DNA of 64,000 nucleotides from Candidatus Symbiopectobacterium sp. 'North America' (GTDB taxonomy: Bacteria; Pseudomonadota; Gammaproteobacteria; Enterobacterales; Enterobacteriaceae), in assembly GCF_015762685.1 (NCBI RefSeq), contig NZ_PEHF01000095.1:124001-188000 (forward strand), in the 5' to 3' direction. Positions 1 through 64,000 of this stretch are shown here, one piece after another. The number at the start of each line of letters is the position of its first letter. The stretch's first letter is position 1. The translations under genes and the position numbers were made by a program. The notes beneath the pieces were generated by a model, which worked only from the letters and a program-made list of their open reading frames with translations, ran no database searches and was not told the DNA's origin.

Positions 1-2
1 CG

Positions 3-521
3 CCGCCGAGTGCCAGTATTGAGCATGTGCTGATGGCCGCGGATGAACAGCGCCTGTTGATGGCGTCCGATGCTGGCTACGGGTTTGTTTGCACGTTCAA
101 CGATCTGGTGGCGCACAACCGTGCCGGTAAGGCGATGATCACGCTGCCGGACAACACCAAAGCGCTGGCACCGATCGTGATAGAGCGAGAAGACGACCTG
201 CTGATGGCGGTCACTGCGGCGGGTCGCGTGTTGGTGTTCCCGGTGTCCGATCTGCCCCAGTTGTCGAAAGGCAAAGGCAACAAGATCATCTCCATCTCCT
301 CGGCGGACTTCGCGGAAGGCAAGGATCGCCTGGCTCTCCTGTTGGTGGTGTGGCCGCAAGCGACGGTGAAGCTGTATTCCGGTAAGCGCAAAATTGTGGT
401 GCGTGCAAGCGAACATCACGGTGAGCGGGGCCGTAAAGGCACCCTGCTGCGTGGGCTGCAAAACATTGACCGCATTGAGGTTGATGCGCCTCCAGCGCCA
501 AAGGATGACAGCGAGGAGTAA
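3..521 (+). CDS. parC: DNA topoisomerase IV subunit A, C-terminal part
   Basis: The window opens inside this gene, so only about the last 172 residues are present. The protein is the DNA-cleaving and DNA-wrapping subunit of topoisomerase IV, which unlinks daughter chromosomes in the cytoplasm together with ParE. The segment is the end of the C-terminal beta-pinwheel domain, with blades such as GYGFVCTFNDLVAHNRAGKA, and it ends in the acidic tail DDSEE typical of enterobacterial ParC. The frame is open from the window edge, with no damage visible. The downstream plsC and ftsP genes match the parC-plsC-sufI order of Escherichia. Recognition is by recalled family sequence and context. Confidence 0.93.
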   Translation, partial: PPSASIEHVLMAADEQRLLMASDAGYGFVCTFNDLVAHNRAGKAMITLPDNTKALAPIVIEREDDLLMAVTAAGRVLVFPVSDLPQLSKGKGNKIISISSADFAEGKDRLALLLVVWPQATVKLYSGKRKIVVRASEHHGERGRKGTLLRGLQNIDRIEVDAPPAPKDDSEE

Positions 522-527
522 TGCGCT

Positions 528-557
528 GCCTGATATCACCCGATGGTGGTATCAGGC
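528..557 (+). terminator. Hairpin downstream of parC
   Basis: A 12-bp stem (GCCTGATATCAC at 528-539 pairing with GTGGTATCAGGC at 546-557, one G-T pair) encloses a 6-nt loop, seven bases after the parC stop. It is followed by a pyrimidine-rich stretch but no strict T-run, so it may be a weak terminator or an mRNA-stabilising hairpin. Confidence 0.6.
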
Positions 558-669
558 ATCTCCCCCTTTGTTACCTGCCCGATGGCGCGGGTACCACGGC
601 AAAGGATTACCCGTGTGTTTTATGCCGAAGTCGCTATACTAGCGGCGGCGGTTGGCTTATGAGGTCGTT

Positions 670-1407
670 ATGTTATTCATTATCCGTTTTGTTGTAGTGG
701 TGATTCTTTCCATTCTGATTTGCCTGTTCGGTACGATTTACTGCCTGTTTAGCCCGAAGAATCCGCGCCACGTGGCGACTTTTGGTCATGCGTTTGGGCG
801 GCTCTCGACCCTGTTTGGCCTAAAAGTAGAAGTCAGAGTGCCTGCGGATGCGGGAAACTATGGCAACTGCATTTACATTGCCAACCATCAGAACAACTAC
901 GATATGGTGACGGCGGCAAATGCGGTGCAGCCTGGCACGGTTACGGTCGGTAAAAAAAGCCTGGTGTGGATCCCGTTCTTTGGTCCGCTCTACTGGCTGG
1001 CAGGTAACTTGCTGATTGACAGAGAAAACTGCGCCAAGGCGCACGGCACTATTGCGCAAGTCGTTCAACACATCAAAGAGCGCAATATTTCTGTCTGGAT
1101 GTTTCCAGAAGGCACGCGCAGCCGTGGTCGTGGGCTAATGCCGTTCAAGACCGGGGCGTTTTATGCCGCGATTAGTGCAGGCGTACCGATTGTGCCTATT
1201 TCTGTGACCGACACGCACAATAAAGTCAAACTGAACCGGTGGAATAACGGTCATGTTATCGTTGAAATGCTGCCACCGATTGACGCCTCTGCATACGGTA
1301 AAGAGAAGGTGCGAGAACTGGCCGCGCATTGTCATGATGTGATGGCGGCGCGTTTGGTTGAACTGAATGCTGAAGTGGCTGAGCGTGAGAAAGCGGCGAA
1401 GCGTTAA
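670..1407 (+). CDS. plsC: 1-acyl-sn-glycerol-3-phosphate acyltransferase
   Basis: PlsC transfers a second acyl chain to lysophosphatidic acid, giving phosphatidic acid at the inner face of the cytoplasmic membrane, an essential step of phospholipid synthesis. The 245-residue product has one N-terminal membrane segment (about residues 4-26), the acyltransferase HX4D motif NHQNNYD (H73, D78) and the substrate-binding motif FPEGTR at 145-150. The length equals that of Escherichia. An upstream in-frame TTG at 652 exists, but the ATG at 670 is preceded by GAGG five bases away and gives the family N-terminus. It looks intact. Confidence 0.96.
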   Translation: MLFIIRFVVVVILSILICLFGTIYCLFSPKNPRHVATFGHAFGRLSTLFGLKVEVRVPADAGNYGNCIYIANHQNNYDMVTAANAVQPGTVTVGKKSLVWIPFFGPLYWLAGNLLIDRENCAKAHGTIAQVVQHIKERNISVWMFPEGTRSRGRGLMPFKTGAFYAAISAGVPIVPISVTDTHNKVKLNRWNNGHVIVEMLPPIDASAYGKEKVRELAAHCHDVMAARLVELNAEVAEREKAAKR

Positions 1408-1470
1408 TGTTTTTTACGCCCTCTGCGTTGGCGGGCGTACACGGTTGGTTAGCAAGATTACGGAGTTTTT

Positions 1471-2877
1471 ATGTCACTTAGCCGCCGTCAGTTTATTCAG
1501 GCATCGGGGCTTATGGTGTGTGCGGGCGGGCTACCTGCGACGGCGCAGGCAAAGGGTAAGCAAAATGCTCTACCCATCCCGCCGCTGTTGGAGTCTCGCC
1601 GCGGGCAGCCGCTTTTTTTGACCATGCAGCGCGCGCACTGGGCGTTTTCCGGTGACCGTAGAACCTCAGTGTGGGGCGTTAACGGACGCTACCTCGGCCC
1701 GACGGTAAAAGTGTTCAGCGGCGATGATGTCAAACTTATCTACGGCAACCGCCTGAATGAGCCAGTCTCCATGACCGTCAGCGGCTTGCAGGTGCCAGGC
1801 CCATTGATGGGCGGAGCTGGGTGTATGATCTCTCCGGGGACCGACTGGGCTCCTGTGTTACCAATTCGGCAGGCGGCGGCTACCTGTTGGTATCACGCCA
1901 ATACGCCGAATCGTATGGCACCACACGTTTATCAGGGGCTGGCCGGGCTTTGGCTGGTAGAAGACAGCACCAGCAAGAGCCTGCCTATTCCGAATCACTA
2001 CGGCGTGGATGATTTTCCGCTGATTATTCAGGATAAGCGCCTGGATAACTTTGGCGTTCCGGTCTACAACCCGCCCAGTAGCGGAGGCTTCGTCGGTGAT
2101 ACGTTGCTGGTAAACGGTGTGCAAGAACCGTTTGTCGAAGTCTCACGCGGTTGGGTGCGCCTGCGTTTGCTGAATGCGTCAAATGCGCGCCGTTACGTGA
2201 TGCGCCTGAGCGACGGCCGCCCGATGTACCTTATCGCCAGCGATTTGGGTTTTTTACCGCTGCCGTTGGCGCTGAATCAGGTTTCCCCCGCGCCGGGTGA
2301 ACGCCGTGAAATTCTTATTGATATGTCCCAGGGCGGTGAAGTGACCTTGACGGCAGGCGATGCGGCAACGTTGATGGAACGACTACGTGGCTTGTTTGAG
2401 CCCTCCAGGATCCTGGTGTCAACGCAGATACTGACGTTAAAACCCACCGGTTTGCTGCCACTGGTGACGAACAATCTTCCCGCCCGTTTGCTGACGGATA
2501 TTGTGCTGCCTGCCAATATCAGTCGGACGCGAGAGTTCCGTCTGGGTGATAGCCTGCCGGGGATTAACGGTGCGATGTGGGATATGACGCGCACGGATGT
2601 ACAGACGCAGGAAGGACGCTGTGAACGCTGGATTGTTCACGCCGATTCACCACAGCCGTTCCACATTCAGGGGGCGATGTTTCTGGTGCGCAGCATCAAC
2701 GGCGCTGCTCCTGCTGCCGATCAAAGCGGCTGGAAAGACACGGTGTGGGTGGACGGCGATGCTGAACTGTTGGTTTATTTCACCCAATCGTCATCGGCAT
2801 CATTCCCGTTCCTCTACTATAGCCACACGCTGGAGATGGCAGATCGTGGTTCCACCGGACAGTTGGTGGTGCAGTAA
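1471..2877 (+). CDS. ftsP: Cell division protein FtsP (SufI)
   Basis: FtsP is a periplasmic divisome-stabilising protein built like a multicopper oxidase but lacking the copper ligands. It is exported folded by the Tat system. The twin-arginine signal SRRQFIQASG is at residues 4-13, followed by a hydrophobic stretch and an ATAQA-type cleavage site near residue 27. The 468 residues compare with 470 in Escherichia. Three cupredoxin-like regions follow in order. The start is set by GGAG seven bases upstream. It lies 63 bp after plsC, the usual order, and no damage is seen. Confidence 0.95.
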   Translation: MSLSRRQFIQASGLMVCAGGLPATAQAKGKQNALPIPPLLESRRGQPLFLTMQRAHWAFSGDRRTSVWGVNGRYLGPTVKVFSGDDVKLIYGNRLNEPVSMTVSGLQVPGPLMGGAGCMISPGTDWAPVLPIRQAAATCWYHANTPNRMAPHVYQGLAGLWLVEDSTSKSLPIPNHYGVDDFPLIIQDKRLDNFGVPVYNPPSSGGFVGDTLLVNGVQEPFVEVSRGWVRLRLLNASNARRYVMRLSDGRPMYLIASDLGFLPLPLALNQVSPAPGERREILIDMSQGGEVTLTAGDAATLMERLRGLFEPSRILVSTQILTLKPTGLLPLVTNNLPARLLTDIVLPANISRTREFRLGDSLPGINGAMWDMTRTDVQTQEGRCERWIVHADSPQPFHIQGAMFLVRSINGAAPAADQSGWKDTVWVDGDAELLVYFTQSSSASFPFLYYSHTLEMADRGSTGQLVVQ

Positions 2878-2952
2878 AACGGCACGATAAGGGGGCGTAG
2901 ACCCCTGAAGTTGCTGACAAACAGCCCAACGCCCTCCATCATTTCCGCCACC

Positions 2953-3074
2953 ACTGTCATTCCCGCCCACCACCGTCATTCCCGCGCAGGCAGGAATCCC
3001 TCGACGAAACACGTTTCTTCTCACAGAGATCCCCGGCTTTCGCCGAGGATGACGAGGGGTAAAGTGACTTTGCC
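2953..3074. repeat. Dispersed intergenic repeat, copy 1 (inverted)
   Basis: This roughly 120-bp segment is, in reverse complement, nearly the same as 40723-40846. Shared blocks include GGCAAAGTCACTTT, CCTCGTCATCCTCGGCGAAA, GCCGGGGATCTCTG and GGGAATGACG. It contains a hairpin with arms around CCCCGGC and GCCGAGG (3031-3048) and a CATTCCCGC/GCAGG-type palindrome (2978-2998). It follows ftsP, with no gene between 2878 and the broken esterase at 3114. It resembles non-autonomous palindromic elements of enterics, but I cannot name the family. Confidence 0.8.
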
Positions 3075-3113
3075 ATTGGTCTAAGGGGGCGCATGGCTCT
3101 CCTTTGTTTTGTA

Positions 3114-4015
3114 TTACAGATTGGCGTTTGGGTTACTTGGCGTTGCCACGGCAGGTGTGGCAGCAGAAACCTTCAGCGTCTGTTTGAACCACTCCACCAC
3201 ACGATGAATCAGCGGCTCTTGATACCACGGCAAATCGCCGTGATTCGCCCTTTCCAGCAACACATACTCTGCCGGATTTCCGCCCTGTTTTAATGCCTTA
3301 AACAACTGAGCACTTTGTACCGGGGAAATCGCGGAAGGCCGCACCGTTAACCAGCAGTGCTTCGATTGACGCCGGTGAGCGGTGTACATCCTGAATATTC
3401 TCTGGGAAGCTAGCGCCGATGTTGAGCAGATTCGAGAAACCATAAAGGGTTACAACAGCTTGCACATCTGAGTTTTGATCGAGATATTCTCCTTTATCGA
3501 AGGCTTTCTCACCATTTGTAGTGCCTAGCATTTGTGCCAAATACCCGCCAGCAGAATCCCCTAAAACGCCGATACGCTGCGGATCAATGCCGTATTCTGC
3601 GGCATGCGCGCGCAGATAGCGCATGGCAGCTTTACCATCGACCACCGGCGCGGGAAAGGTGTCCGGTACTACGTGATATTCTGCTGCCGCAACGACAAAA
3701 CCGGCTTGTGCCAGCGCCAGACGCATCTCAGTCGGCTGAAATCAGGCCGCCGCCTGGGAAGTAGACAATGGCCGGTTTCAAGACATTCGTGCGAGGCACC
3801 AACAAAGACATTTTCAGTTGGCGCACTGAGCGTGTACTTTTGATTTGTGAGTAAACGACGTTGCTGAGCGTATCGACTTGTCCACGGACTACTGGGATTT
3901 CAATGACTTCGGCACCGGGAGTGTAGCCGGGGAGTTGCTGTGGGGCAGCATTAGCGGACGTGGAGGCAATGCCTGTCACCATCGCGCCAATCAAGGCAAT
4001 CTGTTTTATTTTCAT
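3114..4015 (-). pseudogene. Secreted alpha/beta-hydrolase (esterase), broken
   Basis: The intact ancestor was an exported esterase of the alpha/beta-hydrolase fold (carboxylesterase/BD-FAE type). A signal peptide (MKIKQIALIGAMVTGIASTS), an oxyanion-hole motif FPGGG, the nucleophile elbow GDSAGGYLA and the C-terminal histidine region LLERANHGDLPW are all readable, but in different frames. Near 3728 a short deletion removes a few codons after GGGLISAD and breaks the frame. Near 3322 a larger deletion joins GAAFRDF directly to SPVQSAQLFKAL, losing the strand that should carry the catalytic Asp. Beside padC, a feruloyl or cinnamoyl esterase role is plausible but is inference. Confidence 0.85.
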
Positions 4016-4043
4016 GACTTTCCTTACGTGACTGCGGTATCGG

Positions 4044-4532
4044 TTACTTCAGATTTTCAGGAAAATTGGCCGACAGTTCGCTGGCCGGGCAAGCGATCAC
4101 GCTTTCGTTATCGGGGCCGCAATCACGCACAAAAGTAATGGTGGCAAACTCGTCGATCACTTCCGTTGGGTAGGCCGGGCCAGCAGCGCGATAGGCTTCC
4201 ATGGTCGGGATATGATCGTTTTGAAAGCACACGATTTTTTGCGGATCGTTGATAACCCAACGCGGGAAGAAGATGGTGCCGTGGAACAGGAGATCGCCCA
4301 GATTCCCGATCAGGCTGACATCGGTGCCCGTCGGTTCCGTCCACGAAATTTTATAAACGCTGTGGGCAAACTGATCCTTGACCCAACGGTTAGCGACGAT
4401 GCCGCTGTGAATTTGGTAATCAAGCGTGTGGTCGTTCTTCACGTAAATCTCATAGTTCCAGCCATTATCGTAGGTATAAACCAGATGTTTGCCGACAAAA
4501 TCGCTGAGATCGTGCTTATCAAATGTACTCAT
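4044..4532 (-). CDS. padC: Phenolic acid decarboxylase
   Basis: PadC removes the carboxyl group from p-coumaric, ferulic and caffeic acids, giving vinylphenols and detoxifying plant hydroxycinnamates in the cytoplasm. The 162-residue product has the family signature: Y19 and Y21 in LVYTYDNGWNYE, R49 in NRWVKDQ and E66 in SWTEPTGTD, matching the known catalytic Tyr, Arg and Glu. The segment between R49 and E66 appears about six residues shorter than in enterobacterial homologs I recall, so an in-frame deletion in a beta-hairpin next to the active site is likely and activity is uncertain. The ATG at 4532 follows AGGAG. It diverges from the LysR gene. Confidence 0.88.
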   Translation of the reverse strand: MSTFDKHDLSDFVGKHLVYTYDNGWNYEIYVKNDHTLDYQIHSGIVANRWVKDQFAHSVYKISWTEPTGTDVSLIGNLGDLLFHGTIFFPRWVINDPQKIVCFQNDHIPTMEAYRAAGPAYPTEVIDEFATITFVRDCGPDNESVIACPASELSANFPENLK

Positions 4533-4633
4533 GGTCCTGCTCCTTTTGTTCTTGATGTCAGGATCATATTGCGTCACTCTGTGAATTAATAACGCTGATT
4601 TTTCATCTAATTCATCCAAAATGTAGATTGATT

Positions 4634-5526
4634 ATGCACAAGACAACGCTGGAACAATGGTTCTTGCTGGATAAGGTGATTGAGCTGGGCAGCTTTGCCC
4701 GTGCGGCGCAGGCCACGCACCGCAGCCAGTCTTCGGTGAGCTACAATCTGGCGCTGCTTCAGGAGCGCCTTGGTGTGGCATTGCTGGAAGCTAAAGGGCG
4801 CAAAGCGGAGATAACCCCTGCCGGCGCGCTGCTGCTGGCGCAGGTCAGGCCGCTACTGAATGCGTTTCATTATGTGGAAACGCAGGCGGCACGCTTAAAA
4901 AAGGGGTGCGTACGCGTCTCGATCTGGTGGTCGATAACGTATTTCCCCGTGAGACGCTGTTTGCCATCTTACGTGAATTTCAGCAGTTGCATCCTGATAC
5001 CCATCTCCATCTGACGGAGATACTGGAGAACCAATCCTGGGACGTGGATGCCGATGTGGCTGTACTGACGCGGCGTGAAGATATGATGGGGCGGGGCGAA
5101 TGGCTGATGAACATCGATTTTGTTGCCGTGGCACACCGCGATCACCCGTTGCATCAACTCCCTGCACCGTTACGTGAAGAAACGCTGTTGCGCTATCCGC
5201 TGGTACGAATTGCTTCTCGGGAAAACAGCATGCCATTGGCGGTAACGGCGGCCACTGAATATTGGACGTTCTCCACCGTAGAATCGGCGATTGAAGCGGT
5301 AATGCATCAGGTTGGTTATGGCTGGTTGCCGGAAGAGTGGATTACGGCACCGCTGGCGTCGGGAATGTTAAAAAAGCTGGCATTACGGCACGGCACGCGC
5401 TGCGCCACGCCGCTGCACCTGATTGTCCGGCGGGCGCTGGCACCGCTGGATGAACAGGTGAAAACGTTGCTGACACTGTTTCGGCGCGTCAGCCGCAGTA
5501 CGCCCCAAATGGGACGTACCGAATAA
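4634..5526 (+). pseudogene. LysR-family regulator, frameshifted at an A6 tract
   Basis: This is a LysR-type transcription factor divergent from padC and probably its regulator. The N-terminal winged helix (residues 1-65, with SFARAAQATHRSQSSVSYNL) lies in the first frame, and the effector-binding domain starting TRLDLVVDNVFPRETL lies in the -1 frame. The break is at 4897-4903. One base is missing from the A/G run, as an extra base would give RLKKGVRTRLDL. The site reads tta aaa aag in frame, exactly the heptamer A_AAA_AAG known for -1 ribosomal slippage, so some full-length protein could still be made. Otherwise both halves look undamaged. Confidence 0.85.
4897..4903 (+). promoter_or_regulatory. 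A_AAA_AAG slippery heptamer at the LysR frame break
   Basis: The heptamer is in the correct register (codons start at 4895, 4898 and 4901) for tandem slippage by one base back. After slippage the next codons read ggg gtg cgt acg, which continue the LysR effector domain. This is directly visible; that slippage occurs is inference. Confidence 0.5.
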
Positions 5527-5539
5527 GCCTGCCTGTGGC

Positions 5540-6493
5540 TTAACGCGTGGGGAAGATGGGCAGCGGGGCGGCGTCGGGGAAATACTCGTCTAGCGTTTTC
5601 CAGTCGGGAGGCCGTGACGAGCCTTGAACGGCAACCATACAAGCGGCAACGCGATTAGCCAAATCGACCGCCTGCGTCAGTGGCCAGCCCGCAGCAAGGC
5701 CAGCCAGCAACCCGCTACAGTGCGCATCACCTGCGCCTATGCTGTCTACTACCGTGACTGGATACGGTGCCACTGCTTGCGGTGTGGCGTCCGGCGGACA
5801 AATCCATGCCCCGTCCTTATCCAGTCGACAAATCAGCGTAAGCCCACTGCGCGCGGCGTACTGCTGTGCCAGCGCGATAATATCGCCTTCGCCCAGCAGG
5901 TGACGCGCCTCGTCTCGGTTTAGCGTCAATAGCGTGCGGCTGCCAAACAGCGCAGTGATAAAGCCGGGTGGAATGCCCGGTAGACGAGGGCCGAAATCGA
6001 TCAATTTTTGCTGGGGCTGCGCCAGTACCCAGGCGCGCAGTGCGGCACCGCCAGTACCAAACAACTCGTAGCTATTCACATAAATCAGCGTATCAGCGGC
6101 GGGTTGCAGACGTTGCAACATTGCTGCAGTGATATGGGCCTCACAGCCAGTGATACTGATAAACGTGCGCTCGCCCCCCGGCTCCGCCAGCGCCAGACAC
6201 CAGCCGTTGTCCATATCGGGGTGGCGCATCAGCACAGGCAGATGCAGCGCTTTCATGGCGCTTTCCACCGCGTTGCCCCAGGTACCGTTGCCCACCGGCA
6301 TACCGTTGAGCACTGGAGCTCCAAGACGGGTGAGCGCACGCGCGACGTTAAAGGCACAGCCGCCGATTTGCAGCCCGTTGTCTTTGGCTTCCACGTCTTC
6401 GCCGCTGAGCGGCATACGTGGAACGCCCAGCAGCATATCGCCACAAGCACCGCCGATCACCAGCACGTGTCGAAGCGTTTTTCCTTCATGCAT
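5540..6493 (-). CDS. PfkB-family sugar or nucleoside kinase
   Basis: This is a 317-residue ribokinase/PfkB-family kinase, which phosphorylates a sugar or nucleoside hydroxyl with ATP. The N-terminal glycine signature GGCAFNVARAL is at 44-54 and the ATP-site signature DSIGAGDAHCSG is at 250-261, with catalytic base D256. Its start codon overlaps the stop of the permease gene as TAATG, so the two are translationally coupled. The partner is an NCS1 nucleobase/nucleoside permease, so the substrate is probably a nucleoside taken up by it. A pseudouridine- or inosine-type kinase is possible, but the substrate cannot be read from sequence. It appears intact. Confidence 0.85.
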   Translation of the reverse strand: MHEGKTLRHVLVIGGACGDMLLGVPRMPLSGEDVEAKDNGLQIGGCAFNVARALTRLGAPVLNGMPVGNGTWGNAVESAMKALHLPVLMRHPDMDNGWCLALAEPGGERTFISITGCEAHITAAMLQRLQPAADTLIYVNSYELFGTGGAALRAWVLAQPQQKLIDFGPRLPGIPPGFITALFGSRTLLTLNRDEARHLLGEGDIIALAQQYAARSGLTLICRLDKDGAWICPPDATPQAVAPYPVTVVDSIGAGDAHCSGLLAGLAAGWPLTQAVDLANRVAACMVAVQGSSRPPDWKTLDEYFPDAAPLPIFPTR

Positions 6494-7893
6494 TAGTGAT
6501 TCTCCTTAGGCTGTAGCATGACATAGAGGCCATAGGTTACACCGCTGACACCGAAGGAGACGAACAGCCCAAGGCTAGAGTTTTCGAAGATACCGGTTGC
6601 CCACGGGCCATCGATAAAGCCGGTTTTGGTCACCATCAGCCCGGCAAAGGCACCCAACAGCCAGCTCAGTAATGGCACCCAGCGCACGCCGTTATTCTTG
6701 CCGTTGACGGCAAACAGCGCGTCATTATCGTAGCCACTGCGTTGGCGCAGACAGATGTAGTCCAGAATAAACACCGCAGACCACGGACTGAGAAACAGGC
6801 CGCAGAAGATCAGAAAGGCGATAAACGGCGAAAGGAAATCTTGCGATACAAACAGAACGTAGACTGCAACGCCCACCACCAGCACGGCATCCAGAGAAAC
6901 CGACACCGACTGGCGCAGTTTTACGCCGATAGCCAGCAGGTTGAGGCTGGCAGAATAGAGGCTGAGCACTGCGATAGTGACGATACCCGCGGTGGCCGTC
7001 AGCAGATAGGGCACTGACATCCATGTTGGCAATACGGTTCCGATCAGGGCGATGGGGTTAGCCGAACTGGTTAACTCCGGTAACTGGGCTGAAAGTAAAA
7101 TGCCTGCCAGCATCAGCAGGACGAGCGGTAACGCCGAGCCGCCGACCACGGCAAAAAAGACACTGCCGCGCGTGGTGGTAGGGCTTTGATAGCGGCTGTA
7201 GTCCGCTCCAGCGATGGCCCAGCCGACCCCGGTGCCCGCCGCAATCACGGATACGGCCGGGAGAAAACCAGTCAGCCAGTTGCCAGACGGCAGTGCCAGT
7301 ACCACATCCCACGGGGTGCTGAACAAGATATAAGTCACGACGATCAGCGTCATGGTGCCGAAGATTTTGGTGATCCAGCTTTGCATCAGGATCAGGGTGT
7401 TTTGCCCAAGAATACTCACCACAATGGTCAGACCGCCAAACAGAATAAGGCAGATGGCAGTTAGCGTAGTGCTGCTGGTAAAACCAATGGCTTCAAACAG
7501 CGCCACTAGCGTCAGTGTGCCGGTGGTGAGGTTAACGGCTTCCCAACCCATCAGGGTAAACCAGCCAAAAGCGGTAGGGGCGATATTGCCTTTCAGGCCA
7601 AACACCGCACGCGACAGGGTCAACGTAGCCGTGCGGCCCGTCTGCCCGGCAAACGAGGTATATCCCACTAATGCAAAGCTGGCAACGCCTGCAATGACAG
7701 CGAGCAGCGACTGAATAAACGATAATCCGAATGAGACGATGATGGCACCATAAACGATGCCAAGAATACCAATATTCGCAGCACACCAAATCCAGAACAG
7801 TTCTAATGGTTTTCCTGTGCGTTCCGCAGCAGGAACAATATCAATTCCCGTATTTTCAACTTGCCAAGTCTTATTCTGCTGTGTTTCACCCAT
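6493..7893 (-). CDS. NCS1-family nucleobase/nucleoside permease
   Basis: This 466-residue inner-membrane transporter has about twelve hydrophobic segments and the cytosine/purine permease layout, including the conserved GADYSRY motif near residue 230 and the preceding GVGWAIAG stretch. Proton- or sodium-coupled uptake of a nucleobase or nucleoside is the family function. The start ATG is preceded by AAGGAG. It is the first gene of a two-gene operon with the PfkB kinase, and a GntR/HutC regulator is encoded divergently 800 bp away. The substrate is unknown. It is distinct from Escherichia CodB, judging by length and neighbours. Confidence 0.85.
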   Translation of the reverse strand: MGETQQNKTWQVENTGIDIVPAAERTGKPLELFWIWCAANIGILGIVYGAIIVSFGLSFIQSLLAVIAGVASFALVGYTSFAGQTGRTATLTLSRAVFGLKGNIAPTAFGWFTLMGWEAVNLTTGTLTLVALFEAIGFTSSTTLTAICLILFGGLTIVVSILGQNTLILMQSWITKIFGTMTLIVVTYILFSTPWDVVLALPSGNWLTGFLPAVSVIAAGTGVGWAIAGADYSRYQSPTTTRGSVFFAVVGGSALPLVLLMLAGILLSAQLPELTSSANPIALIGTVLPTWMSVPYLLTATAGIVTIAVLSLYSASLNLLAIGVKLRQSVSVSLDAVLVVGVAVYVLFVSQDFLSPFIAFLIFCGLFLSPWSAVFILDYICLRQRSGYDNDALFAVNGKNNGVRWVPLLSWLLGAFAGLMVTKTGFIDGPWATGIFENSSLGLFVSFGVSGVTYGLYVMLQPKENH

Positions 7894-8693
7894 GACGGCG
7901 GCTCCTTGTTGGCCTTAATGAAGCGGGTGGCGGAAAGGGCAGGCATGCAGTGACTATTGATAACGGCAGCCATGCCGAAGAGAGAGTCCGATGCTAAAAC
8001 ATAGCAGCGGAACGGCAGGACAGACAGTAATTTAATGCGTTTGTTGAATTGCGGTGTGAGGAGTGCGCGTGGCGCTGGTGAGCCCTGGATGGCAGAGTGG
8101 AAAAATAAAGGAGCAGCCAAAATAGAATGACTGCCCCTTTTCTCAGCTCATGCGTGGGTGAAACGTGTGATACCGAGTGACAAAATAAAACGACTGTTAA
8201 AGGTGTTGTTATGTGCCTAAGGGTCTGGCACCAAGTACTGCTTATTGCTGTATGTTGTCTTTATGCCATTTCATGTTAATGGACTGTCTTTCTGGTTGTA
8301 TTCTTCGCTACTGCACGACATTTTCGCTACGTATTTTTCCGGGTGTTGCTAAGAGTCCTTTCGTATCTCATTGAGACAACCGCTGGCATACCTGCTCAGT
8401 TCACATTTTCTGCTCTGAGCGCTGTTCTCATCGCACGATCTACTTAAATAACAAGGACATTATTGTGATCTGTGTCGTGAGATGCTGTTTTGTGGTCAAC
8501 TAAATGACCCCCTGGTGTTGGCACGTCTATATTTAATGTATACAATTCACAATGCAAAAGCAAGTCCAATAAAATGCCATTGAGATACCAATACGAGTCC
8601 TGAGTCTTGTTTCGTGGTAATGTGCTCTTGCCATGCTGACACCTGTCGGGGGGATGCTACCCGTGGCGCAAAAAAACACTATAAGGCCGTACT
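7894..8693. other. 800-bp gene-free region between permease and GntR gene
   Basis: The region separates the divergent permease and regulator genes. No reading frame in it has a family signature or credible ribosome-binding site. It holds the operator-like TGTATACA palindrome (8537-8544) close to the regulator. The remainder may be an eroded gene, but I could not recognise one. Confidence 0.6.
8537..8544. promoter_or_regulatory. Putative GntR/HutC operator TGTATACA
   Basis: A perfect 8-bp palindrome, TGTATACA, lies in the context TTTAATGTATACAATTCA, 150 bp upstream of the GntR/HutC gene and in its intergenic region. GntR-family sites are often built around GTATAC-type cores, so autoregulation is plausible. 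It rests on one site only. Confidence 0.4.
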
Positions 8694-9431
8694 ATGCAGG
8701 AGCTATTTCGTTGGGTCAGGCAAACACTTGAGAAACCCTCTACAGCGCCGCGCTATATGCAATTGGCGATGGTTTTGGAGCAGGGTGTTAACCAGAATAA
8801 AGAGCTGGCGGGGCAGTTTTTTCCTGCTGAACGTGCGATCGCGCAGCAGTTGGACATTTCTCGCGTTACGGTCTCTCGCGCATTGTCGCTGTTGGAAGAA
8901 AAAGGATTGATTGTGCGCCAGCAGGGCGTCGGGACGCGCATCAGCCAGGATCTTGACTATTCACTGGATGATGAAGAAGCCGGATTCACTAAGCTGGTGT
9001 TGCAAGCCGGAGGTATTGCCGGTAATCGCTGGCTGGAGCGCACCACCACGCTGTTACCGGATGACGTCGCCAGCAGCGTTCCTGCTTTGAAAGGTGAGCG
9101 CGTGACCAAACTGCGGCGTGTACGATTGATCAACGGTGAACCCGTGTCGCTGGAAACCACATGGATCCCGTTGGCGTTATTGCCTGGGCCGGAGATTCTG
9201 GAGCACTCGCTCTATCAATACTGGGCGGAGCGTGGAATTCTCCCGGCGAAAAAGAAGGTGCGCATCAAGGCGATTGCATGTCAGGCTGAAACAGCGCGTT
9301 TGTTAAGCATTCAGCCAGGCATGCCGCTGCTGTTTTATCGCCAGCATACCTACAACGCGCAAAATGGCTTGCTCGAATATTGTGAAATTTACTGTCGCAG
9401 TGATATCTACGAAATACAGATATCGGGCTGA
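8694..9431 (+). CDS. GntR/HutC-family transcriptional regulator
   Basis: This 245-residue regulator has an N-terminal winged helix-turn-helix (about residues 20-80, with AERAIAQQLDISRVTVSRAL) and a C-terminal UTRA ligand-binding domain (about 95-240, with RLINGEPVSLETTWIP and a YCEIYCRSD end). HutC-type proteins repress catabolic operons and release DNA upon binding a small effector. It faces the permease-kinase pair across an 800-bp gap, so it probably senses the nucleoside or its phosphate. The ATG at 8694 has AAGG upstream. It is intact and followed by a strong hairpin. Confidence 0.87.
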   Translation: MQELFRWVRQTLEKPSTAPRYMQLAMVLEQGVNQNKELAGQFFPAERAIAQQLDISRVTVSRALSLLEEKGLIVRQQGVGTRISQDLDYSLDDEEAGFTKLVLQAGGIAGNRWLERTTTLLPDDVASSVPALKGERVTKLRRVRLINGEPVSLETTWIPLALLPGPEILEHSLYQYWAERGILPAKKKVRIKAIACQAETARLLSIQPGMPLLFYRQHTYNAQNGLLEYCEIYCRSDIYEIQISG

Positions 9432-9441
9432 ATCCGTGTCT

Positions 9442-9472
9442 CAGCCAGCCTCATTGTCGTTGAGGCTGGCTG
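9442..9472 (+). terminator. Terminator hairpin after the GntR gene
   Basis: A perfect 12-bp stem, CAGCCAGCCTCA with TGAGGCTGGCTG, has a 7-nt loop and starts 11 bases after the stop codon. It also lies just beyond the stop of the small convergent gene at 9483, so it could serve both. The T-run is poor. Confidence 0.7.
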
Positions 9473-9482
9473 TCTCGTCAGA

Positions 9483-9650
9483 TTATTGACAACCGCCTCG
9501 GGCCTGGCAGTGAACCCACTCGGGTGTGCCCACATCCGGACCTGTTGCCGGGTCGTCGAAATACATTCGATCGTAGCCTATGTGCGAGTTAACGCCCGCG
9601 GTAAGGCTCAATATACTCGCTAGGAGCAGATATTTGATTGCATTTTTCAT
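9483..9650 (-). CDS. Small exported protein of unknown function
   Basis: I do not recognise this 55-residue protein. It starts with a clear Sec signal peptide (K2, K6 and the hydrophobic run YLLLASILSLTAGV at about 7-20). The mature part is about 30 residues, acidic in the middle (YFDDPATGPDVG), and ends with two cysteines spaced CX5C (CQARGGC), which could form a disulfide. The start at 9650 is supported by GGAG nine bases upstream; an ATG six codons earlier lacks this. It lies alone between the GntR terminator and the dkgA remnant. Its small size makes the call tentative, but signal peptide and ribosome-binding site together argue for a real gene. Confidence 0.6.
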   Translation of the reverse strand: MKNAIKYLLLASILSLTAGVNSHIGYDRMYFDDPATGPDVGTPEWVHCQARGGCQ

Positions 9651-9838
9651 CGGTAACATCTCCATCATTCATAGGGTTTGGGTATTACTCGAACGCCTGA
9701 ACTGCGCCATGAAGCAGGGTCTTTACCTGATCAACGGATGCGGGGGAGCTCGTTTGGTGTCTGTTAATGTTGGAGGGGATTCTGATTGTTATTTGATAGC
9801 GATCTTGAGAGGGTAGGCGAGTGCAGCGAAAAAAGGGA

Positions 9839-9863
9839 TTTCCGCCACCCGCAGTGGCGGAAA
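9839..9863 (-). terminator. Rho-independent terminator of dkgA
   Basis: Read on the minus strand, a perfect 10-bp stem (TTTCCGCCAC with GTGGCGGAAA) with a 5-nt loop is followed by TCCCTTTTTT. It begins six bases after the dkgA stop, a classic arrangement. Confidence 0.85.
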
Positions 9864-9868
9864 CCACG

Positions 9869-10714
9869 TTAGTCTTTGGTCGGAAACGTGGTGCGTGGGA
9901 CATCCGGGTCTGGTCCCAGCCGTTTGCCTGCATCCAGCTTGGCGATTTCGCCCAGCTCGTCTTTGTCGAGGCGGAAATCGAACACATCGAAATTTTCTTG
10001 GATGCGCGTGGGGGTAACGGATTTGGGGATCACCACCAGACCCGAATCTAAATGCCAGCGGATCACGATCTGCGCAGGCGTTTTGCCGTATTTCAGCGCG
10101 AGCTGACGTATCAGCGGCTGTTCGAATACCCCTTCTCCTCCTTATGCCAGCGGACTCCAGGACTCGGTTTGAATCTGGTGCGTGGCATTCCAGGCTTGTA
10201 ATTGGCGCTGTTGGAACAAAGGGTGTAGCTCAACCTGATTGATGACCGGGAATACGCCGGTTTCTGCTTTCAGGCGTTGTAAATGGTGTGGATGAAAATT
10301 GCTCACGCCAATGCTTTTCACCAGTCCCTGCTCCTGCAAACGCAGCAGGCCGCGCCAGGCATCAACATAGGTATCCTGATCCGGCACTGGCCAGTGGATC
10401 AGATAGAGATCGACAAAATCCAGCCGCAGCTTTTGCAGGCTCTCTTCCAGCGCTTTTTGCGGATCGGATTGATCGGTATTCCACAGTTTGGTGGTGATAA
10501 ACAGCTGATCGCGGGGTAGCGTGCTGGCCTGTAGTGCCTCTCCGACGCCAGCTTCGTTTTTGTAAATCGCGGCGGTATCAATGGCTCGGTAGCCGATGTG
10601 TAGCGCATCGCTCACTGCGGCCACCGTTTGGTCGTGTGTCGCCTGCCACACGCCCAGGCTGAGCTGCGGCATAATGTTGCCGTCGGCCAGTTTGATCATG
10701 GGTTGCGTTGTCAT
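9869..10714 (-). pseudogene. dkgA: 2,5-diketo-D-gluconate reductase A, nonsense mutant
   Basis: The ancestor was an aldo/keto reductase that uses NADPH to reduce 2,5-diketo-gluconate and methylglyoxal. The active-site region with AIDTAAIYKNE and the HWP motif are present, as is the C-terminal NADPH-binding segment VIPKSVTPTRI. The frame is unbroken except for one in-frame TAA at 10142-10144, where homologs have Gln in SPLAQGGEG (CAA to TAA). The stop removes about the last third, including cofactor-binding residues, so the product should be inactive. The neighbours yghB, metC and exbBD repeat the Escherichia order. Confidence 0.92.
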
Positions 10715-10968
10715 GTCATTCTCCTTTATTCGAGAATCCTCCCTGCCGAGGTCGGCAAGGGCTCGGTTGGATTTCAGCCACCGGATACGGTGATGAATGG
10801 CATCCCTTCAACCCTGTTCGTAATGGACAGGAAATGTCGGTTAAGTCTAGCCGAAAATAGCAGCAAAGCGGCGAGGAGATATAACGGTACCTGCTTTTCT
10901 TGCGCGTAACATCAAGAAAATTAGAGGGTAGCGGGTACCGTTGAAGAAGAGCCTGGAGAGGTCCTGCG

Positions 10969-11628
10969 TTAGGCGGCGGAGCGCCTTCTGTGCCACAACA
11001 TTACCAGCATGCCAACCAATCCACTGATCAGTAAAACAATGGGGAGAATGATCAGCGCGGTCATCACCTGGTCTTCATAGCGTTTGACCAGTGGCACATG
11101 GCTAATGGCATAACCCAGTGTGACGATACCAAACACCCACAGAAAACCGCTGAGCCAGTTAAACAACTGAAAACGCAGGCTGTTGAGGCCAGAAATGCCC
11201 GCCATGGTCGGCAGCAGGGTGCGGATAAAAGCCAGAAAACGGCCAATCAGCAACGCCACCAAACCGTGACGATGGAACATATGATAGGCTCGTTGGTGAT
11301 AGTGTGCGGGCAGTTGCAGCAGCCACCCTTTCACGATGCGCGTATCTCCCAACCAGCGACCTTGCAGGTAGCTGAGCCAGCAGCCGAGACTGGCCGCTAT
11401 GGTAAGCAGGAACATAGTGGGCACGAAGCTCATCACGCCTTTGGCGATCATGGCCCCGGTCAGCAGCAACAGGCTGTCTCCCGGCAGAAACGAAGCCGGC
11501 AGCAAGCCATTTTCCAGAAATAATGTTGTGAAAAGAATGCCGTAGATAACCCAGATAACATTGGGGTCGGCCAACGCACTGAAATCTTGCTGCCACAGCG
11601 CCTGAATGATGTCGTGAACCACACTCAT
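10969..11628 (-). CDS. yghB: DedA-family inner-membrane protein YghB
   Basis: YghB belongs to the DedA family of inner-membrane proteins, linked to lipid carrier or phospholipid transport and to envelope integrity; in Escherichia it is redundant with YqjA. The 219 residues equal the usual length. The DedA core is present: [21 protein letters not shown] near residues 37-57 and [16 protein letters not shown] near 131-146. The start at 11628 is chosen by homology ([12 protein letters not shown]) and an upstream AGGAAG. It lies between dkgA and metC as in Escherichia. It appears intact and may matter more here because dedA itself is truncated. Confidence 0.92.
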
Positions 11629-11869
11629 ATTACTTCCTGCCAGGTGTAGGGGCCCAAAGTACAACACTGCTCGCACAAATGTCGAACGGATCAATCTGTG
11701 TCGCTAAGCAATATCGTAGGGCCAAGATCTTAGTGTCGCCAATACGAACGCCTTTCGGCGACAGACATAAGCTCTGTTATTCGTGTAAAGCGGTTTTTTT
11801 GTCTTGCTTATTCCGTTCATCATACACGCTTTACACACACCTCCGCAGCCATATCAAGGGATATCGCCG

Positions 11870-13067
11870 TCACACTTTGTGAATTCTGTTGAATCCGGCT
11901 GTCAAATCATCGATCAGATCATCACAGTCTTCAAGCCCGATATGTAACCGAATAAGTGTGCCGGTGAAGTCGACGCCACCCGCGGGACGAATCGAAGCCA
12001 GATCCTCCGGCTGATTAGCCAGGATCAGGGATTCGAAACCACCCCAGGAATAGGCCATGCTGAAATGCACAAAATTATCCAGATAGTCGGACAGCTGCTC
12101 CTTGCTCAGTTTTTGCTTTAGCACAAAGGAGAACAATCCGTTACATCCGGTGAAATCACGGGCATAAAACTCATGCCCTTTACAGCTCGGCAGTGCCGGA
12201 TGGTTGACGACCGCCACTTCTGGCCGTTCAGCGAGTCAGTGGGCGATGCGCAGGCTGCTCTCCTGATGCTGTTTGAGGCGAACCCCGAGGGTGCGTAGGC
12301 CGCGACTGGCGACGTAAGCGGTATCGGCATCGACCATTTGCCCCATCAGATAGGAGTGCTCACGCAACTGATCCCAGCAGAGTGCGTTGGCAACAGCGGT
12401 ACCCAGCATGGCATCTGAGTGGCCAACGATATATTTGGTGCCGGACTGCACGGAGATATCAATCCCAAACTCAAGTGCTTTAAACAGAATGCCCGCCGCC
12501 CAGGTGTTATCCATAATGATCACGATGTCGGGGTTAACGAACGCGACGCACTGCGCTGACGATGGCTGGCACATCGTACACTTCCATGGTGATTGAACCG
12601 GGAGATTCGAGGAGCACCACTTTGGTGTTTTCCTGAATCAGGTCAGCAATACCGGCACCGATCAGTGGATCAAAGTAGCTGGTGGCAACATTGAATTTAC
12701 TCAGCACATTATCGCAGAACGCCTGAGTCGGTTCGTAGACGGAACCGGTCACCAGCACATGATCACCGCCTGAAACAAAGGAGAGGATCGCATTGGAGAT
12801 CGCCGCTGCGCCGCATGGATAGAGCGCACAGCCCGCACCGCCTTCCAGCTCCGTCATTGCTTCCTGCAATGAGAAGTGTGTCAGGGTGCCGCGACGTCCG
12901 TAAAACAGACCGCCTTTGGCTCGGTTGAGGGTGGCCTGTTTCTTGTCGGCAACCGTCTCAAAAATCAGCGATGAAGCGCGTTGGATAACGCTGTTGACCG
13001 ATCCCTGTGTGTATCTTTTGCTGCGTCCTGCTGAGACCAGCGCCGTTGCTGTTTTCTTGCTGCTCAT
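11870..13067 (-). pseudogene. metC: Cystathionine beta-lyase, doubly mutated
   Basis: MetC cleaves cystathionine to homocysteine, pyruvate and ammonia, the second transsulfuration step of methionine synthesis, using pyridoxal phosphate. The sequence is recognisable throughout ([16 protein letters not shown], and the PLP-lysine motif [11 protein letters not shown]). Two lesions are visible. Near 12545 a tandem CGTT duplication (cgttcgtt before AACCCC) shifts the frame between VSAVRRV and [10 protein letters not shown]. At 12236-12238 a TGA replaces the Trp of RIAHWLAERPEV. With two independent hits the gene is dead. The start is [12 protein letters not shown] at 13067. Confidence 0.93.
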
Positions 13068-13258
13068 GTCTGTTTCACCAAAGAGAATGGAAACGGCTAC
13101 GTTAGCATGGTGTAAAGAAGAGAGGGATGATGTTTTTTCATCTAAAAGAAAAACGGTCAGAGTCACTGTTTTTGAAGAGGTAGAAATGATGTCATGCTGA
13201 AGAAATCAGGAAAGTGCCAGCCCCTCTTGCCAGAAGGGCTGGCGGCATTGAAGCCGAG

Positions 13259-14526
13259 TTACCCAGTATGAACACCGAAAAACTTGGGCAGCCACAGGGA
13301 AATGGCGGGAATGTAAGTGACCAACATCAAGACGAAGAAGAGGCCGCAGTAAAACGGCAACATGGCTTTTACCACCTGTTCTATCTTCTGTTTACTCACG
13401 GCGCTGGCAACAAACAGCACGGAACCCACTGGCGGTGTGATCAAACCAATCCCCAGGTTAACCAGCATGATCATCCCGAAATGCACCGGATCGATACCCA
13501 GTGAAATGGCGACAGGGAGCAATACGGGCGTCAGGATCAGCGGAGCCATGTCCATCAACGTGCCGAGCAACAGCAACATGATATTGATGTACATGAGGAT
13601 GACGTACTTGTTATCCGAGATAGAGGTAAAGAAATCGGTGATACGGCTCGGTAACTGCATGTAGGTCATGATGGCACCGAAAGCCGCAGCAAAACCGATC
13701 AGGATCATCACGATGGTGACGGTTTTCACCGTGCGGTACATCAGCTTCGGCAGTTCTGCCCAAGTATAATCTTTGTAGATAAACATGGTGACAAAGAACG
13801 ACCATACGCAGGCAATCGCCGCAGATTCGGTGGCGGTGAAGATCCCTGAGAGGATCCCTCCCATGATGATGACCACGGTCATCAAGCCCCACAGGGTATC
13901 TAAAAAGATTTTCAGCGCCTGCTTGAAAGGTACCCGCTCACCTTTGGGATATCCGCGTTTATGGGCAAAGCCCACGCACATCACCATAATGGTAAAGCTC
14001 AGCAGCAGCCCGGGCATGATACCCGCGATGAACAGCGACGCGATGGACACCGTGCCGCCAGTGGCCAGCGAGTAAATGACCGAGTTATGGCTAGGCGGTG
14101 TGAGGATCGCCTGCACCGAACCGCTGGCGGTCACGGCGGCGGCAAAATCCCGCGGATACCATTTTTTCTCCATTTCGGGAATCATCACTGAGCCGATGGA
14201 GGCCGTGTCGGCAACCGAGGAACCGGAGATGGCGCCAAAGAAGGTGGAAGCCACAATGTTCACCAGCGACAGGCCGCCACGAATAAATCCAACAAAAATA
14301 TAGGCGAAGTTCACCAACCGTCGGGCAATACCGCCTTCCTCCATAATGGCCTCGGCCAGAATAAAGAACGGAATGGCTAACAGGGAGAATTTGTTTACTC
14401 CATTGGTTATCTGGATCATCACCGCTTCAAGCGGCAGATCAATCCAGAATGCGCCGACAATGGCTCTGAGCCCCACAGCATAGGCGACGGGTACGCCAAC
14501 GTGGCAACTAAAATAAAAGCATCCAT
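13259..14526 (-). pseudogene. TRAP transporter large permease (DctM type), 5' frameshift
   Basis: The DctM subunit is the main membrane channel of a tripartite ATP-independent periplasmic transporter. The ATG at 14526, after GGAGG, begins MDAFILVATLA, but within about 12 codons a short deletion shifts the frame. The family sequence resumes as VPVAYAVGLRAIVGAFW and then runs undamaged to 13259 (about 405 residues, with multiple membrane spans and SGSSVADTASIG). A shortened protein could start at the GTG at 14476 but would lack the first membrane segment. The order dctP-dctQ-dctM on one strand shows its partners. Confidence 0.8.
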
Positions 14527-14541
14527 GGTAATGCCTCCGAA

Positions 14542-15048
14542 TTAAGCGCTGCCCAGTATCACGACAGGACGTTTATCCTGCGGACCAAAGCATATTCTTT
14601 CGACAATAAACAGCAGTGTGATCAGAGAGCCGATCGGCAGCGGCAGATAGGTCTCGCCAGCTGTCAGTAACGAAAATTCAGCCACGGGCTGTTCCCACAG
14701 TTCGATGCAAAGTTGCGTGCTGTAATAGAGAATAAACAGGCTGATCAGTAACATCAGCATGTTGGTGAGAAAACTGCACACGCGCTTGTCGCCCTCGGGC
14801 AGGCGATCGGTCACCATACTTACCGCAATATGCGAACAGGCGCGGTAACTGACGGCGGCACCGACAAAGGTAAAGGTCACCATACAAATAATGGCGACCG
14901 GCTCCGGCCAGGAAAGGGAGGAGTTCAAGGCATAGCGTGCGAAAATGCCAACGGGAATGATCAGCGTCATGACCAATAACGTTAGCCCGGAAATCCACAT
15001 GGCAATAAGATAGAGAATATCCATTGCAGAAATATAAATACGGCCCAT
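14542..15048 (-). CDS. TRAP transporter small permease (DctQ type)
   Basis: DctQ is the small four-helix membrane subunit of TRAP transporters and pairs with DctM. Four hydrophobic segments and the conserved central motif GISFT-like stretch (here VTFTFVGAAVSYRACSHIAVSM) are visible. The 168-residue length from the ATG at 15048 (MGRIYISAMDIL, after AGGTGG) fits the family. Upstream in-frame ATGs at 15090 and 15126 are possible but lack good ribosome-binding sites. It ends 15 bp before the broken dctM gene, so it is probably non-functional now despite being intact itself. Confidence 0.78.
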   Translation of the reverse strand: MGRIYISAMDILYLIAMWISGLTLLVMTLIIPVGIFARYALNSSLSWPEPVAIICMVTFTFVGAAVSYRACSHIAVSMVTDRLPEGDKRVCSFLTNMLMLLISLFILYYSTQLCIELWEQPVAEFSLLTAGETYLPLPIGSLITLLFIVERICFGPQDKRPVVILGSA

Positions 15049-15227
15049 TGCTTCCACCTGTACGATCCTGCGCACATTATCTTGTGCCATTATTGGGATA
15101 TCGTCCGTGCCTTTAGCCCATGACAAAACTCAGACTGTACAACGTAATAATGTCTGCCGGGGTTAATTATGCTATTAGGGATAATGGGCGAGCCAGCCTG
15201 ACACTGGCCCGCATTATTAACAATAGA

Positions 15228-16205
15228 CTATTTCACCGCTTCCACGGCCTTGATCAGATCCTGGTATTTTGCACCAAACTGATCGCGTACCGGCTGTGTC
15301 GCTTTGTAATAGTAATCGGTATCAATGTCGTAGAAATTCACGCCGCCAGCCTTCATTTTATCCAACGACTGCTGGTTATAGACATTCCACAATTCACGCT
15401 GTTCCATTTGCGCTTCTTTGGCTAATTTAAGAATCAATTCCTGCTGATCTTTGGTGAGTTTATCCCATTTGGTTTTTGAATAGAGGAACAGTTCCGGAAT
15501 AATAAAATGGCGGCTCCAGGTAAAGTTTTTGGCGACCGGCATGTAGTTATGCGCGACGAATGTGGGCGGATTGTTTTCCGTACCATCGATAACGCCGGTT
15601 TGCATGCCACTGAATACTTCACTGGTTCCCATGGCGATAGAGTTGGCACCCATGGCTTTCAGCGTGGCCAGTGCTACCGGGCTGCTCTGGACACGAATCT
15701 TCATGCCTTTGAGGTCTTCTGGTTTGGCGACCGGGGCTTTGGTGATCAGGTTACGTGTACCGGCATCCATCCAACCAAGGAACACCAGCTTGGATTTGCT
15801 ATTATTGGTAATCTTGTCACCAATTTCCTGACCAATTTTTCCGTCCAGCACTTTGTGCATATGATCTTCATCACGGAAAATATAGGGCAGGGTAAACACT
15901 TCGATTTCTGGCAAAATGGCAGCAACAGGGGTCATGGATACACGAATAATATCGATGGCACCCAATTGCGCCTGCTCAATCATTTGCTTCTCATCGCCTA
16001 ATACCCCGCCTGGAAAGATCTTTATTTCCGGTTTTCCATCCGTGGCGGCTTTTAATTTCTCTCCCATTTTTTGTACGGCTACCACATTGGGGTAGCCTTC
16101 GGGGTGAACATCGGATGCTTTGATTTGCAATGCACTGGCTGAATAACTCATAAACAGCGTGGCGGAGCTTAGGCAGATGCCTATCAGTGTTTTGGATAGC
16201 TTCAT
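15228..16205 (-). CDS. TRAP transporter solute-binding protein (DctP type)
   Basis: This 325-residue periplasmic receptor has a signal peptide (residues 1-25, ending SASA) and a DctP-fold body: GGVLGDEKQMIEQAQLGAID, then the ligand-carboxylate arginine region MKIRVQSSPVALATLKAMGA. It should bind an organic acid such as a C4-dicarboxylate or sugar acid and deliver it to DctQM. The ligand cannot be assigned. It is the first gene of the dctPQM set, inserted between metC and exbB relative to Escherichia. The gene is intact, but the channel subunit is broken. Confidence 0.85.
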   Translation of the reverse strand: MKLSKTLIGICLSSATLFMSYSASALQIKASDVHPEGYPNVVAVQKMGEKLKAATDGKPEIKIFPGGVLGDEKQMIEQAQLGAIDIIRVSMTPVAAILPEIEVFTLPYIFRDEDHMHKVLDGKIGQEIGDKITNNSKSKLVFLGWMDAGTRNLITKAPVAKPEDLKGMKIRVQSSPVALATLKAMGANSIAMGTSEVFSGMQTGVIDGTENNPPTFVAHNYMPVAKNFTWSRHFIIPELFLYSKTKWDKLTKDQQELILKLAKEAQMEQRELWNVYNQQSLDKMKAGGVNFYDIDTDYYYKATQPVRDQFGAKYQDLIKAVEAVK

Positions 16206-16777
16206 TCGGGTCTCCAGAAGTCTCGAGGATATATTCGTGGTGCGACTATTATTGTTCTATAAATAAAACCCGGTGCGTAATGAAGGGAATTAAAAAATTA
16301 AGTCAAAATAATTTCCCCTCATATTCAGGGGTAAACTAATCTATTATACCACTTTGCGGAATGACTCGTATCACAAAAGCGCAATGCAGGTAACTGAATG
16401 AAACAATTGATGGTAATTGATTTATAAGATGTCCTTTAACTGTCTATAGTATTGTTTTTATTGCTATTAATTATTACTGATAAGGTTTTTCTTGTAAGAC
16501 AACTTACTGTGCTTTACTCAACAATGGTGTAATAACTCAAAGTCGATCACAGAACGCGACTTTTGTTGTCTCAGGACTGGCAAATTGGCAGACCCATCAA
16601 AGATGGCATGACAAACCCGTGTTTTGCCTTATAGATATTGTAGTTTTTTGTGCTCAAAACGCATAAATAGTAATGAGAACTACTATCAATTCTTGCTCGG
16701 TTTGATATCATTTCCCGTCGATTCGATGCACTACTCATTGGTGTTGTACTATTCATTGGTATAGGTGGAGGCACAGC
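16206..16777. other. Divergent intergenic region, dctP / exbB
   Basis: The 572-bp A/T-rich stretch holds the promoters of the TRAP operon (leftward) and exbBD (rightward), and a Fur-like box at 16669-16687. No coding sequence with family support was seen. Confidence 0.6.
16669..16687 (+). promoter_or_regulatory. Putative Fur box upstream of exbB
   Basis: AGTAATGAGAACTACTATC matches 13 of 19 positions of the enterobacterial Fur consensus GATAATGATAATCATTATC and lies 90 bp upstream of exbB. Iron repression of exbBD by Fur is established in Escherichia, which supports the assignment. Confidence 0.6.
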
Positions 16778-17770
16778 GTGAAAACGGCTGTCGGTCATAT
16801 TTCTTCCCAGGCATTGCCCGCCTGGCTTACACAACGCGGCGCGTTCAGCGCATTTTCCCGTAGCATGTTGACGGCTCTGTTTTTAACGGCGGGGCTAGTC
16901 ACGTCAGCAGGACTAAGTGGAAATGCGTTCGCAGCACCTGCTTCTACACCTGTTGCCAACACCGCTGCCGCCAGTGCACCTGCACCAGAAGCTGCTGCTG
17001 CGGTGCCTGCATCGCCGTTGGCTCTGCCGCAAGGCAGTGCAGGCAACATTATGAAAACCGATCTTTCCGTTTGGGGCATGTATCAGCATGCGGATCTGGT
17101 GGTGAAATCCGTCATGATCGGTTTGCTGCTGGCCTCCGTGATTACCTGGGCGATCTTTTTTGGTAAAAGCGTCGAACTGGTGGGTGCCAAACGTCGCCTA
17201 CGTCGTGAATATGCGGCGTTGGAGCAGGCGCGCACTTTGGATGACGCGGCAGATATCGTTGAGGCCTTTAAAGCCGATAGCACCGCGGCGGTATTGCTGG
17301 CCGATGCGCAAAATGAGTTAACCCTTTCTGCCCGTTCTGATGACAATAATCGCATCAAAGAGCGTACTGCTTTCCGTCTGGAGCGTCGCGTGGCGGCAGT
17401 GGGTCGCCAAATGGGGCGTGGTAACGGCTATCTGGCAACGGTCGGTGCGGTAGCCCCCTTCGTCGGGCTGTTCGGTACGGTCTGGGGCATCATGAACAGC
17501 TTTATCGGCATTGCACAAACACAAACCACCAACCTGGCCGTCGTCGCACCAGGGATCGCCGAGGCGTTGTTAGCTACCGCGATTGGTCTGGTCGCCGCCA
17601 TCCCGGCAGTGGTGATTTACAACGTGTTTGCTCGCGGAATTGGCAGCTATAAAGCGCTAATGGGTGATGTAGCGGCACAGGTTATTTTGCTGGTGAGCCG
17701 CGATTTGGATGTGGCCGTGAGTAACGGTAACCGTTTGACTGCGGCTAATCAAAAACTGCCGGTGGGTTAA
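16778..17770 (+). CDS. exbB: Biopolymer transport protein ExbB
   Basis: ExbB is the pentameric inner-membrane core of the TonB-ExbB-ExbD motor, which uses the proton gradient to energise siderophore and cobalamin uptake through outer-membrane receptors. This 330-residue protein has an N-terminal extension with a probable signal peptide and an Ala/Pro-rich periplasmic stretch (about 50-90), as in Serratia and Pseudomonas ExbB and unlike the shorter Escherichia protein. The three membrane segments and MotA/ExbB motifs ([17 protein letters not shown] and [22 protein letters not shown]) are present. It is followed three bases later by exbD. Confidence 0.93.
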
Positions 17771-17773
17771 GTT

Positions 17774-18196
17774 ATGGCGATACTTTTGCACGATGATACG
17801 AGCGGTGACAGCGAGATGCATGACATCAACGTCACGCCGTTCATTGACGTGATGCTGGTGTTGCTGATCATCTTTATGGTGGCAGCGCCGCTGGCGACTG
17901 TCGATATTCGTGTCGACTTGCCGGCATCCACGGCGGTGCCGCAACCTCGTCCGGAAAAGCCGGTGTATTTGACGGTGAAGGCGGACAAACAGCTGTATGT
18001 GGGTGATATTGCCGTGAGTGAGACAGGACTCACCAACCTGTTGGATGAGCAAACGGGTGCCAACAAAGAGACCACCATTTTCTTCCAGGCAGATAAAACC
18101 GTCGATTACGAAACCATGATGCGTGTTATGGATACCTTGCGCAAGGCGGGCTATCTGAAGGTCGGCTTGGTGGGTATGGAGTCAGCCGGTAAATAA
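17774..18196 (+). CDS. exbD: Biopolymer transport protein ExbD
   Basis: ExbD is the dimeric proton-conducting partner of ExbB. The 140-residue protein has a short cytoplasmic tail, one membrane segment (about 23-43) with the essential Asp at residue 25 in NVTPFIDVMLVLL, and a periplasmic domain ending MESAGK. It starts three bases after exbB in the same operon and should share its iron control. Length and residues are typical and the gene appears intact. Confidence 0.95.
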   Translation: MAILLHDDTSGDSEMHDINVTPFIDVMLVLLIIFMVAAPLATVDIRVDLPASTAVPQPRPEKPVYLTVKADKQLYVGDIAVSETGLTNLLDEQTGANKETTIFFQADKTVDYETMMRVMDTLRKAGYLKVGLVGMESAGK

Positions 18197-18658
18197 TTGC
18201 CTGGACCGTCCCGCGCTTCTGGCGCGACGGCTTCTCATACTGTGCGTTCAGGTAAAACGCGTATATTGCCCCTTTGCCTACGGCGTCCCTGTATAACCCC
18301 ATCAACGTCAAACTCTCTCCTCAACACATCGTGTAAAGTGTGCCGTCAGCAACGCGCATCCGTCATTCGCGATTTCACACTGGCTTTTTACCCTGAAGAC
18401 ATGGCCTGCGCTTTCGGCAGCGGTGACGTAGCCTGTTTGCATTGCAGCACGGTGTAATGATTACAATAGGTTGATTTTTCACCGCCATAACGCATTATGA
18501 GAAGTTACGAGTAACTTATCGAACTAGGATAAGGTTTTACCGTGCAATCACGCATAGCACAGGGTATATAGCGGTGGAATCGGTAATGCGTAATATTCTG
18601 ATTTTTGTTTTAACGCGCGCGGGTGTGTCATGCGTGTCATAGCACCAGGAGAGGCCTG
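18197..18658. other. Gene-free region between exbD and yhbP
   Basis: The 462-bp region starts with the exbD hairpin. The remaining sequence contains only short frames without recognisable motifs. The two flanking blocks map far apart in Escherichia, so this is where two genome segments meet, but nothing in it identifies the event. Confidence 0.55.
18206..18230 (+). terminator. Hairpin downstream of exbD
   Basis: CCGTC pairs with GACGG, and, after a 2-nt bulge, GCGC pairs with GCGC around a TTCTG loop, ten bases after the exbD stop. The T-run is weak. Confidence 0.5.
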
Positions 18659-19108
18659 ATGAGCAAAGGAAATGAGCTGTCTATTATTTCCCGCTATATG
18701 AAAAAGCTGCATGTGTTGACGCTATGCGTAGGGGGAAATTCGGAATTATGGTGTGCGAGCTGCTTCTATACTTATGACGAAAATGAGGTCGCTTTCTACA
18801 TCATGACAGAAACCTCGACGCGCCATGGTGAAATGATGCTGCGTTACCCGGCGGTTGCCGGGACGATTGCCGGGCAACCTAAAACCGTCATGTTGATCAA
18901 AGGCGTGCAGTTCAGCGGTCAGGCATTACTGCTACAGGGTGAAGAGACCGTTTCGGCCTGCGAGCGCTACACGCAGCGTTTTCCTATCGCCCGGGGGGCG
19001 ACCTCACCCGTTTGGCGCTTGCGGATCGATACCCTGAAGATGTCGGACAATACGCTGGGTTTTGGCACCAAACGCCACTGGTACCGCGATGAGGAAAACG
19101 ACGGATAA
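18659..19108 (+). CDS. yhbP: UPF0306 family protein YhbP
   Basis: YhbP is a small protein of the pyridoxamine 5'-phosphate oxidase-like split-barrel fold, predicted to bind a flavin; its biochemical role is not known. The 149 residues align with Escherichia YhbP in the blocks ELWCASCFYTYDENEVAFYI, AVAGTIAGQPKTV, IKGVQFSGQA and DNTLGFGTKRHW. The start at 18659 follows AGGAGAGG; an earlier in-frame ATG at 18623 lacks one. It sits 28 bp upstream of yraR; yhbP and yraR are near neighbours in Escherichia too. Confidence 0.88.
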   Translation: MSKGNELSIISRYMKKLHVLTLCVGGNSELWCASCFYTYDENEVAFYIMTETSTRHGEMMLRYPAVAGTIAGQPKTVMLIKGVQFSGQALLLQGEETVSACERYTQRFPIARGATSPVWRLRIDTLKMSDNTLGFGTKRHWYRDEENDG

Positions 19109-19136
19109 CTGAATGCATCTGGCAACAGGAGGAGCC

Positions 19137-19802
19137 ATGAGTCGAGTATTGCTGCTAGGCGCGACAGGATTGATTGGGCAGGAATTGCTGAAGCTGCTGC
19201 AAGCCAATAGCCGGGTAGAGGTTATCTATGCGCCCACGCGCAGGCCGCTGCCCGCTCAGGATAAACTGGTCAATCCTTGTCATGAGGATGTTCGCGTTGC
19301 GCTGGCGCAATTGTATGAGCCGGTCGATATTGTGTTTTGCTGCCTGGGGACCACGCGCAAGCTGGCGGGCAGTAAGCCGGCGTTTCGCTTTGTGGATTAT
19401 ACGCTGGTGGTCGACAGTGCCGCGCGGGCCAAGGCGCTGGGCGCTACACACCTGCTCACGGTGAGTGCGATGAGTGCCAGTGCTACGTCACCGTTTTTCT
19501 ATTCACGCATCAAAGGTGAGATGGAAGCTGCGTTGCGTCAGCAGGGCTGGCGACATTTGACACTGGTACGCCCTTCACTGCTGTTGGGCGAACGGACAAC
19601 GCGACGGCCGCTGGAGCACTTTTCCGCACCGCTGCTCAAGTGGCTGCCTGCTAAATGGCGAGCGATTGAAGGAAAAGCCGTGGCCCGTGCACTGATGAAT
19701 CACGCCTTTTCACCCGAACCAAAAGCCAGTGTGACGGTGCTCGAAGCTGAGGAACTACGCGCCTGGGGCAGTCCGCCGCTTGCGCCGGAGCTACACGGTT
19801 AA
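19137..19802 (+). CDS. yraR: NAD(P)-binding protein YraR
   Basis: This 221-residue protein has a Rossmann fold of the atypical short-chain dehydrogenase type. The N-terminal glycine motif LLGATGLIGQELL is at residues 5-17, followed by VFCCLGTTRKLAGSK and LTVSAMSASATSPFFYSRIKGEME, which match Escherichia YraR. The substrate is unknown. The ATG at 19137 has AGGAGG six bases upstream. It follows yhbP and may form an operon with it. It is intact. Confidence 0.88.
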   Translation: MSRVLLLGATGLIGQELLKLLQANSRVEVIYAPTRRPLPAQDKLVNPCHEDVRVALAQLYEPVDIVFCCLGTTRKLAGSKPAFRFVDYTLVVDSAARAKALGATHLLTVSAMSASATSPFFYSRIKGEMEAALRQQGWRHLTLVRPSLLLGERTTRRPLEHFSAPLLKWLPAKWRAIEGKAVARALMNHAFSPEPKASVTVLEAEELRAWGSPPLAPELHG

Positions 19803-19813
19803 GTCTGCGACTG

Positions 19814-20278
19814 TCATCGCAAACGATGGATAACCTGATTGCTGCTGCCGCGCCAGATTAACGCAGGATCTTTGAGATCCTGTACAAATTTACCGTCTAC
19901 CAGTACGTTGATAAGCGCCACAAACTGTTGTTGTGCGGGCGTAAGCTCAGCGAGCAGGTAGCCTGTCCACATCCAGATGTCTTTTCCGGGGCATTCGGCA
20001 TGAATGCGCTCCACCAAACGCAGCACATCCGGTACGTTTTGCGGATGGAGCGGATCGCCACCGGAGAGCGTCAAGCCTTGGCGCGAAATCTGCGTATCCT
20101 GCAAATCGGCAATGATCTGGTCTTCCAGCGCCTGAGTAAAAGGCTGGCCGGAATTGAGCCGCCAAGTGCTTTTATTGTAGCAACCTGGGCATTGATGCAC
20201 GCAACCGGAAACAAACAGCGTACAGCGCGTGCCGGGCCCGTTGACCACGTCAACCGGGTAGTACTGGTGATAATTCAT
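19814..20278 (-). CDS. nrdG: Anaerobic ribonucleotide reductase activating protein
   Basis: NrdG is a radical-SAM enzyme that installs the glycyl radical on NrdD for deoxyribonucleotide synthesis without oxygen. The 154 residues equal Escherichia NrdG. The [4Fe-4S] motif CVHQCPGC lies at about 26-33 and the SAM-binding GGDPL at about 74-78. The gene is intact, but its partner nrdD, just upstream on the same strand, lacks its 5' half, so NrdG has no visible substrate in this locus. Confidence 0.94.
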   Translation of the reverse strand: MNYHQYYPVDVVNGPGTRCTLFVSGCVHQCPGCYNKSTWRLNSGQPFTQALEDQIIADLQDTQISRQGLTLSGGDPLHPQNVPDVLRLVERIHAECPGKDIWMWTGYLLAELTPAQQQFVALINVLVDGKFVQDLKDPALIWRGSSNQVIHRLR

Positions 20279-20412
20279 GGTATGGCATTGTTTGCTAGAT
20301 AATGGTCTGATAAATAATGGTTTTCTGAGTAAAGGTGTCCGGCGTCCGTTGACGCCGGTAAGCGTGTAAAGCTGGCCGCATCCTTGCGACCATCAGGCTC
20401 GACGCGGGCTGT

Positions 20413-21358
20413 TTAGCCCAGTTGACCATTGCCGAGGTGCTTGATCCGGCGTTTGACCTCTTCCTGCTTCCCAGCGTTAAACGGACGTGCATCCGGGCTG
20501 CCCAGATAGCCACATACCCGACGCGTCACAGATACGCGTGCGGAGTCGTGATTGCCACATTTCGGGCAGGTGAAGCCTTTGCTGGTGCACTCAAACTCAC
20601 CGGTGAAACCACACTCATAGCACTCATCGATCGGCGTATTGGTGCCGTAGTAGGGCACACGGCTATAGCTGTAATCCCAAACGTCTTCCAGCGCTTTAAG
20701 GTTATGTTGCAGGTTCGGATATTCGCCGTAGCAAATGAAGCCTCCGTTTGCCAGCGGTGGGTAGAGCAGTTCAAAGTCGATTTTCTTGTAAGGATTCACC
20801 TTCTTCTCCACGTCCAGGTGGAAGCTGTTGGTGTAGTAACCCTTATCGGTCACGCCTGGTATCACGCCGAATTCAGCGGTGTCGATACGGCAAAAGCGGT
20901 TACACAGGTTTTCACTCGGCGTACTGTAAAGGCTGAAACCGTAGCCGGTTTCTTCTTTCCACTGATCGGTCGCGGCTTTCAGGCGTGCGACGATGGCGAC
21001 CGCCTTTTCACGCAGTTGCTCATTGTTGAACACGTGTGTCTGGTTGCCAAACAGCGCGTTAATGGTCTCATGAACCCCAATATAGCCCAATGAGATCGAT
21101 GCCCGACCGTTTTTGAAGATCTCAGCGACGTTGTCGTCCGCTTTCAGGCGTACACCACAGGCACCTTCCATATACAGGATTGGAGCGACACGGGCTTTGA
21201 CGTTTTCCAAACGTGCGATGTGCGTCATCAACGCTTTTTTCGCCAGTTGTAGACGATTATCCAGCAGGTTCCAGAAACGCTCTTCGTTATGTTCCGCTTC
21301 CAGCGCGATGCGCGGCAGGTTGAGGCTGATTACCCCGAGGTTGTTGCGACCATTACCA
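20413..21358 (-). pseudogene. nrdD: Anaerobic ribonucleotide reductase, 3' fragment
   Basis: Only about the last 312 of the roughly 710 residues of the class III ribonucleotide reductase NrdD remain. From GNGRNNLGVISLNLPRIALEA onward the family sequence is intact, including the zinc-ribbon cysteines (CYECGFTGEF and CPKCGNHD) and the C-terminal glycyl-radical segment RRVCGYLGSPDARP. The 5' side is replaced abruptly at about 21350-21360 by the body of hxpA, which reads into it out of frame. The N-terminal ATP-cone and most of the barrel are missing here. A complete copy elsewhere cannot be excluded. Confidence 0.92.
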
Positions 21359-21836
21359 CCACGCACTCATGCGGTTCCAGACCCAGGCTTGCAGCACCCA
21401 GCAGATAAGCATCCGGCTGCGACTTACCGCGAGCCACCTGTTCGGCGGTGATAAACACCTGAGGCTGCGGCAATTGCCCGGCACGATGGCGCGCATGGGC
21501 GATAGGTACGGTGCCTGATGTCACGATAGCCCAGGGAATGCCGAGCGCGTTGAGACGTTCAAGGAGTTGGCTTGCGCCCGGCATCGCCTGCACGCCCTGC
21601 GTGTCAGACGCTTCGGTGCGCTCCAGCTCATCAAACTCACGCTGGATCTCCGCTTCGCTTTTACCCTGCAAAAAGTGGCGCAGCGAGGTGATCGCCTGTT
21701 TGCCATGGATAAAATCAAGCACCTCCTGGGGTTCGATATCATGGGCTACCGCCCAATTAACCCAGGCACGCTCCACGGCTAGTAGTGAATCCACCAGCGT
21801 ACCATCCAAATCAAACAGGAAACCTTTACACTCCAC
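21350..21836 (-). pseudogene. hxpA: Sugar phosphatase HxpA (YfbT), 3'-truncated
   Basis: HxpA is a haloacid-dehalogenase-family phosphatase acting on sugar phosphates. The nucleophile motif FLFDLDGTLVDS is near the start, and the following cap and core sequence is intact to LGLEPHECVVV. The family should then continue with VEDAPAG, which carries the last metal-binding Asp; here it stops and runs into nrdD sequence. About 55 C-terminal residues are lost. The most likely start is the GTG at 21836, five bases after GAGG. Its usual neighbours yfbU, yfbV and ackA follow. Confidence 0.9.
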
Positions 21837-21864
21837 AACCACCTCTTTGTTTTATTTCACCGGT

Positions 21865-22359
21865 TCAGGCATTGATGATTTGCGCAATCTCTACGGCGCT
21901 TAAATGATACTGACGCGGACAGGACACCCACACTGGCAGCATGCGGTTGTATTTTTCCCACATTTTAGTCTGTGCGTTGAAGCCGTGAGTACCGGAATCG
22001 AAATGCGGGTAGCGCCCTTCAACATGCACCATGAAACGAACAAAGCCGAGATAGCGCGCTTCGGTCGCGGCATCAAAGCCCAAAAAGGCAAGGCGACGCT
22101 GATCCAGATCCTTGCGCTCTTTCAGGTTATCCTAGGAAACCTGCAAGGCGTGGTGCATTTCCATAATATTGATGATGGTGCGGCACACGTCTTCACTGAG
22201 TTCGCCAAATTCTCGATCCAACTCACGCATTTGCAGCCCATAGCCGCGCTCGACGATGGTTTGCAGCCGACGATAGCGTTCTGCATTGTCCGGATCCATC
22301 ATCGTCATCATTTTGTATTGATTCGAAAGGATCAATCTCTGGGCATTCGTCATTTCCAT
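21865..22359 (-). pseudogene. yfbU: YfbU family protein, amber mutant
   Basis: YfbU is a conserved 164-residue enterobacterial protein of uncertain function. The whole frame is readable from [18 protein letters not shown] to EIAQIINA and matches Escherichia closely. One in-frame TAG at 22132-22134 stands where homologs have Trp (HALQVSW; TGG to TAG), cutting the product at 75 residues. AGGAG lies upstream of the start. It is one of several stop-codon lesions in this block. Confidence 0.92.
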
Positions 22360-22528
22360 CGTGCTCTCCTGAACCTCTATAGTACCGGCCTGACGCCGCT
22401 GACTCGTTTAACCTGATACCAGAATCGCATACCCCAAAGTAGGAAGATAGCGCTAGCCTCCGGTTTTTTGATTTAAAACAGAGGGGAAGGACAAAGTAAT
22501 GCTATTCACACGCAAAGGGTGAAAAGGG

Positions 22529-22990
22529 TCACAGATCATCCAAAAAGGTTTTGTCCAGCTGTTTAAAGTTAAAGGCACGTTTCAGCACGTCGGCCAGCAT
22601 CTGGTAAGTGGGTTTACCTTCAATCGGAGCTAGCGCCATCCCTGCCTCTTGCAGTTTAAGGCGAAGATCGTGAAACCATTCGGAAAGCGTGTGGGGTAAC
22701 GGCGATACCGAGCGGCGGCCTAGCCACAACAGCCCCTGTAAGGGCAGACTACAGGCAAACAGTGCGGTCGCAACGGCTGGCCCCAGTTGGCCATCCAGCG
22801 CAATCTGCCAGGTTAAGGTGAACACGGCCAGCGGCGGCATAAAACGAATACTGAACTGCGTAGCGCGCACTACGCGGTTTTCAGGGAAAACAGGCGCCAG
22901 ACGTTTATCCAGCGGCCAGGTTTTCATATAATGCTGCCCGTAATGGAGTACACGCTATCCCCCGCGTTTATCAGTTGGTTGAGATTTCAT
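22529..22990 (-). pseudogene. yfbV: UPF0208 membrane protein YfbV, early amber codon
   Basis: YfbV is a small inner-membrane protein (UPF0208) that has been linked to chromosome macrodomain organisation in Escherichia. The real start is probably the ATG at 22990, preceded by AAAGGAG. From there the frame reads MKSQPTDKRGG and then TAG, followed in the same frame by [22 protein letters not shown], where GQHY.KTWPL is the family N-terminal block. An internal ATG at 22927 could restart translation, giving 132 residues with the two membrane segments, but it lacks a ribosome-binding site. A two-residue insertion (NF) before [11 protein letters not shown] is also visible. Confidence 0.75.
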
Positions 22991-23538
22991 GGCGACTCCT
23001 TTGTTACCGTTTCAGTTATTACCATTTTCAATTGCATTATCAAAATAACAGATAAAAAATAAAATTCTAAAACAAGCTAGCAACTTTATTTGATAAATTT
23101 AAAATATATTTTGTATTTGCCTGACGCTATCGGTATCCTACCTCGGCGTAGGTCGCCATCTATACTAAAGTACTCATGTCACTAAACCAACGTGGTCATG
23201 CTGCATGCCAGAATAACGATCCTTTCACCATCGTGCTTGATGATGAATGCCGTTTTCAACTGTATTAACTACAGCATAGGCAAAAAACAGGGGACCATTG
23301 GTGCGGGCGCGACATTTATCGCCTTATTTTTCGCCACATGCTTTTCAGGGCCGATATGTCATCTTCGCACGCCGTGCATCCAGTATGCGATGCGGATAGG
23401 CCATATCGGCGCTTTTTCATGGTCATGTCAGGGAAATCACACCGTGCCATGACGTTAGTCATAAATGTCAGCTGCTGTTTAGGCTACGCTACGCGCTGTT
23501 TGACATTTGTTCACCATGTATAACAAGTAGGTACTTCC
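22991..23538. other. Intergenic region upstream of ackA
   Basis: The 548-bp region has a very A/T-rich part (23020-23125) and then a long imperfect hairpin with 9-bp arms, GCCGATATG (23350-23358) and CATATCGGC (23402-23410). It should contain the ackA-pta promoters, which are oxygen-responsive in Escherichia. No gene was seen. Confidence 0.6.
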
Positions 23539-24741
23539 ATGTCGAGTAAGTTAGTACTGGTTCTTAACTGCGGTAGTTCATCCCTGAAGTTCGCTATCAT
23601 CGATGCTGTTAACGGGGAAGAGTACCTGTCAGGTCTGGCCGAGTGTTTCCACCTTCCTGAAGCCCGTCTCAAGTGGAAAATGGATGGTGCCAAGCGGGAA
23701 GCTGCGCTGGGCGCAGGCGCTGCACATAGCGAAGCGTTGAACTTCATCGTTAACACCATTCTGGCACAGAAACCGGAACTCTCCGCGCAACTGGTTGCTA
23801 TCGGTCACCGTATTGTACACGGCGGCGAGAAATTCACCCAGTCTGCCGTGATCAACGACGATGTGCTGCAAGGCATCAAAGATTCCGTGCCGTTCGCGCC
23901 GCTGCACAACCCGGCTCACCTGATCGGTATCAACGAAGCGCTGAAATCGTTCCCCGCGCTGGTAGACAAAAACGTTGCCGTATTCGACACCGCATTCCAC
24001 CAGACCATGCCGGAAGAATCCTACCTGTATGCCCTGCCGTACAAACTGTACTCCGAGCATCACATTCGCCGCTATGGCGCGCACGGCACCAGCCACTTCT
24101 TTGTGACCCAACAGGCCGCAGAAGCGCTGAACAAGACGGTTGATGAAGTTAACCTGATTACTTGCCACCTGGGCAACGGCGGTTCCGTAACCGCAGTGCG
24201 TAACGGTAAGTGTGTTGATACCTCCATGGGTCTGACCCCGTTGGAAGGTTTGGTCATGGGTACCCGTAGCGGTGACATCGACCCGGCGATCATTTTCCAC
24301 CTGCACGATTCTCTGGGCATGAGCGTTGAGGCGATCAACAAACTGCTGACCAAAGAATCTGGCCTGCTGGGCCTGACCGAAGTCACCAGCGACTGCCGCT
24401 ATGTTGAAGACAACTACACCACCAAAGCGGATGCCAAACGTGCCATGAACGTGTATTGCCACCGTCTGGCCAAATACATCGGTGCCTACAGTGCGCTGAT
24501 AGAAGGCCGTCTGGACGCTGTTATCTTCACTGGTGGTATCGGTGAAAATGCGGCTATAGTGCGTGAACTGACGTTGAGCAAACTGGGCCTGCTGGGCTTT
24601 GAAGTCGACCACGAACGCAACCTGGCTGCTCGCTTCGGCAACGGCGGCAACATCAGCAAAGAGGGCTGCCGCCCTGCACTTGTGATCCCGACCAACGAAG
24701 AGTTGGTTATCGCGCAAGACGCCCTGCGTCTCACCGCGTAA
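23539..24741 (+). CDS. ackA: Acetate kinase
   Basis: AckA converts acetyl phosphate and ADP to acetate and ATP in the cytoplasm. The 400-residue enzyme has the N-terminal signature [11 protein letters not shown], the catalytic His region [10 protein letters not shown], the ATP-binding [10 protein letters not shown] and the C-terminal [10 protein letters not shown]. The length is that of Escherichia. Codon use is strongly biased as in highly expressed genes, unlike many neighbours. It is 93 bp upstream of pta, with a strong hairpin between them. Confidence 0.97.
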
Positions 24742-24752
24742 GACAAGTAATC

Positions 24753-24782
24753 CGACACCGTCAGCCAAGGCTGACGGTGTCG
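24753..24782 (+). terminator. Strong hairpin between ackA and pta
   Basis: CGACACCGTCAGCC (24753-24766) pairs perfectly with GGCTGACGGTGTCG (24769-24782) around a 2-base AA loop, followed by TTT. It is probably a partial terminator or RNA-processing hairpin that sets the ackA/pta ratio. Confidence 0.7.
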
Positions 24783-24834
24783 TTTCTGACCAAGCTGTTT
24801 TTGACTCAGCGAGCAACTGTAAAGAGGTTTAGCC

Positions 24835-26973
24835 GTGTCCCGTACAATCATGTTGATCCCCACTGGCACCAGCGTTGGTCTGACAAGCGTCAGCCTGGGT
24901 GTCATTCGCTCCATGGAACAAAAAGGCGTGCGCCTGAGCGTGTTCAAACCGATCGCGCAGCCGCGTTCTGGCGACAATACGCCGGATCAAACCACCTCTA
25001 TCATCCGCGCCAACTCAGCCATCACTGCGGCTGAGCCGTTGAAAATGAGCCACGTTGAAGCGCTGCTCAGTTCCAACCAGCAAGATGTGCTGATGGAAGA
25101 GATCATCGCCAACTACCACGAAAACACCAAAGATGCAGAAGTGGTGTTAGTAGAAGGTCTGGTTCCAACGCGCAAACATCAGTTTGCCAACGCGCTGAAC
25201 TATGAAATCGCCAAAACCCTGAACGCTGAAATTGTGTTCGTTATCGCACTGGGCAACAACTCTCCGGACCAGTTGAAAGAGCGTATCGAGCTGGCATGCA
25301 GCAGCTTTGGCGGCAGCAAGAACAAAAACATCACCGGCGTTATCATCAATAAACTGAATGCCCCGGTGGATGAGCAAGGTCGTACCCGTCCTGATTTGTC
25401 TGAAATCTTCGATGATTCCAGCAAAGCAGACGTGCCGAACGTCGATCCGAAACAACTGTTTGCCAACAGCCCGCTGCCGGTACTGGGCTGCGTGCCGTGG
25501 AGCTTCGATCTGATCGCCACCCGCGCTATCGACATGGCAAAACACCTGAATGCCCGCATCATCAACGAAGGCGAAATTCAGACCCGTCGTGTGAAAACCG
25601 TGACCTTCTGTGCGCGCAGCATTCCACACATGCTGGAACATTTCCGTCCGGGTTCCCTGCTGGTGACCTCTGCGGATCGTCCTGACGTACTGGTCTCCGC
25701 GTGCCTGGCTGCCATGAACGGAGTTGAAATCGGTGCCGTGCTGCTGACCGGCGGTTATGAAATCGATGCCAGCATCGCCAAACTGTGCGAACGCGCCTTC
25801 CAGACTGGCCTGCCGGTATTTATGGTGAACACCAACACCTGGCAGACCTCGCTCAGCCTGCAAAGCTTCAGCCTGGAAGTACCGGCTGACGACAGCGAAC
25901 GCGTTGAGAAAGTCCAAGACTACGTGGCTCGCCACATTGACAGCCAGTGGATTGAATCCCTGAGCGCCGCATCCGAGCGTTCTCGCCGTCTGTCTCCGCC
26001 GGCATTCCGCTATCAGTTGACCGAACTGGCACGCCAAGCGGGCAAGCGCGTTGTGCTGCCGGAAGGCGACGAACCGCGTACCGTGAAGGCCGCCTCTATC
26101 TGTGCCGAACGTGGTATTGCGCACTGCGTGCTGCTGGGTAACCCGGAAGAGATCCAACGCGTTGCTGCTGCACAGGGTGTTGAACTGGGCAAAGGCATCG
26201 AAATTGTCGATCCGAATGCCGCTCGCGAACGCTATGTCCCGCGTCTGGTTGAGCTACGTAAGAGCAAAGGCATGACCGAAGTGGTTGCGCGTGAGCAACT
26301 GGAAGACAACGTGGTGCTGGGCACCCTGATGTTGGAACAAGGCGAAGTTGACGGTCTGGTTTCCGGTGCCGTTCACACTACCGCTAACACCATCCGTCCG
26401 CCGTTGCAGTTGATCAAAACCTCTCCGGGCAGTTCACTGGTTTCTTCCGTGTTCTTTATGCTGCTGCCGGAACAAGTGTTTGTCTACGGTGACTGCGCTA
26501 TCAACCCGGATCCGACCGCAGAGCAACTGGCCGAAATTGCGATTCAGTCCGCCGATTCCGCCGCCGCATTTGGTATCGATCCGCGCGTTGCCATGATCTC
26601 CTACTCCACCGGTAACTCTGGTGCGGGCAGCGACGTGGAAAAAGTGCGTGAAGCAACCCGTTTGGCACAGGAAAAACGCCCGGACCTGGTGATCGATGGT
26701 CCGCTGCAATACGACGCCGCAGTAATGGCCGACGTAGCGAAATCCAAAGCGCCGAATTCACCGGTTGCTGGCCAGGCTACCGTGTTCATCTTCCCGGATC
26801 TGAACACCGGTAACACCACGTACAAAGCGGTACAACGTTCTGCTGACCTGATCTCTATCGGGCCGATGCTGCAAGGCATGCGCAAGCCAGTGAACGATCT
26901 GTCCCGTGGCGCACTGGTAGACGATATCGTTTATACCGTGGCCCTGACCGCTATTCAGGCTACCCAGCAGTAA
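24835..26973 (+). CDS. pta: Phosphate acetyltransferase
   Basis: Pta interconverts acetyl-CoA and acetyl phosphate, completing the acetate pathway with AckA. The 712-residue enterobacterial form has an N-terminal P-loop-like domain ([17 protein letters not shown], about 1-220), a central DRTGG-type domain (about 230-340, with [16 protein letters not shown]) and the C-terminal catalytic domain (about 390-705, with [10 protein letters not shown] and [14 protein letters not shown]). It starts with GTG, preceded by AGAGG. It is intact and its codon use matches ackA. Confidence 0.97.
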
Positions 26974-26994
26974 TCCAGGGTTTCTGAATTATCC

Positions 26995-27019
26995 AAAGGC
27001 CGCGCTTTCGCGTCCTTTT
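26995..27019 (+). terminator. Terminator of ackA-pta
   Basis: The imperfect hairpin AAAGG-CGCG / CGCG-CCTTT with a CTTT loop is followed by TTTTGCTTTTG, 22 bases after the pta stop. Confidence 0.8.
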
Positions 27020-27106
27020 GCTTTTGTGTCATAGTAAATTGTTAAAAAACATCCTTATTTGCCAAAACACAGCTACCGATTAAAACAACACGCAAGGACA
27101 CACAGC

Positions 27107-27931
27107 ATGAGTCTGGTTCACTATCTCGGCAAGCAGACTCTCGGGGTTTTAGCCTGCTACCAGCAGGGAAAGGTGGTGATGCACATTTGCGGCGTCTACC
27201 CGCGCACCAACAATGCACTGCGGGTTTTCTTCCCCAAGGGCCACGCGCTGGCCGTCGGTGATTTCGCCACGCTGCATCTTGATAACCGCACCGGGGTGGA
27301 TCAGTTTGATGCCAACATTTCCGTTTATCGCGCCTCTTACAAAGGGCGCGTGGTGGAGGTGGATGAAGATTGGGTGCTGCTGGAGTCGCGTGAGTGCCAG
27401 GTGATGTATGGACTTAGCTGCGTACTGGATATCCGCGCACCGGACTATGACTATCCTCAGGATACGCGCGAAGAACGCGCGGTGCCGTTTACGGCTCTGA
27501 ATGCTCTGCCAGAGACGGAACACCATGATTTCACCAACAAGGTAGGCGTGCTGGTCACCATAGCGCAAGAACAGCCCCATACCACGATTCTGGCGTTTCT
27601 CTCTTCGGTGAACAATGATGTGTTTCTTATCACTTTCCCTGAGACATTCAAATCCCGGCAGCTCAAACGCAACCCACACTGTTTCTTTGCTATGGATGAG
27701 CGCTCACACTACACCTTTGAACGCGCTATTGAGTGGAACTACACCTTGATTGAGGGCGATGCCTATCTGATCCCGCCACACAATCCGCTGTTCGAACAGG
27801 TACGCGAGGCGTTCATTCACAAAAATCCGTGGGAGATGGCATTCTTCCTGCGTGAGGATCTGGAGATGTACCACATCAAGAGCCGTCAACTGGTGTGTCC
27901 TGGCTCACGACAGGCTGTCGTTACCGCATAA
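27107..27931 (+). CDS. Predicted FMN-binding split-barrel protein
   Basis: This 274-residue cytoplasmic protein is not one I can name. Two regions resemble beta-rich barrels. The C-terminal half (about 150-250) has the look of the pyridoxamine 5'-phosphate oxidase-like fold, with the order AFLSSVNNDVFLITFPETFKSRQLKRNPHCFFAMDERS split over two strands and a following IEGDAYLIP strand. The N-terminal half (MHICGVYPRTNNALRVFFP) could be a PilZ-like or second barrel. The ATG at 27107 has AAGGA upstream. It lies alone between pta and the convergent yfcD, with no damage. The fold assignment is inference. Confidence 0.6.
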   Translation: MSLVHYLGKQTLGVLACYQQGKVVMHICGVYPRTNNALRVFFPKGHALAVGDFATLHLDNRTGVDQFDANISVYRASYKGRVVEVDEDWVLLESRECQVMYGLSCVLDIRAPDYDYPQDTREERAVPFTALNALPETEHHDFTNKVGVLVTIAQEQPHTTILAFLSSVNNDVFLITFPETFKSRQLKRNPHCFFAMDERSHYTFERAIEWNYTLIEGDAYLIPPHNPLFEQVREAFIHKNPWEMAFFLREDLEMYHIKSRQLVCPGSRQAVVTA

Positions 27932-27982
27932 TGGTCTGCGCTGCGGGCCACCATTGACAGCCCGCAGCACAGCGTAAGCCGA

Positions 27983-28576
27983 TTACTCTTCAGCGTCGTC
28001 CGATGCGGCAACCTCGTCATCGGTTTTCACTGGCTCACGCGTAATGGGTTTGCCGTAGCTTTGCTCGTTGTAACGGCTCATCCACAGCGATAGGGCTTTG
28101 AGCGAATCCGGCGTGAACTCATCGCAGCGCGCCGTGACCTCCTGCGGTGTCATCCAGCACACCTCAGCCACTTCCTCTTCCTGCAAGGCAAACGGGCCGT
28201 GGGTAACGCAACTGAATAACGCCCCCCACACACGACAATTGTCACCGTCAAAATAGAACAGGCCATGATCGGCGAAAGGCACACCGGCAATGCCCAGTTC
28301 CTCCTCCGCTTCACGACGGGCGGACTCGAGCATGTGCTCGCCGGTTTGCACTACGCCCCCGGCTGTCGCATCCAACCAACCGGGGTAGAAATCTTTTGTC
28401 TCGGTACGGCGTTGAACCAGTATTTTTCCCATGCCGTCATGAACAACGATATAGGTGGCGCGGTGACGTAAACGTTGAGCGCGCATTTGCTGGCGGCTGG
28501 CCTGGGCGATAACGTCATTGTTCTCGTCAACAATATCCACCCACTCGGTCCCTGCCGCTTGACTTTGCTCCACCAT
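27983..28576 (-). CDS. yfcD: Nudix hydrolase YfcD
   Basis: YfcD is a Nudix-superfamily hydrolase that cleaves a nucleoside diphosphate linked to another group; its natural substrate is not established. The Nudix box is complete in [23 protein letters not shown] (about residues 72-94, G, E, REAEEE). The 197 residues exceed the Escherichia length by an acidic C-terminal tail ([14 protein letters not shown]). The order yfcD-yfcE is that of Escherichia. It is intact. Confidence 0.92.
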
Positions 28577-28661
28577 CCTCTGAACCCTTCAGTATTGGCG
28601 CGTTGCGACGCGCGTCTGTTTTAAACGTACTAAGCGTTAGTCGTGCAAGATCGTTGATAAC

Positions 28662-29213
28662 TTAGTGACTAATAATCACCTGTGCAATAGGCTCGCCACC
28701 CATTAACGGTAAAACTTGAAGCTCCCCTTGTGACAGCATGCCATAGCTGGGCACATTGCCCCCTTTTGGCAAGCTGACGGAGCCAGGATTAAAGCAGTAG
28801 ACCTCCCCCTGACGCTCAGCCACAGGAAGGTGGGTGTGCCCATACACCAGCACATCGCCTGCCTGCAACGGCGGAAGATGCTGAGGATGGTAGAGATGAC
28901 CATGCTTCAGGAAAAGACGCTGCTGCGGCAACAGCACCTGCTGCCACGGTGCCGTGATCGGAAAGTCGAGCAGCATCTGATCCACTTCGCTGCCACAGTT
29001 ACCACGCACCGCCACAATTTGACGGGCAAACGCATTCAATCGGCTCGCCACCTCGGCAGGCTGATAAGCCTCCGGCAGCGGATTGCGCGGGCCGTGATTG
29101 AGGAAATCCCCCAAAAGCATCAGCCACTCGGCGCCGCTGCGGGTAAAAATATCGAGTACCCGCTCCGTCGCTGTTAGCGAGCCGTGAATATCTGAGGCAA
29201 ACATCAACTTCAT
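28662..29213 (-). CDS. yfcE: Metallophosphodiesterase YfcE
   Basis: YfcE is a calcineurin-like phosphodiesterase that hydrolyses artificial bis-p-nitrophenyl phosphate in vitro; its physiological substrate is not known. All metal-binding motifs are visible in order: DIHG (8-11), GDFLNHG, RGNCGSEVD and GHTHLP, in 183 residues. An extended frame starts at 29321, but homology and the ATG of MKLMFASDIHG fix the start at 29213. It sits beside yfcD as in Escherichia. Confidence 0.93.
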   Translation of the reverse strand: MKLMFASDIHGSLTATERVLDIFTRSGAEWLMLLGDFLNHGPRNPLPEAYQPAEVASRLNAFARQIVAVRGNCGSEVDQMLLDFPITAPWQQVLLPQQRLFLKHGHLYHPQHLPPLQAGDVLVYGHTHLPVAERQGEVYCFNPGSVSLPKGGNVPSYGMLSQGELQVLPLMGGEPIAQVIISH

Positions 29214-29518
29214 CGTGATCCCCGAAAAAATACGTCGCAATACGGCAAAGTGTAACAAAATTACCGTACTCAACTCTTGTCCTTTTTTCATTTGGCAGAT
29301 GGGTGTCGCACGATTACACACATCAGTGCTCGGAGGGATATAGGATAAAGGCCGCCGCTAAACCAACGATAAGCACCGTATAAAAAAACGTACTGAACAC
29401 TCCCTGTTCAGTACGATCCTGAGTTGCAGAATCCGTGTCAGAGACACGCGGATAAAAGCAAATTGAACAATCTCGCCCCTTTTGCACGATGCAGCGCGCA
29501 ATGGAAGGCGAGTCACCA
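29214..29518. other. Gap between yfcE and the eut remnant
   Basis: The 305-bp gap contains the eutBC terminator (29381-29415) and the promoter side of yfcE. Nothing else was recognised. Confidence 0.6.
29381..29415 (-). terminator. Rho-independent terminator of eutBC
   Basis: On the minus strand a perfect 10-bp stem (CGTACTGAAC 29389-29398 with GTTCAGTACG 29406-29415, 7-nt loop) is followed by TTTTTTTA, about 100 bp after the eutC stop. It is a classic terminator. Confidence 0.85.
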
Positions 29519-30301
29519 TCATTGTGTTGTTAAATGCCCTGCGGCAGGTGGGTGAATCTTGCCGTGCATCGCCGGGTTATCGCTCTCATCTTTCAGCGCG
29601 ACCCCCGACAGCCGGCGTTGAAACGCTTGCTCCAGCAACCAGGCCCATTTAAACGCGGCCTGTGGATAATCCAGCCCTTCCGGGCGAATATTGGAAATGC
29701 AATTACGCTCCGATTCCAAACGACGCGTGTGAGGCCCCCAGGTTAAATAAATACTCAAACTGTCCGGTGATGACAAACCAGGGCGCTAGCCGATCAGGAT
29801 CGCCACCGCTTTGGCCCGCAGACACTCGCCAATGTCATCGCCCAGCGCCACGCGCGACTGATGCGCCAGCACCACCGGTGCCAGCGACAAACCGAGTTGC
29901 TCCAGATAAGGACGCGCCTGAGTAATGAGCGGCACCGCCTTGGACGAGAGACCATCAGCCACCACGATCAGCAAATCGGCTGACGGTTGATGCAGCGCCA
30001 TCAGCGCCTCACGGCTGGCCTCCGACAAACGCCGTCCCAAATCAGGTCGACAAAGATACTGCTCACGCGACGTTGCAGCGCTGTGCACGGTAAAGGTTTT
30101 CAGCCCTTGCGCCGCTAACGCCTCTGCAAGGGGTTCACTGTCAAACGCCTAATGCACCGCATCCCGCGCCTGCGCATGTGCCAGGCCGAATTTCAGCAAT
30201 TCTTCGGTTGGCAGGCTTGCGCCGGTACGCCCCAAGGCAATGCGCGCTGCGGTGTATTCTCGCAGCATTTCCCTCGGGTTGGCGTGAACGAGGTCCTTCA
30301 T
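29519..30301 (-). pseudogene. eutC: Ethanolamine ammonia-lyase light chain, two amber codons
   Basis: EutC is the small subunit of the adenosylcobalamin-dependent ammonia-lyase that splits ethanolamine to acetaldehyde and ammonia. The whole frame is readable ([49 protein letters not shown]). It is interrupted by two in-frame TAG codons, at about 30150 (after ARDAVH) and at 29786-29788 (after AILIG, where homologs read GERPGL). The start overlaps the eutB stop as ATGA, showing the former operon. Two independent stops make it certainly dead. Confidence 0.92.
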
Positions 30302-31676
30302 ACGCGCCCCTCCAAATACGGTTGATGTTGCAGCAACGGATGCTGACGGCTGGCATCACACAGTCGCCCCTGGGTATCGAGAATCTTCATGCGCGCCAGC
30401 AACTCACCAAACTCCGGCGCGTGTTTCAATCCCAGCAGCTCGCGCACATACAGCGCATCATGAAACGAGGTGCTCTGATAGTTAAGCATGATATCATCCG
30501 CGCCCGGAATACCCATCAGATAGGTCAATCCGGCGGTGGCCAACAGCGTCCGCAACGTATCCATATCGTCCTGATCCGCTTCAGCGTGGTTGGTGTAGCA
30601 CACGTCACAGCCCAACGGGACACCCAGCAGTTTGCCGCAGAAGTGATCTTCCAATCTTTGCTTACCGTCATACAGGTATTCAGGCCCGATAAAGCCCACG
30701 ACCGTGTTTACCAGTAGCGGAGAGAAACGCCGCGCCACCGCATAGGGGCGCGCCTCGCAGGTTTGCTGATCGACGCCGTGATGAGCATTGGCAGAAAGGC
30801 AACTACCCTGCCCGGTTTCAAAATACATCACGTCGTTACCCAACGTGCCGCGCTGTAAGCTCAATGCCGCCTGATGCGCCTCTTCCAGTGTCGCCAGATT
30901 GAAGCCAAAGCTGGCATTGGTGGCTTCAGTACCGGCGATCGACTGAAACACCAAATCCACCGGTGTCCCCCGCTCAATCAGCTTCAACGTGTTGGTGACA
31001 TCCGTCAGCACGCAGGACTGCGTAGGGATCTCAAAGCGATGAATGACATCATCAAGCATGTAATTCAGCTGTTCCAGCAGCGGCAGGCTGTCACTGGCTG
31101 GGTTAATACCAATCACCGCATCGCCACTGCCATACAGCAAGCCATCAAGCATGCTGGCGGCAATGCCTTTCAAATCATCGGTAGGGTGGTTCGGCTGCAA
31201 GCGCACGCTGAGATGCCCCGGCAAGCCAATCGTGTTGCGAAAACGCGTGACGACACGACATTTTTTGCTGTCAGGATCAAATCCTGATTGCGCATCAGCT
31301 TACTCACCGCTGCCGCCATTTCCGGCGTGATACCCGGTGCAACGCGCGTCAACAGTTCGCTACTGGTGGTGTCGCTCAATAGCCAGTTGCGAAAATCCTC
31401 CACGGTCAAATGTGAAATGGGTTCAAACACCTGCTTATCGTGGCTATCAACAATAAGTCGCGTGACCTCATCCTGCTCATAGGGAATCAAGAGGTCCTGC
31501 AAAAAGGTCTTTAATGGCACTGCAGCTAGCGTCATACGCGCCGCCATACGCTCTTCAGCGCTCAGGGCCGCCACGCCCGCCAAATAGTCACCGGAACGCG
31601 CCGGTGACGCTTTGGCCAGTAGCGTACGCAGAGAATCAAAGGTGTAACGCTGGTGCCCCAGTGTCGTATGATACAT
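30298..31676 (-). pseudogene. eutB: Ethanolamine ammonia-lyase heavy chain, frameshifted
   Basis: EutB is the large catalytic subunit that binds ethanolamine and cobalamin. The first part (MYHTTLGHQRYTFDSLRTLL to MRNQDLILTAK) and the rest (CRVVTRFRNT and LPGHLSVRLQPNHPTDDLKG to YLEGRV) are in different frames. At 31261-31266 an A-run of six replaces an expected seven (gca aaa aaa tgt), shifting the frame. The site in the remaining frame reads A_AAA_AAT, a known -1 slippery heptamer type, and a -1 slip would restore the product. Apart from this, the roughly 459-residue sequence is undamaged. Confidence 0.88.
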
Positions 31677-31691
31677 ACCCCTCCTTGCCTG

Positions 31692-33077
31692 CTATTTGGA
31701 TGCCGTCAATTGGGGATCGAATACTTCGAACTCACGCGCACTGCGGGTTGCTCGAAACCAACCGTATCCCAGCAACATCATGGCAGTAAAAATCAGCGCC
31801 AGTAACGTGTTGTAATACACCATGGCAACCAGACAAATCACCGCCATCACCAGCGCAAATGCCGGGGCAAAGGGATACCAGGGCGCACGGAACGGACGAC
31901 TGAGCGCCGGTTCACCGCGACGCAGTTTAAACAAGGCGGCAATCGACGTAATGTACATGACTATCGCACCGAATACCGACATGGTAACGATATTTGCCGT
32001 CAGCGGCAGCCTGCCGATGGTGACGAACGAATCGGAGAAGATGGCGGCAATTCTGACGACACCACCCGCCAGAATGGCGCGGTGCGGCGTACGGAAACGC
32101 GGATGGACTCGCGCCAGCGAAGCGGGGAGATACCCCGCGCGTCCCAGGGCAAAGATCTGACGCGAATAGCCCATGATGATGCCATGGAATGAGGCAACCA
32201 GGCCAAACAACCCGAGCCACACCAACATGTGCAGCCAACCGCTGTTGCTGCCGACAATCATTTTCATTGCCTGAGACAGCGGGTGATTGATATTAGAAAG
32301 CTGCGTCCAATCACCCACCCCGCCGGCAAACAGCATCACCCCCATTGCCAGCAGGCTTAAGGTCAGTATGCCACCGACAAAGGCGCGAGGAATGGTGCGT
32401 TTAGGATCTTTCGCTTCTTCAGCGGCCATCGCCGCCCCCTCAATGGCGAAAAAGAACCAGATAGCAAAGGGAATGGCGGCAAAAATACCGGATAAGGCAA
32501 CCGGGCTGAAACTGTCCATCCCCGCCCAACCGCCACGAGCAAAGTTTGCCCATTCGAATCCAGGGGCCACCACGCCCATAAACACCAGCAGTTCGAAAAT
32601 CGCCAGTAAGGTGACTAACAGTTCAAAGGTGGCAGCAATGCCAACTCCAAGAATATTCAACCCCATAAAGATCAGATAGGCGCTGACCGCTACCCATTTG
32701 GGGTCCAAAGCCGGGAACTGCACATTGAGATAAGCACCAATCGCCATGGAAATGGCCGGCGGTGCAAATACAAATTCAATCAGCGTGGCAAAACCGGCAA
32801 TAAAGCCCCCGGTTGGGCCAAAAGCGCGGTAGGCATAGGCAAAAGGCCCACCGGCGTGGGGAATGGAGGTAGTCAGTTCCGTGAAACTGAAGATAAAGGC
32901 GCAATACATGGCCGCAATCGCCAATGAGGTGATCAAAAAGCCCAGCGTGCCTGCCTGCGCCCAGCCGTAGCTCCAGCCAAAATACTCACCGGAAATCACC
33001 AACCCGACAGCAATGCCCCATAAATGGAAGCTGCCGAGCATCCTTTTTAATCCTGGTTGTGCACTGTTGGTTTGCAT
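31692..33077 (-). CDS. eat: Ethanolamine permease (APC family)
   Basis: This 461-residue APC-superfamily transporter has about twelve membrane segments. The N-terminal block GIAVGLVISGEYFGWSYGWAQAG is characteristic of ethanolamine permeases of the Eat type found with eutBC outside the large microcompartment operon. It should import ethanolamine. The ATG at 33077 begins MQTNSAQPGLKRMLGSFHLWG; an upstream extension lacks conservation. It is 15 bp upstream of eutB in the same operon. It is intact although both lyase genes are broken. Confidence 0.85.
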   Translation of the reverse strand: MQTNSAQPGLKRMLGSFHLWGIAVGLVISGEYFGWSYGWAQAGTLGFLITSLAIAAMYCAFIFSFTELTTSIPHAGGPFAYAYRAFGPTGGFIAGFATLIEFVFAPPAISMAIGAYLNVQFPALDPKWVAVSAYLIFMGLNILGVGIAATFELLVTLLAIFELLVFMGVVAPGFEWANFARGGWAGMDSFSPVALSGIFAAIPFAIWFFFAIEGAAMAAEEAKDPKRTIPRAFVGGILTLSLLAMGVMLFAGGVGDWTQLSNINHPLSQAMKMIVGSNSGWLHMLVWLGLFGLVASFHGIIMGYSRQIFALGRAGYLPASLARVHPRFRTPHRAILAGGVVRIAAIFSDSFVTIGRLPLTANIVTMSVFGAIVMYITSIAALFKLRRGEPALSRPFRAPWYPFAPAFALVMAVICLVAMVYYNTLLALIFTAMMLLGYGWFRATRSAREFEVFDPQLTASK

Positions 33078-33413
33078 GTTGTTTATCCCGTAGAAATAAC
33101 CTATGGGAGTTACAGTGCAAAGCACATACCAAAAACGAAAAGGCCTTACACAACTTGACATTGCGCAGGTAAGTCAACAATCGCCGCCATTTAGCCTGCG
33201 CTGTTTTGCAGCAGTTCGCCCCATAATGCAGCAGGTTTTGCCAATCTCAAGGGCAGCGTGGCGTACTGAAATGCAGCGATTTTTTACCTGAACGTCACGA
33301 TATCTCGCGCAGAATCACTCATTATTATTATCATTCATGATAAAAATACGGACACGTCCTGGGTTACATCCTTAAAGCGCCATCAGAACCGATAGGAAAT
33401 AAGTGAGGCAACG
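33078..33413. other. Divergent intergenic region, eat / yfcH
   Basis: The 336-bp region contains a perfect 16-bp inverted repeat, TTATCATTCATGATAA (33328-33343), 70 bp upstream of yfcH. It might be an operator or part of a promoter; no regulator can be named. Confidence 0.45.
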
Positions 33414-34316
33414 ATGCAACTACTGATTACGGGCGGCACCGGCCTGATTGGCCGTCACCTGGTTGCTCGATTACTGTCTTTATCTCACCATGTCACGGTA
33501 CTCACTCGCGATACAGCGCACGCGCGTCAGGTACTCGGCGAGCGCGTAGAGTATTGGTCAACGCTGCAAAATCGCACCTCACTGGATGACATCGACGCCG
33601 TCATCAATCTGGCCGGAGAACCGATTGCGGATAAACGCTGGACGCCACAACAAAAGCAGAAACTGAGCGAGAGTCGCTGGCAGCTTACCGAGCAGTTAGC
33701 TACGTTGATTAAAGCCAGCGCCTCGCTGCCAGCGGTATTCATTTCCGGTTCTGCGGTTGGTTATTACGGCAATCAAGGGGCGGCATTAGTCACCGAAGAT
33801 GAATCACCGACGCCCGAATTTACTCATCAACTCTGCGCGCGCTGGGAGGAATTGGCGCTGAGTGCGGAGAGCGATCGCACACGCGTCTGCCTGCTGCGCA
33901 CGGGCATCGTACTGGCTGCTAACGGCGGTGCATTAGCAAAAATGCTGCCCCCCTTCCGCGTCGGGCTGGGTGGCCCCTTAGGTTCGGGCAAACAGTACAT
34001 GCCGTGGATTCATATCGACGATATGGTCAATGCCATTCTTTACTTATTGGATAACCCGATTCTACGCGGGCCCTTTAACATGACCGCGCCCTATCCTGTG
34101 CGCAATGAGCAATTCTACGCCATGTTGGCCCACGTGCTGGATCGCCCATGTTTTATGCGCGTGCCCGCATTTGTACTCAAACTGCTGATGGGAGAAGCCG
34201 CCACGCTGGTGTTGGGTGGACAGCGCGCCATTCCACATCGGCTGGAGGCCGCTGGATTCGGCTTTCGCTATTACGAACTGGAAGACGCGCTCAAAGACGT
34301 CACCGGAAAGAAATAG
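33414..34316 (+). CDS. yfcH: SDR-family epimerase-like protein YfcH
   Basis: YfcH is a conserved extended short-chain dehydrogenase/epimerase-like protein of unknown substrate. The Rossmann motif [10 protein letters not shown] is at residues 7-16, the characteristic [13 protein letters not shown] block at about 64-76, [10 protein letters not shown] follows, and a DUF1731-type C-terminus ends the protein ([23 protein letters not shown]). The 300 residues compare with 297 in Escherichia. The ATG at 33414 is preceded by a GAGGCAAC stretch. It is intact. Confidence 0.92.
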
Positions 34317-34318
34317 CC

Positions 34319-34356
34319 GCAGGGCGTATCGTTGAACAGCGCAAAATACGCCCTGC
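34319..34356. terminator. Bidirectional hairpin between yfcH and hisP
   Basis: GCAGGGCGTAT (34319-34329) pairs perfectly with ATACGCCCTGC (34346-34356) around a 16-nt loop, between the convergent yfcH and hisP stops. There is no T-run on either side, so termination efficiency is uncertain. Confidence 0.55.
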
Positions 34357-34371
34357 TGACAACGGTATCGG

Positions 34372-35141
34372 CTATTTCAATGCACCGGAGAGAAACTGCT
34401 GCAAATGGGGACTCGTCGGGTTGCCAAATACGCGATCTGGCGGGCTTTCTTCTTCAATCACGCCCTGATGCAAAAAGATCACATGGCTTGATACGTGACG
34501 AGCAAACTCCATCTCATGGGTGACGACCACCATGGTTTTGCCCTCTTCCGCCAGTTGCTGCATGATACGCAGCACTTCCCCCACCAGTTCAGGGTCCAGC
34601 GCTGACGTGGGTTCGTCAAACAGCAGGGTGTCTCCATCGCCAGCGCACGGGCAATGGAGACACCCTGCTGCTGCCCACCGGAGAGATTGGACGGGTATTT
34701 GTTCTGCGCCTCGCCGGTAATCCCCACGTTATCCAGATAACGCACCGCACGCTCGCGGGCTTCCGCTTTGCTCAATCCCAGTACCTGCACTGGCGCTTCC
34801 ATGACATTTTCCAGTGCGGTCATAAAGCTCCACAGGTTGAAATGCTGAAAGACCATGGTCAACCGCGTGCGTAGCAGTTGCAGTTTTTTCTTATCAAAGA
34901 CTTTCAGTTGTCCGTCAGTGTCACGCACCATGCGAATCTCTTCATCGTTGACGAATATCGCCCCCTCGCACGGTTTTTCCAGAAAGTTGATGCAGCGCAG
35001 CAGCGTACTTTTTCCTGACCCTGACGACCCGATAATCGAAATGACATCGCTCGCTTTCGCCTGAAGAGAAACGCCCTTCAGTACGTCGTGTTCCCCGTAA
35101 TGCTTATGCAGTTCCGTCACCATCAGTTTATGATCTGACAT
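34372..35141 (-). pseudogene. hisP: Histidine ABC transporter ATPase, frameshifted
   Basis: HisP is the ATPase of the HisJQMP importer for histidine and basic amino acids. The Walker A motif GSSGSGKST (about 39-47) and the signature LSGGQQQ are intact, but the conserved Arg after the signature is Gly (QQQGVSIARALAME). Right after LAME a 4-nt deletion shifts the frame, so the Walker B region LLFDEPTSALDPELVGE and the H-loop VVVTHEM are out of frame. The lesion lies in a perfect 17-bp inverted repeat. The remainder to 34372 is undamaged. The gene is dead unless another ATPase such as GlnQ or ArtP substitutes. Confidence 0.9.
34621..34670. repeat. Perfect 17-bp inverted repeat inside hisP
   Basis: CAGCAGGGTGTCTCCAT (34621-34637) is the exact reverse complement of 34654-34670, separated by 16 nt. 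It spans the Arg-to-Gly change and the 4-nt deletion in hisP. In a normal hisP these two coding segments (QQRVSI and MEPDTLL) would form only an imperfect palindrome. Confidence 0.85.
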
Positions 35142-35873
35142 GCTGTTTTTTCCTGATGTTAATGAGATGAACGGGTATAATATGCCGCAGCCAGCGCCGT
35201 TCCGCGTGTTTAAACAGGCCGATCAGCACAAAAGAGATTACCAGATAGATCACCGGAGCAATGCCAAAGGCATAAAACGGCTGATAAGTGGAAGTGTTAA
35301 TATCTCGGGCAATTTTCAAGATATCCGGCACCGTTACGGTAAACGCCAGCGCCGTGGAGTGAAGCATCAAAATCACCTCGTTGCTGTACGCGGGCAGTGC
35401 AATACGTAACGCACCGGGCAAAATAATGCAGCGATACTGTTTAAACCGGGAAAAACCGTAGGCTCTGGCAGCTTCAATTTCGCCATGAGGTACCGAACGG
35501 ATCGCACCAGCAAAATTTCTGTGGTATAGACGCAGGTGTTCAACGCCAGTGCCAGCACCGCACAGTTCAGCCCGCTGCGGAAAAACGCATTCAGCATGTC
35601 GGTACCGCGCACGATCTCCAGGCTGTAAACACCGGAGTAAAATACCAGCAACTGCACGTAAAGCTGCGTGCCGCGAAACATATAGGTAAATACCCACACC
35701 GGAAAACTGAAACGTCGCCGTGGAGAAACGCGGGCAATGGCCAGCGGGATCGCCAGCAGGCCGCCCATCACCACCGACGAAATCAGCAGCCATAGCGTCA
35801 TCGCCAAACCGGTGAGACGATACCCATCACTCCATAGTAAAGGTTGCCAGTACTGTTGCAGGATCTCACTCAT
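35128..35873 (-). pseudogene. hisM: Histidine ABC transporter permease HisM, frameshifted
   Basis: HisM is one of two membrane subunits of the histidine importer. The N-terminal two thirds (MSEILQQYWQPLLWSDG to NTCVYTTEI) and the C-terminal part (FAGAIRSVPHGEIEAARAYGFSRFKQYRCIILP, the EAA loop, to the end) are in different frames. The break is at 35512-35515: four T (coding strand) remain where five are needed for GAA ATT TTT GCT. The gene overlaps hisQ upstream and hisP downstream. The EAA loop that contacts HisP is lost from the translated product. Confidence 0.9.
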
Positions 35874-36570
35874 AATTCACCTTCTTCACGCCCTGCGAGT
35901 AATGGCGTTCCAGCCACCACAGTACCCCGTTGGAGACTGTAGTAAAAATCAGATACATCACCCCGGCAACAATGGCGAAATAAAACGGTTTATGCGCCCC
36001 CTTGCCCGCCAACTGGGTCACTTTGACAATGTCATTCAGCCCCAACAACGACACCAGCGCCGTTGCCTTGAGGATCACCTGCCAGTTATTGCCGATACCG
36101 GGCAAGGCAAAGCGCATCATGGAAGGAAACATGATGCGACGAAAGACCTTCAGTGGCGTAAAACCATAGGCCACGGCCGCTTCAATCTGCCCTAGCGGCA
36201 CAGCCAGATAGGCACCGCGAAAGGTTTCAGTGAAATAGGTGCCGTAGATAAACCCGAGCGTGATGATCCCCACTGAGAGCGGATCGATATCGATTTGCGC
36301 GACACTGAGCGTTTCCGTCACGCTGTTGAGCGCAATTTGCAGGCCATAAAAAATCAATAACATTAACACCAGATCCGGCACGCCACGGATCAGGGTGGTG
36401 TACGCGGAGAAAAAACCGGACAGCAGGCGATTGGCAGAGAGCTTGGTCCCTGCGCCAATCAGACCAATGACCAATGACCAATGACCAATGACCAACAGCA
36501 ACGAGCACACCGCTAATTGCAGCGTCATGCGCGCCCCGTCAAGAATCAGGTCGGTATAGCCGTAGAGCAT
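35866..36570 (-). CDS. hisQ: Histidine ABC transporter permease HisQ, with repeat expansion
   Basis: HisQ is the second membrane subunit of the histidine importer. The frame is open over 234 residues with the EAA motif EAAVAYGFTPLKVFRRIMFP and the end YSQGVKK. In the first membrane segment, where homologs read roughly LLVIGLIGAG, this protein reads LLLVIGHWSLVIGLIGAG, about seven residues longer. The insert comes from extra copies of a 7-bp unit at 36462-36495 (three extra units, 21 bp, stay in frame). Whether the helix still inserts is unknown. The start MLYGYTDLILDGA at 36570 is chosen by homology. Confidence 0.85.
   Translation of the reverse strand: MLYGYTDLILDGARMTLQLAVCSLLLVIGHWSLVIGLIGAGTKLSANRLLSGFFSAYTTLIRGVPDLVLMLLIFYGLQIALNSVTETLSVAQIDIDPLSVGIITLGFIYGTYFTETFRGAYLAVPLGQIEAAVAYGFTPLKVFRRIMFPSMMRFALPGIGNNWQVILKATALVSLLGLNDIVKVTQLAGKGAHKPFYFAIVAGVMYLIFTTVSNGVLWWLERHYSQGVKKVNYE
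36462..36495. repeat. Heptanucleotide tandem repeat in hisQ
   Basis: Four full copies of GACCAAT (36462-36489) plus a partial GACCAA lie within the first transmembrane segment of hisQ. Change by one unit would shift the frame, and change by three keeps it, so the site is contingency-like. Confidence 0.9.
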
Positions 36571-36636
36571 CGCGTGTTTCCGTCTAAAAAGGCACACTCT
36601 GCCTGCATGACGCAGGCAGATCCCAGCAACACGCCA

Positions 36637-37356
36637 TTAGCCGCCGTATACGTCAAAATCGAAGTATTTCTTTGCGAAAGTGTCGTAGGTGCCGTCTTTG
36701 CGCAGCCCCATGCCGGTACCGACGCCAAAGAATTTGTCATCCTTAACTGCCGGACCCGCGAAGACGTAGTCTTTACCCGCCGGTAATTTCAGGAAGCCTT
36801 CGCTGCCCGCCACTTCATCCTGGAACGCGGCATCGATACGGCCTGCGGTCAAGTCGGCGTAGATCAAATCCTGGTTTTGGTAAGCCACCACATCAATGCC
36901 TTTCGGCTGCCAGTTGGCATTGGCTTCCTGAGTAGAGGCCTGCAACACGCCGACACGTTTACCGCGCAGCGATTCCAGCGTCGGTTGAATGTTCGCCCCT
37001 TTCTTCTCAATCAGACGCGCGTTGGCAGCGTAGAGTTTTTCCGTGAAAGCAATTTCCTGCTGGCGCTTTTCAGTGATGGAGAGTGAGGAGATGATGGCAT
37101 CAATCTTTTTCGCTTTCAGTGAAGGGATCAGCGCGTCGAAATCACTTTCCACAAAAGTACATTCAGCCTTGATGCGCTTGCACAGCTCTTTAGCCAAATC
37201 AATATCAAACCCTACCAGTTCACTGCTAGCATTCTTGGACTCAAAGGGTGCATACTTCGGGTCGGTGCCGATTTTGAGATTCTTAGGAACATCGGCCAGC
37301 GCGCTTCCCGCAGCAATAACTAAGGCTAACGGCAGAATTCTGAATAATTTTTTCAT
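36637..37356 (-). CDS. hisJ: Histidine-binding periplasmic protein, with internal deletion
   Basis: HisJ (or the paralog ArgT) is the periplasmic receptor of the histidine/basic amino acid importer. A signal peptide (residues 1-21, ending SALA) precedes the mature receptor, which has [29 protein letters not shown] and [15 protein letters not shown]. At the C-terminus GMGLRK joins [19 protein letters not shown] directly, while homologs have about 19 residues between (the LREAL.KAFAEMR helix). This looks like an in-frame deletion between two CTGCGCAAAGA-like repeats. The 239 residues compare with 260. It is open, but folding is doubtful. It is the first gene of the his operon. Confidence 0.85.
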
Positions 37357-37783
37357 TTCGCAACCCTTATCTTGATGGAATGATGATCAAAAAGAATGAA
37401 TATCACTAAGCGTAAAGGGGCGGTCAGACGCCTGCACGCTCTTGCGCGAAAGGGATGCCAGCGCCGCCAGTCTCATCAGCAGAACCCCTGCAAAATCCGC
37501 GCCATAATCGCTACAGAATACGGATAAATCCGAAATCTGCCGCAGGCGCGTAGTGATAGGGACACCCTGATGAGGGTGATGATGCGTGTGTTGATCAGGA
37601 AAGAGACGGCGCGCTTTCCCGGCAACATTTTGGTGCAAATCAACCAACATTTGCACCATAACAACGCATCATAGCTTAAGAGTAGTGCAAACCTTGCGCA
37701 GACAGGCAAGAAGGCGAGAGAAAAGATGAGCAGAATTGCACCTGATTGGTGTGTTTTGCATCCCCCTGAGAGATTGGGCGGCG
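37357..37783. other. Region upstream of hisJ and downstream of ubiX
   Basis: The 427-bp region holds the hisJ promoter and leader. A short hairpin, CACCCT-GATG-AGGGTG (37563-37578), is present. Some frames are open, but none has family support; an eroded argT-like copy was considered and not seen. Confidence 0.5.
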
Positions 37784-38353
37784 TTAACTACCCTGCCAGC
37801 GAGTGAACAGCGCTTCAGGCAACGCAATATCAAACTGATCGAGCACGCGGTTGACCGTTTGATCCACCACGTCTTGCAAGGTTTGCGGACGGTGATAAAA
37901 CGCGGGAACGGGCGGCATGATCACGGCCCCCATTTCTGCGGCTGCCGTCATCAGACGCAGATGCCCGAGGTGCAATGGGGTTTCACGCACGCACAAGACC
38001 AACGGGCGACGCTCTTTTAATATCACGTCTGCGGCACGAATCAATAAGTTATCGCTGTAGCTGTGTACAATCCCCGAAAGGGTTTTGATGGAACAGGGGA
38101 AAATCACCATTCCCGCGGTACGAAACGAACCGGATGACAGCGAGGCCGCGATGTCACGACTGTCATGCACCACGTCCGCCAATGCCTGCACATCGCGCAC
38201 ACTGAAATCAGTCTCCAGCGTCAGCGTTTGTCGGGCGGCCGGGCTCATGATCAGATGGGTTTCCACGTCGGCCAACGGCTGTAACATCTGCAACAGGCGC
38301 ACGCCATAAATCGCGCCGCTGGCACCGGAGAGTCCAATGATGAGTCGTTTCAT
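37784..38353 (-). CDS. ubiX: Flavin prenyltransferase UbiX
   Basis: UbiX attaches a dimethylallyl group to FMN, making the prenylated cofactor used by the UbiD decarboxylase in ubiquinone synthesis. The 189 residues carry the N-terminal flavoprotein motif GLSGASGAIYG (7-17), the SSGSFRTAGMVIFPCS region and RPLVLCVRETPLH. Nine extra in-frame residues upstream lack homology, so the start is MKRLIIGLSG at 38353. It neighbours purF as in Escherichia. It is intact. Confidence 0.94.
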   Translation of the reverse strand: MKRLIIGLSGASGAIYGVRLLQMLQPLADVETHLIMSPAARQTLTLETDFSVRDVQALADVVHDSRDIAASLSSGSFRTAGMVIFPCSIKTLSGIVHSYSDNLLIRAADVILKERRPLVLCVRETPLHLGHLRLMTAAAEMGAVIMPPVPAFYHRPQTLQDVVDQTVNRVLDQFDIALPEALFTRWQGS

Positions 38354-38425
38354 GCCAAACCTCGAAATGCTGCTGTACAAAAAGGATAACGGGCAGACTT
38401 TGCCTTATCCCCGCTCAATAAGCAA

Positions 38426-38455
38426 CAAAGGGAGGCGCTTACGCACCTCCCTTTG
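38426..38455 (-). terminator. Terminator hairpin after purF
   Basis: CAAAGGGAGG pairs perfectly with CCTCCCTTTG around a 10-nt loop, 45 bases after the purF stop, followed by TTGCTTATT on the minus strand. Confidence 0.7.
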
Positions 38456-38472
38456 ATGTTGCTCACAAGTCA

Positions 38473-38498
38473 GTCATTGCCGCGCAAGCGGGAATGAC
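38473..38498. repeat. Short palindrome related to the intergenic repeat
   Basis: GTCATTGCCGC-GCAA-GCGGGAATGAC abuts the purF stop codon and has the same GGGAATGAC core as the repeats at 2953-3074 and 40723-40846. It could be a minimal or eroded copy. Confidence 0.5.
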
Positions 38499-38499
38499 A

Positions 38500-40017
38500 T
38501 CAGCCTTCGTTATGCAGTTCCAGATCTTCGACCTCGTTCTGACCACGCAACGCTTTGGCATCGTCATTACGCAACCCTTCCAGATAGTCGAGATACCCCT
38601 GATCGACATCTTTTGTCACGTAGATACCGTTAAATACCGAGCATTCAAACTGCACGATATCCGGGTTTTCTTCCCGCGCGACGGCGATCAGATCGTCGAG
38701 ATCCTGGAAAATCAGGGCGTCGGCACCAATAATCTGGCGAATCTCTTCTACTTCGCGACCATGGGCAATCAGCTCATTGGCGCTCGGCATATCAATGCCG
38801 TACACGTTAGGGAAACGAATTTCCGGCGCGGCAGAGGCCAGATAAACGCGACGTGCACCGGCTTCACGCGCCATCTCGACAATTTGCTCCGAGGTCGTGC
38901 CGCGCACGATGGAGTCATCCACCAGCAGCACGTTTTTGTCACGGAACTCGGCGCGGTTGGCGTTCAGTTTGCGGCGCACCGAGTTTTTACGCTGTTCCTG
39001 ACCCGGCATGATAAAGGTACGGCCAACGTAGCGGTTTTTCACAAAGCCCTGGCGGTACGGTTTATCGATAATGCGTGCAATCTCCAAGGCGATATCGCAG
39101 GAGGTTTCCGGGATAGGAATGACCACATCGATATCCAGATCTTCCCACACGCGGGCAATCTTCTCGCCCAACTTTTGGCCCATGCGCACGCGGGCGCTGT
39201 AGACCGAAATTTTGTCGATAAAAGAGTCCGGGCGAGCAAAATAGACATACTCGAACAGGCATGGATTGCTTTTCGGGTTCTCGGCGCACTGACGGGTAAA
39301 CAGTTGCCCTTTCTCAGTGATGTAAACCGCCTCTCCCGGCGCTACGTCACGCAAGAACTCAAAGCCAAGGGTATCGAGCGCCACGCTTTCCGAGGCCACC
39401 ATATACTCGATGCGGCCATCGGCCAGTTCGCGCTTGCCGATCACCAACGGACGGATACCGTTTGGATCGCGGAAAGCGAACAAACCGTGCCCGATGATCA
39501 TCCCAACGCACGCATAGGCACCGCGAATCATTTTATGGGTGGCGGCAACGGCAGCAAACACGTTGTCGGCATCCAGCGGGTAGTGTTGGAAACGATCCAA
39601 CTCGCAGGCAAAGATATTGAGTAGGATCTCTGAATCAGAGGTTGTGTTAACGTGGCGACGCCCTTGCTCAAACAGCTGTTTGTGCAGTTCATGAGCGTTG
39701 GTCAGGTTACCGTTGTGCGCCAGCGTGATGCCAAACGGGGAATTGACATAAAACGGCTGGGCCTCCGATGCGCTGGAGCTGCCCGCGGTAGGATAACGCA
39801 CATGCCCCACGCCCATATTGCCTTGCAGGCGCTGCATGTGACGCGCCTCAAATACGTCCTTCACCAGGCCGTTCGCCTTACGCAGGCGGAAGCAGTTCAT
39901 GGGATCGATGGTGACGATGCCTGCGGCATCTTGTCCACGGTGCTGTAACACTGTTAACGCGTCATAAATCGACTGGTTTACCGGTGTAAAACCGGCGATA
40001 CCGACAATACCGCACAT
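38500..40017 (-). CDS. purF: Amidophosphoribosyltransferase
   Basis: PurF makes phosphoribosylamine from PRPP and glutamine, the first committed step of purine synthesis. The 505 residues include the N-terminal nucleophile Cys after Met ([10 protein letters not shown]), the glutaminase domain (to about 230) and the phosphoribosyltransferase domain with the PRPP motif [13 protein letters not shown] (about 365-377). The length is that of Escherichia. It follows cvpA in the cvpA-purF-ubiX order and is probably PurR-regulated, though I did not identify the operator with confidence. It is intact. Confidence 0.96.
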
Positions 40018-40038
40018 GTTGTCTTTTCCTCATCAGCG

Positions 40039-40539
40039 CTATCGCAGCTCTATGTGCTGCGGCAAGAAACTTGACGTGCTTTGCAGGTAGTCGAAAAACC
40101 ACCTGATGATATAGCTAAACTGCGGGATGAGCTGAGACCGTTTCCAGTCGTCGCTTTGTGAAAAACCGGTAAAGGTATCCAAAAAGAACAACAATGCAGA
40201 GACAATCAACACACCGCGCAGCGCACCAAAGCAAATGCCCAGTACTCTGTCGGTGCCTGAAAGCCCGGTTCGTTCAACCAGTGAACCAATCACATAGTTG
40301 ACGATCGCTCCCACAATCAATGTCGCAATAAACAGAATGGCGATGGCAACCCCGTTGCGCACCAGCTCGTCTTCAAAACGCGTGAAATAGACCGACAGGT
40401 ATGGGTAATAATGGCTGGCGACAAATAATGCACTGCCCCAGGTGATCAGCGAAAGCGCCTCACGAACAAAGCCGCGGATCAAACTGACCAGCGCAGAGAA
40501 ACCAATAATGCCAATGATGACGTAATCAACCCAAACCAT
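40039..40539 (-). CDS. cvpA: Colicin V production protein CvpA
   Basis: CvpA is a four-segment inner-membrane protein needed for colicin V production and for bile-salt tolerance in enteric pathogens; its molecular function is unsettled. The 166 residues read [20 protein letters not shown] at the start, GFVREALSL and SGTDRVLG in the middle and [14 protein letters not shown] at the end. The ATG at 40539 (after GAGAG) is chosen by homology over one four codons upstream. The 21-bp gap to purF suggests cotranscription. Confidence 0.93.
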
Positions 40540-40896
40540 TAATTCTCTCACTTACGAACGATGCCAACATAATCTTTCTAGCACTAGCAGTCATTACCGC
40601 CAGTTCAAGAGAGCGTAGCGCCGCTCATCATACTGTTCGCGGCGGATTCTAACAGAAAAAAAACGTTTGCGTAGCCTATTTCCCAACGATTTCACCGATA
40701 GGTGAATTTGCTGGCAGCGTATGGCAAAGTCACTTTTCTTCCTCGTCATCCTCGGCGAAAGCCGGGGATCTCTGCAAGAACGAACGCATTTCTTCTGCAA
40801 GAGATTCCCGCCTACGTGGGAATGACGTGGTAGGCGGGGATGACCGTTTTAGTCGGTTTTGCCAACAACCTCAGCGGAATTAGCCCTCTGGCAATC
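40540..40896. other. Region between dedD and cvpA
   Basis: The 357-bp region contains the cvpA promoter side and, at 40723-40846, copy 2 of the dispersed repeat. No gene was seen. Confidence 0.7.
40723..40846. repeat. Dispersed intergenic repeat, copy 2
   Basis: This 124-bp element is nearly the reverse complement of 2953-3074. It begins GGCAAAGTCACTTT, holds a hairpin ATCCTCGGC-GAAA-GCCGGGGAT and a second palindrome ATTCCCGCC-TAC-GTGGGAAT, and ends GGCGGGGATGAC. It sits between dedD and cvpA, which are close together in Escherichia, so it is an insertion relative to that order. Confidence 0.8.
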
Positions 40897-41655
40897 TTAA
40901 CGTGCGCTGTAGTTCCTGACCTGCCCGCTCAGCCCACTCAGCTGTTGCAGTTCGCCGAGGGCAGACTGCAATTTCTGTTTTGACGCATCCGGCCCGACGT
41001 AAATTCGGGTTATCTCCCCGGCGACGGGTGTCGACGGCACCGTGTAAGCGCGGTATCCCGACAGGCGCAGCTTGGCAACAATTTCATTCACCTTATCCGC
41101 ATTTTTCAGTGCGCCCAGTTGCACCACGTATGCTTGTCCTGCGGGCGCGGCTTCCGGCTTCACTTCCGGTTGCGCTGCGGGCGGCGGTGTAGGCGTTGCC
41201 GGCTTGCTTTCCGGTTTCGGCTCAGGTTTCACTTCCAGTTTAATTTCTGGCTTCACCTTGGGCTTGGTTTCCGGCTTCACGTCCACTTTAGGGGTTACCG
41301 GGCGCGCCGCCACGGCGGGCGGGGCAATTTCTATCGGTGCGGCAGGAGGCGGTGGCGTACTGCTCGGCGGTGCCTGCATGGCACCGTCATCCTCAGGCGC
41401 GGTCACACCGCCTTGGGCCGGTTGCCCTTGCATCGCCTGCTGTGCCCCTTCCGGCGGCTGACTGGGCAACGACTGGTTCAGTGAAGGCAGCGATTTGGCC
41501 TCCGTGCTGTCGCCCGGCTTTGGCACCAGAGGGATCGCGGCAAACTCATCTTCGTAATGTTTCTTTTTGCCATCCAGCAGCGCTGGCAGCACAATAACGC
41601 CCAACGCCACCAGAATAATGGTGCCGACCAGACGGTTTTGAAACTTACTTGCCAT
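40897..41655 (-). CDS. dedD: Cell division protein DedD (SPOR domain)
   Basis: DedD is a bitopic inner-membrane divisome protein whose periplasmic SPOR domain binds denuded septal peptidoglycan. The 252 residues show one membrane segment (about 9-28), a long Pro/Lys/Glu linker with VKPE-type repeats (about 120-170) and a C-terminal SPOR domain (about 172-250, with YVVQLGALKNADKVNEIVAKL). It is longer than Escherichia DedD because of the linker. It overlaps folC by 11 bp. Confidence 0.93.
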   Translation of the reverse strand: MASKFQNRLVGTIILVALGVIVLPALLDGKKKHYEDEFAAIPLVPKPGDSTEAKSLPSLNQSLPSQPPEGAQQAMQGQPAQGGVTAPEDDGAMQAPPSSTPPPPAAPIEIAPPAVAARPVTPKVDVKPETKPKVKPEIKLEVKPEPKPESKPATPTPPPAAQPEVKPEAAPAGQAYVVQLGALKNADKVNEIVAKLRLSGYRAYTVPSTPVAGEITRIYVGPDASKQKLQSALGELQQLSGLSGQVRNYSAR

Positions 41656-42913
41656 TCGACCCCCTCTTCTCCTGCGCTTCCATCACATGCGCTACCGTAT
41701 GAAAAGATCCGCACACTACGACGGTATCCTGCGTATCTGCGTCTTGCATCGCCTGATGCCAGGCGGTCGCGACATCACCAGACGACCGGCAGCGATCCAG
41801 ATGTGCCGCTATCAATTCAGCACTGGCACCGCGTGGTCCCTCCAGCGGGGCGCAATACCATTCATCCACCACGGGTTTGAGGTGTGCTAAGGTACCGGGA
41901 ATATCTTTATCGGCCAGCATACCAATCACCACACGTATTTTGCCCGTTTTTGGCAACTGCGCCAATCGCCCAGCCAAATAGGCCGCCGCATGGGGATTGT
42001 GCGCGACATCCAGAATCAGTTTCGGCTGTTCGCTCACCGTTTGAAACCGGCCCGGTAACGCAGCGCAGCGCAGCCCCTGTTCAATATCAGCCAGAGGGAC
42101 GTTAATCGGCCCCTGGCACAGCGCCGCCAGCGCCGTAGCAGCGTTGGGCAATGGCACGTTCGGCAACGGCAGCGTCATGCGCTCGCCATCGGTCGATTGC
42201 CAATACCAGCCTTCGCCTTCAAGCGCAAAGTGCCAATCGCGATCGCGCTTGAACAACAATGCCCCTTTCTCTTCAGCCACAGCCGCAATAGAAGCAGGCA
42301 TATCCGGCTCACCCACCACGGCGGGAGTATTGCGGCGGAAGATACCGGCCTTTTCGCGACCAATACTTTCGCGGTCATGCCCTAACCAGTCAGTATGATC
42401 GAGCGCAATACTGGTCACCACCGCCACGTCGGCATCCACGATATTGGTGGCATCCAGACGCCCACCCAACCCGACTTCCAGAATCACCACATCCAGATTT
42501 ACCTGCCTGAACAGGTGCAGTGCCGCAAGGGTGCCAAACTCGAAATAGGTCAATGAGACATCGCCACGCCCTGCTTCGATCTCGGCAAACGCCAGAATGT
42601 GCGCGGTTTCCGTCAATTTCTGGCCCTGAATGCGCACACGCTCGGTATAACGCAGCAGGTGGGGTGAACTGTAAACGCCGACGCGTAAACCCGCCGCCAT
42701 CAAAATGGCTTCCAGCGTACAACAGGTAGTGCCTTTTCCGTTGGTACCCGCGACGGTAAACACCGTTGAGGCCGGACGCAGCAGGTGAAGACGGTCGGCA
42801 ACCTGTTTAACACGCGTCAATCCCATATCAATGGCAGTGGCGTGCAGGTGCTCCAGATAATGAAGCCACGCGGCCAAAGGCGACGTGGCTTGGGGAATGA
42901 GAAGATTTTCCAT
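41645..42913 (-). CDS. folC: Dihydrofolate synthase / folylpolyglutamate synthase
   Basis: FolC adds glutamate to dihydropteroate and then further glutamates to folates. The 422-residue Mur-ligase-like enzyme has the P-loop GTNGKGTT (56-63), the SSPHLLRYTERVRI loop, the VGLGGRLDATN motif and the C-terminal domain DVAHNPHAA. Length and order (accD-folC-dedD) match Escherichia. It is intact. Confidence 0.95.
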   Translation of the reverse strand: MENLLIPQATSPLAAWLHYLEHLHATAIDMGLTRVKQVADRLHLLRPASTVFTVAGTNGKGTTCCTLEAILMAAGLRVGVYSSPHLLRYTERVRIQGQKLTETAHILAFAEIEAGRGDVSLTYFEFGTLAALHLFRQVNLDVVILEVGLGGRLDATNIVDADVAVVTSIALDHTDWLGHDRESIGREKAGIFRRNTPAVVGEPDMPASIAAVAEEKGALLFKRDRDWHFALEGEGWYWQSTDGERMTLPLPNVPLPNAATALAALCQGPINVPLADIEQGLRCAALPGRFQTVSEQPKLILDVAHNPHAAAYLAGRLAQLPKTGKIRVVIGMLADKDIPGTLAHLKPVVDEWYCAPLEGPRGASAELIAAHLDRCRSSGDVATAWHQAMQDADTQDTVVVCGSFHTVAHVMEAQEKRGSNGK

Positions 42914-43001
42914 GAGTCCCGTTCACTGGCTTACGGTTCATTGATACAGGGTGCACAAAACGGCCTAAGCACAATCCTGTCGCACCCTGTTCATGTGTCA
43001 C

Positions 43002-43919
43002 TTATTGCGCATCATCCTGCGGTTCAGTGGTCACTTCCGGTGGACGAACCTCAGCGGTGTCCACCGGCTCAGGGTGGTTGGTCAGCCGAGACAGTATGCT
43101 GGCTAACTTGAAGCGCATTTCCGGGCGGCGCACGATCATGTCAATCGCCCCTTTTTCCAGCAGGAATTCACTGCGTTGGAAACCCGGCGGCAATTTTTCA
43201 CGTACCGTCTGTTCGATAACGCGCGGACCGGCAAAACCGATCAGCGCTTTAGGTTCAGCAATATTCAAATCGCCGAGCATCGCCAGACTGGCGGAAACAC
43301 CGCCCATGGTCGGGTCGGTCAACACCGAAATGTAGGGCAGACCGCGCTCGCGCATTTTTGCCAACGCTGCGCTGGTTTTCGCCATTTGCATCAGCGACAT
43401 CAGCGCTTCCTGCATACGCGCACCGCCGCTGGCGGAGAAACACACTAGCGGACAACCATCTTCCAACGCCTGCTCAACCGCACGCACAAAACGCGCGCCG
43501 ACGACAGAGGCCATGGAACCGCCCATAAAGGCAAATTCAAAGGACGCAGCAACCACCGGCATGCCGTACAGCGTGCCTTTCATCACCACCAACGCGTCTT
43601 TTTCGTCAGACTGCTTTTGTGCAGCAACCAGACGATCTTTGTATTTCTTCGAATCTTTGAACTTCAGCGCATCCTTGGGCTCCAGCTCACTACCCAGCTC
43701 AACCACGCTGTCCTTATCCAGAAACGCATTCAAGCGCGCACGGGCGGAAAGTCGCATGTGGTGGTCACACTTGGGACACACCTCAAGGTTACGCTCCAAT
43801 TCAGCGCGGTAAAGCACCTGACCACAACTGTCACATTTGGTCCATACCCCTTCAGGAATATTGGCCTTGCGGGTCGGTGTAATGTTGCTCTTGTTAAGAA
43901 TTCGTTCAATCCAGCTCAT
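43002..43919 (-). CDS. accD: Acetyl-CoA carboxylase carboxyltransferase subunit beta
   Basis: AccD, with AccA, transfers the carboxyl group from biotin to acetyl-CoA, giving malonyl-CoA for fatty acid synthesis. The 305-residue protein has the N-terminal zinc finger (C29, C32, C48, C51: CDSCGQ and CPKCDHH) and the crotonase-like carboxyltransferase domain ([46 protein letters not shown]). It is intact and essential. It lies between dedA and folC as in Escherichia. Confidence 0.96.
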
Positions 43920-44132
43920 TGATAACCTTTCTGCTTGAACCTGGCCGTGGCCAGTCCGCTCTGTCCCGTCACTACGCCCGTTTACCGCAACCTGAACCGG
44001 TGTTTACACCCGTATTGCAAGGCGCTGATAACGCAGCTCGTCATCAGGGACAGACCATAAATGCCGCTCATTAAACCATAACACTCCGGGACTGTGGATA
44101 GAAAACTGGTCAAACCGGAGCGATTACCGCGT

Positions 44133-44828
44133 TTATTCTTGTGAACGCGACGGGCTATTCGCCCGGGCCGCCGCTCGTCTATGCCGCCAGATTTCAATGA
44201 TCTCCGGCAAAATAGAGATAAAAATAATTAATACAATCAATTACTTAAAATTTTCTTGCACAATCAGCAGGTCGCCGAACAGGTAACCTGCGTAAGTAAA
44301 CAGTAATACCCACAGCAATGCCCCTACCACATTATAGAGAGCAAAATGGGGGTAGCGCATATGTCCCATACCGGCGACAAACGGCGCGAATGTTCTCACA
44401 ATCGGTACGAAGCGCGCCAGAATAATCGTTTTACCGCCGTGACGGGCATAAAACTGATGCGTTTTATCCAGATAACTGCGGCGAAAAATTTTCGAATCGG
44501 GGTTACTGAACAGCGTTTCCCCGAACAAACGCCCAATGGTGTAATTGACCGCATCACCGAGTATGGCCGCCGCGACCATCAGCGCCACCATGGTGTGCAC
44601 ATCCAGATCGTTAGTGGGCAATGCCGCCAACGCGCCAGCGACAAACAACAGGGAATCCCCCGGCAGAAATGGCGTCACCACCAGACCTGTTTCGCAAAAC
44701 AGGATTAAAAACAGAATGGCATAAATCCAGACACCGTATTGCGCAACCAGTTCCGCAAGGTGAACGTCAATATGCAGAATAAAATCGATGATAAAGCGTA
44801 TAAACGCGACAAGTTCCATCATGTGCAT
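44133..44828 (-). pseudogene. dedA: DedA inner-membrane protein, nonsense-truncated
   Basis: DedA is the founding member of the DedA family of membrane proteins. The first 195 residues match it ([21 protein letters not shown]-like block, [16 protein letters not shown]-like block) and end VQENFK, where a TAA (44241-44243) replaces the Leu of the next codon (TTA to TAA). After it the same frame continues LIVLIIFISILPEIIEIWRHRRAAARA to a second stop at 44133. The final membrane segment and basic tail are lost. The core domain is complete, so partial activity is possible. The start codon is uncertain (44828 or 44819). Confidence 0.85.
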
Positions 44829-44897
44829 GTTTCACGGCGCAATGCCGTGAGAATCGTCTAGTGTTTAGCGTGGTGCGATACAACCGCCCGCTACGGG

Positions 44898-45719
44898 TCA
44901 ATCATCCAGAAACAGCGGGCCCATTGGCGCAACGGGCAGTTCGAAACGTGACGGATAATCTACCGCCACCAGATAAAGACCGTCGGCGCGCGCCGTGGCG
45001 GCCGCCAGCGTGCGATCTTTAGCCGCCAGCAATTCGGCTATCCAGGATTCAGGCTGATTACCGCATCCGACTTCCATCAGGCTGCCGACGATATTGCGCA
45101 CCATATGATGAACAAACGCATTGGCTTTAATATCTACCACGATGTAAGCGTCATGACGCGTAACCTTTAAATGATTTACATTGCGCCACGGCGTGCGCGA
45201 CTGGCATTGCACGGCGCGAAACGAGGTGAAGTCATTCTCACCCAGCAGGCTTTGCCCGGCGCGTTCCATGCGCGCCGCATCCAACGGGAAGTGGAACTGC
45301 GTTACGCCACGCGCTAATACCGCCGGGCGCAGGCGATGATTATAGATAAGGTAGCGATAGCGACGTGCCGTGGCGCTGAAACGTGCATGAAAATCATCAT
45401 CGACGGTTTTCACCCAGCGCACGGCGATATCCGCTGGCAAATGGGCGTTGACGCCCATGGTCCAGGCGGCATCTTTGCGCTGAGCCTGGGTGGTGAAGTG
45501 CACCACTTGCCCGGTAGCGTGCACGCCGGCATCGGTTCTGCCGGCGCAAAACACGGTAATCGGCTCATCGGCCACTTTACTCAGCGCATGTTCCAGATGC
45601 CCTTGCACGCTCTCTACTTCAGCCTGACGCTGCCAGCCATAATAGAGGCTGCCGTCATACTCAATGCCCAGAGCCACCTTGATACCAGCAGGCTGCTGCG
45701 GCAAATGACTGTCTGACAT
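44898..45719 (-). CDS. truA: tRNA pseudouridine(38-40) synthase
   Basis: TruA isomerises uridines 38-40 of the tRNA anticodon stem-loop. The 273-residue protein carries the catalytic Asp in [14 protein letters not shown] (D63), the [17 protein letters not shown] block and the [16 protein letters not shown]-terminal motif. Its ATG overlaps the usg stop as TAATG, indicating translational coupling. It is intact. Confidence 0.95.
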
Positions 45720-46729
45720 TACCCCAGATACTCCTGCACCAGCCGTTCTGCCGTTTCCACCGCCATCAACGCGCCGCCGAAGCGTACGTTATCCGCCACC
45801 GACCAGAATTGCAGCAGTTCGGGAATGCCGTAATCATTGCGCAGGCAACCAATCTTGAGCTGAACGTTATCAGCAGCATCTTCCACTTGCGTCGGGTAGT
45901 CGTCTTCATCGCTGAGTTGAATATCTTCAGCGCGTGAGAGTTCATCTCGGGCCTCCTCCGCAGACAGCGGCCGTAATGCCTCAAGATGTACGACCTGTGC
46001 ATGGCCGTAAAACACCGGGGCCTGTAAGCAGTTAACGGAGATTGGCAGCCCTTCGTCCTGTAACACCTTACGCACCTGATCCACCAATCGACGCTCTTGT
46101 GCCACGCTGCCTTGCACATCCGCCAGCAACGGCAACACATTAAACGCCAGCTGTTTGGCAAACAAGCCCGGTTCCGGTGGTATGCCGTTCAGCAAACGGG
46201 CACTCTGCCCGGCCAAATCGTCTACCGCCACTTTGCCCAGCGCAGACACAGAGAGCAGATTGGTGACGTGAAGACGTGACAGCCCGGCTTGCTCGATCAG
46301 CAGTTTAATAGCCAGCAGCAGTTGGCTCACCAGACTGTCTGCCACGGCGACGATATTGCGATTACGGTAATCCGCCAGCACATGGGTGTTGACCCCCGGC
46401 ACCACCAACGGGACATCCGGCTCCAGCGCGAACAGATCGCTGCTGTCAATTACCAGGCAGCCCGCGTTACCGGCGTCTTCCGCGTAACGTGCGCTCGCTT
46501 CGCTACCCGCGACAAAGAAGGCTAACTGAGCCTGAGACCAATCAAACTCGGCCGCATCCTCGACTTGCCAAGATTTGCCGTTGATCCTCACGGATTCCCC
46601 CACGCTGCGTTCGCTGGCGAGCGGATAGAGCGTGCCTACGGGAAACGCGCGCTCTTGCAATAACTCCAGCAGCGCCGTACCCACCGCACCCGTTGCGCCC
46701 AATAGCGCAATATTCCAGCCGTCAGACAT
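45719..46729 (-). CDS. usg: USG-1, aspartate-semialdehyde dehydrogenase-like protein
   Basis: Usg is a conserved paralog of aspartate-semialdehyde dehydrogenase without demonstrated activity. The 336 residues have the N-terminal NADP-binding motif [16 protein letters not shown] and the dimerisation domain end ([16 protein letters not shown]). The catalytic Cys of true dehydrogenases is Ser here (VADSLVSQL), as is usual for Usg. The start [11 protein letters not shown] is at 46729. The order pdxB-usg-truA is that of Escherichia. Confidence 0.92.
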
Positions 46730-46831
46730 GTGGTGTTCTCCCATTCGTCAATACCTCTTGCTCGGGCGGTATATCACCACCCGAATACCCTACGCTAAAA
46801 ACGTCGTATTTGATGACACCCTCACACCGTA

Positions 46832-47959
46832 TTACGGCAAGACGGCAGTGAAACCCAATGCATTCAGACAGGCCACACTGGCCTCATCAGAACAAGTGAC
46901 ACGCAGCGAAGACCATTCGCGGCGCTCCTGATAGTGTTTACGCAGACGATCAAATTCGCCAGCTTGACCCGCAGACTGGCGCAACAGCGCATCGTCGCAG
47001 CGTACATCATACACCAGATGCACCAGACGCTTAAGCAACGCTTGATCGAGAGGGGCCGTTACGTGAACATCCGTGATATCCGGGGCAGGCAACAGCGATG
47101 ACAGCGGCACTTGCTGAGGCTGCCCGATAAACTGGCACAAGGCCTCAAACACTTGCGTGGTACCGTGCGCCTTGCCTTCCAGCGTATAGCCAGCAATATG
47201 CGCGGTACCCACGTCTGCACGCGCCAGCAAATCCAGCGAAAGTCCCGGCTCCGGTTCCCACACATCCAGCACCACGCGCAGATCCTTGCCTTGCTGTAAC
47301 GACCGCAGCAGAGCTGCGTTATCAACCACCGGCCCGCGACACGCGTTGATCAAAATACGGCCAGCGGGCAAGGCGGCAAGCACCGCGTCATCAATCAAGT
47401 GCAGGGTGTTATCTGCGCCACCCTTGGTCAAGGGCGTATGCAGCGTGACAATATCCGCGTCACGCAGTAGCGCATCCAGCGGCAAAAAGGGACCAACATC
47501 CCCCTTGCGCGCGCGAGGGGGATCGCACAGTAATGTCTTCACTCCCCAGTCGTTAAGGCGTGCCTGCAAACGCCGCCCTACGTTGCCCACACCGACAATG
47601 CCGACGGTTGTGTCGCGCAACTGAAAGCCATCTCGCTCCGCCAGCATCAGCAGCGCAGAAAAAACGTATTCCACCACCGCGATGGCATTGCAGCCCGGCG
47701 CGGCGGAAAATCCGATACCCTGCTCGCGCAACCAGGTTTCATCCACATGATCGGTGCCCGCCGTGGCGCTGCCGACGAAGGTCACGCCCGAATCCGCTAA
47801 CAGGGCGGCATTAACCGGCGTGATGGAGCGCACCATCAGGGCGTGTGCCTGTGTTAGCGTCTCAACGGGCAACGGCCTTCCCGGCACAGCTACCACCTCG
47901 CCCACGCGGCTGAACAGCTCGCGCGCATACGGCATATTCTCATCAACCACAATTTTCAT
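46832..47959 (-). CDS. pdxB: Erythronate-4-phosphate dehydrogenase
   Basis: PdxB oxidises 4-phosphoerythronate with NAD, the second step of pyridoxal 5'-phosphate synthesis. The 375-residue D-2-hydroxyacid dehydrogenase has [14 protein letters not shown] (the NAD site, about 118-131), the catalytic Arg in [11 protein letters not shown], and the C-terminal PdxB-specific domain. It is intact, so the organism should still make vitamin B6 by this pathway. Confidence 0.95.
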
Positions 47960-48049
47960 GTACGACCCCGGTCAGGCAACGTTTGCAAGAAAAACAGGGG
48001 CACTATTTTGCCACCGAATGATGAAGAATCCCAACGCTATCCCTATCGA

Positions 48050-48715
48050 TTAAGGTCTGGTTCGATACCCTTCCGGCGTGGACCCACTTTGCGCGATAAA
48101 CGCCGATGAAGAGCTGTAGCCGACTTCCAATGCGACAGACTGCACGCTCATGCCCTGACGCAACAATGCCAGCGCTTGCAGGTAGCGTAGTCGTTGTCGC
48201 CACTCGCTGAACGACATACCGAGTAATGCCTGACAGCGCCTCGACAGCGTGCGTTCCGTGCTGTAGACCTCGGTTGCCCATTGCGCCAGCGTCATTTGAT
48301 CGCACAGCACACGACACAAGCGCAGGTCGGGTTTATCGTGAGGGATTAGCACGTCGCGCGCGAATAGATCATCCTGAATCGCCTTAAACAGCGGGCCGAC
48401 CTCAAGCAGGCACGGCGTTTCGGGAAGTTCTGCATACCAGCGCGCATCGAAATTGATGGTGCGAATGGTGGCCTGACGTTGATTGTAGCAAGCGTGCTCA
48501 ATCCCCTGTGGCAACCAGATAGCAAAATGGGTCGGTGCCCAAAAACGCTCCTGTGCGAGACGCAGCACCACAACGCCAGAAACCACATACAACAATTGCC
48601 CCCACTCATGACGATGAGGCAGGTATTCCGTATCCGCGCTGACCGCTTCGGTACGCAAAAACACCCCGTTCGGCGGTATGCCTTCAGGGCGGTAGTAAGA
48701 TCGTTGTCGCGTCAT
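48050..48715 (-). CDS. AraC-family regulator with probable internal deletions
   Basis: This AraC/XylS-type regulator is divergent from a DMT-family exporter. The N-terminal cupin part (HRHEWGQLLYVVSGVVVLRL) and the C-terminal helix-turn-helix region (LAQWATEVYSTERTLSRRCQALLGMSF, LQALALLRQGMSVQSVALEVGYSSSSAFIA) are visible in 221 residues. Two joins look shortened: LCDQ runs straight into MTLAQWA, and AFIA into QSGSTPEGYR, where homologs usually have MFQ or similar in the last recognition helix. Both would be in-frame deletions, so function is doubtful. The frame itself is open. Confidence 0.7.
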   Translation of the reverse strand: MTRQRSYYRPEGIPPNGVFLRTEAVSADTEYLPHRHEWGQLLYVVSGVVVLRLAQERFWAPTHFAIWLPQGIEHACYNQRQATIRTINFDARWYAELPETPCLLEVGPLFKAIQDDLFARDVLIPHDKPDLRLCRVLCDQMTLAQWATEVYSTERTLSRRCQALLGMSFSEWRQRLRYLQALALLRQGMSVQSVALEVGYSSSSAFIAQSGSTPEGYRTRP

Positions 48716-48811
48716 GTTGTCTGTCTTGCCATTCAGGATGTCTTGTTTTCACTATATAGAACGAATCCGCCTGTCGTAAACTGACTCACCACGTTAATGA
48801 GAATTGTTATC

Positions 48812-49757
48812 ATGCATCTGTTATTCCCCCTTATCGCCGTCTTGTTTTGGTCATTTAACGTGATCGTTAACAAACTTTCCGTTGGTGTCATCGATCCAGC
48901 AGCGATGTCATTCTACCGCTGGCTATTGGCTCTGCTGGTACTGACGCCGTTTATGTTGCCTCAGTTACAACGCCATGCGGGCACCATCAGGCTACACTGG
49001 GGAAAATTGCTGTTTCTGGGGTTTCTCGGCATGGTGCTCTACCAAAGCATGGCCTACTATGCCGCACACAGCATCAGTGCGCTGATGATGGGCATTCTAG
49101 TTTCGTTGATCCCCTTGCTCACGTTATTGATCAGCATTCCGTTGCTCGGCGTGGTACCCACCTTGAGCTTACTGTGCGGCAGTCTGCTCTCCTTTTTCGG
49201 CATCAGTTGGCTTATCAGCGGTGGACATCCGGTTCTGATTCTGGCTCAGGGCATCGGGCGCGGCGAGGTGATGATGTTTATTGCTGCGTTAGCCTACGCC
49301 TTGTACAGCGTATTAACCAAACGCTGGTCCATTGCTCTGCCCACCTGGGTGTCGCTCTACGTGCAAATTGCCTTTGGCATCGTGCTGTTGCTGCCGAACT
49401 TATTGTTGGCAGAAAGTATTGCCCTGAACGCGCAAAACCTACCGCTGGTGCTGTTCGCCGGTATTTTCGCCTCGATCCTCGCTCCGTGGATGTGGATCGT
49501 CGGGGTGATGCGCATCGGGGCCAATAACGCCAGTATTTTCATTAATCTGACACCGGTATTTACCGCACTGAATCGCCGTGACGTTGCTGCATGAAACGCT
49601 GCACAGCTACCACATCGTGGGCGGGATACTGGTATTACTCGGGGTTGTCATGGCGCAGTATATGCGTACTCCGCGCGCTCAGCACAACGCAGTTCGCACA
49701 CCGGATAGCGATACGTCTCGCAACCAAATCCATGAAGTGGAAGTAAACCGCAAATAA
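48812..49757 (+). pseudogene. DMT-family (EamA) transporter, frameshifted
   Basis: This is a ten-segment drug/metabolite transporter with two EamA repeats (LFWSFNVIVNKLSVG at the start of the first, EVMMFIAALAYALYSVLTKRW at the start of the second). Near its end NLTPVFTAL should continue IAVTLLHETLHSYHIVGG, but one extra A at 49571-49572 (ctgaatcgcc for ctgatcgcc) shifts the frame and stops it soon after. The last membrane segment resumes in the other frame and ends at 49757. The divergent AraC gene is its likely former regulator. The substrate is unknown. Confidence 0.82.
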
Positions 49758-49876
49758 GAAGGCATTTTCCCCTATGATCTGACTATTCTCGCACCAGACA
49801 CCTTGCTATGATTTCCGTTGCCTATTCAGGGCTCCCGGGGAATGCAGGGTGCCTTTCACGCAATGAGGAGTCCATC

Positions 49877-51106
49877 ATGCAGCCTGTCAGCAGTCCGGGA
49901 ACCCCGACGCCGGGAGATCGCCCCCCCGCATCGCCGACGTCGGCCATTGCCTCTTCCTCATCCAATACGGCGGCGGCGAACTCCCCGCTCAGCTTTACCC
50001 AGCGCGCCACGCTGGATACGCTGGTGGTCAAGCTACAGGCGCTGACGTCGCTGAGTAACAATGCCATCTGGACCACACTACGTCAGGACATTGGTCTGGC
50101 GCCAAACCAGACCTTGCTTGGACAGCATTTTACCACCGCCGAACAGTCATTGCAGAATCAACTGGTACAGGCTCAAACACAGCAAAGCAGCGCCCGCCAT
50201 CCGTTATTGCAACGCTTGACCGATCTGCTGCCGCAGGGAAACAACAGCCAGCGCGTCACTCAGTTTTTACGTCAGGAATTTGGTCATACCGGACTCAAAG
50301 CGCTGACGCAGCCACAGTTACAACGGGTGCTGACCATGTTGCAAACACCGCCCGATGCGGCATCGCTAAATGCCGCGTCAGGCAGATCACCCGCGCTTGC
50401 CACAACGCTGGTGCAAAATGCGCTCACCAATGTTGCGACCAATGCCGCGACCACGGCCCTGCTGCAACGTCCGTTATCCAGCGTCGAACAGAACAGCCTA
50501 AATCAGATGGTGGTGCGATTGTCCGCGCTGCTGGGCGAGCCAACGGAAAAAATCTGGACGTCATTGACGGCAATGCAACACCATCCGCCGGGCACGCCGA
50601 TCCCCGCTCGTCATTTGCCGCTCCTGATGCAATATTTGCAAACGCAAACTGACCTGCATCATCTGCTGACCACCGGCAATAGGCGCAGCGATGCACCCGC
50701 AACTCTAGCAACAACCAAGACCGCAACCACTGCGGCGGGCAATGCGGCACAACCCCCAATGACTGCGACTCAGTCCACCTTGTACACGCTGTTTCAACAC
50801 GCGTTGGAAGCCAATGAGCGACAGTTGTTGCTGGACTACAGTCAAAACCGTTTCAATGCCGGGGTACAAACACCGCTCACCCAACCGCAGCTCAACGAAC
50901 TGGTGACCTTTTTGTTCGCTCACCGCATGCAGCGCGCTTCCGACGGGGAACTGAAGATACAGAGCCTGTTCCCGCATCCGCAGCCGATTGCCAACCCGCT
51001 GGTTGCCGCCTTACCGCCTGCCCTCCAGGCCGTGTTCAACAAACCGCTGTTTTGGCCCATTGTCAGCGTTTGCGTGGTGATATTTTTGCTGTGGGTACTG
51101 TTTTAA
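49877..51106 (+). CDS. flk: Flagellar regulator Flk
   Basis: Flk (RflH) is a membrane-anchored protein that, in Salmonella, prevents premature secretion of hook-switch and anti-sigma proteins during flagellar assembly. The 409-residue protein has a low-complexity Pro/Ser/Thr/Ala N-terminus, soluble repeats with LKALTQPQLQRVL and LTQPQLNELVTFL, and one C-terminal membrane segment (KPLFWPIVSVCVVIFLLWVL). It is located between pdxB and fabB as in Escherichia. The ATG at 49877 follows GAGGAG. It is intact; whether flagella exist cannot be told from the window. Confidence 0.85.
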   Translation: MQPVSSPGTPTPGDRPPASPTSAIASSSSNTAAANSPLSFTQRATLDTLVVKLQALTSLSNNAIWTTLRQDIGLAPNQTLLGQHFTTAEQSLQNQLVQAQTQQSSARHPLLQRLTDLLPQGNNSQRVTQFLRQEFGHTGLKALTQPQLQRVLTMLQTPPDAASLNAASGRSPALATTLVQNALTNVATNAATTALLQRPLSSVEQNSLNQMVVRLSALLGEPTEKIWTSLTAMQHHPPGTPIPARHLPLLMQYLQTQTDLHHLLTTGNRRSDAPATLATTKTATTAAGNAAQPPMTATQSTLYTLFQHALEANERQLLLDYSQNRFNAGVQTPLTQPQLNELVTFLFAHRMQRASDGELKIQSLFPHPQPIANPLVAALPPALQAVFNKPLFWPIVSVCVVIFLLWVLF

Positions 51107-51111
51107 CAAAC

Positions 51112-51139
51112 AAAAAAACCGGGGCACAAGGCCCCGGTT
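51112..51139 (-). terminator. Bidirectional terminator between flk and fabB
   Basis: A perfect 9-bp stem, AACCGGGGC with GCCCCGGTT, has a 5-nt loop. On the minus strand it is followed by a run of seven T, making it a classic terminator for fabB; it can also end flk. Confidence 0.88.
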
Positions 51140-51169
51140 CAGCAAAACAGACGATTTAGGGTATATAGA

Positions 51170-52384
51170 TTACGCTAACTTGCGCATCACCAACGTAGCA
51201 TTGGTGCCGCCGAAGCCAAAACCGTTGGACATTACCGTGGTCAGCTTACGCTCAGTCGGTTGTGTCACGATGTTCATGTCCTGCGCCAACTCATCCAGCG
51301 TATCAACGTTAATGCTCGGCGCGATAAAACCGTGCTCCAGCATCAGCAGAGAGTAGATCGCTTCCTGTACGCCCGCTGCGCCGAGGGAGTGCCCGGTCAT
51401 TGCCTTGGTTGCCGAGATGGGCGGCACCGCGTCGCCAAACACCTGACGAATCGCCCACAGTTCTTTCACGTCACCCACCGGCGTAGAAGTACCATGGGTG
51501 TTGATATAATCGATAGGGGTATCCACATCCTGCATCGCAAGCTTCATGCAACGCACTGCGCCTTCACCGGACGGCGCAACCATGTCGGCACCGTCAGAGG
51601 TTGCACCGTATCCCAGCACTTCGGCGTAAATATGTGCACCACGCGCCAGCGCATGTTCCAGTTCTTCCACAACCACCATACCGCCGCCACCGGCGATAAC
51701 AAAGCCGTCACGATCGGCATCATAGGTGCGAGACGCTTTTTCCGGCGTTTCGTTATATTTGGTAGACAGCGCACCCATGGCATCAAATTCACAGGCCAGC
51801 TCCCAGCATAGCTCTTCACCGCCACCAGCAAATACGATGTCTTGTTTACCCAGTTGGATCTGTTCTACCGCATTACCAATACAGTGCGCAGAGGTGGCGC
51901 AGGCAGAGCTGATGGAGTAGTTCACGCCCTGAATTTTAAAGGGCGTTGCAAGACAGGCTGACACAGCAGAACCCATCGCTTTGGTCACCACATACGGGCC
52001 AACCGCTTTCAGGCCACGTGAGCTGCGCATGGCATCCGCGCCAAACACTTGAGAACGCGCGGAACCGCCGGAACCGGAAATCAAACCGACGCGCGGGTTG
52101 TTTTGGTAAACCTCAGGTGCCAGCTTGGCATCGTCAATGGCTTGTTCCATCGACAAAAAAGCATAGACAGAGGCATCGCTCATGAAACGCACGACCTTAC
52201 GTTCAATGAGGCCGGCAGTATCCAGCTTCACATTGCCCCAGACGTGACTACGCATACCGGAATCTTTCAGCTCTTGTGAGAACGTAATACCCGAGCGACC
52301 TTCCCGCAACGATGCCAGGACTTCCTGCTGGTTATTACCAATGCTTGAGACGATCCCCAGGCCAGTAATCACTGCACGTTTCAT
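51170..52384 (-). CDS. fabB: 3-oxoacyl-[acyl-carrier-protein] synthase I
   Basis: FabB (KAS I) elongates acyl-ACP with malonyl-ACP and is essential for unsaturated fatty acid synthesis. The 404 residues hold the catalytic Cys in SSACATSAH (C162 here, C163 in Escherichia), the first His in [10 protein letters not shown] and the second in [12 protein letters not shown]. One residue is missing in the GSGG-SARS loop relative to Escherichia. It is intact. A FabR-like palindrome lies upstream. Confidence 0.96.
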
Positions 52385-52434
52385 TCAATACCTCTTTCCG
52401 CATAAATGTATTTTGGGATTTCGTCACGCACTTT

Positions 52435-52452
52435 AGCGTACAGATGTAAGCT
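52435..52452 (-). promoter_or_regulatory. Putative FabR operator upstream of fabB
   Basis: AGCGTACAGATGTAAGCT is an imperfect palindrome resembling the AGCGTACA-TGTACGCT-type FabR site known upstream of fabB in Escherichia, and lies 51-68 bp upstream of the start. FabR represses fabB when unsaturated acyl thioesters are plentiful. Confidence 0.5.
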
Positions 52453-52546
52453 GAACAAGTCCGATCACCCAACCTTTTACAAAATTTGCGCGCTGGACAC
52501 TGGCTGAGTAAAATCGCGCTATCGCTTTAAAAATGAGTCAATTATC

Positions 52547-54560
52547 GTGAAAGACCATGCTATTCAGCACGGTACGCTCTCCTGGAACGAACAGGGTACA
52601 CCTGTTTCGCAACAGTTTGATGACGTTTACTTCTCAAATAAGGATTGGTTGGAAGAGACCCGCTACGTTTTCTTGCAAGGCAATCACTTTCCGGCGCGCT
52701 TTGTTGAGCATTCACGCCCACAGTGCATCATTGCGGAAACCGGCTTTGGCACTGGCCTGAACTTTTTGACGCTATGGGAAGCATTCGCCCATTTTCGCGC
52801 GCAGCATCCGCAGGTCACGCTGCGGCGCTTGCACTTTATCAGCTTTGAAAAATTCCCGTTGCGCGTGGCCGATCTGGAACAGGCGCACGCCCACTGGCCG
52901 ACACTCGCCCCTTACGCCGAAGCGCTGCGGCAGGCATGGCCGTCGGCGCTGCCGGGCTGTCATCGCCTGATTCTGGCTGACGGTGCCATCACTCTCGACC
53001 TGTGGTTTGGCGATATCAATGACTTGCTGCCAACGCTGGACGATTCCCTGACGCATCAGGTTGACGCCTGGTTTCTCGATGGTTTTGCCCCGTCCAAAAA
53101 CCCGGACATGTGGACAGAGAACCTGTTTCACACCATGGCACGTGTGTGCCGGGCGCAGGGTACCTTTGCGACATTCACTGCCGCAGGGTTTGTGCGTCGG
53201 GGGCTACAGCAAGCCTGCTTTGATGTGGAAAAGATCAAGGGCTACGGACAAAAACGCGAAATGCTGCGCGGCGTATTATCGAACGCCATCCTGGCCCCGG
53301 CGGTAACCCCCTGGTATTCACGCCCGGCCGCGAGCGCGATAGAGGATATCGCTATTATTGGCGGTGGCATTGCCAGCGTACTGACAGCACTGGCGCTGCT
53401 GCGACGCGGCGCGCACGTGACACTCTATTGTGAAGATGAGGCACCGGAGTTAGGCGCATCCGGTAACCGTCAGGGAGCGCTTTACCCGTTACTCAATGAC
53501 AAACACGATGCGCTTTCCCGCTTTTCCGCCACCGCTTTTGGTTTTGCCCGCCGTCAGTACGATTCACTGCTGCAAGCCGGTATCGCCTATGAACATGACT
53601 GGTGTGAACCAGATTGCCTACGATGAAAAAAGCGCGCGCAAAATCACGCAAATATTGCACGGTAACTGGCCGACAGAGCTGGTTACGCCGCTCAGCGCTG
53701 ATGAGATGGATGCAACGGCCGGAGTAGCGATAGGTTTCTCAGGTGTGAGCTATACTGAAGGTGGCTGACTGTGCCCGGTAGAGCTAACAACCCATGCGCT
53801 GAAACACGCACAATCGCTCGGGTTGGTCGTGCATTTTGCTACTCGCGTCTCTGCGCTGGAAAAAAATGCATCCGGCTGGCAAATGAGGTTGGCAAACGGG
53901 CAACAAAAAGCCCATCCTGTGGTGATCCTGGCGAATGGACACCAGCTCAGCGACTGGTCGCAAACTCAGCATCTCCCCAGCTATGCGGTGCGCGGTCAGG
54001 TAAGTCATATCCCGACCACGCCGGTGCTACAAGGCTTGCAACGCGTCTTATGTTACGATGGCTATCTGACTCCCGTCAGCCCTCGTCACCAGCAGCACTG
54101 TATCGGTGCCAGCTACCAGCGAGGCGTGGTTACCACCACGTTTAGCGCAGACGAGCAGCAGGAAAACCACCAGCGCCTCGCGGCCTGCTTGCCCGATGCA
54201 ACCTGGGTGAATGACATTGACGTCAGCGGCAACGCAGCACGTCAGGGTGTGCGCTGTGCTACGCGCGATCACCTGCCGCTGCTCGGTGCCGCACCGAATC
54301 ACGCACTGACGCTACATCACTACGCGTCACTTGACGTACAGCAGCACACGCCGCAACGTGTGGCCGCGGCACCGGTTCATGAGGATCTGTTCATTATCGG
54401 AGCGCTGGGTTCGCGCGGATTGTGCTCTGCCCCGTTGGCTGCCGAAATCCTGGCCGGGGAACTGTACGGCGAACCGTTACCGCTCGATGCGCCAACGCTT
54501 GCCGCGTTTAACCCGAATCGTTTTTGGGTGAGAAAGTTGCTGAAAGGTCGCGCGGTGTAA
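52547..54560 (+). pseudogene. mnmC: tRNA modification enzyme MnmC, oxidase half broken
   Basis: MnmC finishes the mnm5s2U34 modification of tRNA. Its FAD-dependent C-terminal domain converts cmnm5U to nm5U, and its N-terminal SAM-dependent domain methylates nm5U. The methyltransferase (residues 1-245, with [15 protein letters not shown] and [17 protein letters not shown]) is intact in an open frame of 359 residues that also contains the FAD motif [16 protein letters not shown]. At about 53605 a 5-nt deletion (loss of one GGTGT repeat) shifts the frame. A second lesion, TGG to TGA, follows TEGG (53766-53768). The rest to 54560 is undamaged. The start is GTG. Confidence 0.92.
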
Positions 54561-54570
54561 TCAGTTGCTA

Positions 54571-55299
54571 TCAAGGTAGGAGTGTCGCGGTATAGCGCCA
54601 GTGGGTGCCGGTATCGTTGATGAGCTGATAGCTGAGCGTCTGTCCGACGACCGAACGATTTACCGGCAGGTTTACACTGGACGCCGGAGCCACCATCATG
54701 CTGCCCAGACGCTGTTCAGCATAGCTGATGTCGGTCAGCGTCATATGCCAGGGGGTGGGATTGGCGACCTGCAACTGTTGCCCGTCCCCCGTTTGCAGCA
54801 AACGAAAACGCAGTTGTTCGCCATCAGACTCGTTGGGGTCGCCCAACCCGGCTGGCCGAATAAACACCTTCAGGCGCAAGCGCAACGGCAACACCACGCT
54901 TTGCGTGCGGCGCGTCATCTCCGCTGTGTTCGGTGGAATTTGATAGACGTTAAGCCACAACAGCGATTCCTTGTCATTGGCAAACCCCTGACGTGAGGTG
55001 AGCAGCAAACGCAAAGAACGCTCCTCACCTGGCTTCATACTGAATACCGGCGGTACGGCGATCAGCTGCGTTGTAGCACGCTCGGGTGGGATCAGCGGAT
55101 CGCCCGCATCACTCCAGACCTGTACCAGCGTGGGCTGTTTTTCTGAATTGGACAGCATGAGCGATGTGGACATCTCGCTGTTATGCAGAATCACGCGAGC
55201 GAATGCAGGCATCGCGCCCATCAAGCAAAGCACACACAGCATCCCGCTGATGGCTTTCTGCACGCTACTGGAAACTGACCATGATCTGCAATTGTGCAT
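54571..55299 (-). CDS. Fimbrial chaperone (second)
   Basis: This is a PapD-like periplasmic chaperone, which completes the folding of pilin subunits by donor-strand complementation. A signal-like segment (about 14-34) precedes the two-domain immunoglobulin-like body with SLRLLLTSRQGFANDKESLLWLNVYQIPP and the conserved LRLRLKVFIRPAGLGD strand. The 242-residue frame is open. It is the last gene of the fimbrial operon and follows the adhesin gene, overlapping its decayed end. The start at 55299 (MHNCRSWSVSSS) is tentative. It may now be useless because the usher is broken. Confidence 0.8.
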   Translation of the reverse strand: MHNCRSWSVSSSVQKAISGMLCVLCLMGAMPAFARVILHNSEMSTSLMLSNSEKQPTLVQVWSDAGDPLIPPERATTQLIAVPPVFSMKPGEERSLRLLLTSRQGFANDKESLLWLNVYQIPPNTAEMTRRTQSVVLPLRLRLKVFIRPAGLGDPNESDGEQLRFRLLQTGDGQQLQVANPTPWHMTLTDISYAEQRLGSMMVAPASSVNLPVNRSVVGQTLSYQLINDTGTHWRYTATLLP

Positions 55300-56592
55300 T
55301 GACTGTCCCCGGCGTAATCGGTTGTTGATTAATCGCTTCCAGCGATGCGGTAAAATCTCCGGCATAAATCTCTGTGCTACCCGCAGAGACCTTGGTGGTT
55401 AATTCTTTAAAGGCAACCACCCGCGCGGATTGCCGGTGCCGTATGAGGTTAAATCCGGCAGCAGGTTGATAGCTTGCCCCCGGCTGTTGAAAATACGGAT
55501 ACCGACGCCAAACGCCTCGCCCGCTCCGCTACCGTACTGATTATCCAGCAACCAGGTTAAGCCGCCGCCGCTGGTGACCAACCCCAACGACTGCGCCGCC
55601 GCCACTGCGGCGGGCTTGTTCACCAAAAAGCCCATTGAGACATTCGCCGCCGTGAGGGTTGACACATTGGTGCTGGATAGTGCCCCGGATTCACACTGTA
55701 TGGTGACGGAGAACCCCGCACGGCTGGTGCCGCCCTGACGCAACTGATTGGCGGTGATCAACGGCAGCATCACGACATTCGGAAAATCATCCACGCGACA
55801 AGACGCGCCGCGTACAAAGGTCACGCCCGTTGCGTACAGGCTCCAGGTACCAGGCCAGTCATAGGGCCATCCTCCATATTTGGTTGCCGAATCAGCGCCC
55901 TCAGTCACATTCGCGCTGAGCCCCGGGCCTTTGAACGCGGTATAGCCGTGAGGCTGGCTGTAGAGGTAGGTGTAGCGATTATAGGCGTTGCCATACCACG
56001 TGGTGCTGTCGATACGGAACACTTCCATCAAAATATCGCTGAAGGCGCTGGCCGGAATATAGATATAGGTGCCATCGGAGAACCAGTCGGACGGCGTCAG
56101 TTGCCGCCCCTGCCAATAGCGGGAAAAGTAGGCCCCGCTCTTTAAATGGGTGAGTCTGACCGCAACATTGCGCACATAGCTGTAGTAAGCGCCGTCAATC
56201 TCACTGGCCGCATACATCCCGGCATAGCCACTATCGCCATTGGTGGCGTACATCTCTAACAGTCTGCTGGCATCCGCGACCGCACAGCGAAACAAGATCT
56301 GATTAGCGGTAAACGCCGTCTGCGCGCCCTGACTCAGAAAGCTGATTGAGCTGCTCGCCAGCAAAGTACCTGAGGGCTGAAAGGTGCCGCTGCTCAGGCT
56401 TATAACGCCGGGCATACCAATGTTTCTGCCGTTACAGGTATCGCACGCGCCATTCCAGGCGGTCGCGGTATAGCCCGCATTGCGCGCTGCCTGCGATAAG
56501 GAGGTGGCACTGGTGACGCGAATACAGGCGCTGTAGGCCGTCTGGCACCCGAGTAACAGCACTGCCAGACAGAATATGATACGCGATGTCAT
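55265..56592 (-). pseudogene. Fimbrial tip adhesin, frameshifted near the 3' end
   Basis: This is a two-domain fimbrial adhesin. After the signal peptide (about 1-20), a receptor-binding region rich in Tyr and Ser (GAYYSYVRNVAVRLTHLKSGAY and so on) is followed by a pilin-like domain with a conserved cysteine pair. The frame ends early as NPRGWLPLKN. With one G removed in CGCGGGTGG it would continue VVAFKELTTKVSAGSTEIY and end LQIMVSFQ, the expected pilin-domain terminal strand. Without this strand the adhesin cannot be held by the chaperone. The start overlaps the usher stop as ATGA. Confidence 0.8.
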
Positions 56593-59074
56593 GGCGGCCT
56601 CCGAGGCTGACAGGGCAAATCAAGATGGGTGGAAGCGTCGCTGCCGCGTGACGGTAAACGGTAGCTGACCACACATTGCTCCCCAACCTGCTGGCCCCAT
56701 ACCACCTGTAAGGTGTCGCGGTCTTCGGCAAGGCGGGCATAGATTTGCCCCCCTGCCCGACCATGCCAACAGTGTTGCCCGCCGCCGTTACCACATCAGC
56801 TCCCATTGGGGGAAAACTACCGTCCTCAAGCTGCGTGGCGATCAGCACCGCCCTACCTTGCAAGGTGGAAAAACTGACCTGCGCCAAAGCCCCCGCGTAA
56901 GGAACCACGTGCTGGCTGCCACCTTGCAGTTCAGTTTCATCGTTCATGGTGCTGGCATCCAGCGTAATGGTGTTATAACGGTATGGGGCCAGCGACGGCA
57001 GGATGGCATAGCCAAAGCGATCGACCGTTGCCCCCTGACCATTGCGCACCATCGCCCCTTCGGCACCCGGCGCACGGATCAACGCGAAGGTATCGCTGGC
57101 ATAAGGCCCAAGCGTTACTCCGCACTGATGCAACACCAGCGTACTGGCGGCCCCGACACCAAATTGGCGATAGTTGTCGCCTTGCGCCACCGAAGCGCGC
57201 AACGCACCAACGGAAGTCGTTTGCTGCACGCTGCCACCAAATGTCATGGCATTACCGCCCTGCTGATAATTCTCTACCCCGGTGTAGGCGGACCAGTTGA
57301 ACTGCCTGCCGTCGCCTGAAGACCCCGCCACACTCAGCGTGCCTGAACGTGACGCGCCAGTGCGATTCATGTCCAACGAGACCGTAGAGCGGGTGCTCCC
57401 GACATCAAAGGGCACAGAGAAACCCAGCGCGACAAGGGTTTCGGTATAGCGCTGCTGACTGGTATTGTCATAGTCTCCATCACTGACGCTGACGAAATTA
57501 CGTCCGCTTTCCCACACGGTGCGCTGGTGCGCCACGCTCAGGTTATAGCTGATGTTTCGCCAGGAATTATTGTAGCCGAGTTGCAGTTGAGTAATGCGTG
57601 ACGATTCACCGTAGTAGCTGCTGGTGCTGGCCGACATGTTCAGCTTGCCCCACGAGCCCATCGCCTGGCTTACCGTGGCGGAGAAACGGTTTTTTTGGTT
57701 CAGACTGTCTGACCAGTAGTTCGCATCATTGCGATACTGGCGGCGCTGGCCGAGCACATCTTGCAGATCGCGAAAACAGGTGGTGGAATAGTGCCAGGCA
57801 GCCAGTACCACGCTGGTGCCGCTGGTAAAAGTGCGACCGTAACTAAGCTCACTGCGCCATCCCGATTCCGTATGGCCATTCACATCCGCGTGCGACCAGA
57901 TCGCATTCGTCCCTATTGCTCCGATAGGGGTGGCGATCACCGTGCCAAACAATCCCGCGACATAGTCATCCGCAACGCGTACACCGCCGTTGAGCGTTAA
58001 CACATTATTGAGACCGTGCTGGACAACGCCTTCGGCAAATTGGTTATCAATTGCTATTAATGCTATTCAAATGGCGCACGCGCCCCATCGCCACTTCGTA
58101 TTGCCAGTTACCGGGACGCACTGAATCGGGGACGGAGGCATAGGGTACGGTAAAGGTTGATATCCGCCCATTGGCCTCGACTACCTCTACCTGCAAGTCC
58201 CCGCTACGCCGCGCACTTCGGGCGCAAACCCTCTGCACCCCTGCGGCCACATACGCTGATCGCTGGCAAGCTTGACGCCATTGAATGACAAACTGCCGAA
58301 CAAGCTATTACTGGTGTAGCTGTCGCCCAATGTCAGCATGCTTTCGATGGCGGGGATGGGCCTGTCCACCCTGATGCGCACCGCGTTGTATTTATATTGG
58401 CTGCCACTAACGTTACTGTCGTAATAGCGCAGGTTTCCCTGATGGCGAACCTGCCACAAACCAATATTGGAACCGGCATTCAACGCACTCCACAAATAGC
58501 CGTAGCGATAATTGTTGTCACGATTTTCCGTGCGGTAGTAGTTGGTGTTATGGCGTAACGACAGCGCAGGGATACCACTGTCCCACTCCGAAACCGGAAT
58601 ATAGCCGCGTGGAGTGCGCAACAAGGCCTGCTGGGCCACCACCAGATTGAGGCGCAAGGCGGTGAGATCCACCTCTTCAGCCACGCTTTGGCCGGTATCG
58701 CTCAATAACACACATTCTGCCGGTTGCTGCGGTGCGTCGCGGGTCACGCGTATCGCTGTTTTTTCCAGCAAGGCCGGAGAGAGGCAGGCCTTCACGCCCT
58801 CGTCAGCAGTGGCGATAAACAGCACCGTCTCACTGGAGGCAATCATCTGATCGTTAACAAATACGTCCAGCACGTGCTCACCGGCTTCAATCAGTGCATC
58901 GCGCTGATTGAAGCGCGCCAGATCCTGTCCATAGGCCGCCCCCTGTAACAACGCTGGATCGAAGTAATAGTCTTCAGCGTGTACCGACGATGTCAACCCG
59001 GCTACTGCCGCCGCCAGCCACAAAGGAGCAGGCGTTAATGGATACGCAAGCCGCTCATAACGGGAAGTCGGCAC
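56589..59074 (-). pseudogene. Fimbrial usher, multiply disrupted
   Basis: The usher is the outer-membrane pore through which fimbriae assemble. The N-terminal plug-binding domain (EDYYFDPALLQGAAYGQDLARFNQ to GSLSFNGVKLASDQRMWPQ) is intact, but near 58205 EVRGVA is joined directly to GDLQVEVVEANG, a loss of some 200 bp with a frame change. Near 58060 a short duplicated AT-rich segment (aatagcatt-type repeat) shifts the frame again before FAEGVVQHGLNNV. Near 56750 a G7 tract is shortened to G6, out-framing QIYARLAEDRDTLQVVWGQQ. The ancestral stop is at 56589. The gene cannot make a functional usher. Confidence 0.92.
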
Positions 59075-59807
59075 TGAGTCTGGCTCCCTGATCGCTGATA
59101 ATCGTTACCGTGACGGTATGACGTCCTGACGGCACGGCGCGAGTAAACCAGAACGTGCGTTGGCTTAATGGCGCAACCATATCTGCTGTCGCCGGGATGG
59201 TTGCGCCCGACGCGTTTAGCGCTATCTTGCTCACATTGAGATAGAACGGCAGAGTGTTGGACACGATCACGCCGCTACGTTGCCCCTCACGGGTGGCCGT
59301 CACTTTTACCGTTTAAAGAACATTGGCGGGAGGGTTTCCCAGCCGGGACGGGCGGAAAAATACTTTGACGCGGTTGCGCAGCACCACCAGCATTTTATTC
59401 TGGCCAGCGGCAGCATCGCCCCCCACATTGGACGGTGGGACTTGCTGGAAATTGAAGTAGAAAATGGATTCACGATCTTCCGGCAAGGCGCGCGAGCGGG
59501 TATAGGAAATACGGGCAACCTGTCCGGCATTCGGGGCAATACGGAAAGACGCAGGAGAAACCACAAAGGGGATATTGCGTTTGCTCTCTGGCCCATCATT
59601 CATATCCCCTTCATCAAACCAGGTTTGAACGATATAAGGCACATTACCGCGGTTCGCGAGTTGAACATCTACCGAACGTGCATCGCTGCGATAAATAATT
59701 CGCGTTCCCGTCATGGTGACACTGGCCCAAGCGGAAAAACTAGCCATCGCCAATAATACCAGCAGAGCAGCCCAAATACCTGGAAATACGACGTTGCGTG
59801 CAGTCAT
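59055..59807 (-). pseudogene. Fimbrial chaperone (first), nonsense mutant
   Basis: This is a PapD-like chaperone with signal peptide (about 1-29, ending WASA/V), the first domain (RIIYRSDARSVDVQLANRGNVPYIVQTWFDEGD) and the central strand NKMLVVLRNRVKVFFRP. One in-frame TAA (59313-59315), after PPANVL, stops it at 164 residues. The same frame then runs on as TVKVTATREGQRSGVIVSNTLPFYLNVSKIAL to 59055, the second domain. It overlaps the usher start by 20 bp. A ribosome-binding site AGGGG precedes the ATG at 59807. Confidence 0.9.
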
Positions 59808-59944
59808 ATACAGCCCCTAAAACGAGATTAAGCGGGACAGAATTTAGCGATCGTCGTAATTATAATTCAGAAATAGAAATTTGCCGGATTATCCACATGC
59901 GTTTCTGGTAGCTACGTAACAGAGGGAGAAGCGGGAATGGCAAA

Positions 59945-59966
59945 CGGGCCTGTAAAAACAGGCCCG
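59945..59966 (-). terminator. Hairpin between major pilin and chaperone genes
   Basis: CGGGCCTG pairs with CAGGCCCG around a 6-nt A/T loop, seven bases after the pilin stop. Such hairpins usually raise pilin mRNA over the downstream assembly genes. Confidence 0.7.
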
Positions 59967-59972
59967 ACAGGA

Positions 59973-60506
59973 TTACTGGTAGGAAATAGCGTATTGCAGC
60001 GTTGAGGTCACAGACCCTGGTGCAGCGCTACCGGTAGCCAGGTACTGTGCGGTATAGCTGGCGCTGGTTTCATTCGGGCCAAGTTCCAAATCACCGTTAC
60101 CGGTAAACCCGTTGGTGAAGTTGATCTCAGTCCCTTTGGTGTCCAGAATTTGCAGCTCAACGTTTTTTGCCGTACCGGTATTGCCCAGATTGCCTGCGCT
60201 GGTTACTTGATTGCCGACAAATACGGTGGAAACCTTCATGCCATCGGCATCACCTGTACAGCCGCTCACACCGATATCAAAGGTGGTTTGCCCAGCGGTT
60301 TGACCCGCGGCATTCAGTTGGCTGGCGCTGACTGTCGGCAGTAATACGACAGGTGATGCGTTGTTCCCATTGACCGAAACCTCACAGGTTTCGTCCGCGA
60401 CTTCACCCTGAAAAGAAATGGTATTGCCAGAAGCCAGCGCCATTCCCGGAACAGCAACCAGTGAAGCAACAAAACCAAAACCTACAGCATATTTATTCAG
60501 CATCAT
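59973..60506 (-). CDS. Major fimbrial subunit (pilin)
   Basis: This is a 177-residue type 1-like pilin, exported by the Sec system and polymerised by donor-strand exchange. A signal peptide (about 1-26, ending ALAS) is followed by NTISFQGEVADETCEVSVNG. The first Cys pairs with the one in GVSGCTGDADG. The C-terminal beta-zipper ends GSVTSTLQYAISYQ with the penultimate Tyr expected for chaperone recognition. It is the first gene of the fimbrial operon and appears intact, but it cannot be assembled by the broken chaperone and usher of this locus. Confidence 0.9.
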   Translation of the reverse strand: MMLNKYAVGFGFVASLVAVPGMALASGNTISFQGEVADETCEVSVNGNNASPVVLLPTVSASQLNAAGQTAGQTTFDIGVSGCTGDADGMKVSTVFVGNQVTSAGNLGNTGTAKNVELQILDTKGTEINFTNGFTGNGDLELGPNETSASYTAQYLATGSAAPGSVTSTLQYAISYQ

Positions 60507-60891
60507 TTATCAATTCTCTGTCATCAAAGTTAATGTATTATCCTCAATGCTAGGGTAAATATATAACAAGATAACGCATCATTAACTCTGATTCCTTGCA
60601 GAATATAACCTGTCAGATTAACAGGTCAGGCAGCTGTTTTAATTCCTTGCTGCTGTAGCATCTCTCGTTGATAGCTATTATTCCGGATATTATGCAGAGA
60701 AGTTTATCGTGCGTGTATAATTTAATCAGAGTAGTGTAAAGATGAGTTCGGGATTGATATTTTTATTTATCAATTAACACAAACAATTAGGCAATTGATT
60801 GTTTTAATGAATTATTCCCGCTTTCATGGGAATAACAATAACGCGTTAAATAATACTTTTTCTCATTTACCGAGTCAGTGCAAGTGAGTTA
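60507..60891. other. A/T-rich region upstream of the pilin gene
   Basis: The 385-bp region is A/T-rich and should hold the fimbrial promoter. A small palindrome, TTATTCCC-GCTTTCAT-GGGAATAA (60813-60836), resembles the core of the dispersed repeat. No invertible-element repeats or recombinase gene were seen. Confidence 0.5.
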
Positions 60892-61173
60892 TCAATTGAT
60901 CTGCGAGGCGCGCTGAAATAAATCATCCCACATACCATTGACCAATATCTGATCCGGTGGTGAAAGCTCACCGTTTTTAATCGCTTGCTGTATGCTGTCG
61001 CAAACGCGCTGATAGAGCGCCTGAACCGAGGTTTCCCCCTGCTCTTCAGCCTCTGCCATTGCCAGTGTCAAATGACCGCGCAGGTAGCCACCGGCAAAAA
61101 GTTCATCATCGCTGGCATGCTCTACCATATCATCAATCAGCGCAAGAATACGCGCTTCACATTCTGCGATCAT
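60892..61173 (-). CDS. yfcL: YfcL family protein
   Basis: YfcL is a 93-residue conserved protein of unknown function, found next to epmC. The sequence reads [44 protein letters not shown] and ends [13 protein letters not shown], matching the family over its full length. The order yfcL-epmC-yfcA-mepA-aroC is that of Escherichia. It is intact. Confidence 0.9.
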
Positions 61174-61204
61174 CTAACATCCTCACTATTAACGTTTATC
61201 CGCA

Positions 61205-61768
61205 TCAGTTGAGATCGGCGGGATACGGGAACTGCTCCGCCGTCAACGGCGGCGTATTGTAAAACGATTGTAATGCACGAATAAAGCGCAATGGACGCGC
61301 CGGAATACCTTGCTCGAGATAGGCCATCACTTGTGCATGTACGGTACGCTGAAACGCGATGCGATCCGGCTCAATATCCCCTTCCAGATTGTCGCAACTG
61401 ACATTAAAGGGAAAGCCCGAAGCCACGCAAAACAGCCAGTCAAACGCCTGTGGCTTGATTTCTACCTGCTCGAACTGCCCCTGCGTTGCCGCATCGCGGC
61501 CATCCGGGCAGTACCAATAGCCGAAATCCACCAGCTTGCGTCGCGCCTCACCGGCAATACACCAGTGCGAAATTTCATGAAATGCGCTGGCATAAAACCC
61601 ATGCGCGAACACAATACGATGATAGGAAAACTGTTCATCAGCAGGCAGATAGATAGGCTCATCATCCCCTTTCACCAGCCGAGTGTTATAGTCCTGCTCA
61701 AAGCACTGTGCGAACAAAGTAATGAGATCGCGGTAATCGTGCGTAGCACTTACGCTAGAGGTGGTCAT
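61205..61768 (-). CDS. epmC: Elongation factor P hydroxylase
   Basis: EpmC (YfcM) hydroxylates the lysylated Lys34 of elongation factor P. The roughly 187-residue protein has the metal-site region HGFYASAFHEISHWCIAGEARR and the family blocks DFGYWYCPDGRDA and SCDNLEGDIEPDRIAFQR. The ATG at 61768 overlaps the yfcA stop (ATGA). It is intact, although its upstream neighbour is broken. Confidence 0.93.
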   Translation of the reverse strand: MTTSSVSATHDYRDLITLFAQCFEQDYNTRLVKGDDEPIYLPADEQFSYHRIVFAHGFYASAFHEISHWCIAGEARRKLVDFGYWYCPDGRDAATQGQFEQVEIKPQAFDWLFCVASGFPFNVSCDNLEGDIEPDRIAFQRTVHAQVMAYLEQGIPARPLRFIRALQSFYNTPPLTAEQFPYPADLN

Positions 61769-62554
61769 GACCAGAGGTGTCCTATCCATTGAGCAATATC
61801 GCTGCCGTGGTTATCATAAATCAACTTCACGCTCATACAAGCAGACACAATCACCAGCATCGGGCGGATCAGCTTTTGCCTCTTATTGAGCACCATGCGA
61901 GCTCCGAGACGGGCACCCAACACCTGCCCGACCAACGTCCCAGACCACCTGACCGCCCAGAATAAAGAACAGCAACCCACCAAAATTGGAAGTGAAATTG
62001 AGCACCTTGGCATGCGCCGTGGCTTTAGGCAGGCTGAAACCGCTGAGCGTGACAAACGCCAGCGCGTAGAAAGAACCGGCGCCGGGGCCAAAGAAACCGT
62101 CATAGAACCCAATACACCCGCCCGCCAAAAAGGCAAACGGAAGGCCTGACAAGCGTTTCTGGCGATCTTCATCGCCAATTTTCGGCATTAACAGGAAATA
62201 GAGCCCAATACCGATCACCAGAACAGGCAGGATCTGGCGCAAAAAATCCGCGTGAATCTGCTGAATCAACCAGGCACCAAACGTTGAACCTAAAAAGGTC
62301 AACGCGATCGGCAGCTTCTGTTCACTTAACTTCACTGCGCGTTGACGGACAAAATAGAGACTGGCAGAAAAAGATCCACCGACCGCTTGCAGTTTATTGG
62401 TTGCCAGCGCCTGCGCTGGGCTTAACCCCGCCGAGAGCAGAATAGGAATACTGAGTAACCCGCCTCCCCCCGCGATAGAATCGATAAAACCGGCAAGCGC
62501 CGCAAAAGCAAACAACACCCCGAGCATTTCAGGGCTGACCAAAAACCATTCCAT
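61765..62554 (-). pseudogene. yfcA: TSUP-family transporter YfcA, frameshifted
   Basis: YfcA is a TauE/SafE (TSUP) family membrane protein, possibly an anion exporter. The first 200 residues (GVLFAFAALAGFIDSIAGGGGLLSIPILL to LLFFILGGQVVWDV) are in one frame. Near 61935 a short deletion of about 15-20 bp removes the segment before LVGQ, and the sequence continues as LVGQVLGARLGARMVLNKRQKLIRPMLVIVSACMSVKL in another frame to 61765. The last two membrane segments are lost from the product. Confidence 0.85.
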
Positions 62555-62557
62555 GAC

Positions 62558-63385
62558 TTAGTTCACCAACAGATGCTTATCGAATAATGCCTGGCACGAG
62601 GCCGGTAGCGGAGGTGGAGTTTTCACTGGCGCTTCAGGGCTCGGCTGGCGTGGCGTAAACCAACTGCTCAACTCGGCACCGCACCCATCACCTGCGGGTG
62701 GCGCGTCCTGATCCTGACATTCCAGACTGTCTGTCGGACAGCGTAACCGCACGTGCATATGCGCCCGGTGCGCAAACCAAGGACGCACTTTACGCAGCCA
62801 GTCACGATCCTGTCCCGCTTCCTGACACAGTTGTTTCTTGATGGCCGGGTTGACAAAGATGCGGGTGACCTCTTGATCCTGCGCGGCCAGTTTGATCAAC
62901 GCCGTCACCTGCGGTTGCCACAAGCGTGGGTTGACCTGACGACCGTTGGCGGCAACCAAATCGATAGGCTGCGGTTTCAGAAGTTGCTGTGCCGTCCAGC
63001 GTTGCAGCGGCATCTGTAACCAAATATCCGCATCCAGACCGGACTGGTGACTGGCATGGCCGCTGCTGAATCGACCGCCTGCCGGCATGCCCATATCGCC
63101 CACCAGCACAATACCGCCCGTCTGCTTTTTCACATTGGCACTCAGTCGCGTGATAAACGCCAGCAAATCCGGATGACCGAAATAGCGGCGTTGATCGACA
63201 CGCATCACCTGATAATTCACGGATTTCAACGGCAACGGCTGCGCACCGATAATACAACCGTTAGAGAACGCACCAATGGCCTGCGCCGTACCCGGCACCG
63301 GATGTGCGATCTCTTGCCACGGGGTTTTTGCCCATACGCACGCGCTTAACAGCACGGCAATGGCCCCCACCCACCCTTTTTTCAT
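62558..63385 (-). CDS. mepA: Penicillin-insensitive murein endopeptidase
   Basis: MepA is a periplasmic LAS-type metallopeptidase that cuts D-alanyl-meso-DAP cross-links. The 275-residue precursor has a signal peptide (1-19), the zinc ligands in [12 protein letters not shown] (H113, D120) and HAHMHVR (H211), at the same numbers as Escherichia MepA. The final tail is family-typical. It lies between aroC and yfcA as usual and is intact. Confidence 0.95.
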
Positions 63386-63392
63386 GTTTAGT

Positions 63393-64000
63393 TTACCAAC
63401 GAGGAACCTGACTCACGACGTCCGCACACTGGGCACGCTGACGCAACAGATGATCCATCAATACAATCGCCATCATTGCCTCCGCAATCGGCACAGCACG
63501 AATTCCCACGCAGGGATCGTGACGTCCACGAGTGATCATTTCCGTTGCTTCACCCTGGCGGTTGATGGTTTTCCCCGGCACCGTGATGCTCGAGGTGGGT
63601 TTCAGCGCCAGATGCGCGACAATCGCCTGTCCGCTGCTGATGCCACCCAGTACGCCGCCCGCATGGTTACTCTGGAACCCTTGCGGGGTAATTTCATCAC
63701 GGTTTTCGCTGCCGCGTTTGGTGACAACCGCAAATCCATCGCCGATTTCTACGCCTTTTACGGCGTTGATACTCATCAAGGCGTGGGCCAGGTCGGCATC
63801 CAGGCGGTCAAACACCGGCTCACCCAAACCAGCGGGCACCGAGTCGGCGACAACGCTGATTTTAGCACCGATGGAGTCACCCTCTTTTTTCAGGGCACGC
63901 ATTAATTCATCCAGCGCATCGATCTTGTCGGCATCGGGGCAGAAAAACGGGTTTTGCTCGACGATATCCCACTCTTTCAATTCGCAGGTGACATCGCCCA
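63393..64000 (-). CDS. aroC: Chorismate synthase, C-terminal part
   Basis: The gene runs off the window edge at 64000, so only about the last 200 residues are present. AroC makes chorismate from EPSP, the last shikimate step, using reduced FMN. The segment contains [21 protein letters not shown], the [18 protein letters not shown] motif, KPTSSI and [17 protein letters not shown] and ends SQVPRW. No damage was seen in this part. Confidence 0.95.

What the first reader, a model, noticed from the sequence alone, without database searches (positions are those of the whole stretch)
21335..21375. Breakpoint fusing nrdD to hxpA: a rearrangement scar that removes class III ribonucleotide reductase
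The 5' part of hxpA (a gene of the yfbU-ackA block) ends at ECVVV and the sequence continues as the second half of nrdD. In Escherichia these loci are far apart. Both genes are truncated at the same point, with GTGGTGGT-like microhomology. The product NrdG is intact but its substrate is halved here, so anaerobic DNA precursor synthesis may be lost.
Basis: partly seen in the sequence, partly recalled or inferred. Interest (0 to 1): 0.55.

Follow-up and report, generated by a model that had tools for sequence, protein, structure and literature searches.

The report
Rearranged, broken nrdD gene
In this relative of insect symbionts the tail of nrdD, a gene for making DNA building blocks without oxygen, is joined to the head of an unrelated gene and both are broken; this is ordinary genome decay, although three of the five genomes held for its genus, this one included, have a broken nrdD, each in a different way.

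Summary
The junction is in the sequence. nrdD from about codon 408 to 720 ends at window 21353; the first 163 codons of hxpA begin at 21354; no bases are shared. In four congeners the two halves lie at separate loci, about 2.6 Mb apart in the single-contig G002. The genus is Candidatus Symbiopectobacterium.

nrdD codons 1-249 sit on another contig that starts with the right end of a multicopy IS110-family element. The DNA downstream of hxpA, on a third contig, ends at the same IS end. No intact nrdD is readable. Two large-subunit genes of other ribonucleotide reductases are open. The 473 and about 416 bp beyond the breakpoints were not found, but short contigs that I took read N, so the reciprocal junction is untested.

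nrdD is also broken in G001 (two frameshifts) and G002 (nonsense codon 616), and intact in G003 and G004.

Best reading: a rearrangement scar in a decaying, IS-rich genome, with class III ribonucleotide reductase probably lost. The kind is well known. A side observation, an IS110-family element that seems to favour terminator hairpins, may be more interesting.

The parts
20413..21353 (-). nrdD 3' part, about codon 408 to 720 (glycyl-radical domain kept; codons 1-407, 57% of the gene, absent here)
   Evidence: tblastn with the intact G003 NrdD, 96.8% identity; PF13597 and PF01228
21353..21354 (.). breakpoint, blunt, no shared bases
   Evidence: alignment to G001-G004 at both parental loci; split hits
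21354..21842 (-). hxpA (HAD-family phosphatase) 5' part, 163 of about 221 codons, cut just before the ED pair of VVVED
21330..21353 (-). 7 out-of-frame codons and stop that end the truncated hxpA frame, inside nrdD DNA
19814..20278 (-). nrdG, open over 154 aa, beside a partial substrate gene
   Evidence: 97% identity to L058

Best explanation
A chromosomal rearrangement breakpoint in a decaying Symbiopectobacterium genome. Two loci that lie about 2.6 Mb apart in a relative were joined end to end without homology, cutting nrdD and hxpA. The other nrdD part and the other hxpA flank each abut the right end of an IS110-family element, so IS-driven reshuffling is the likely background (inferred). 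Shown: no complete nrdD can be read. Inferred: anaerobic ribonucleotide reduction is lost, and this is tolerated because other ribonucleotide reductases remain and the niche supplies oxygen.
For: The junction query splits into two separate loci in G001-G004. Window 3316-21353 matches G002 341687-359825 and window 21354-41300 matches G002 2976002-2996875; G001 and G003 also keep the two sides on different contigs (G004 was not in those two calls). Blunt junction and no N: an assembler that joins by overlap has none to use here (inference; the assembler is not known). Only two NrdD pieces in the genome. nrdD codons 1-249 on C3 next to the IS end; C103 ends at the same IS end downstream of hxpA. 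Two PF02867 large subunits open over 737 and 765 aa (small subunits not checked). nrdD broken by other lesions in G001 and G002. 55 of 149 family genomes have no NrdD match; the 20 of these that are shown have 2.4 Mb or less.
Against: No reads were seen, so a chimera is not excluded. The breakpoint carries no IS remnant. In G002 both loci have the same orientation, so the join is not one inversion of that gene order; more steps are needed. The 473 and about 416 bp beyond the breakpoints were not found but may lie in unreadable short contigs. One genome of only 0.8 Mb in the family keeps a full NrdD (G135), so loss is not a rule for small genomes. That this genome is host-bound is inferred from its genus, IS load and 87% completeness.
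Confidence: 0.8

Rival explanations
1. Assembly chimera: the two loci are intact and apart in the real genome and were joined wrongly.
For: Draft of 124 contigs, 87% complete; no reads; the sequences beyond each breakpoint cannot be looked for in the unreadable short contigs.
Against: No overlap at the junction; no N; nrdD resumes only 473 bp beyond the breakpoint on C3, at an IS end, and the hxpA flank resumes about 416 bp beyond on C103, at the same IS end, so neither parental locus was found whole.
Confidence: 0.12
2. Reciprocal exchange: the partner junction (hxpA 3' end joined to the nrdD middle) survives as a piece of about 0.9 kb between two IS110-family copies.
For: The missing 473 and about 416 bp lie between the breakpoints and the IS right ends on C3 and C103, and both IS left ends would face inwards (inference).
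Against: Not found in the readable assembly; deletion of both pieces explains the data as well.
Confidence: 0.3
3. The fused region makes a useful new protein or a working C-terminal NrdD.
For: A 317-codon frame opens with GTG at 21366 and keeps the glycyl-radical domain.
Against: The two genes are out of frame across the join; NrdD lacks codons 1-407; HxpA lacks the ED pair; hxpA is also frameshifted in G001.
Confidence: 0.03

Closest known systems
Transposase-associated gene loss in Symbiopectobacterium of bed bugs (PMC12710357, passages seen)
   Same: Whole regions lost, often next to transposases; many pseudogenes
   Different: That text was not searched for nrdD; this breakpoint has no IS at the join itself
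Pseudogenes of Symbiopectobacterium endolongispinus (PMC13345370, passages seen)
   Different: There by frameshifts, here by rearrangement; nrdD does not occur in that main text
IS proliferation and gene inactivation in Sodalis glossinidius (PMC3091646, passages seen)
   Same: A young insect symbiont with many IS copies, two of its five main types of the IS110 family
   Different: Another genus; nrdD does not occur in that main text

Membership tests
Class III (anaerobic) ribonucleotide reductase NrdD | Complete NRDD protein, N-terminal part included | tested here: not met
   About codon 408 to 720 in the window; codons 1-249 on another contig; codons 250-407 not found in the readable genome
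Class III (anaerobic) ribonucleotide reductase NrdD | Glycyl-radical domain | tested here: met
   PF01228, E 2.8e-30
Rearrangement pseudogene | Two genes that are apart in relatives are truncated at one join | tested here: met
Rearrangement pseudogene | Join present in the real chromosome | not testable with these tools
   No reads available
IS-mediated recombination | IS copy at the join | tested here: not met
   Blunt join without IS; IS ends lie 473 and about 416 bp beyond it, on the partner contigs
HAD phosphatase HxpA | Full protein with the ED pair near the C-terminal part | tested here: not met
   The frame leaves hxpA after VVV, before ED

The most novel reading that the evidence does not exclude
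The scar is a by-product of an IS110-family element that inserts in intrinsic terminators and similar T-run sites. Copies landed in the hxpA terminator and in a T-run of nrdD (both flanks read TTTTTATGGC), and the DNA on their left-end sides was then rearranged. With the frameshifts in G001 and the nonsense codon in G002, nrdD would have been lost repeatedly and independently in host-associated branches of the genus, marking abandonment of anaerobic growth.
Probability: 0.25. Interest if true: 0.45.

Novelty: new member of a known kind. Interest (0 to 1): 0.22.

Why it matters
It is one clear example of how a genome in decay loses a metabolic capacity. nrdD is broken in 3 of the 5 genomes held for the genus, by three different lesions, which suggests that anaerobic DNA precursor synthesis is dispensable there and makes a testable prediction about growth without oxygen. 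The event itself is ordinary.

Tried and rejected
Microhomology at the join: looked for at both parental loci in four congeners; none.

The same junction in other species: a 35-base junction pattern gave 0 stretches in genome contigs; the tool warns that the window's own genome, or one very near, may be left out there.

IS4 as the element at the contig ends: one search shows an IS4 transposase next to the matching end on an E. coli plasmid. Rejected, because the IS4 copy is flanked on both sides by the same 13 bases inside another element, whose left end lies upstream of the IS110-family transposase and matches 30 places of the own genome, each within 12 bases of a contig end. The IS110-family transposase domain PF02371 was not found in the readable own genome (0 of 1), so the assignment rests on the two ends only.

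One inversion or one IS-IS recombination as the whole explanation: rejected as sufficient, because both loci have the same orientation in G002 and the IS ends face the partner contigs, not the join.

Papers: Symbiopectobacterium gave 31, 25 listed. nrdD + endosymbiont + pseudogene + anaerobic gave 2, unrelated by title and start of abstract. IS110 + intrinsic terminator gave 0. IS110 + rho-independent gave 7; by title and start of abstract none is on terminator targeting, the nearest being on ISPpu9 in repetitive extragenic palindromes (PMC8450116). The IS1111 query gave 1 review (listing only). Three of four of Symbiopectobacterium, insertion sequence, pseudogen, IS110 gave 91, 10 listed.

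Full report
What was checked. On the minus strand the window reads hxpA from 21842 down to 21354 and then nrdD from 21353 down to 20413. A 961-base query across the join splits at query position 454/455: one part matches an nrdD locus and the other an hxpA locus in each of the four congeners G001-G004; of the 40 genomes searched, the own one included, 24 have any match. Local BLAST against the parental loci of the four congeners ends at 21353 and starts at 21354, or 21355 in G004. Printed side by side, the bases show no overlap: beyond the breakpoint the nrdD loci read CGTG[AG]ATCT, and before it the hxpA loci read TC[TC]TC.

Which organism. The window's NrdG is 97% identical to that of Candidatus Symbiopectobacterium endolongispinus, 96% to Candidatus Symbiopectobacterium sp. 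NZEC151 and 94% to a record labelled Serratia marcescens 1001295B. The contig lengths of these records (156620, 591814, 187763) equal those of G001:C10, G003:C23 and G004:C2, so I take them to be the same genomes. G002 is one contig of 4942431 bases, probably S. purcellii SyEd1 (inferred). The window genome is a draft of 4560933 bases in 124 contigs, 87% complete. Its host is not known to me.

Synteny. Window 3316-21353 matches G002 341687-359825 as one match, and window 21354-41300 matches G002 2976002-2996875 in three collinear pieces, both on the plus strand. The join links two loci about 2.6 Mb apart in that record (2.3 Mb the other way if circular). In G001 and G003 the two sides lie on different contigs. 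Because the orientation in G002 is the same, the join is not a single inversion of the G002 order.

The other halves. The own genome has two NrdD pieces. tblastn with the intact G003 protein places about codon 408 to 720 in the window and codons 1-249 on contig C3. C3 (3433 bp) also holds frames that I read as ridA-, pyrI- and pyrB-like (names recalled), and both its ends carry the same 60-odd bases, in opposite directions. Contig C103 carries the DNA downstream of hxpA and ends in the same sequence. A 50-base piece of it occurs exactly at 13 places in the genome, all within 19 bases of a contig end. In 83 plasmid records a similar sequence is found; in the one that I opened, it is the downstream end of an element with an IS110-family transposase, interrupted by an IS4 copy. 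The left end of that element matches the own genome at 30 places, all within 12 bases of a contig end. So both partners of the join abut the right end of an IS110-family element. The transposase domain itself was not found in the readable genome. Between breakpoint and IS, 473 bp of nrdD (L025:5827-6299) and about 416 bp at and beyond the hxpA 3' end (L024:5587-6002) were not found in place; about 200 bp of the latter are a dispersed repeat that matches at many other places. This absence is weak evidence: the short contigs of the assembly that I took read N, so a piece of this size could be there.

Is it an assembly error? No reads are available. The blunt join, the absence of N, and the fact that neither parental locus was found whole argue against it, but a closed genome is needed.

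Function. HxpA is cut after 163 of about 221 codons, directly before the ED pair, and ends 7 foreign codons later. NrdD in the window keeps the glycyl-radical domain but lacks codons 1-407. The frames do not match across the join. NrdG is open. Two large subunits of other ribonucleotide reductases (PF02867) are open over 737 and 765 aa; small subunits were not checked. Loss of anaerobic DNA precursor synthesis is inferred, not shown.

Recurrence. In G001 nrdD has two frameshifts (tblastn pieces 1-447, 446-705 and 701-720 in changing frames), in G002 a TAG at codon 616, ahead of the glycyl-radical motif, while G003 and G004 are intact. Sequencing errors in G001 and G002 cannot be excluded. Taken at face value, 3 of the 5 genomes held for the genus have a broken nrdD, by three different lesions. 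hxpA is also frameshifted in G001 and complete in G002, G003 and G004. Across the family 94 of 149 genomes have a match. Of the 55 without, 20 are shown, all of 2.4 Mb or less; 35 are not shown. Against a simple rule, G135 with 0.8 Mb keeps a full-length NrdD. Some larger genomes have split, partial or stop-ridden copies (for example G045, G047, G073, G123). Loss of nrdD in small, presumably host-bound genomes is therefore common.

What it is like. Papers seen in passages describe the same kind of decay: loss of regions next to transposases in Symbiopectobacterium of bed bugs (PMC12710357), truncated genes as the commonest pseudogenes in S. endolongispinus (PMC13345370), and IS spread, IS110 family included, in Sodalis glossinidius (PMC3091646). 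I found no report on nrdD in this genus, but only bear on that.

Side observation. The IS110-family element seems to insert between the stem and the T-run of terminator hairpins. Of 30 left-end places, 29 had the end motif; 18 of these 29 flanks fold at -8 kcal/mol or lower over 30 nt, against 12.75% of 2000 random 30-mers of the window, a control not matched for position or G+C. Of 14 right flanks, 13 start with TTTT and 1 with TATTTT. Against it: 11 of 29 left flanks do not reach -8, and the nrdD site in the congeners has the T-run without a hairpin that I could see (not folded). The empty sites in G002 downstream of hxpA and at the far end of C3 do read as hairpin plus T-run.

Verdict. The repeated breakage of nrdD and the insertion preference of the IS110-family element are the parts worth a second look.

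Noticed in passing
own-genome contig ends; L044 end, L023 both ends: An IS110-family element seems to insert between stem and T-run of terminator hairpins: 18 of 29 left flanks fold at -8 kcal/mol or lower (12.75% of 2000 random window 30-mers, unmatched control); right flanks start TTTT in 13 of 14 and TATTTT in 1. 11 of 29 left flanks and the nrdD site do not show a strong hairpin.
   Followed up: partly
L025 (G002), L027 (G001): nrdD is broken by other lesions in two congeners: a TAG at codon 616 in G002 and two frameshifts in G001. Sequencing error not excluded.
   Followed up: yes
21865-22359: The yfbU-like gene next to hxpA is split into ORFs of 75 and 72 aa, consistent with an in-frame stop; not compared with relatives at protein level.
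   Followed up: no
about 2953-3082 and 40721-40872: A dispersed repeat of about 110 bp with dozens of matches in G001 and G003 and fewer in G002 (40 candidates scored per genome).
   Followed up: no
22506-22513: Length variation between the yfbU-like gene and the next one: G002 has about 126 and G004 about 271 more bases here than the window, while G001 and G003 align through without such an insert.
   Followed up: no
L060: A record labelled Serratia marcescens 1001295B has a contig of the same length as G004:C2, a genome placed in the window's genus, so its label is probably wrong.
   Followed up: partly
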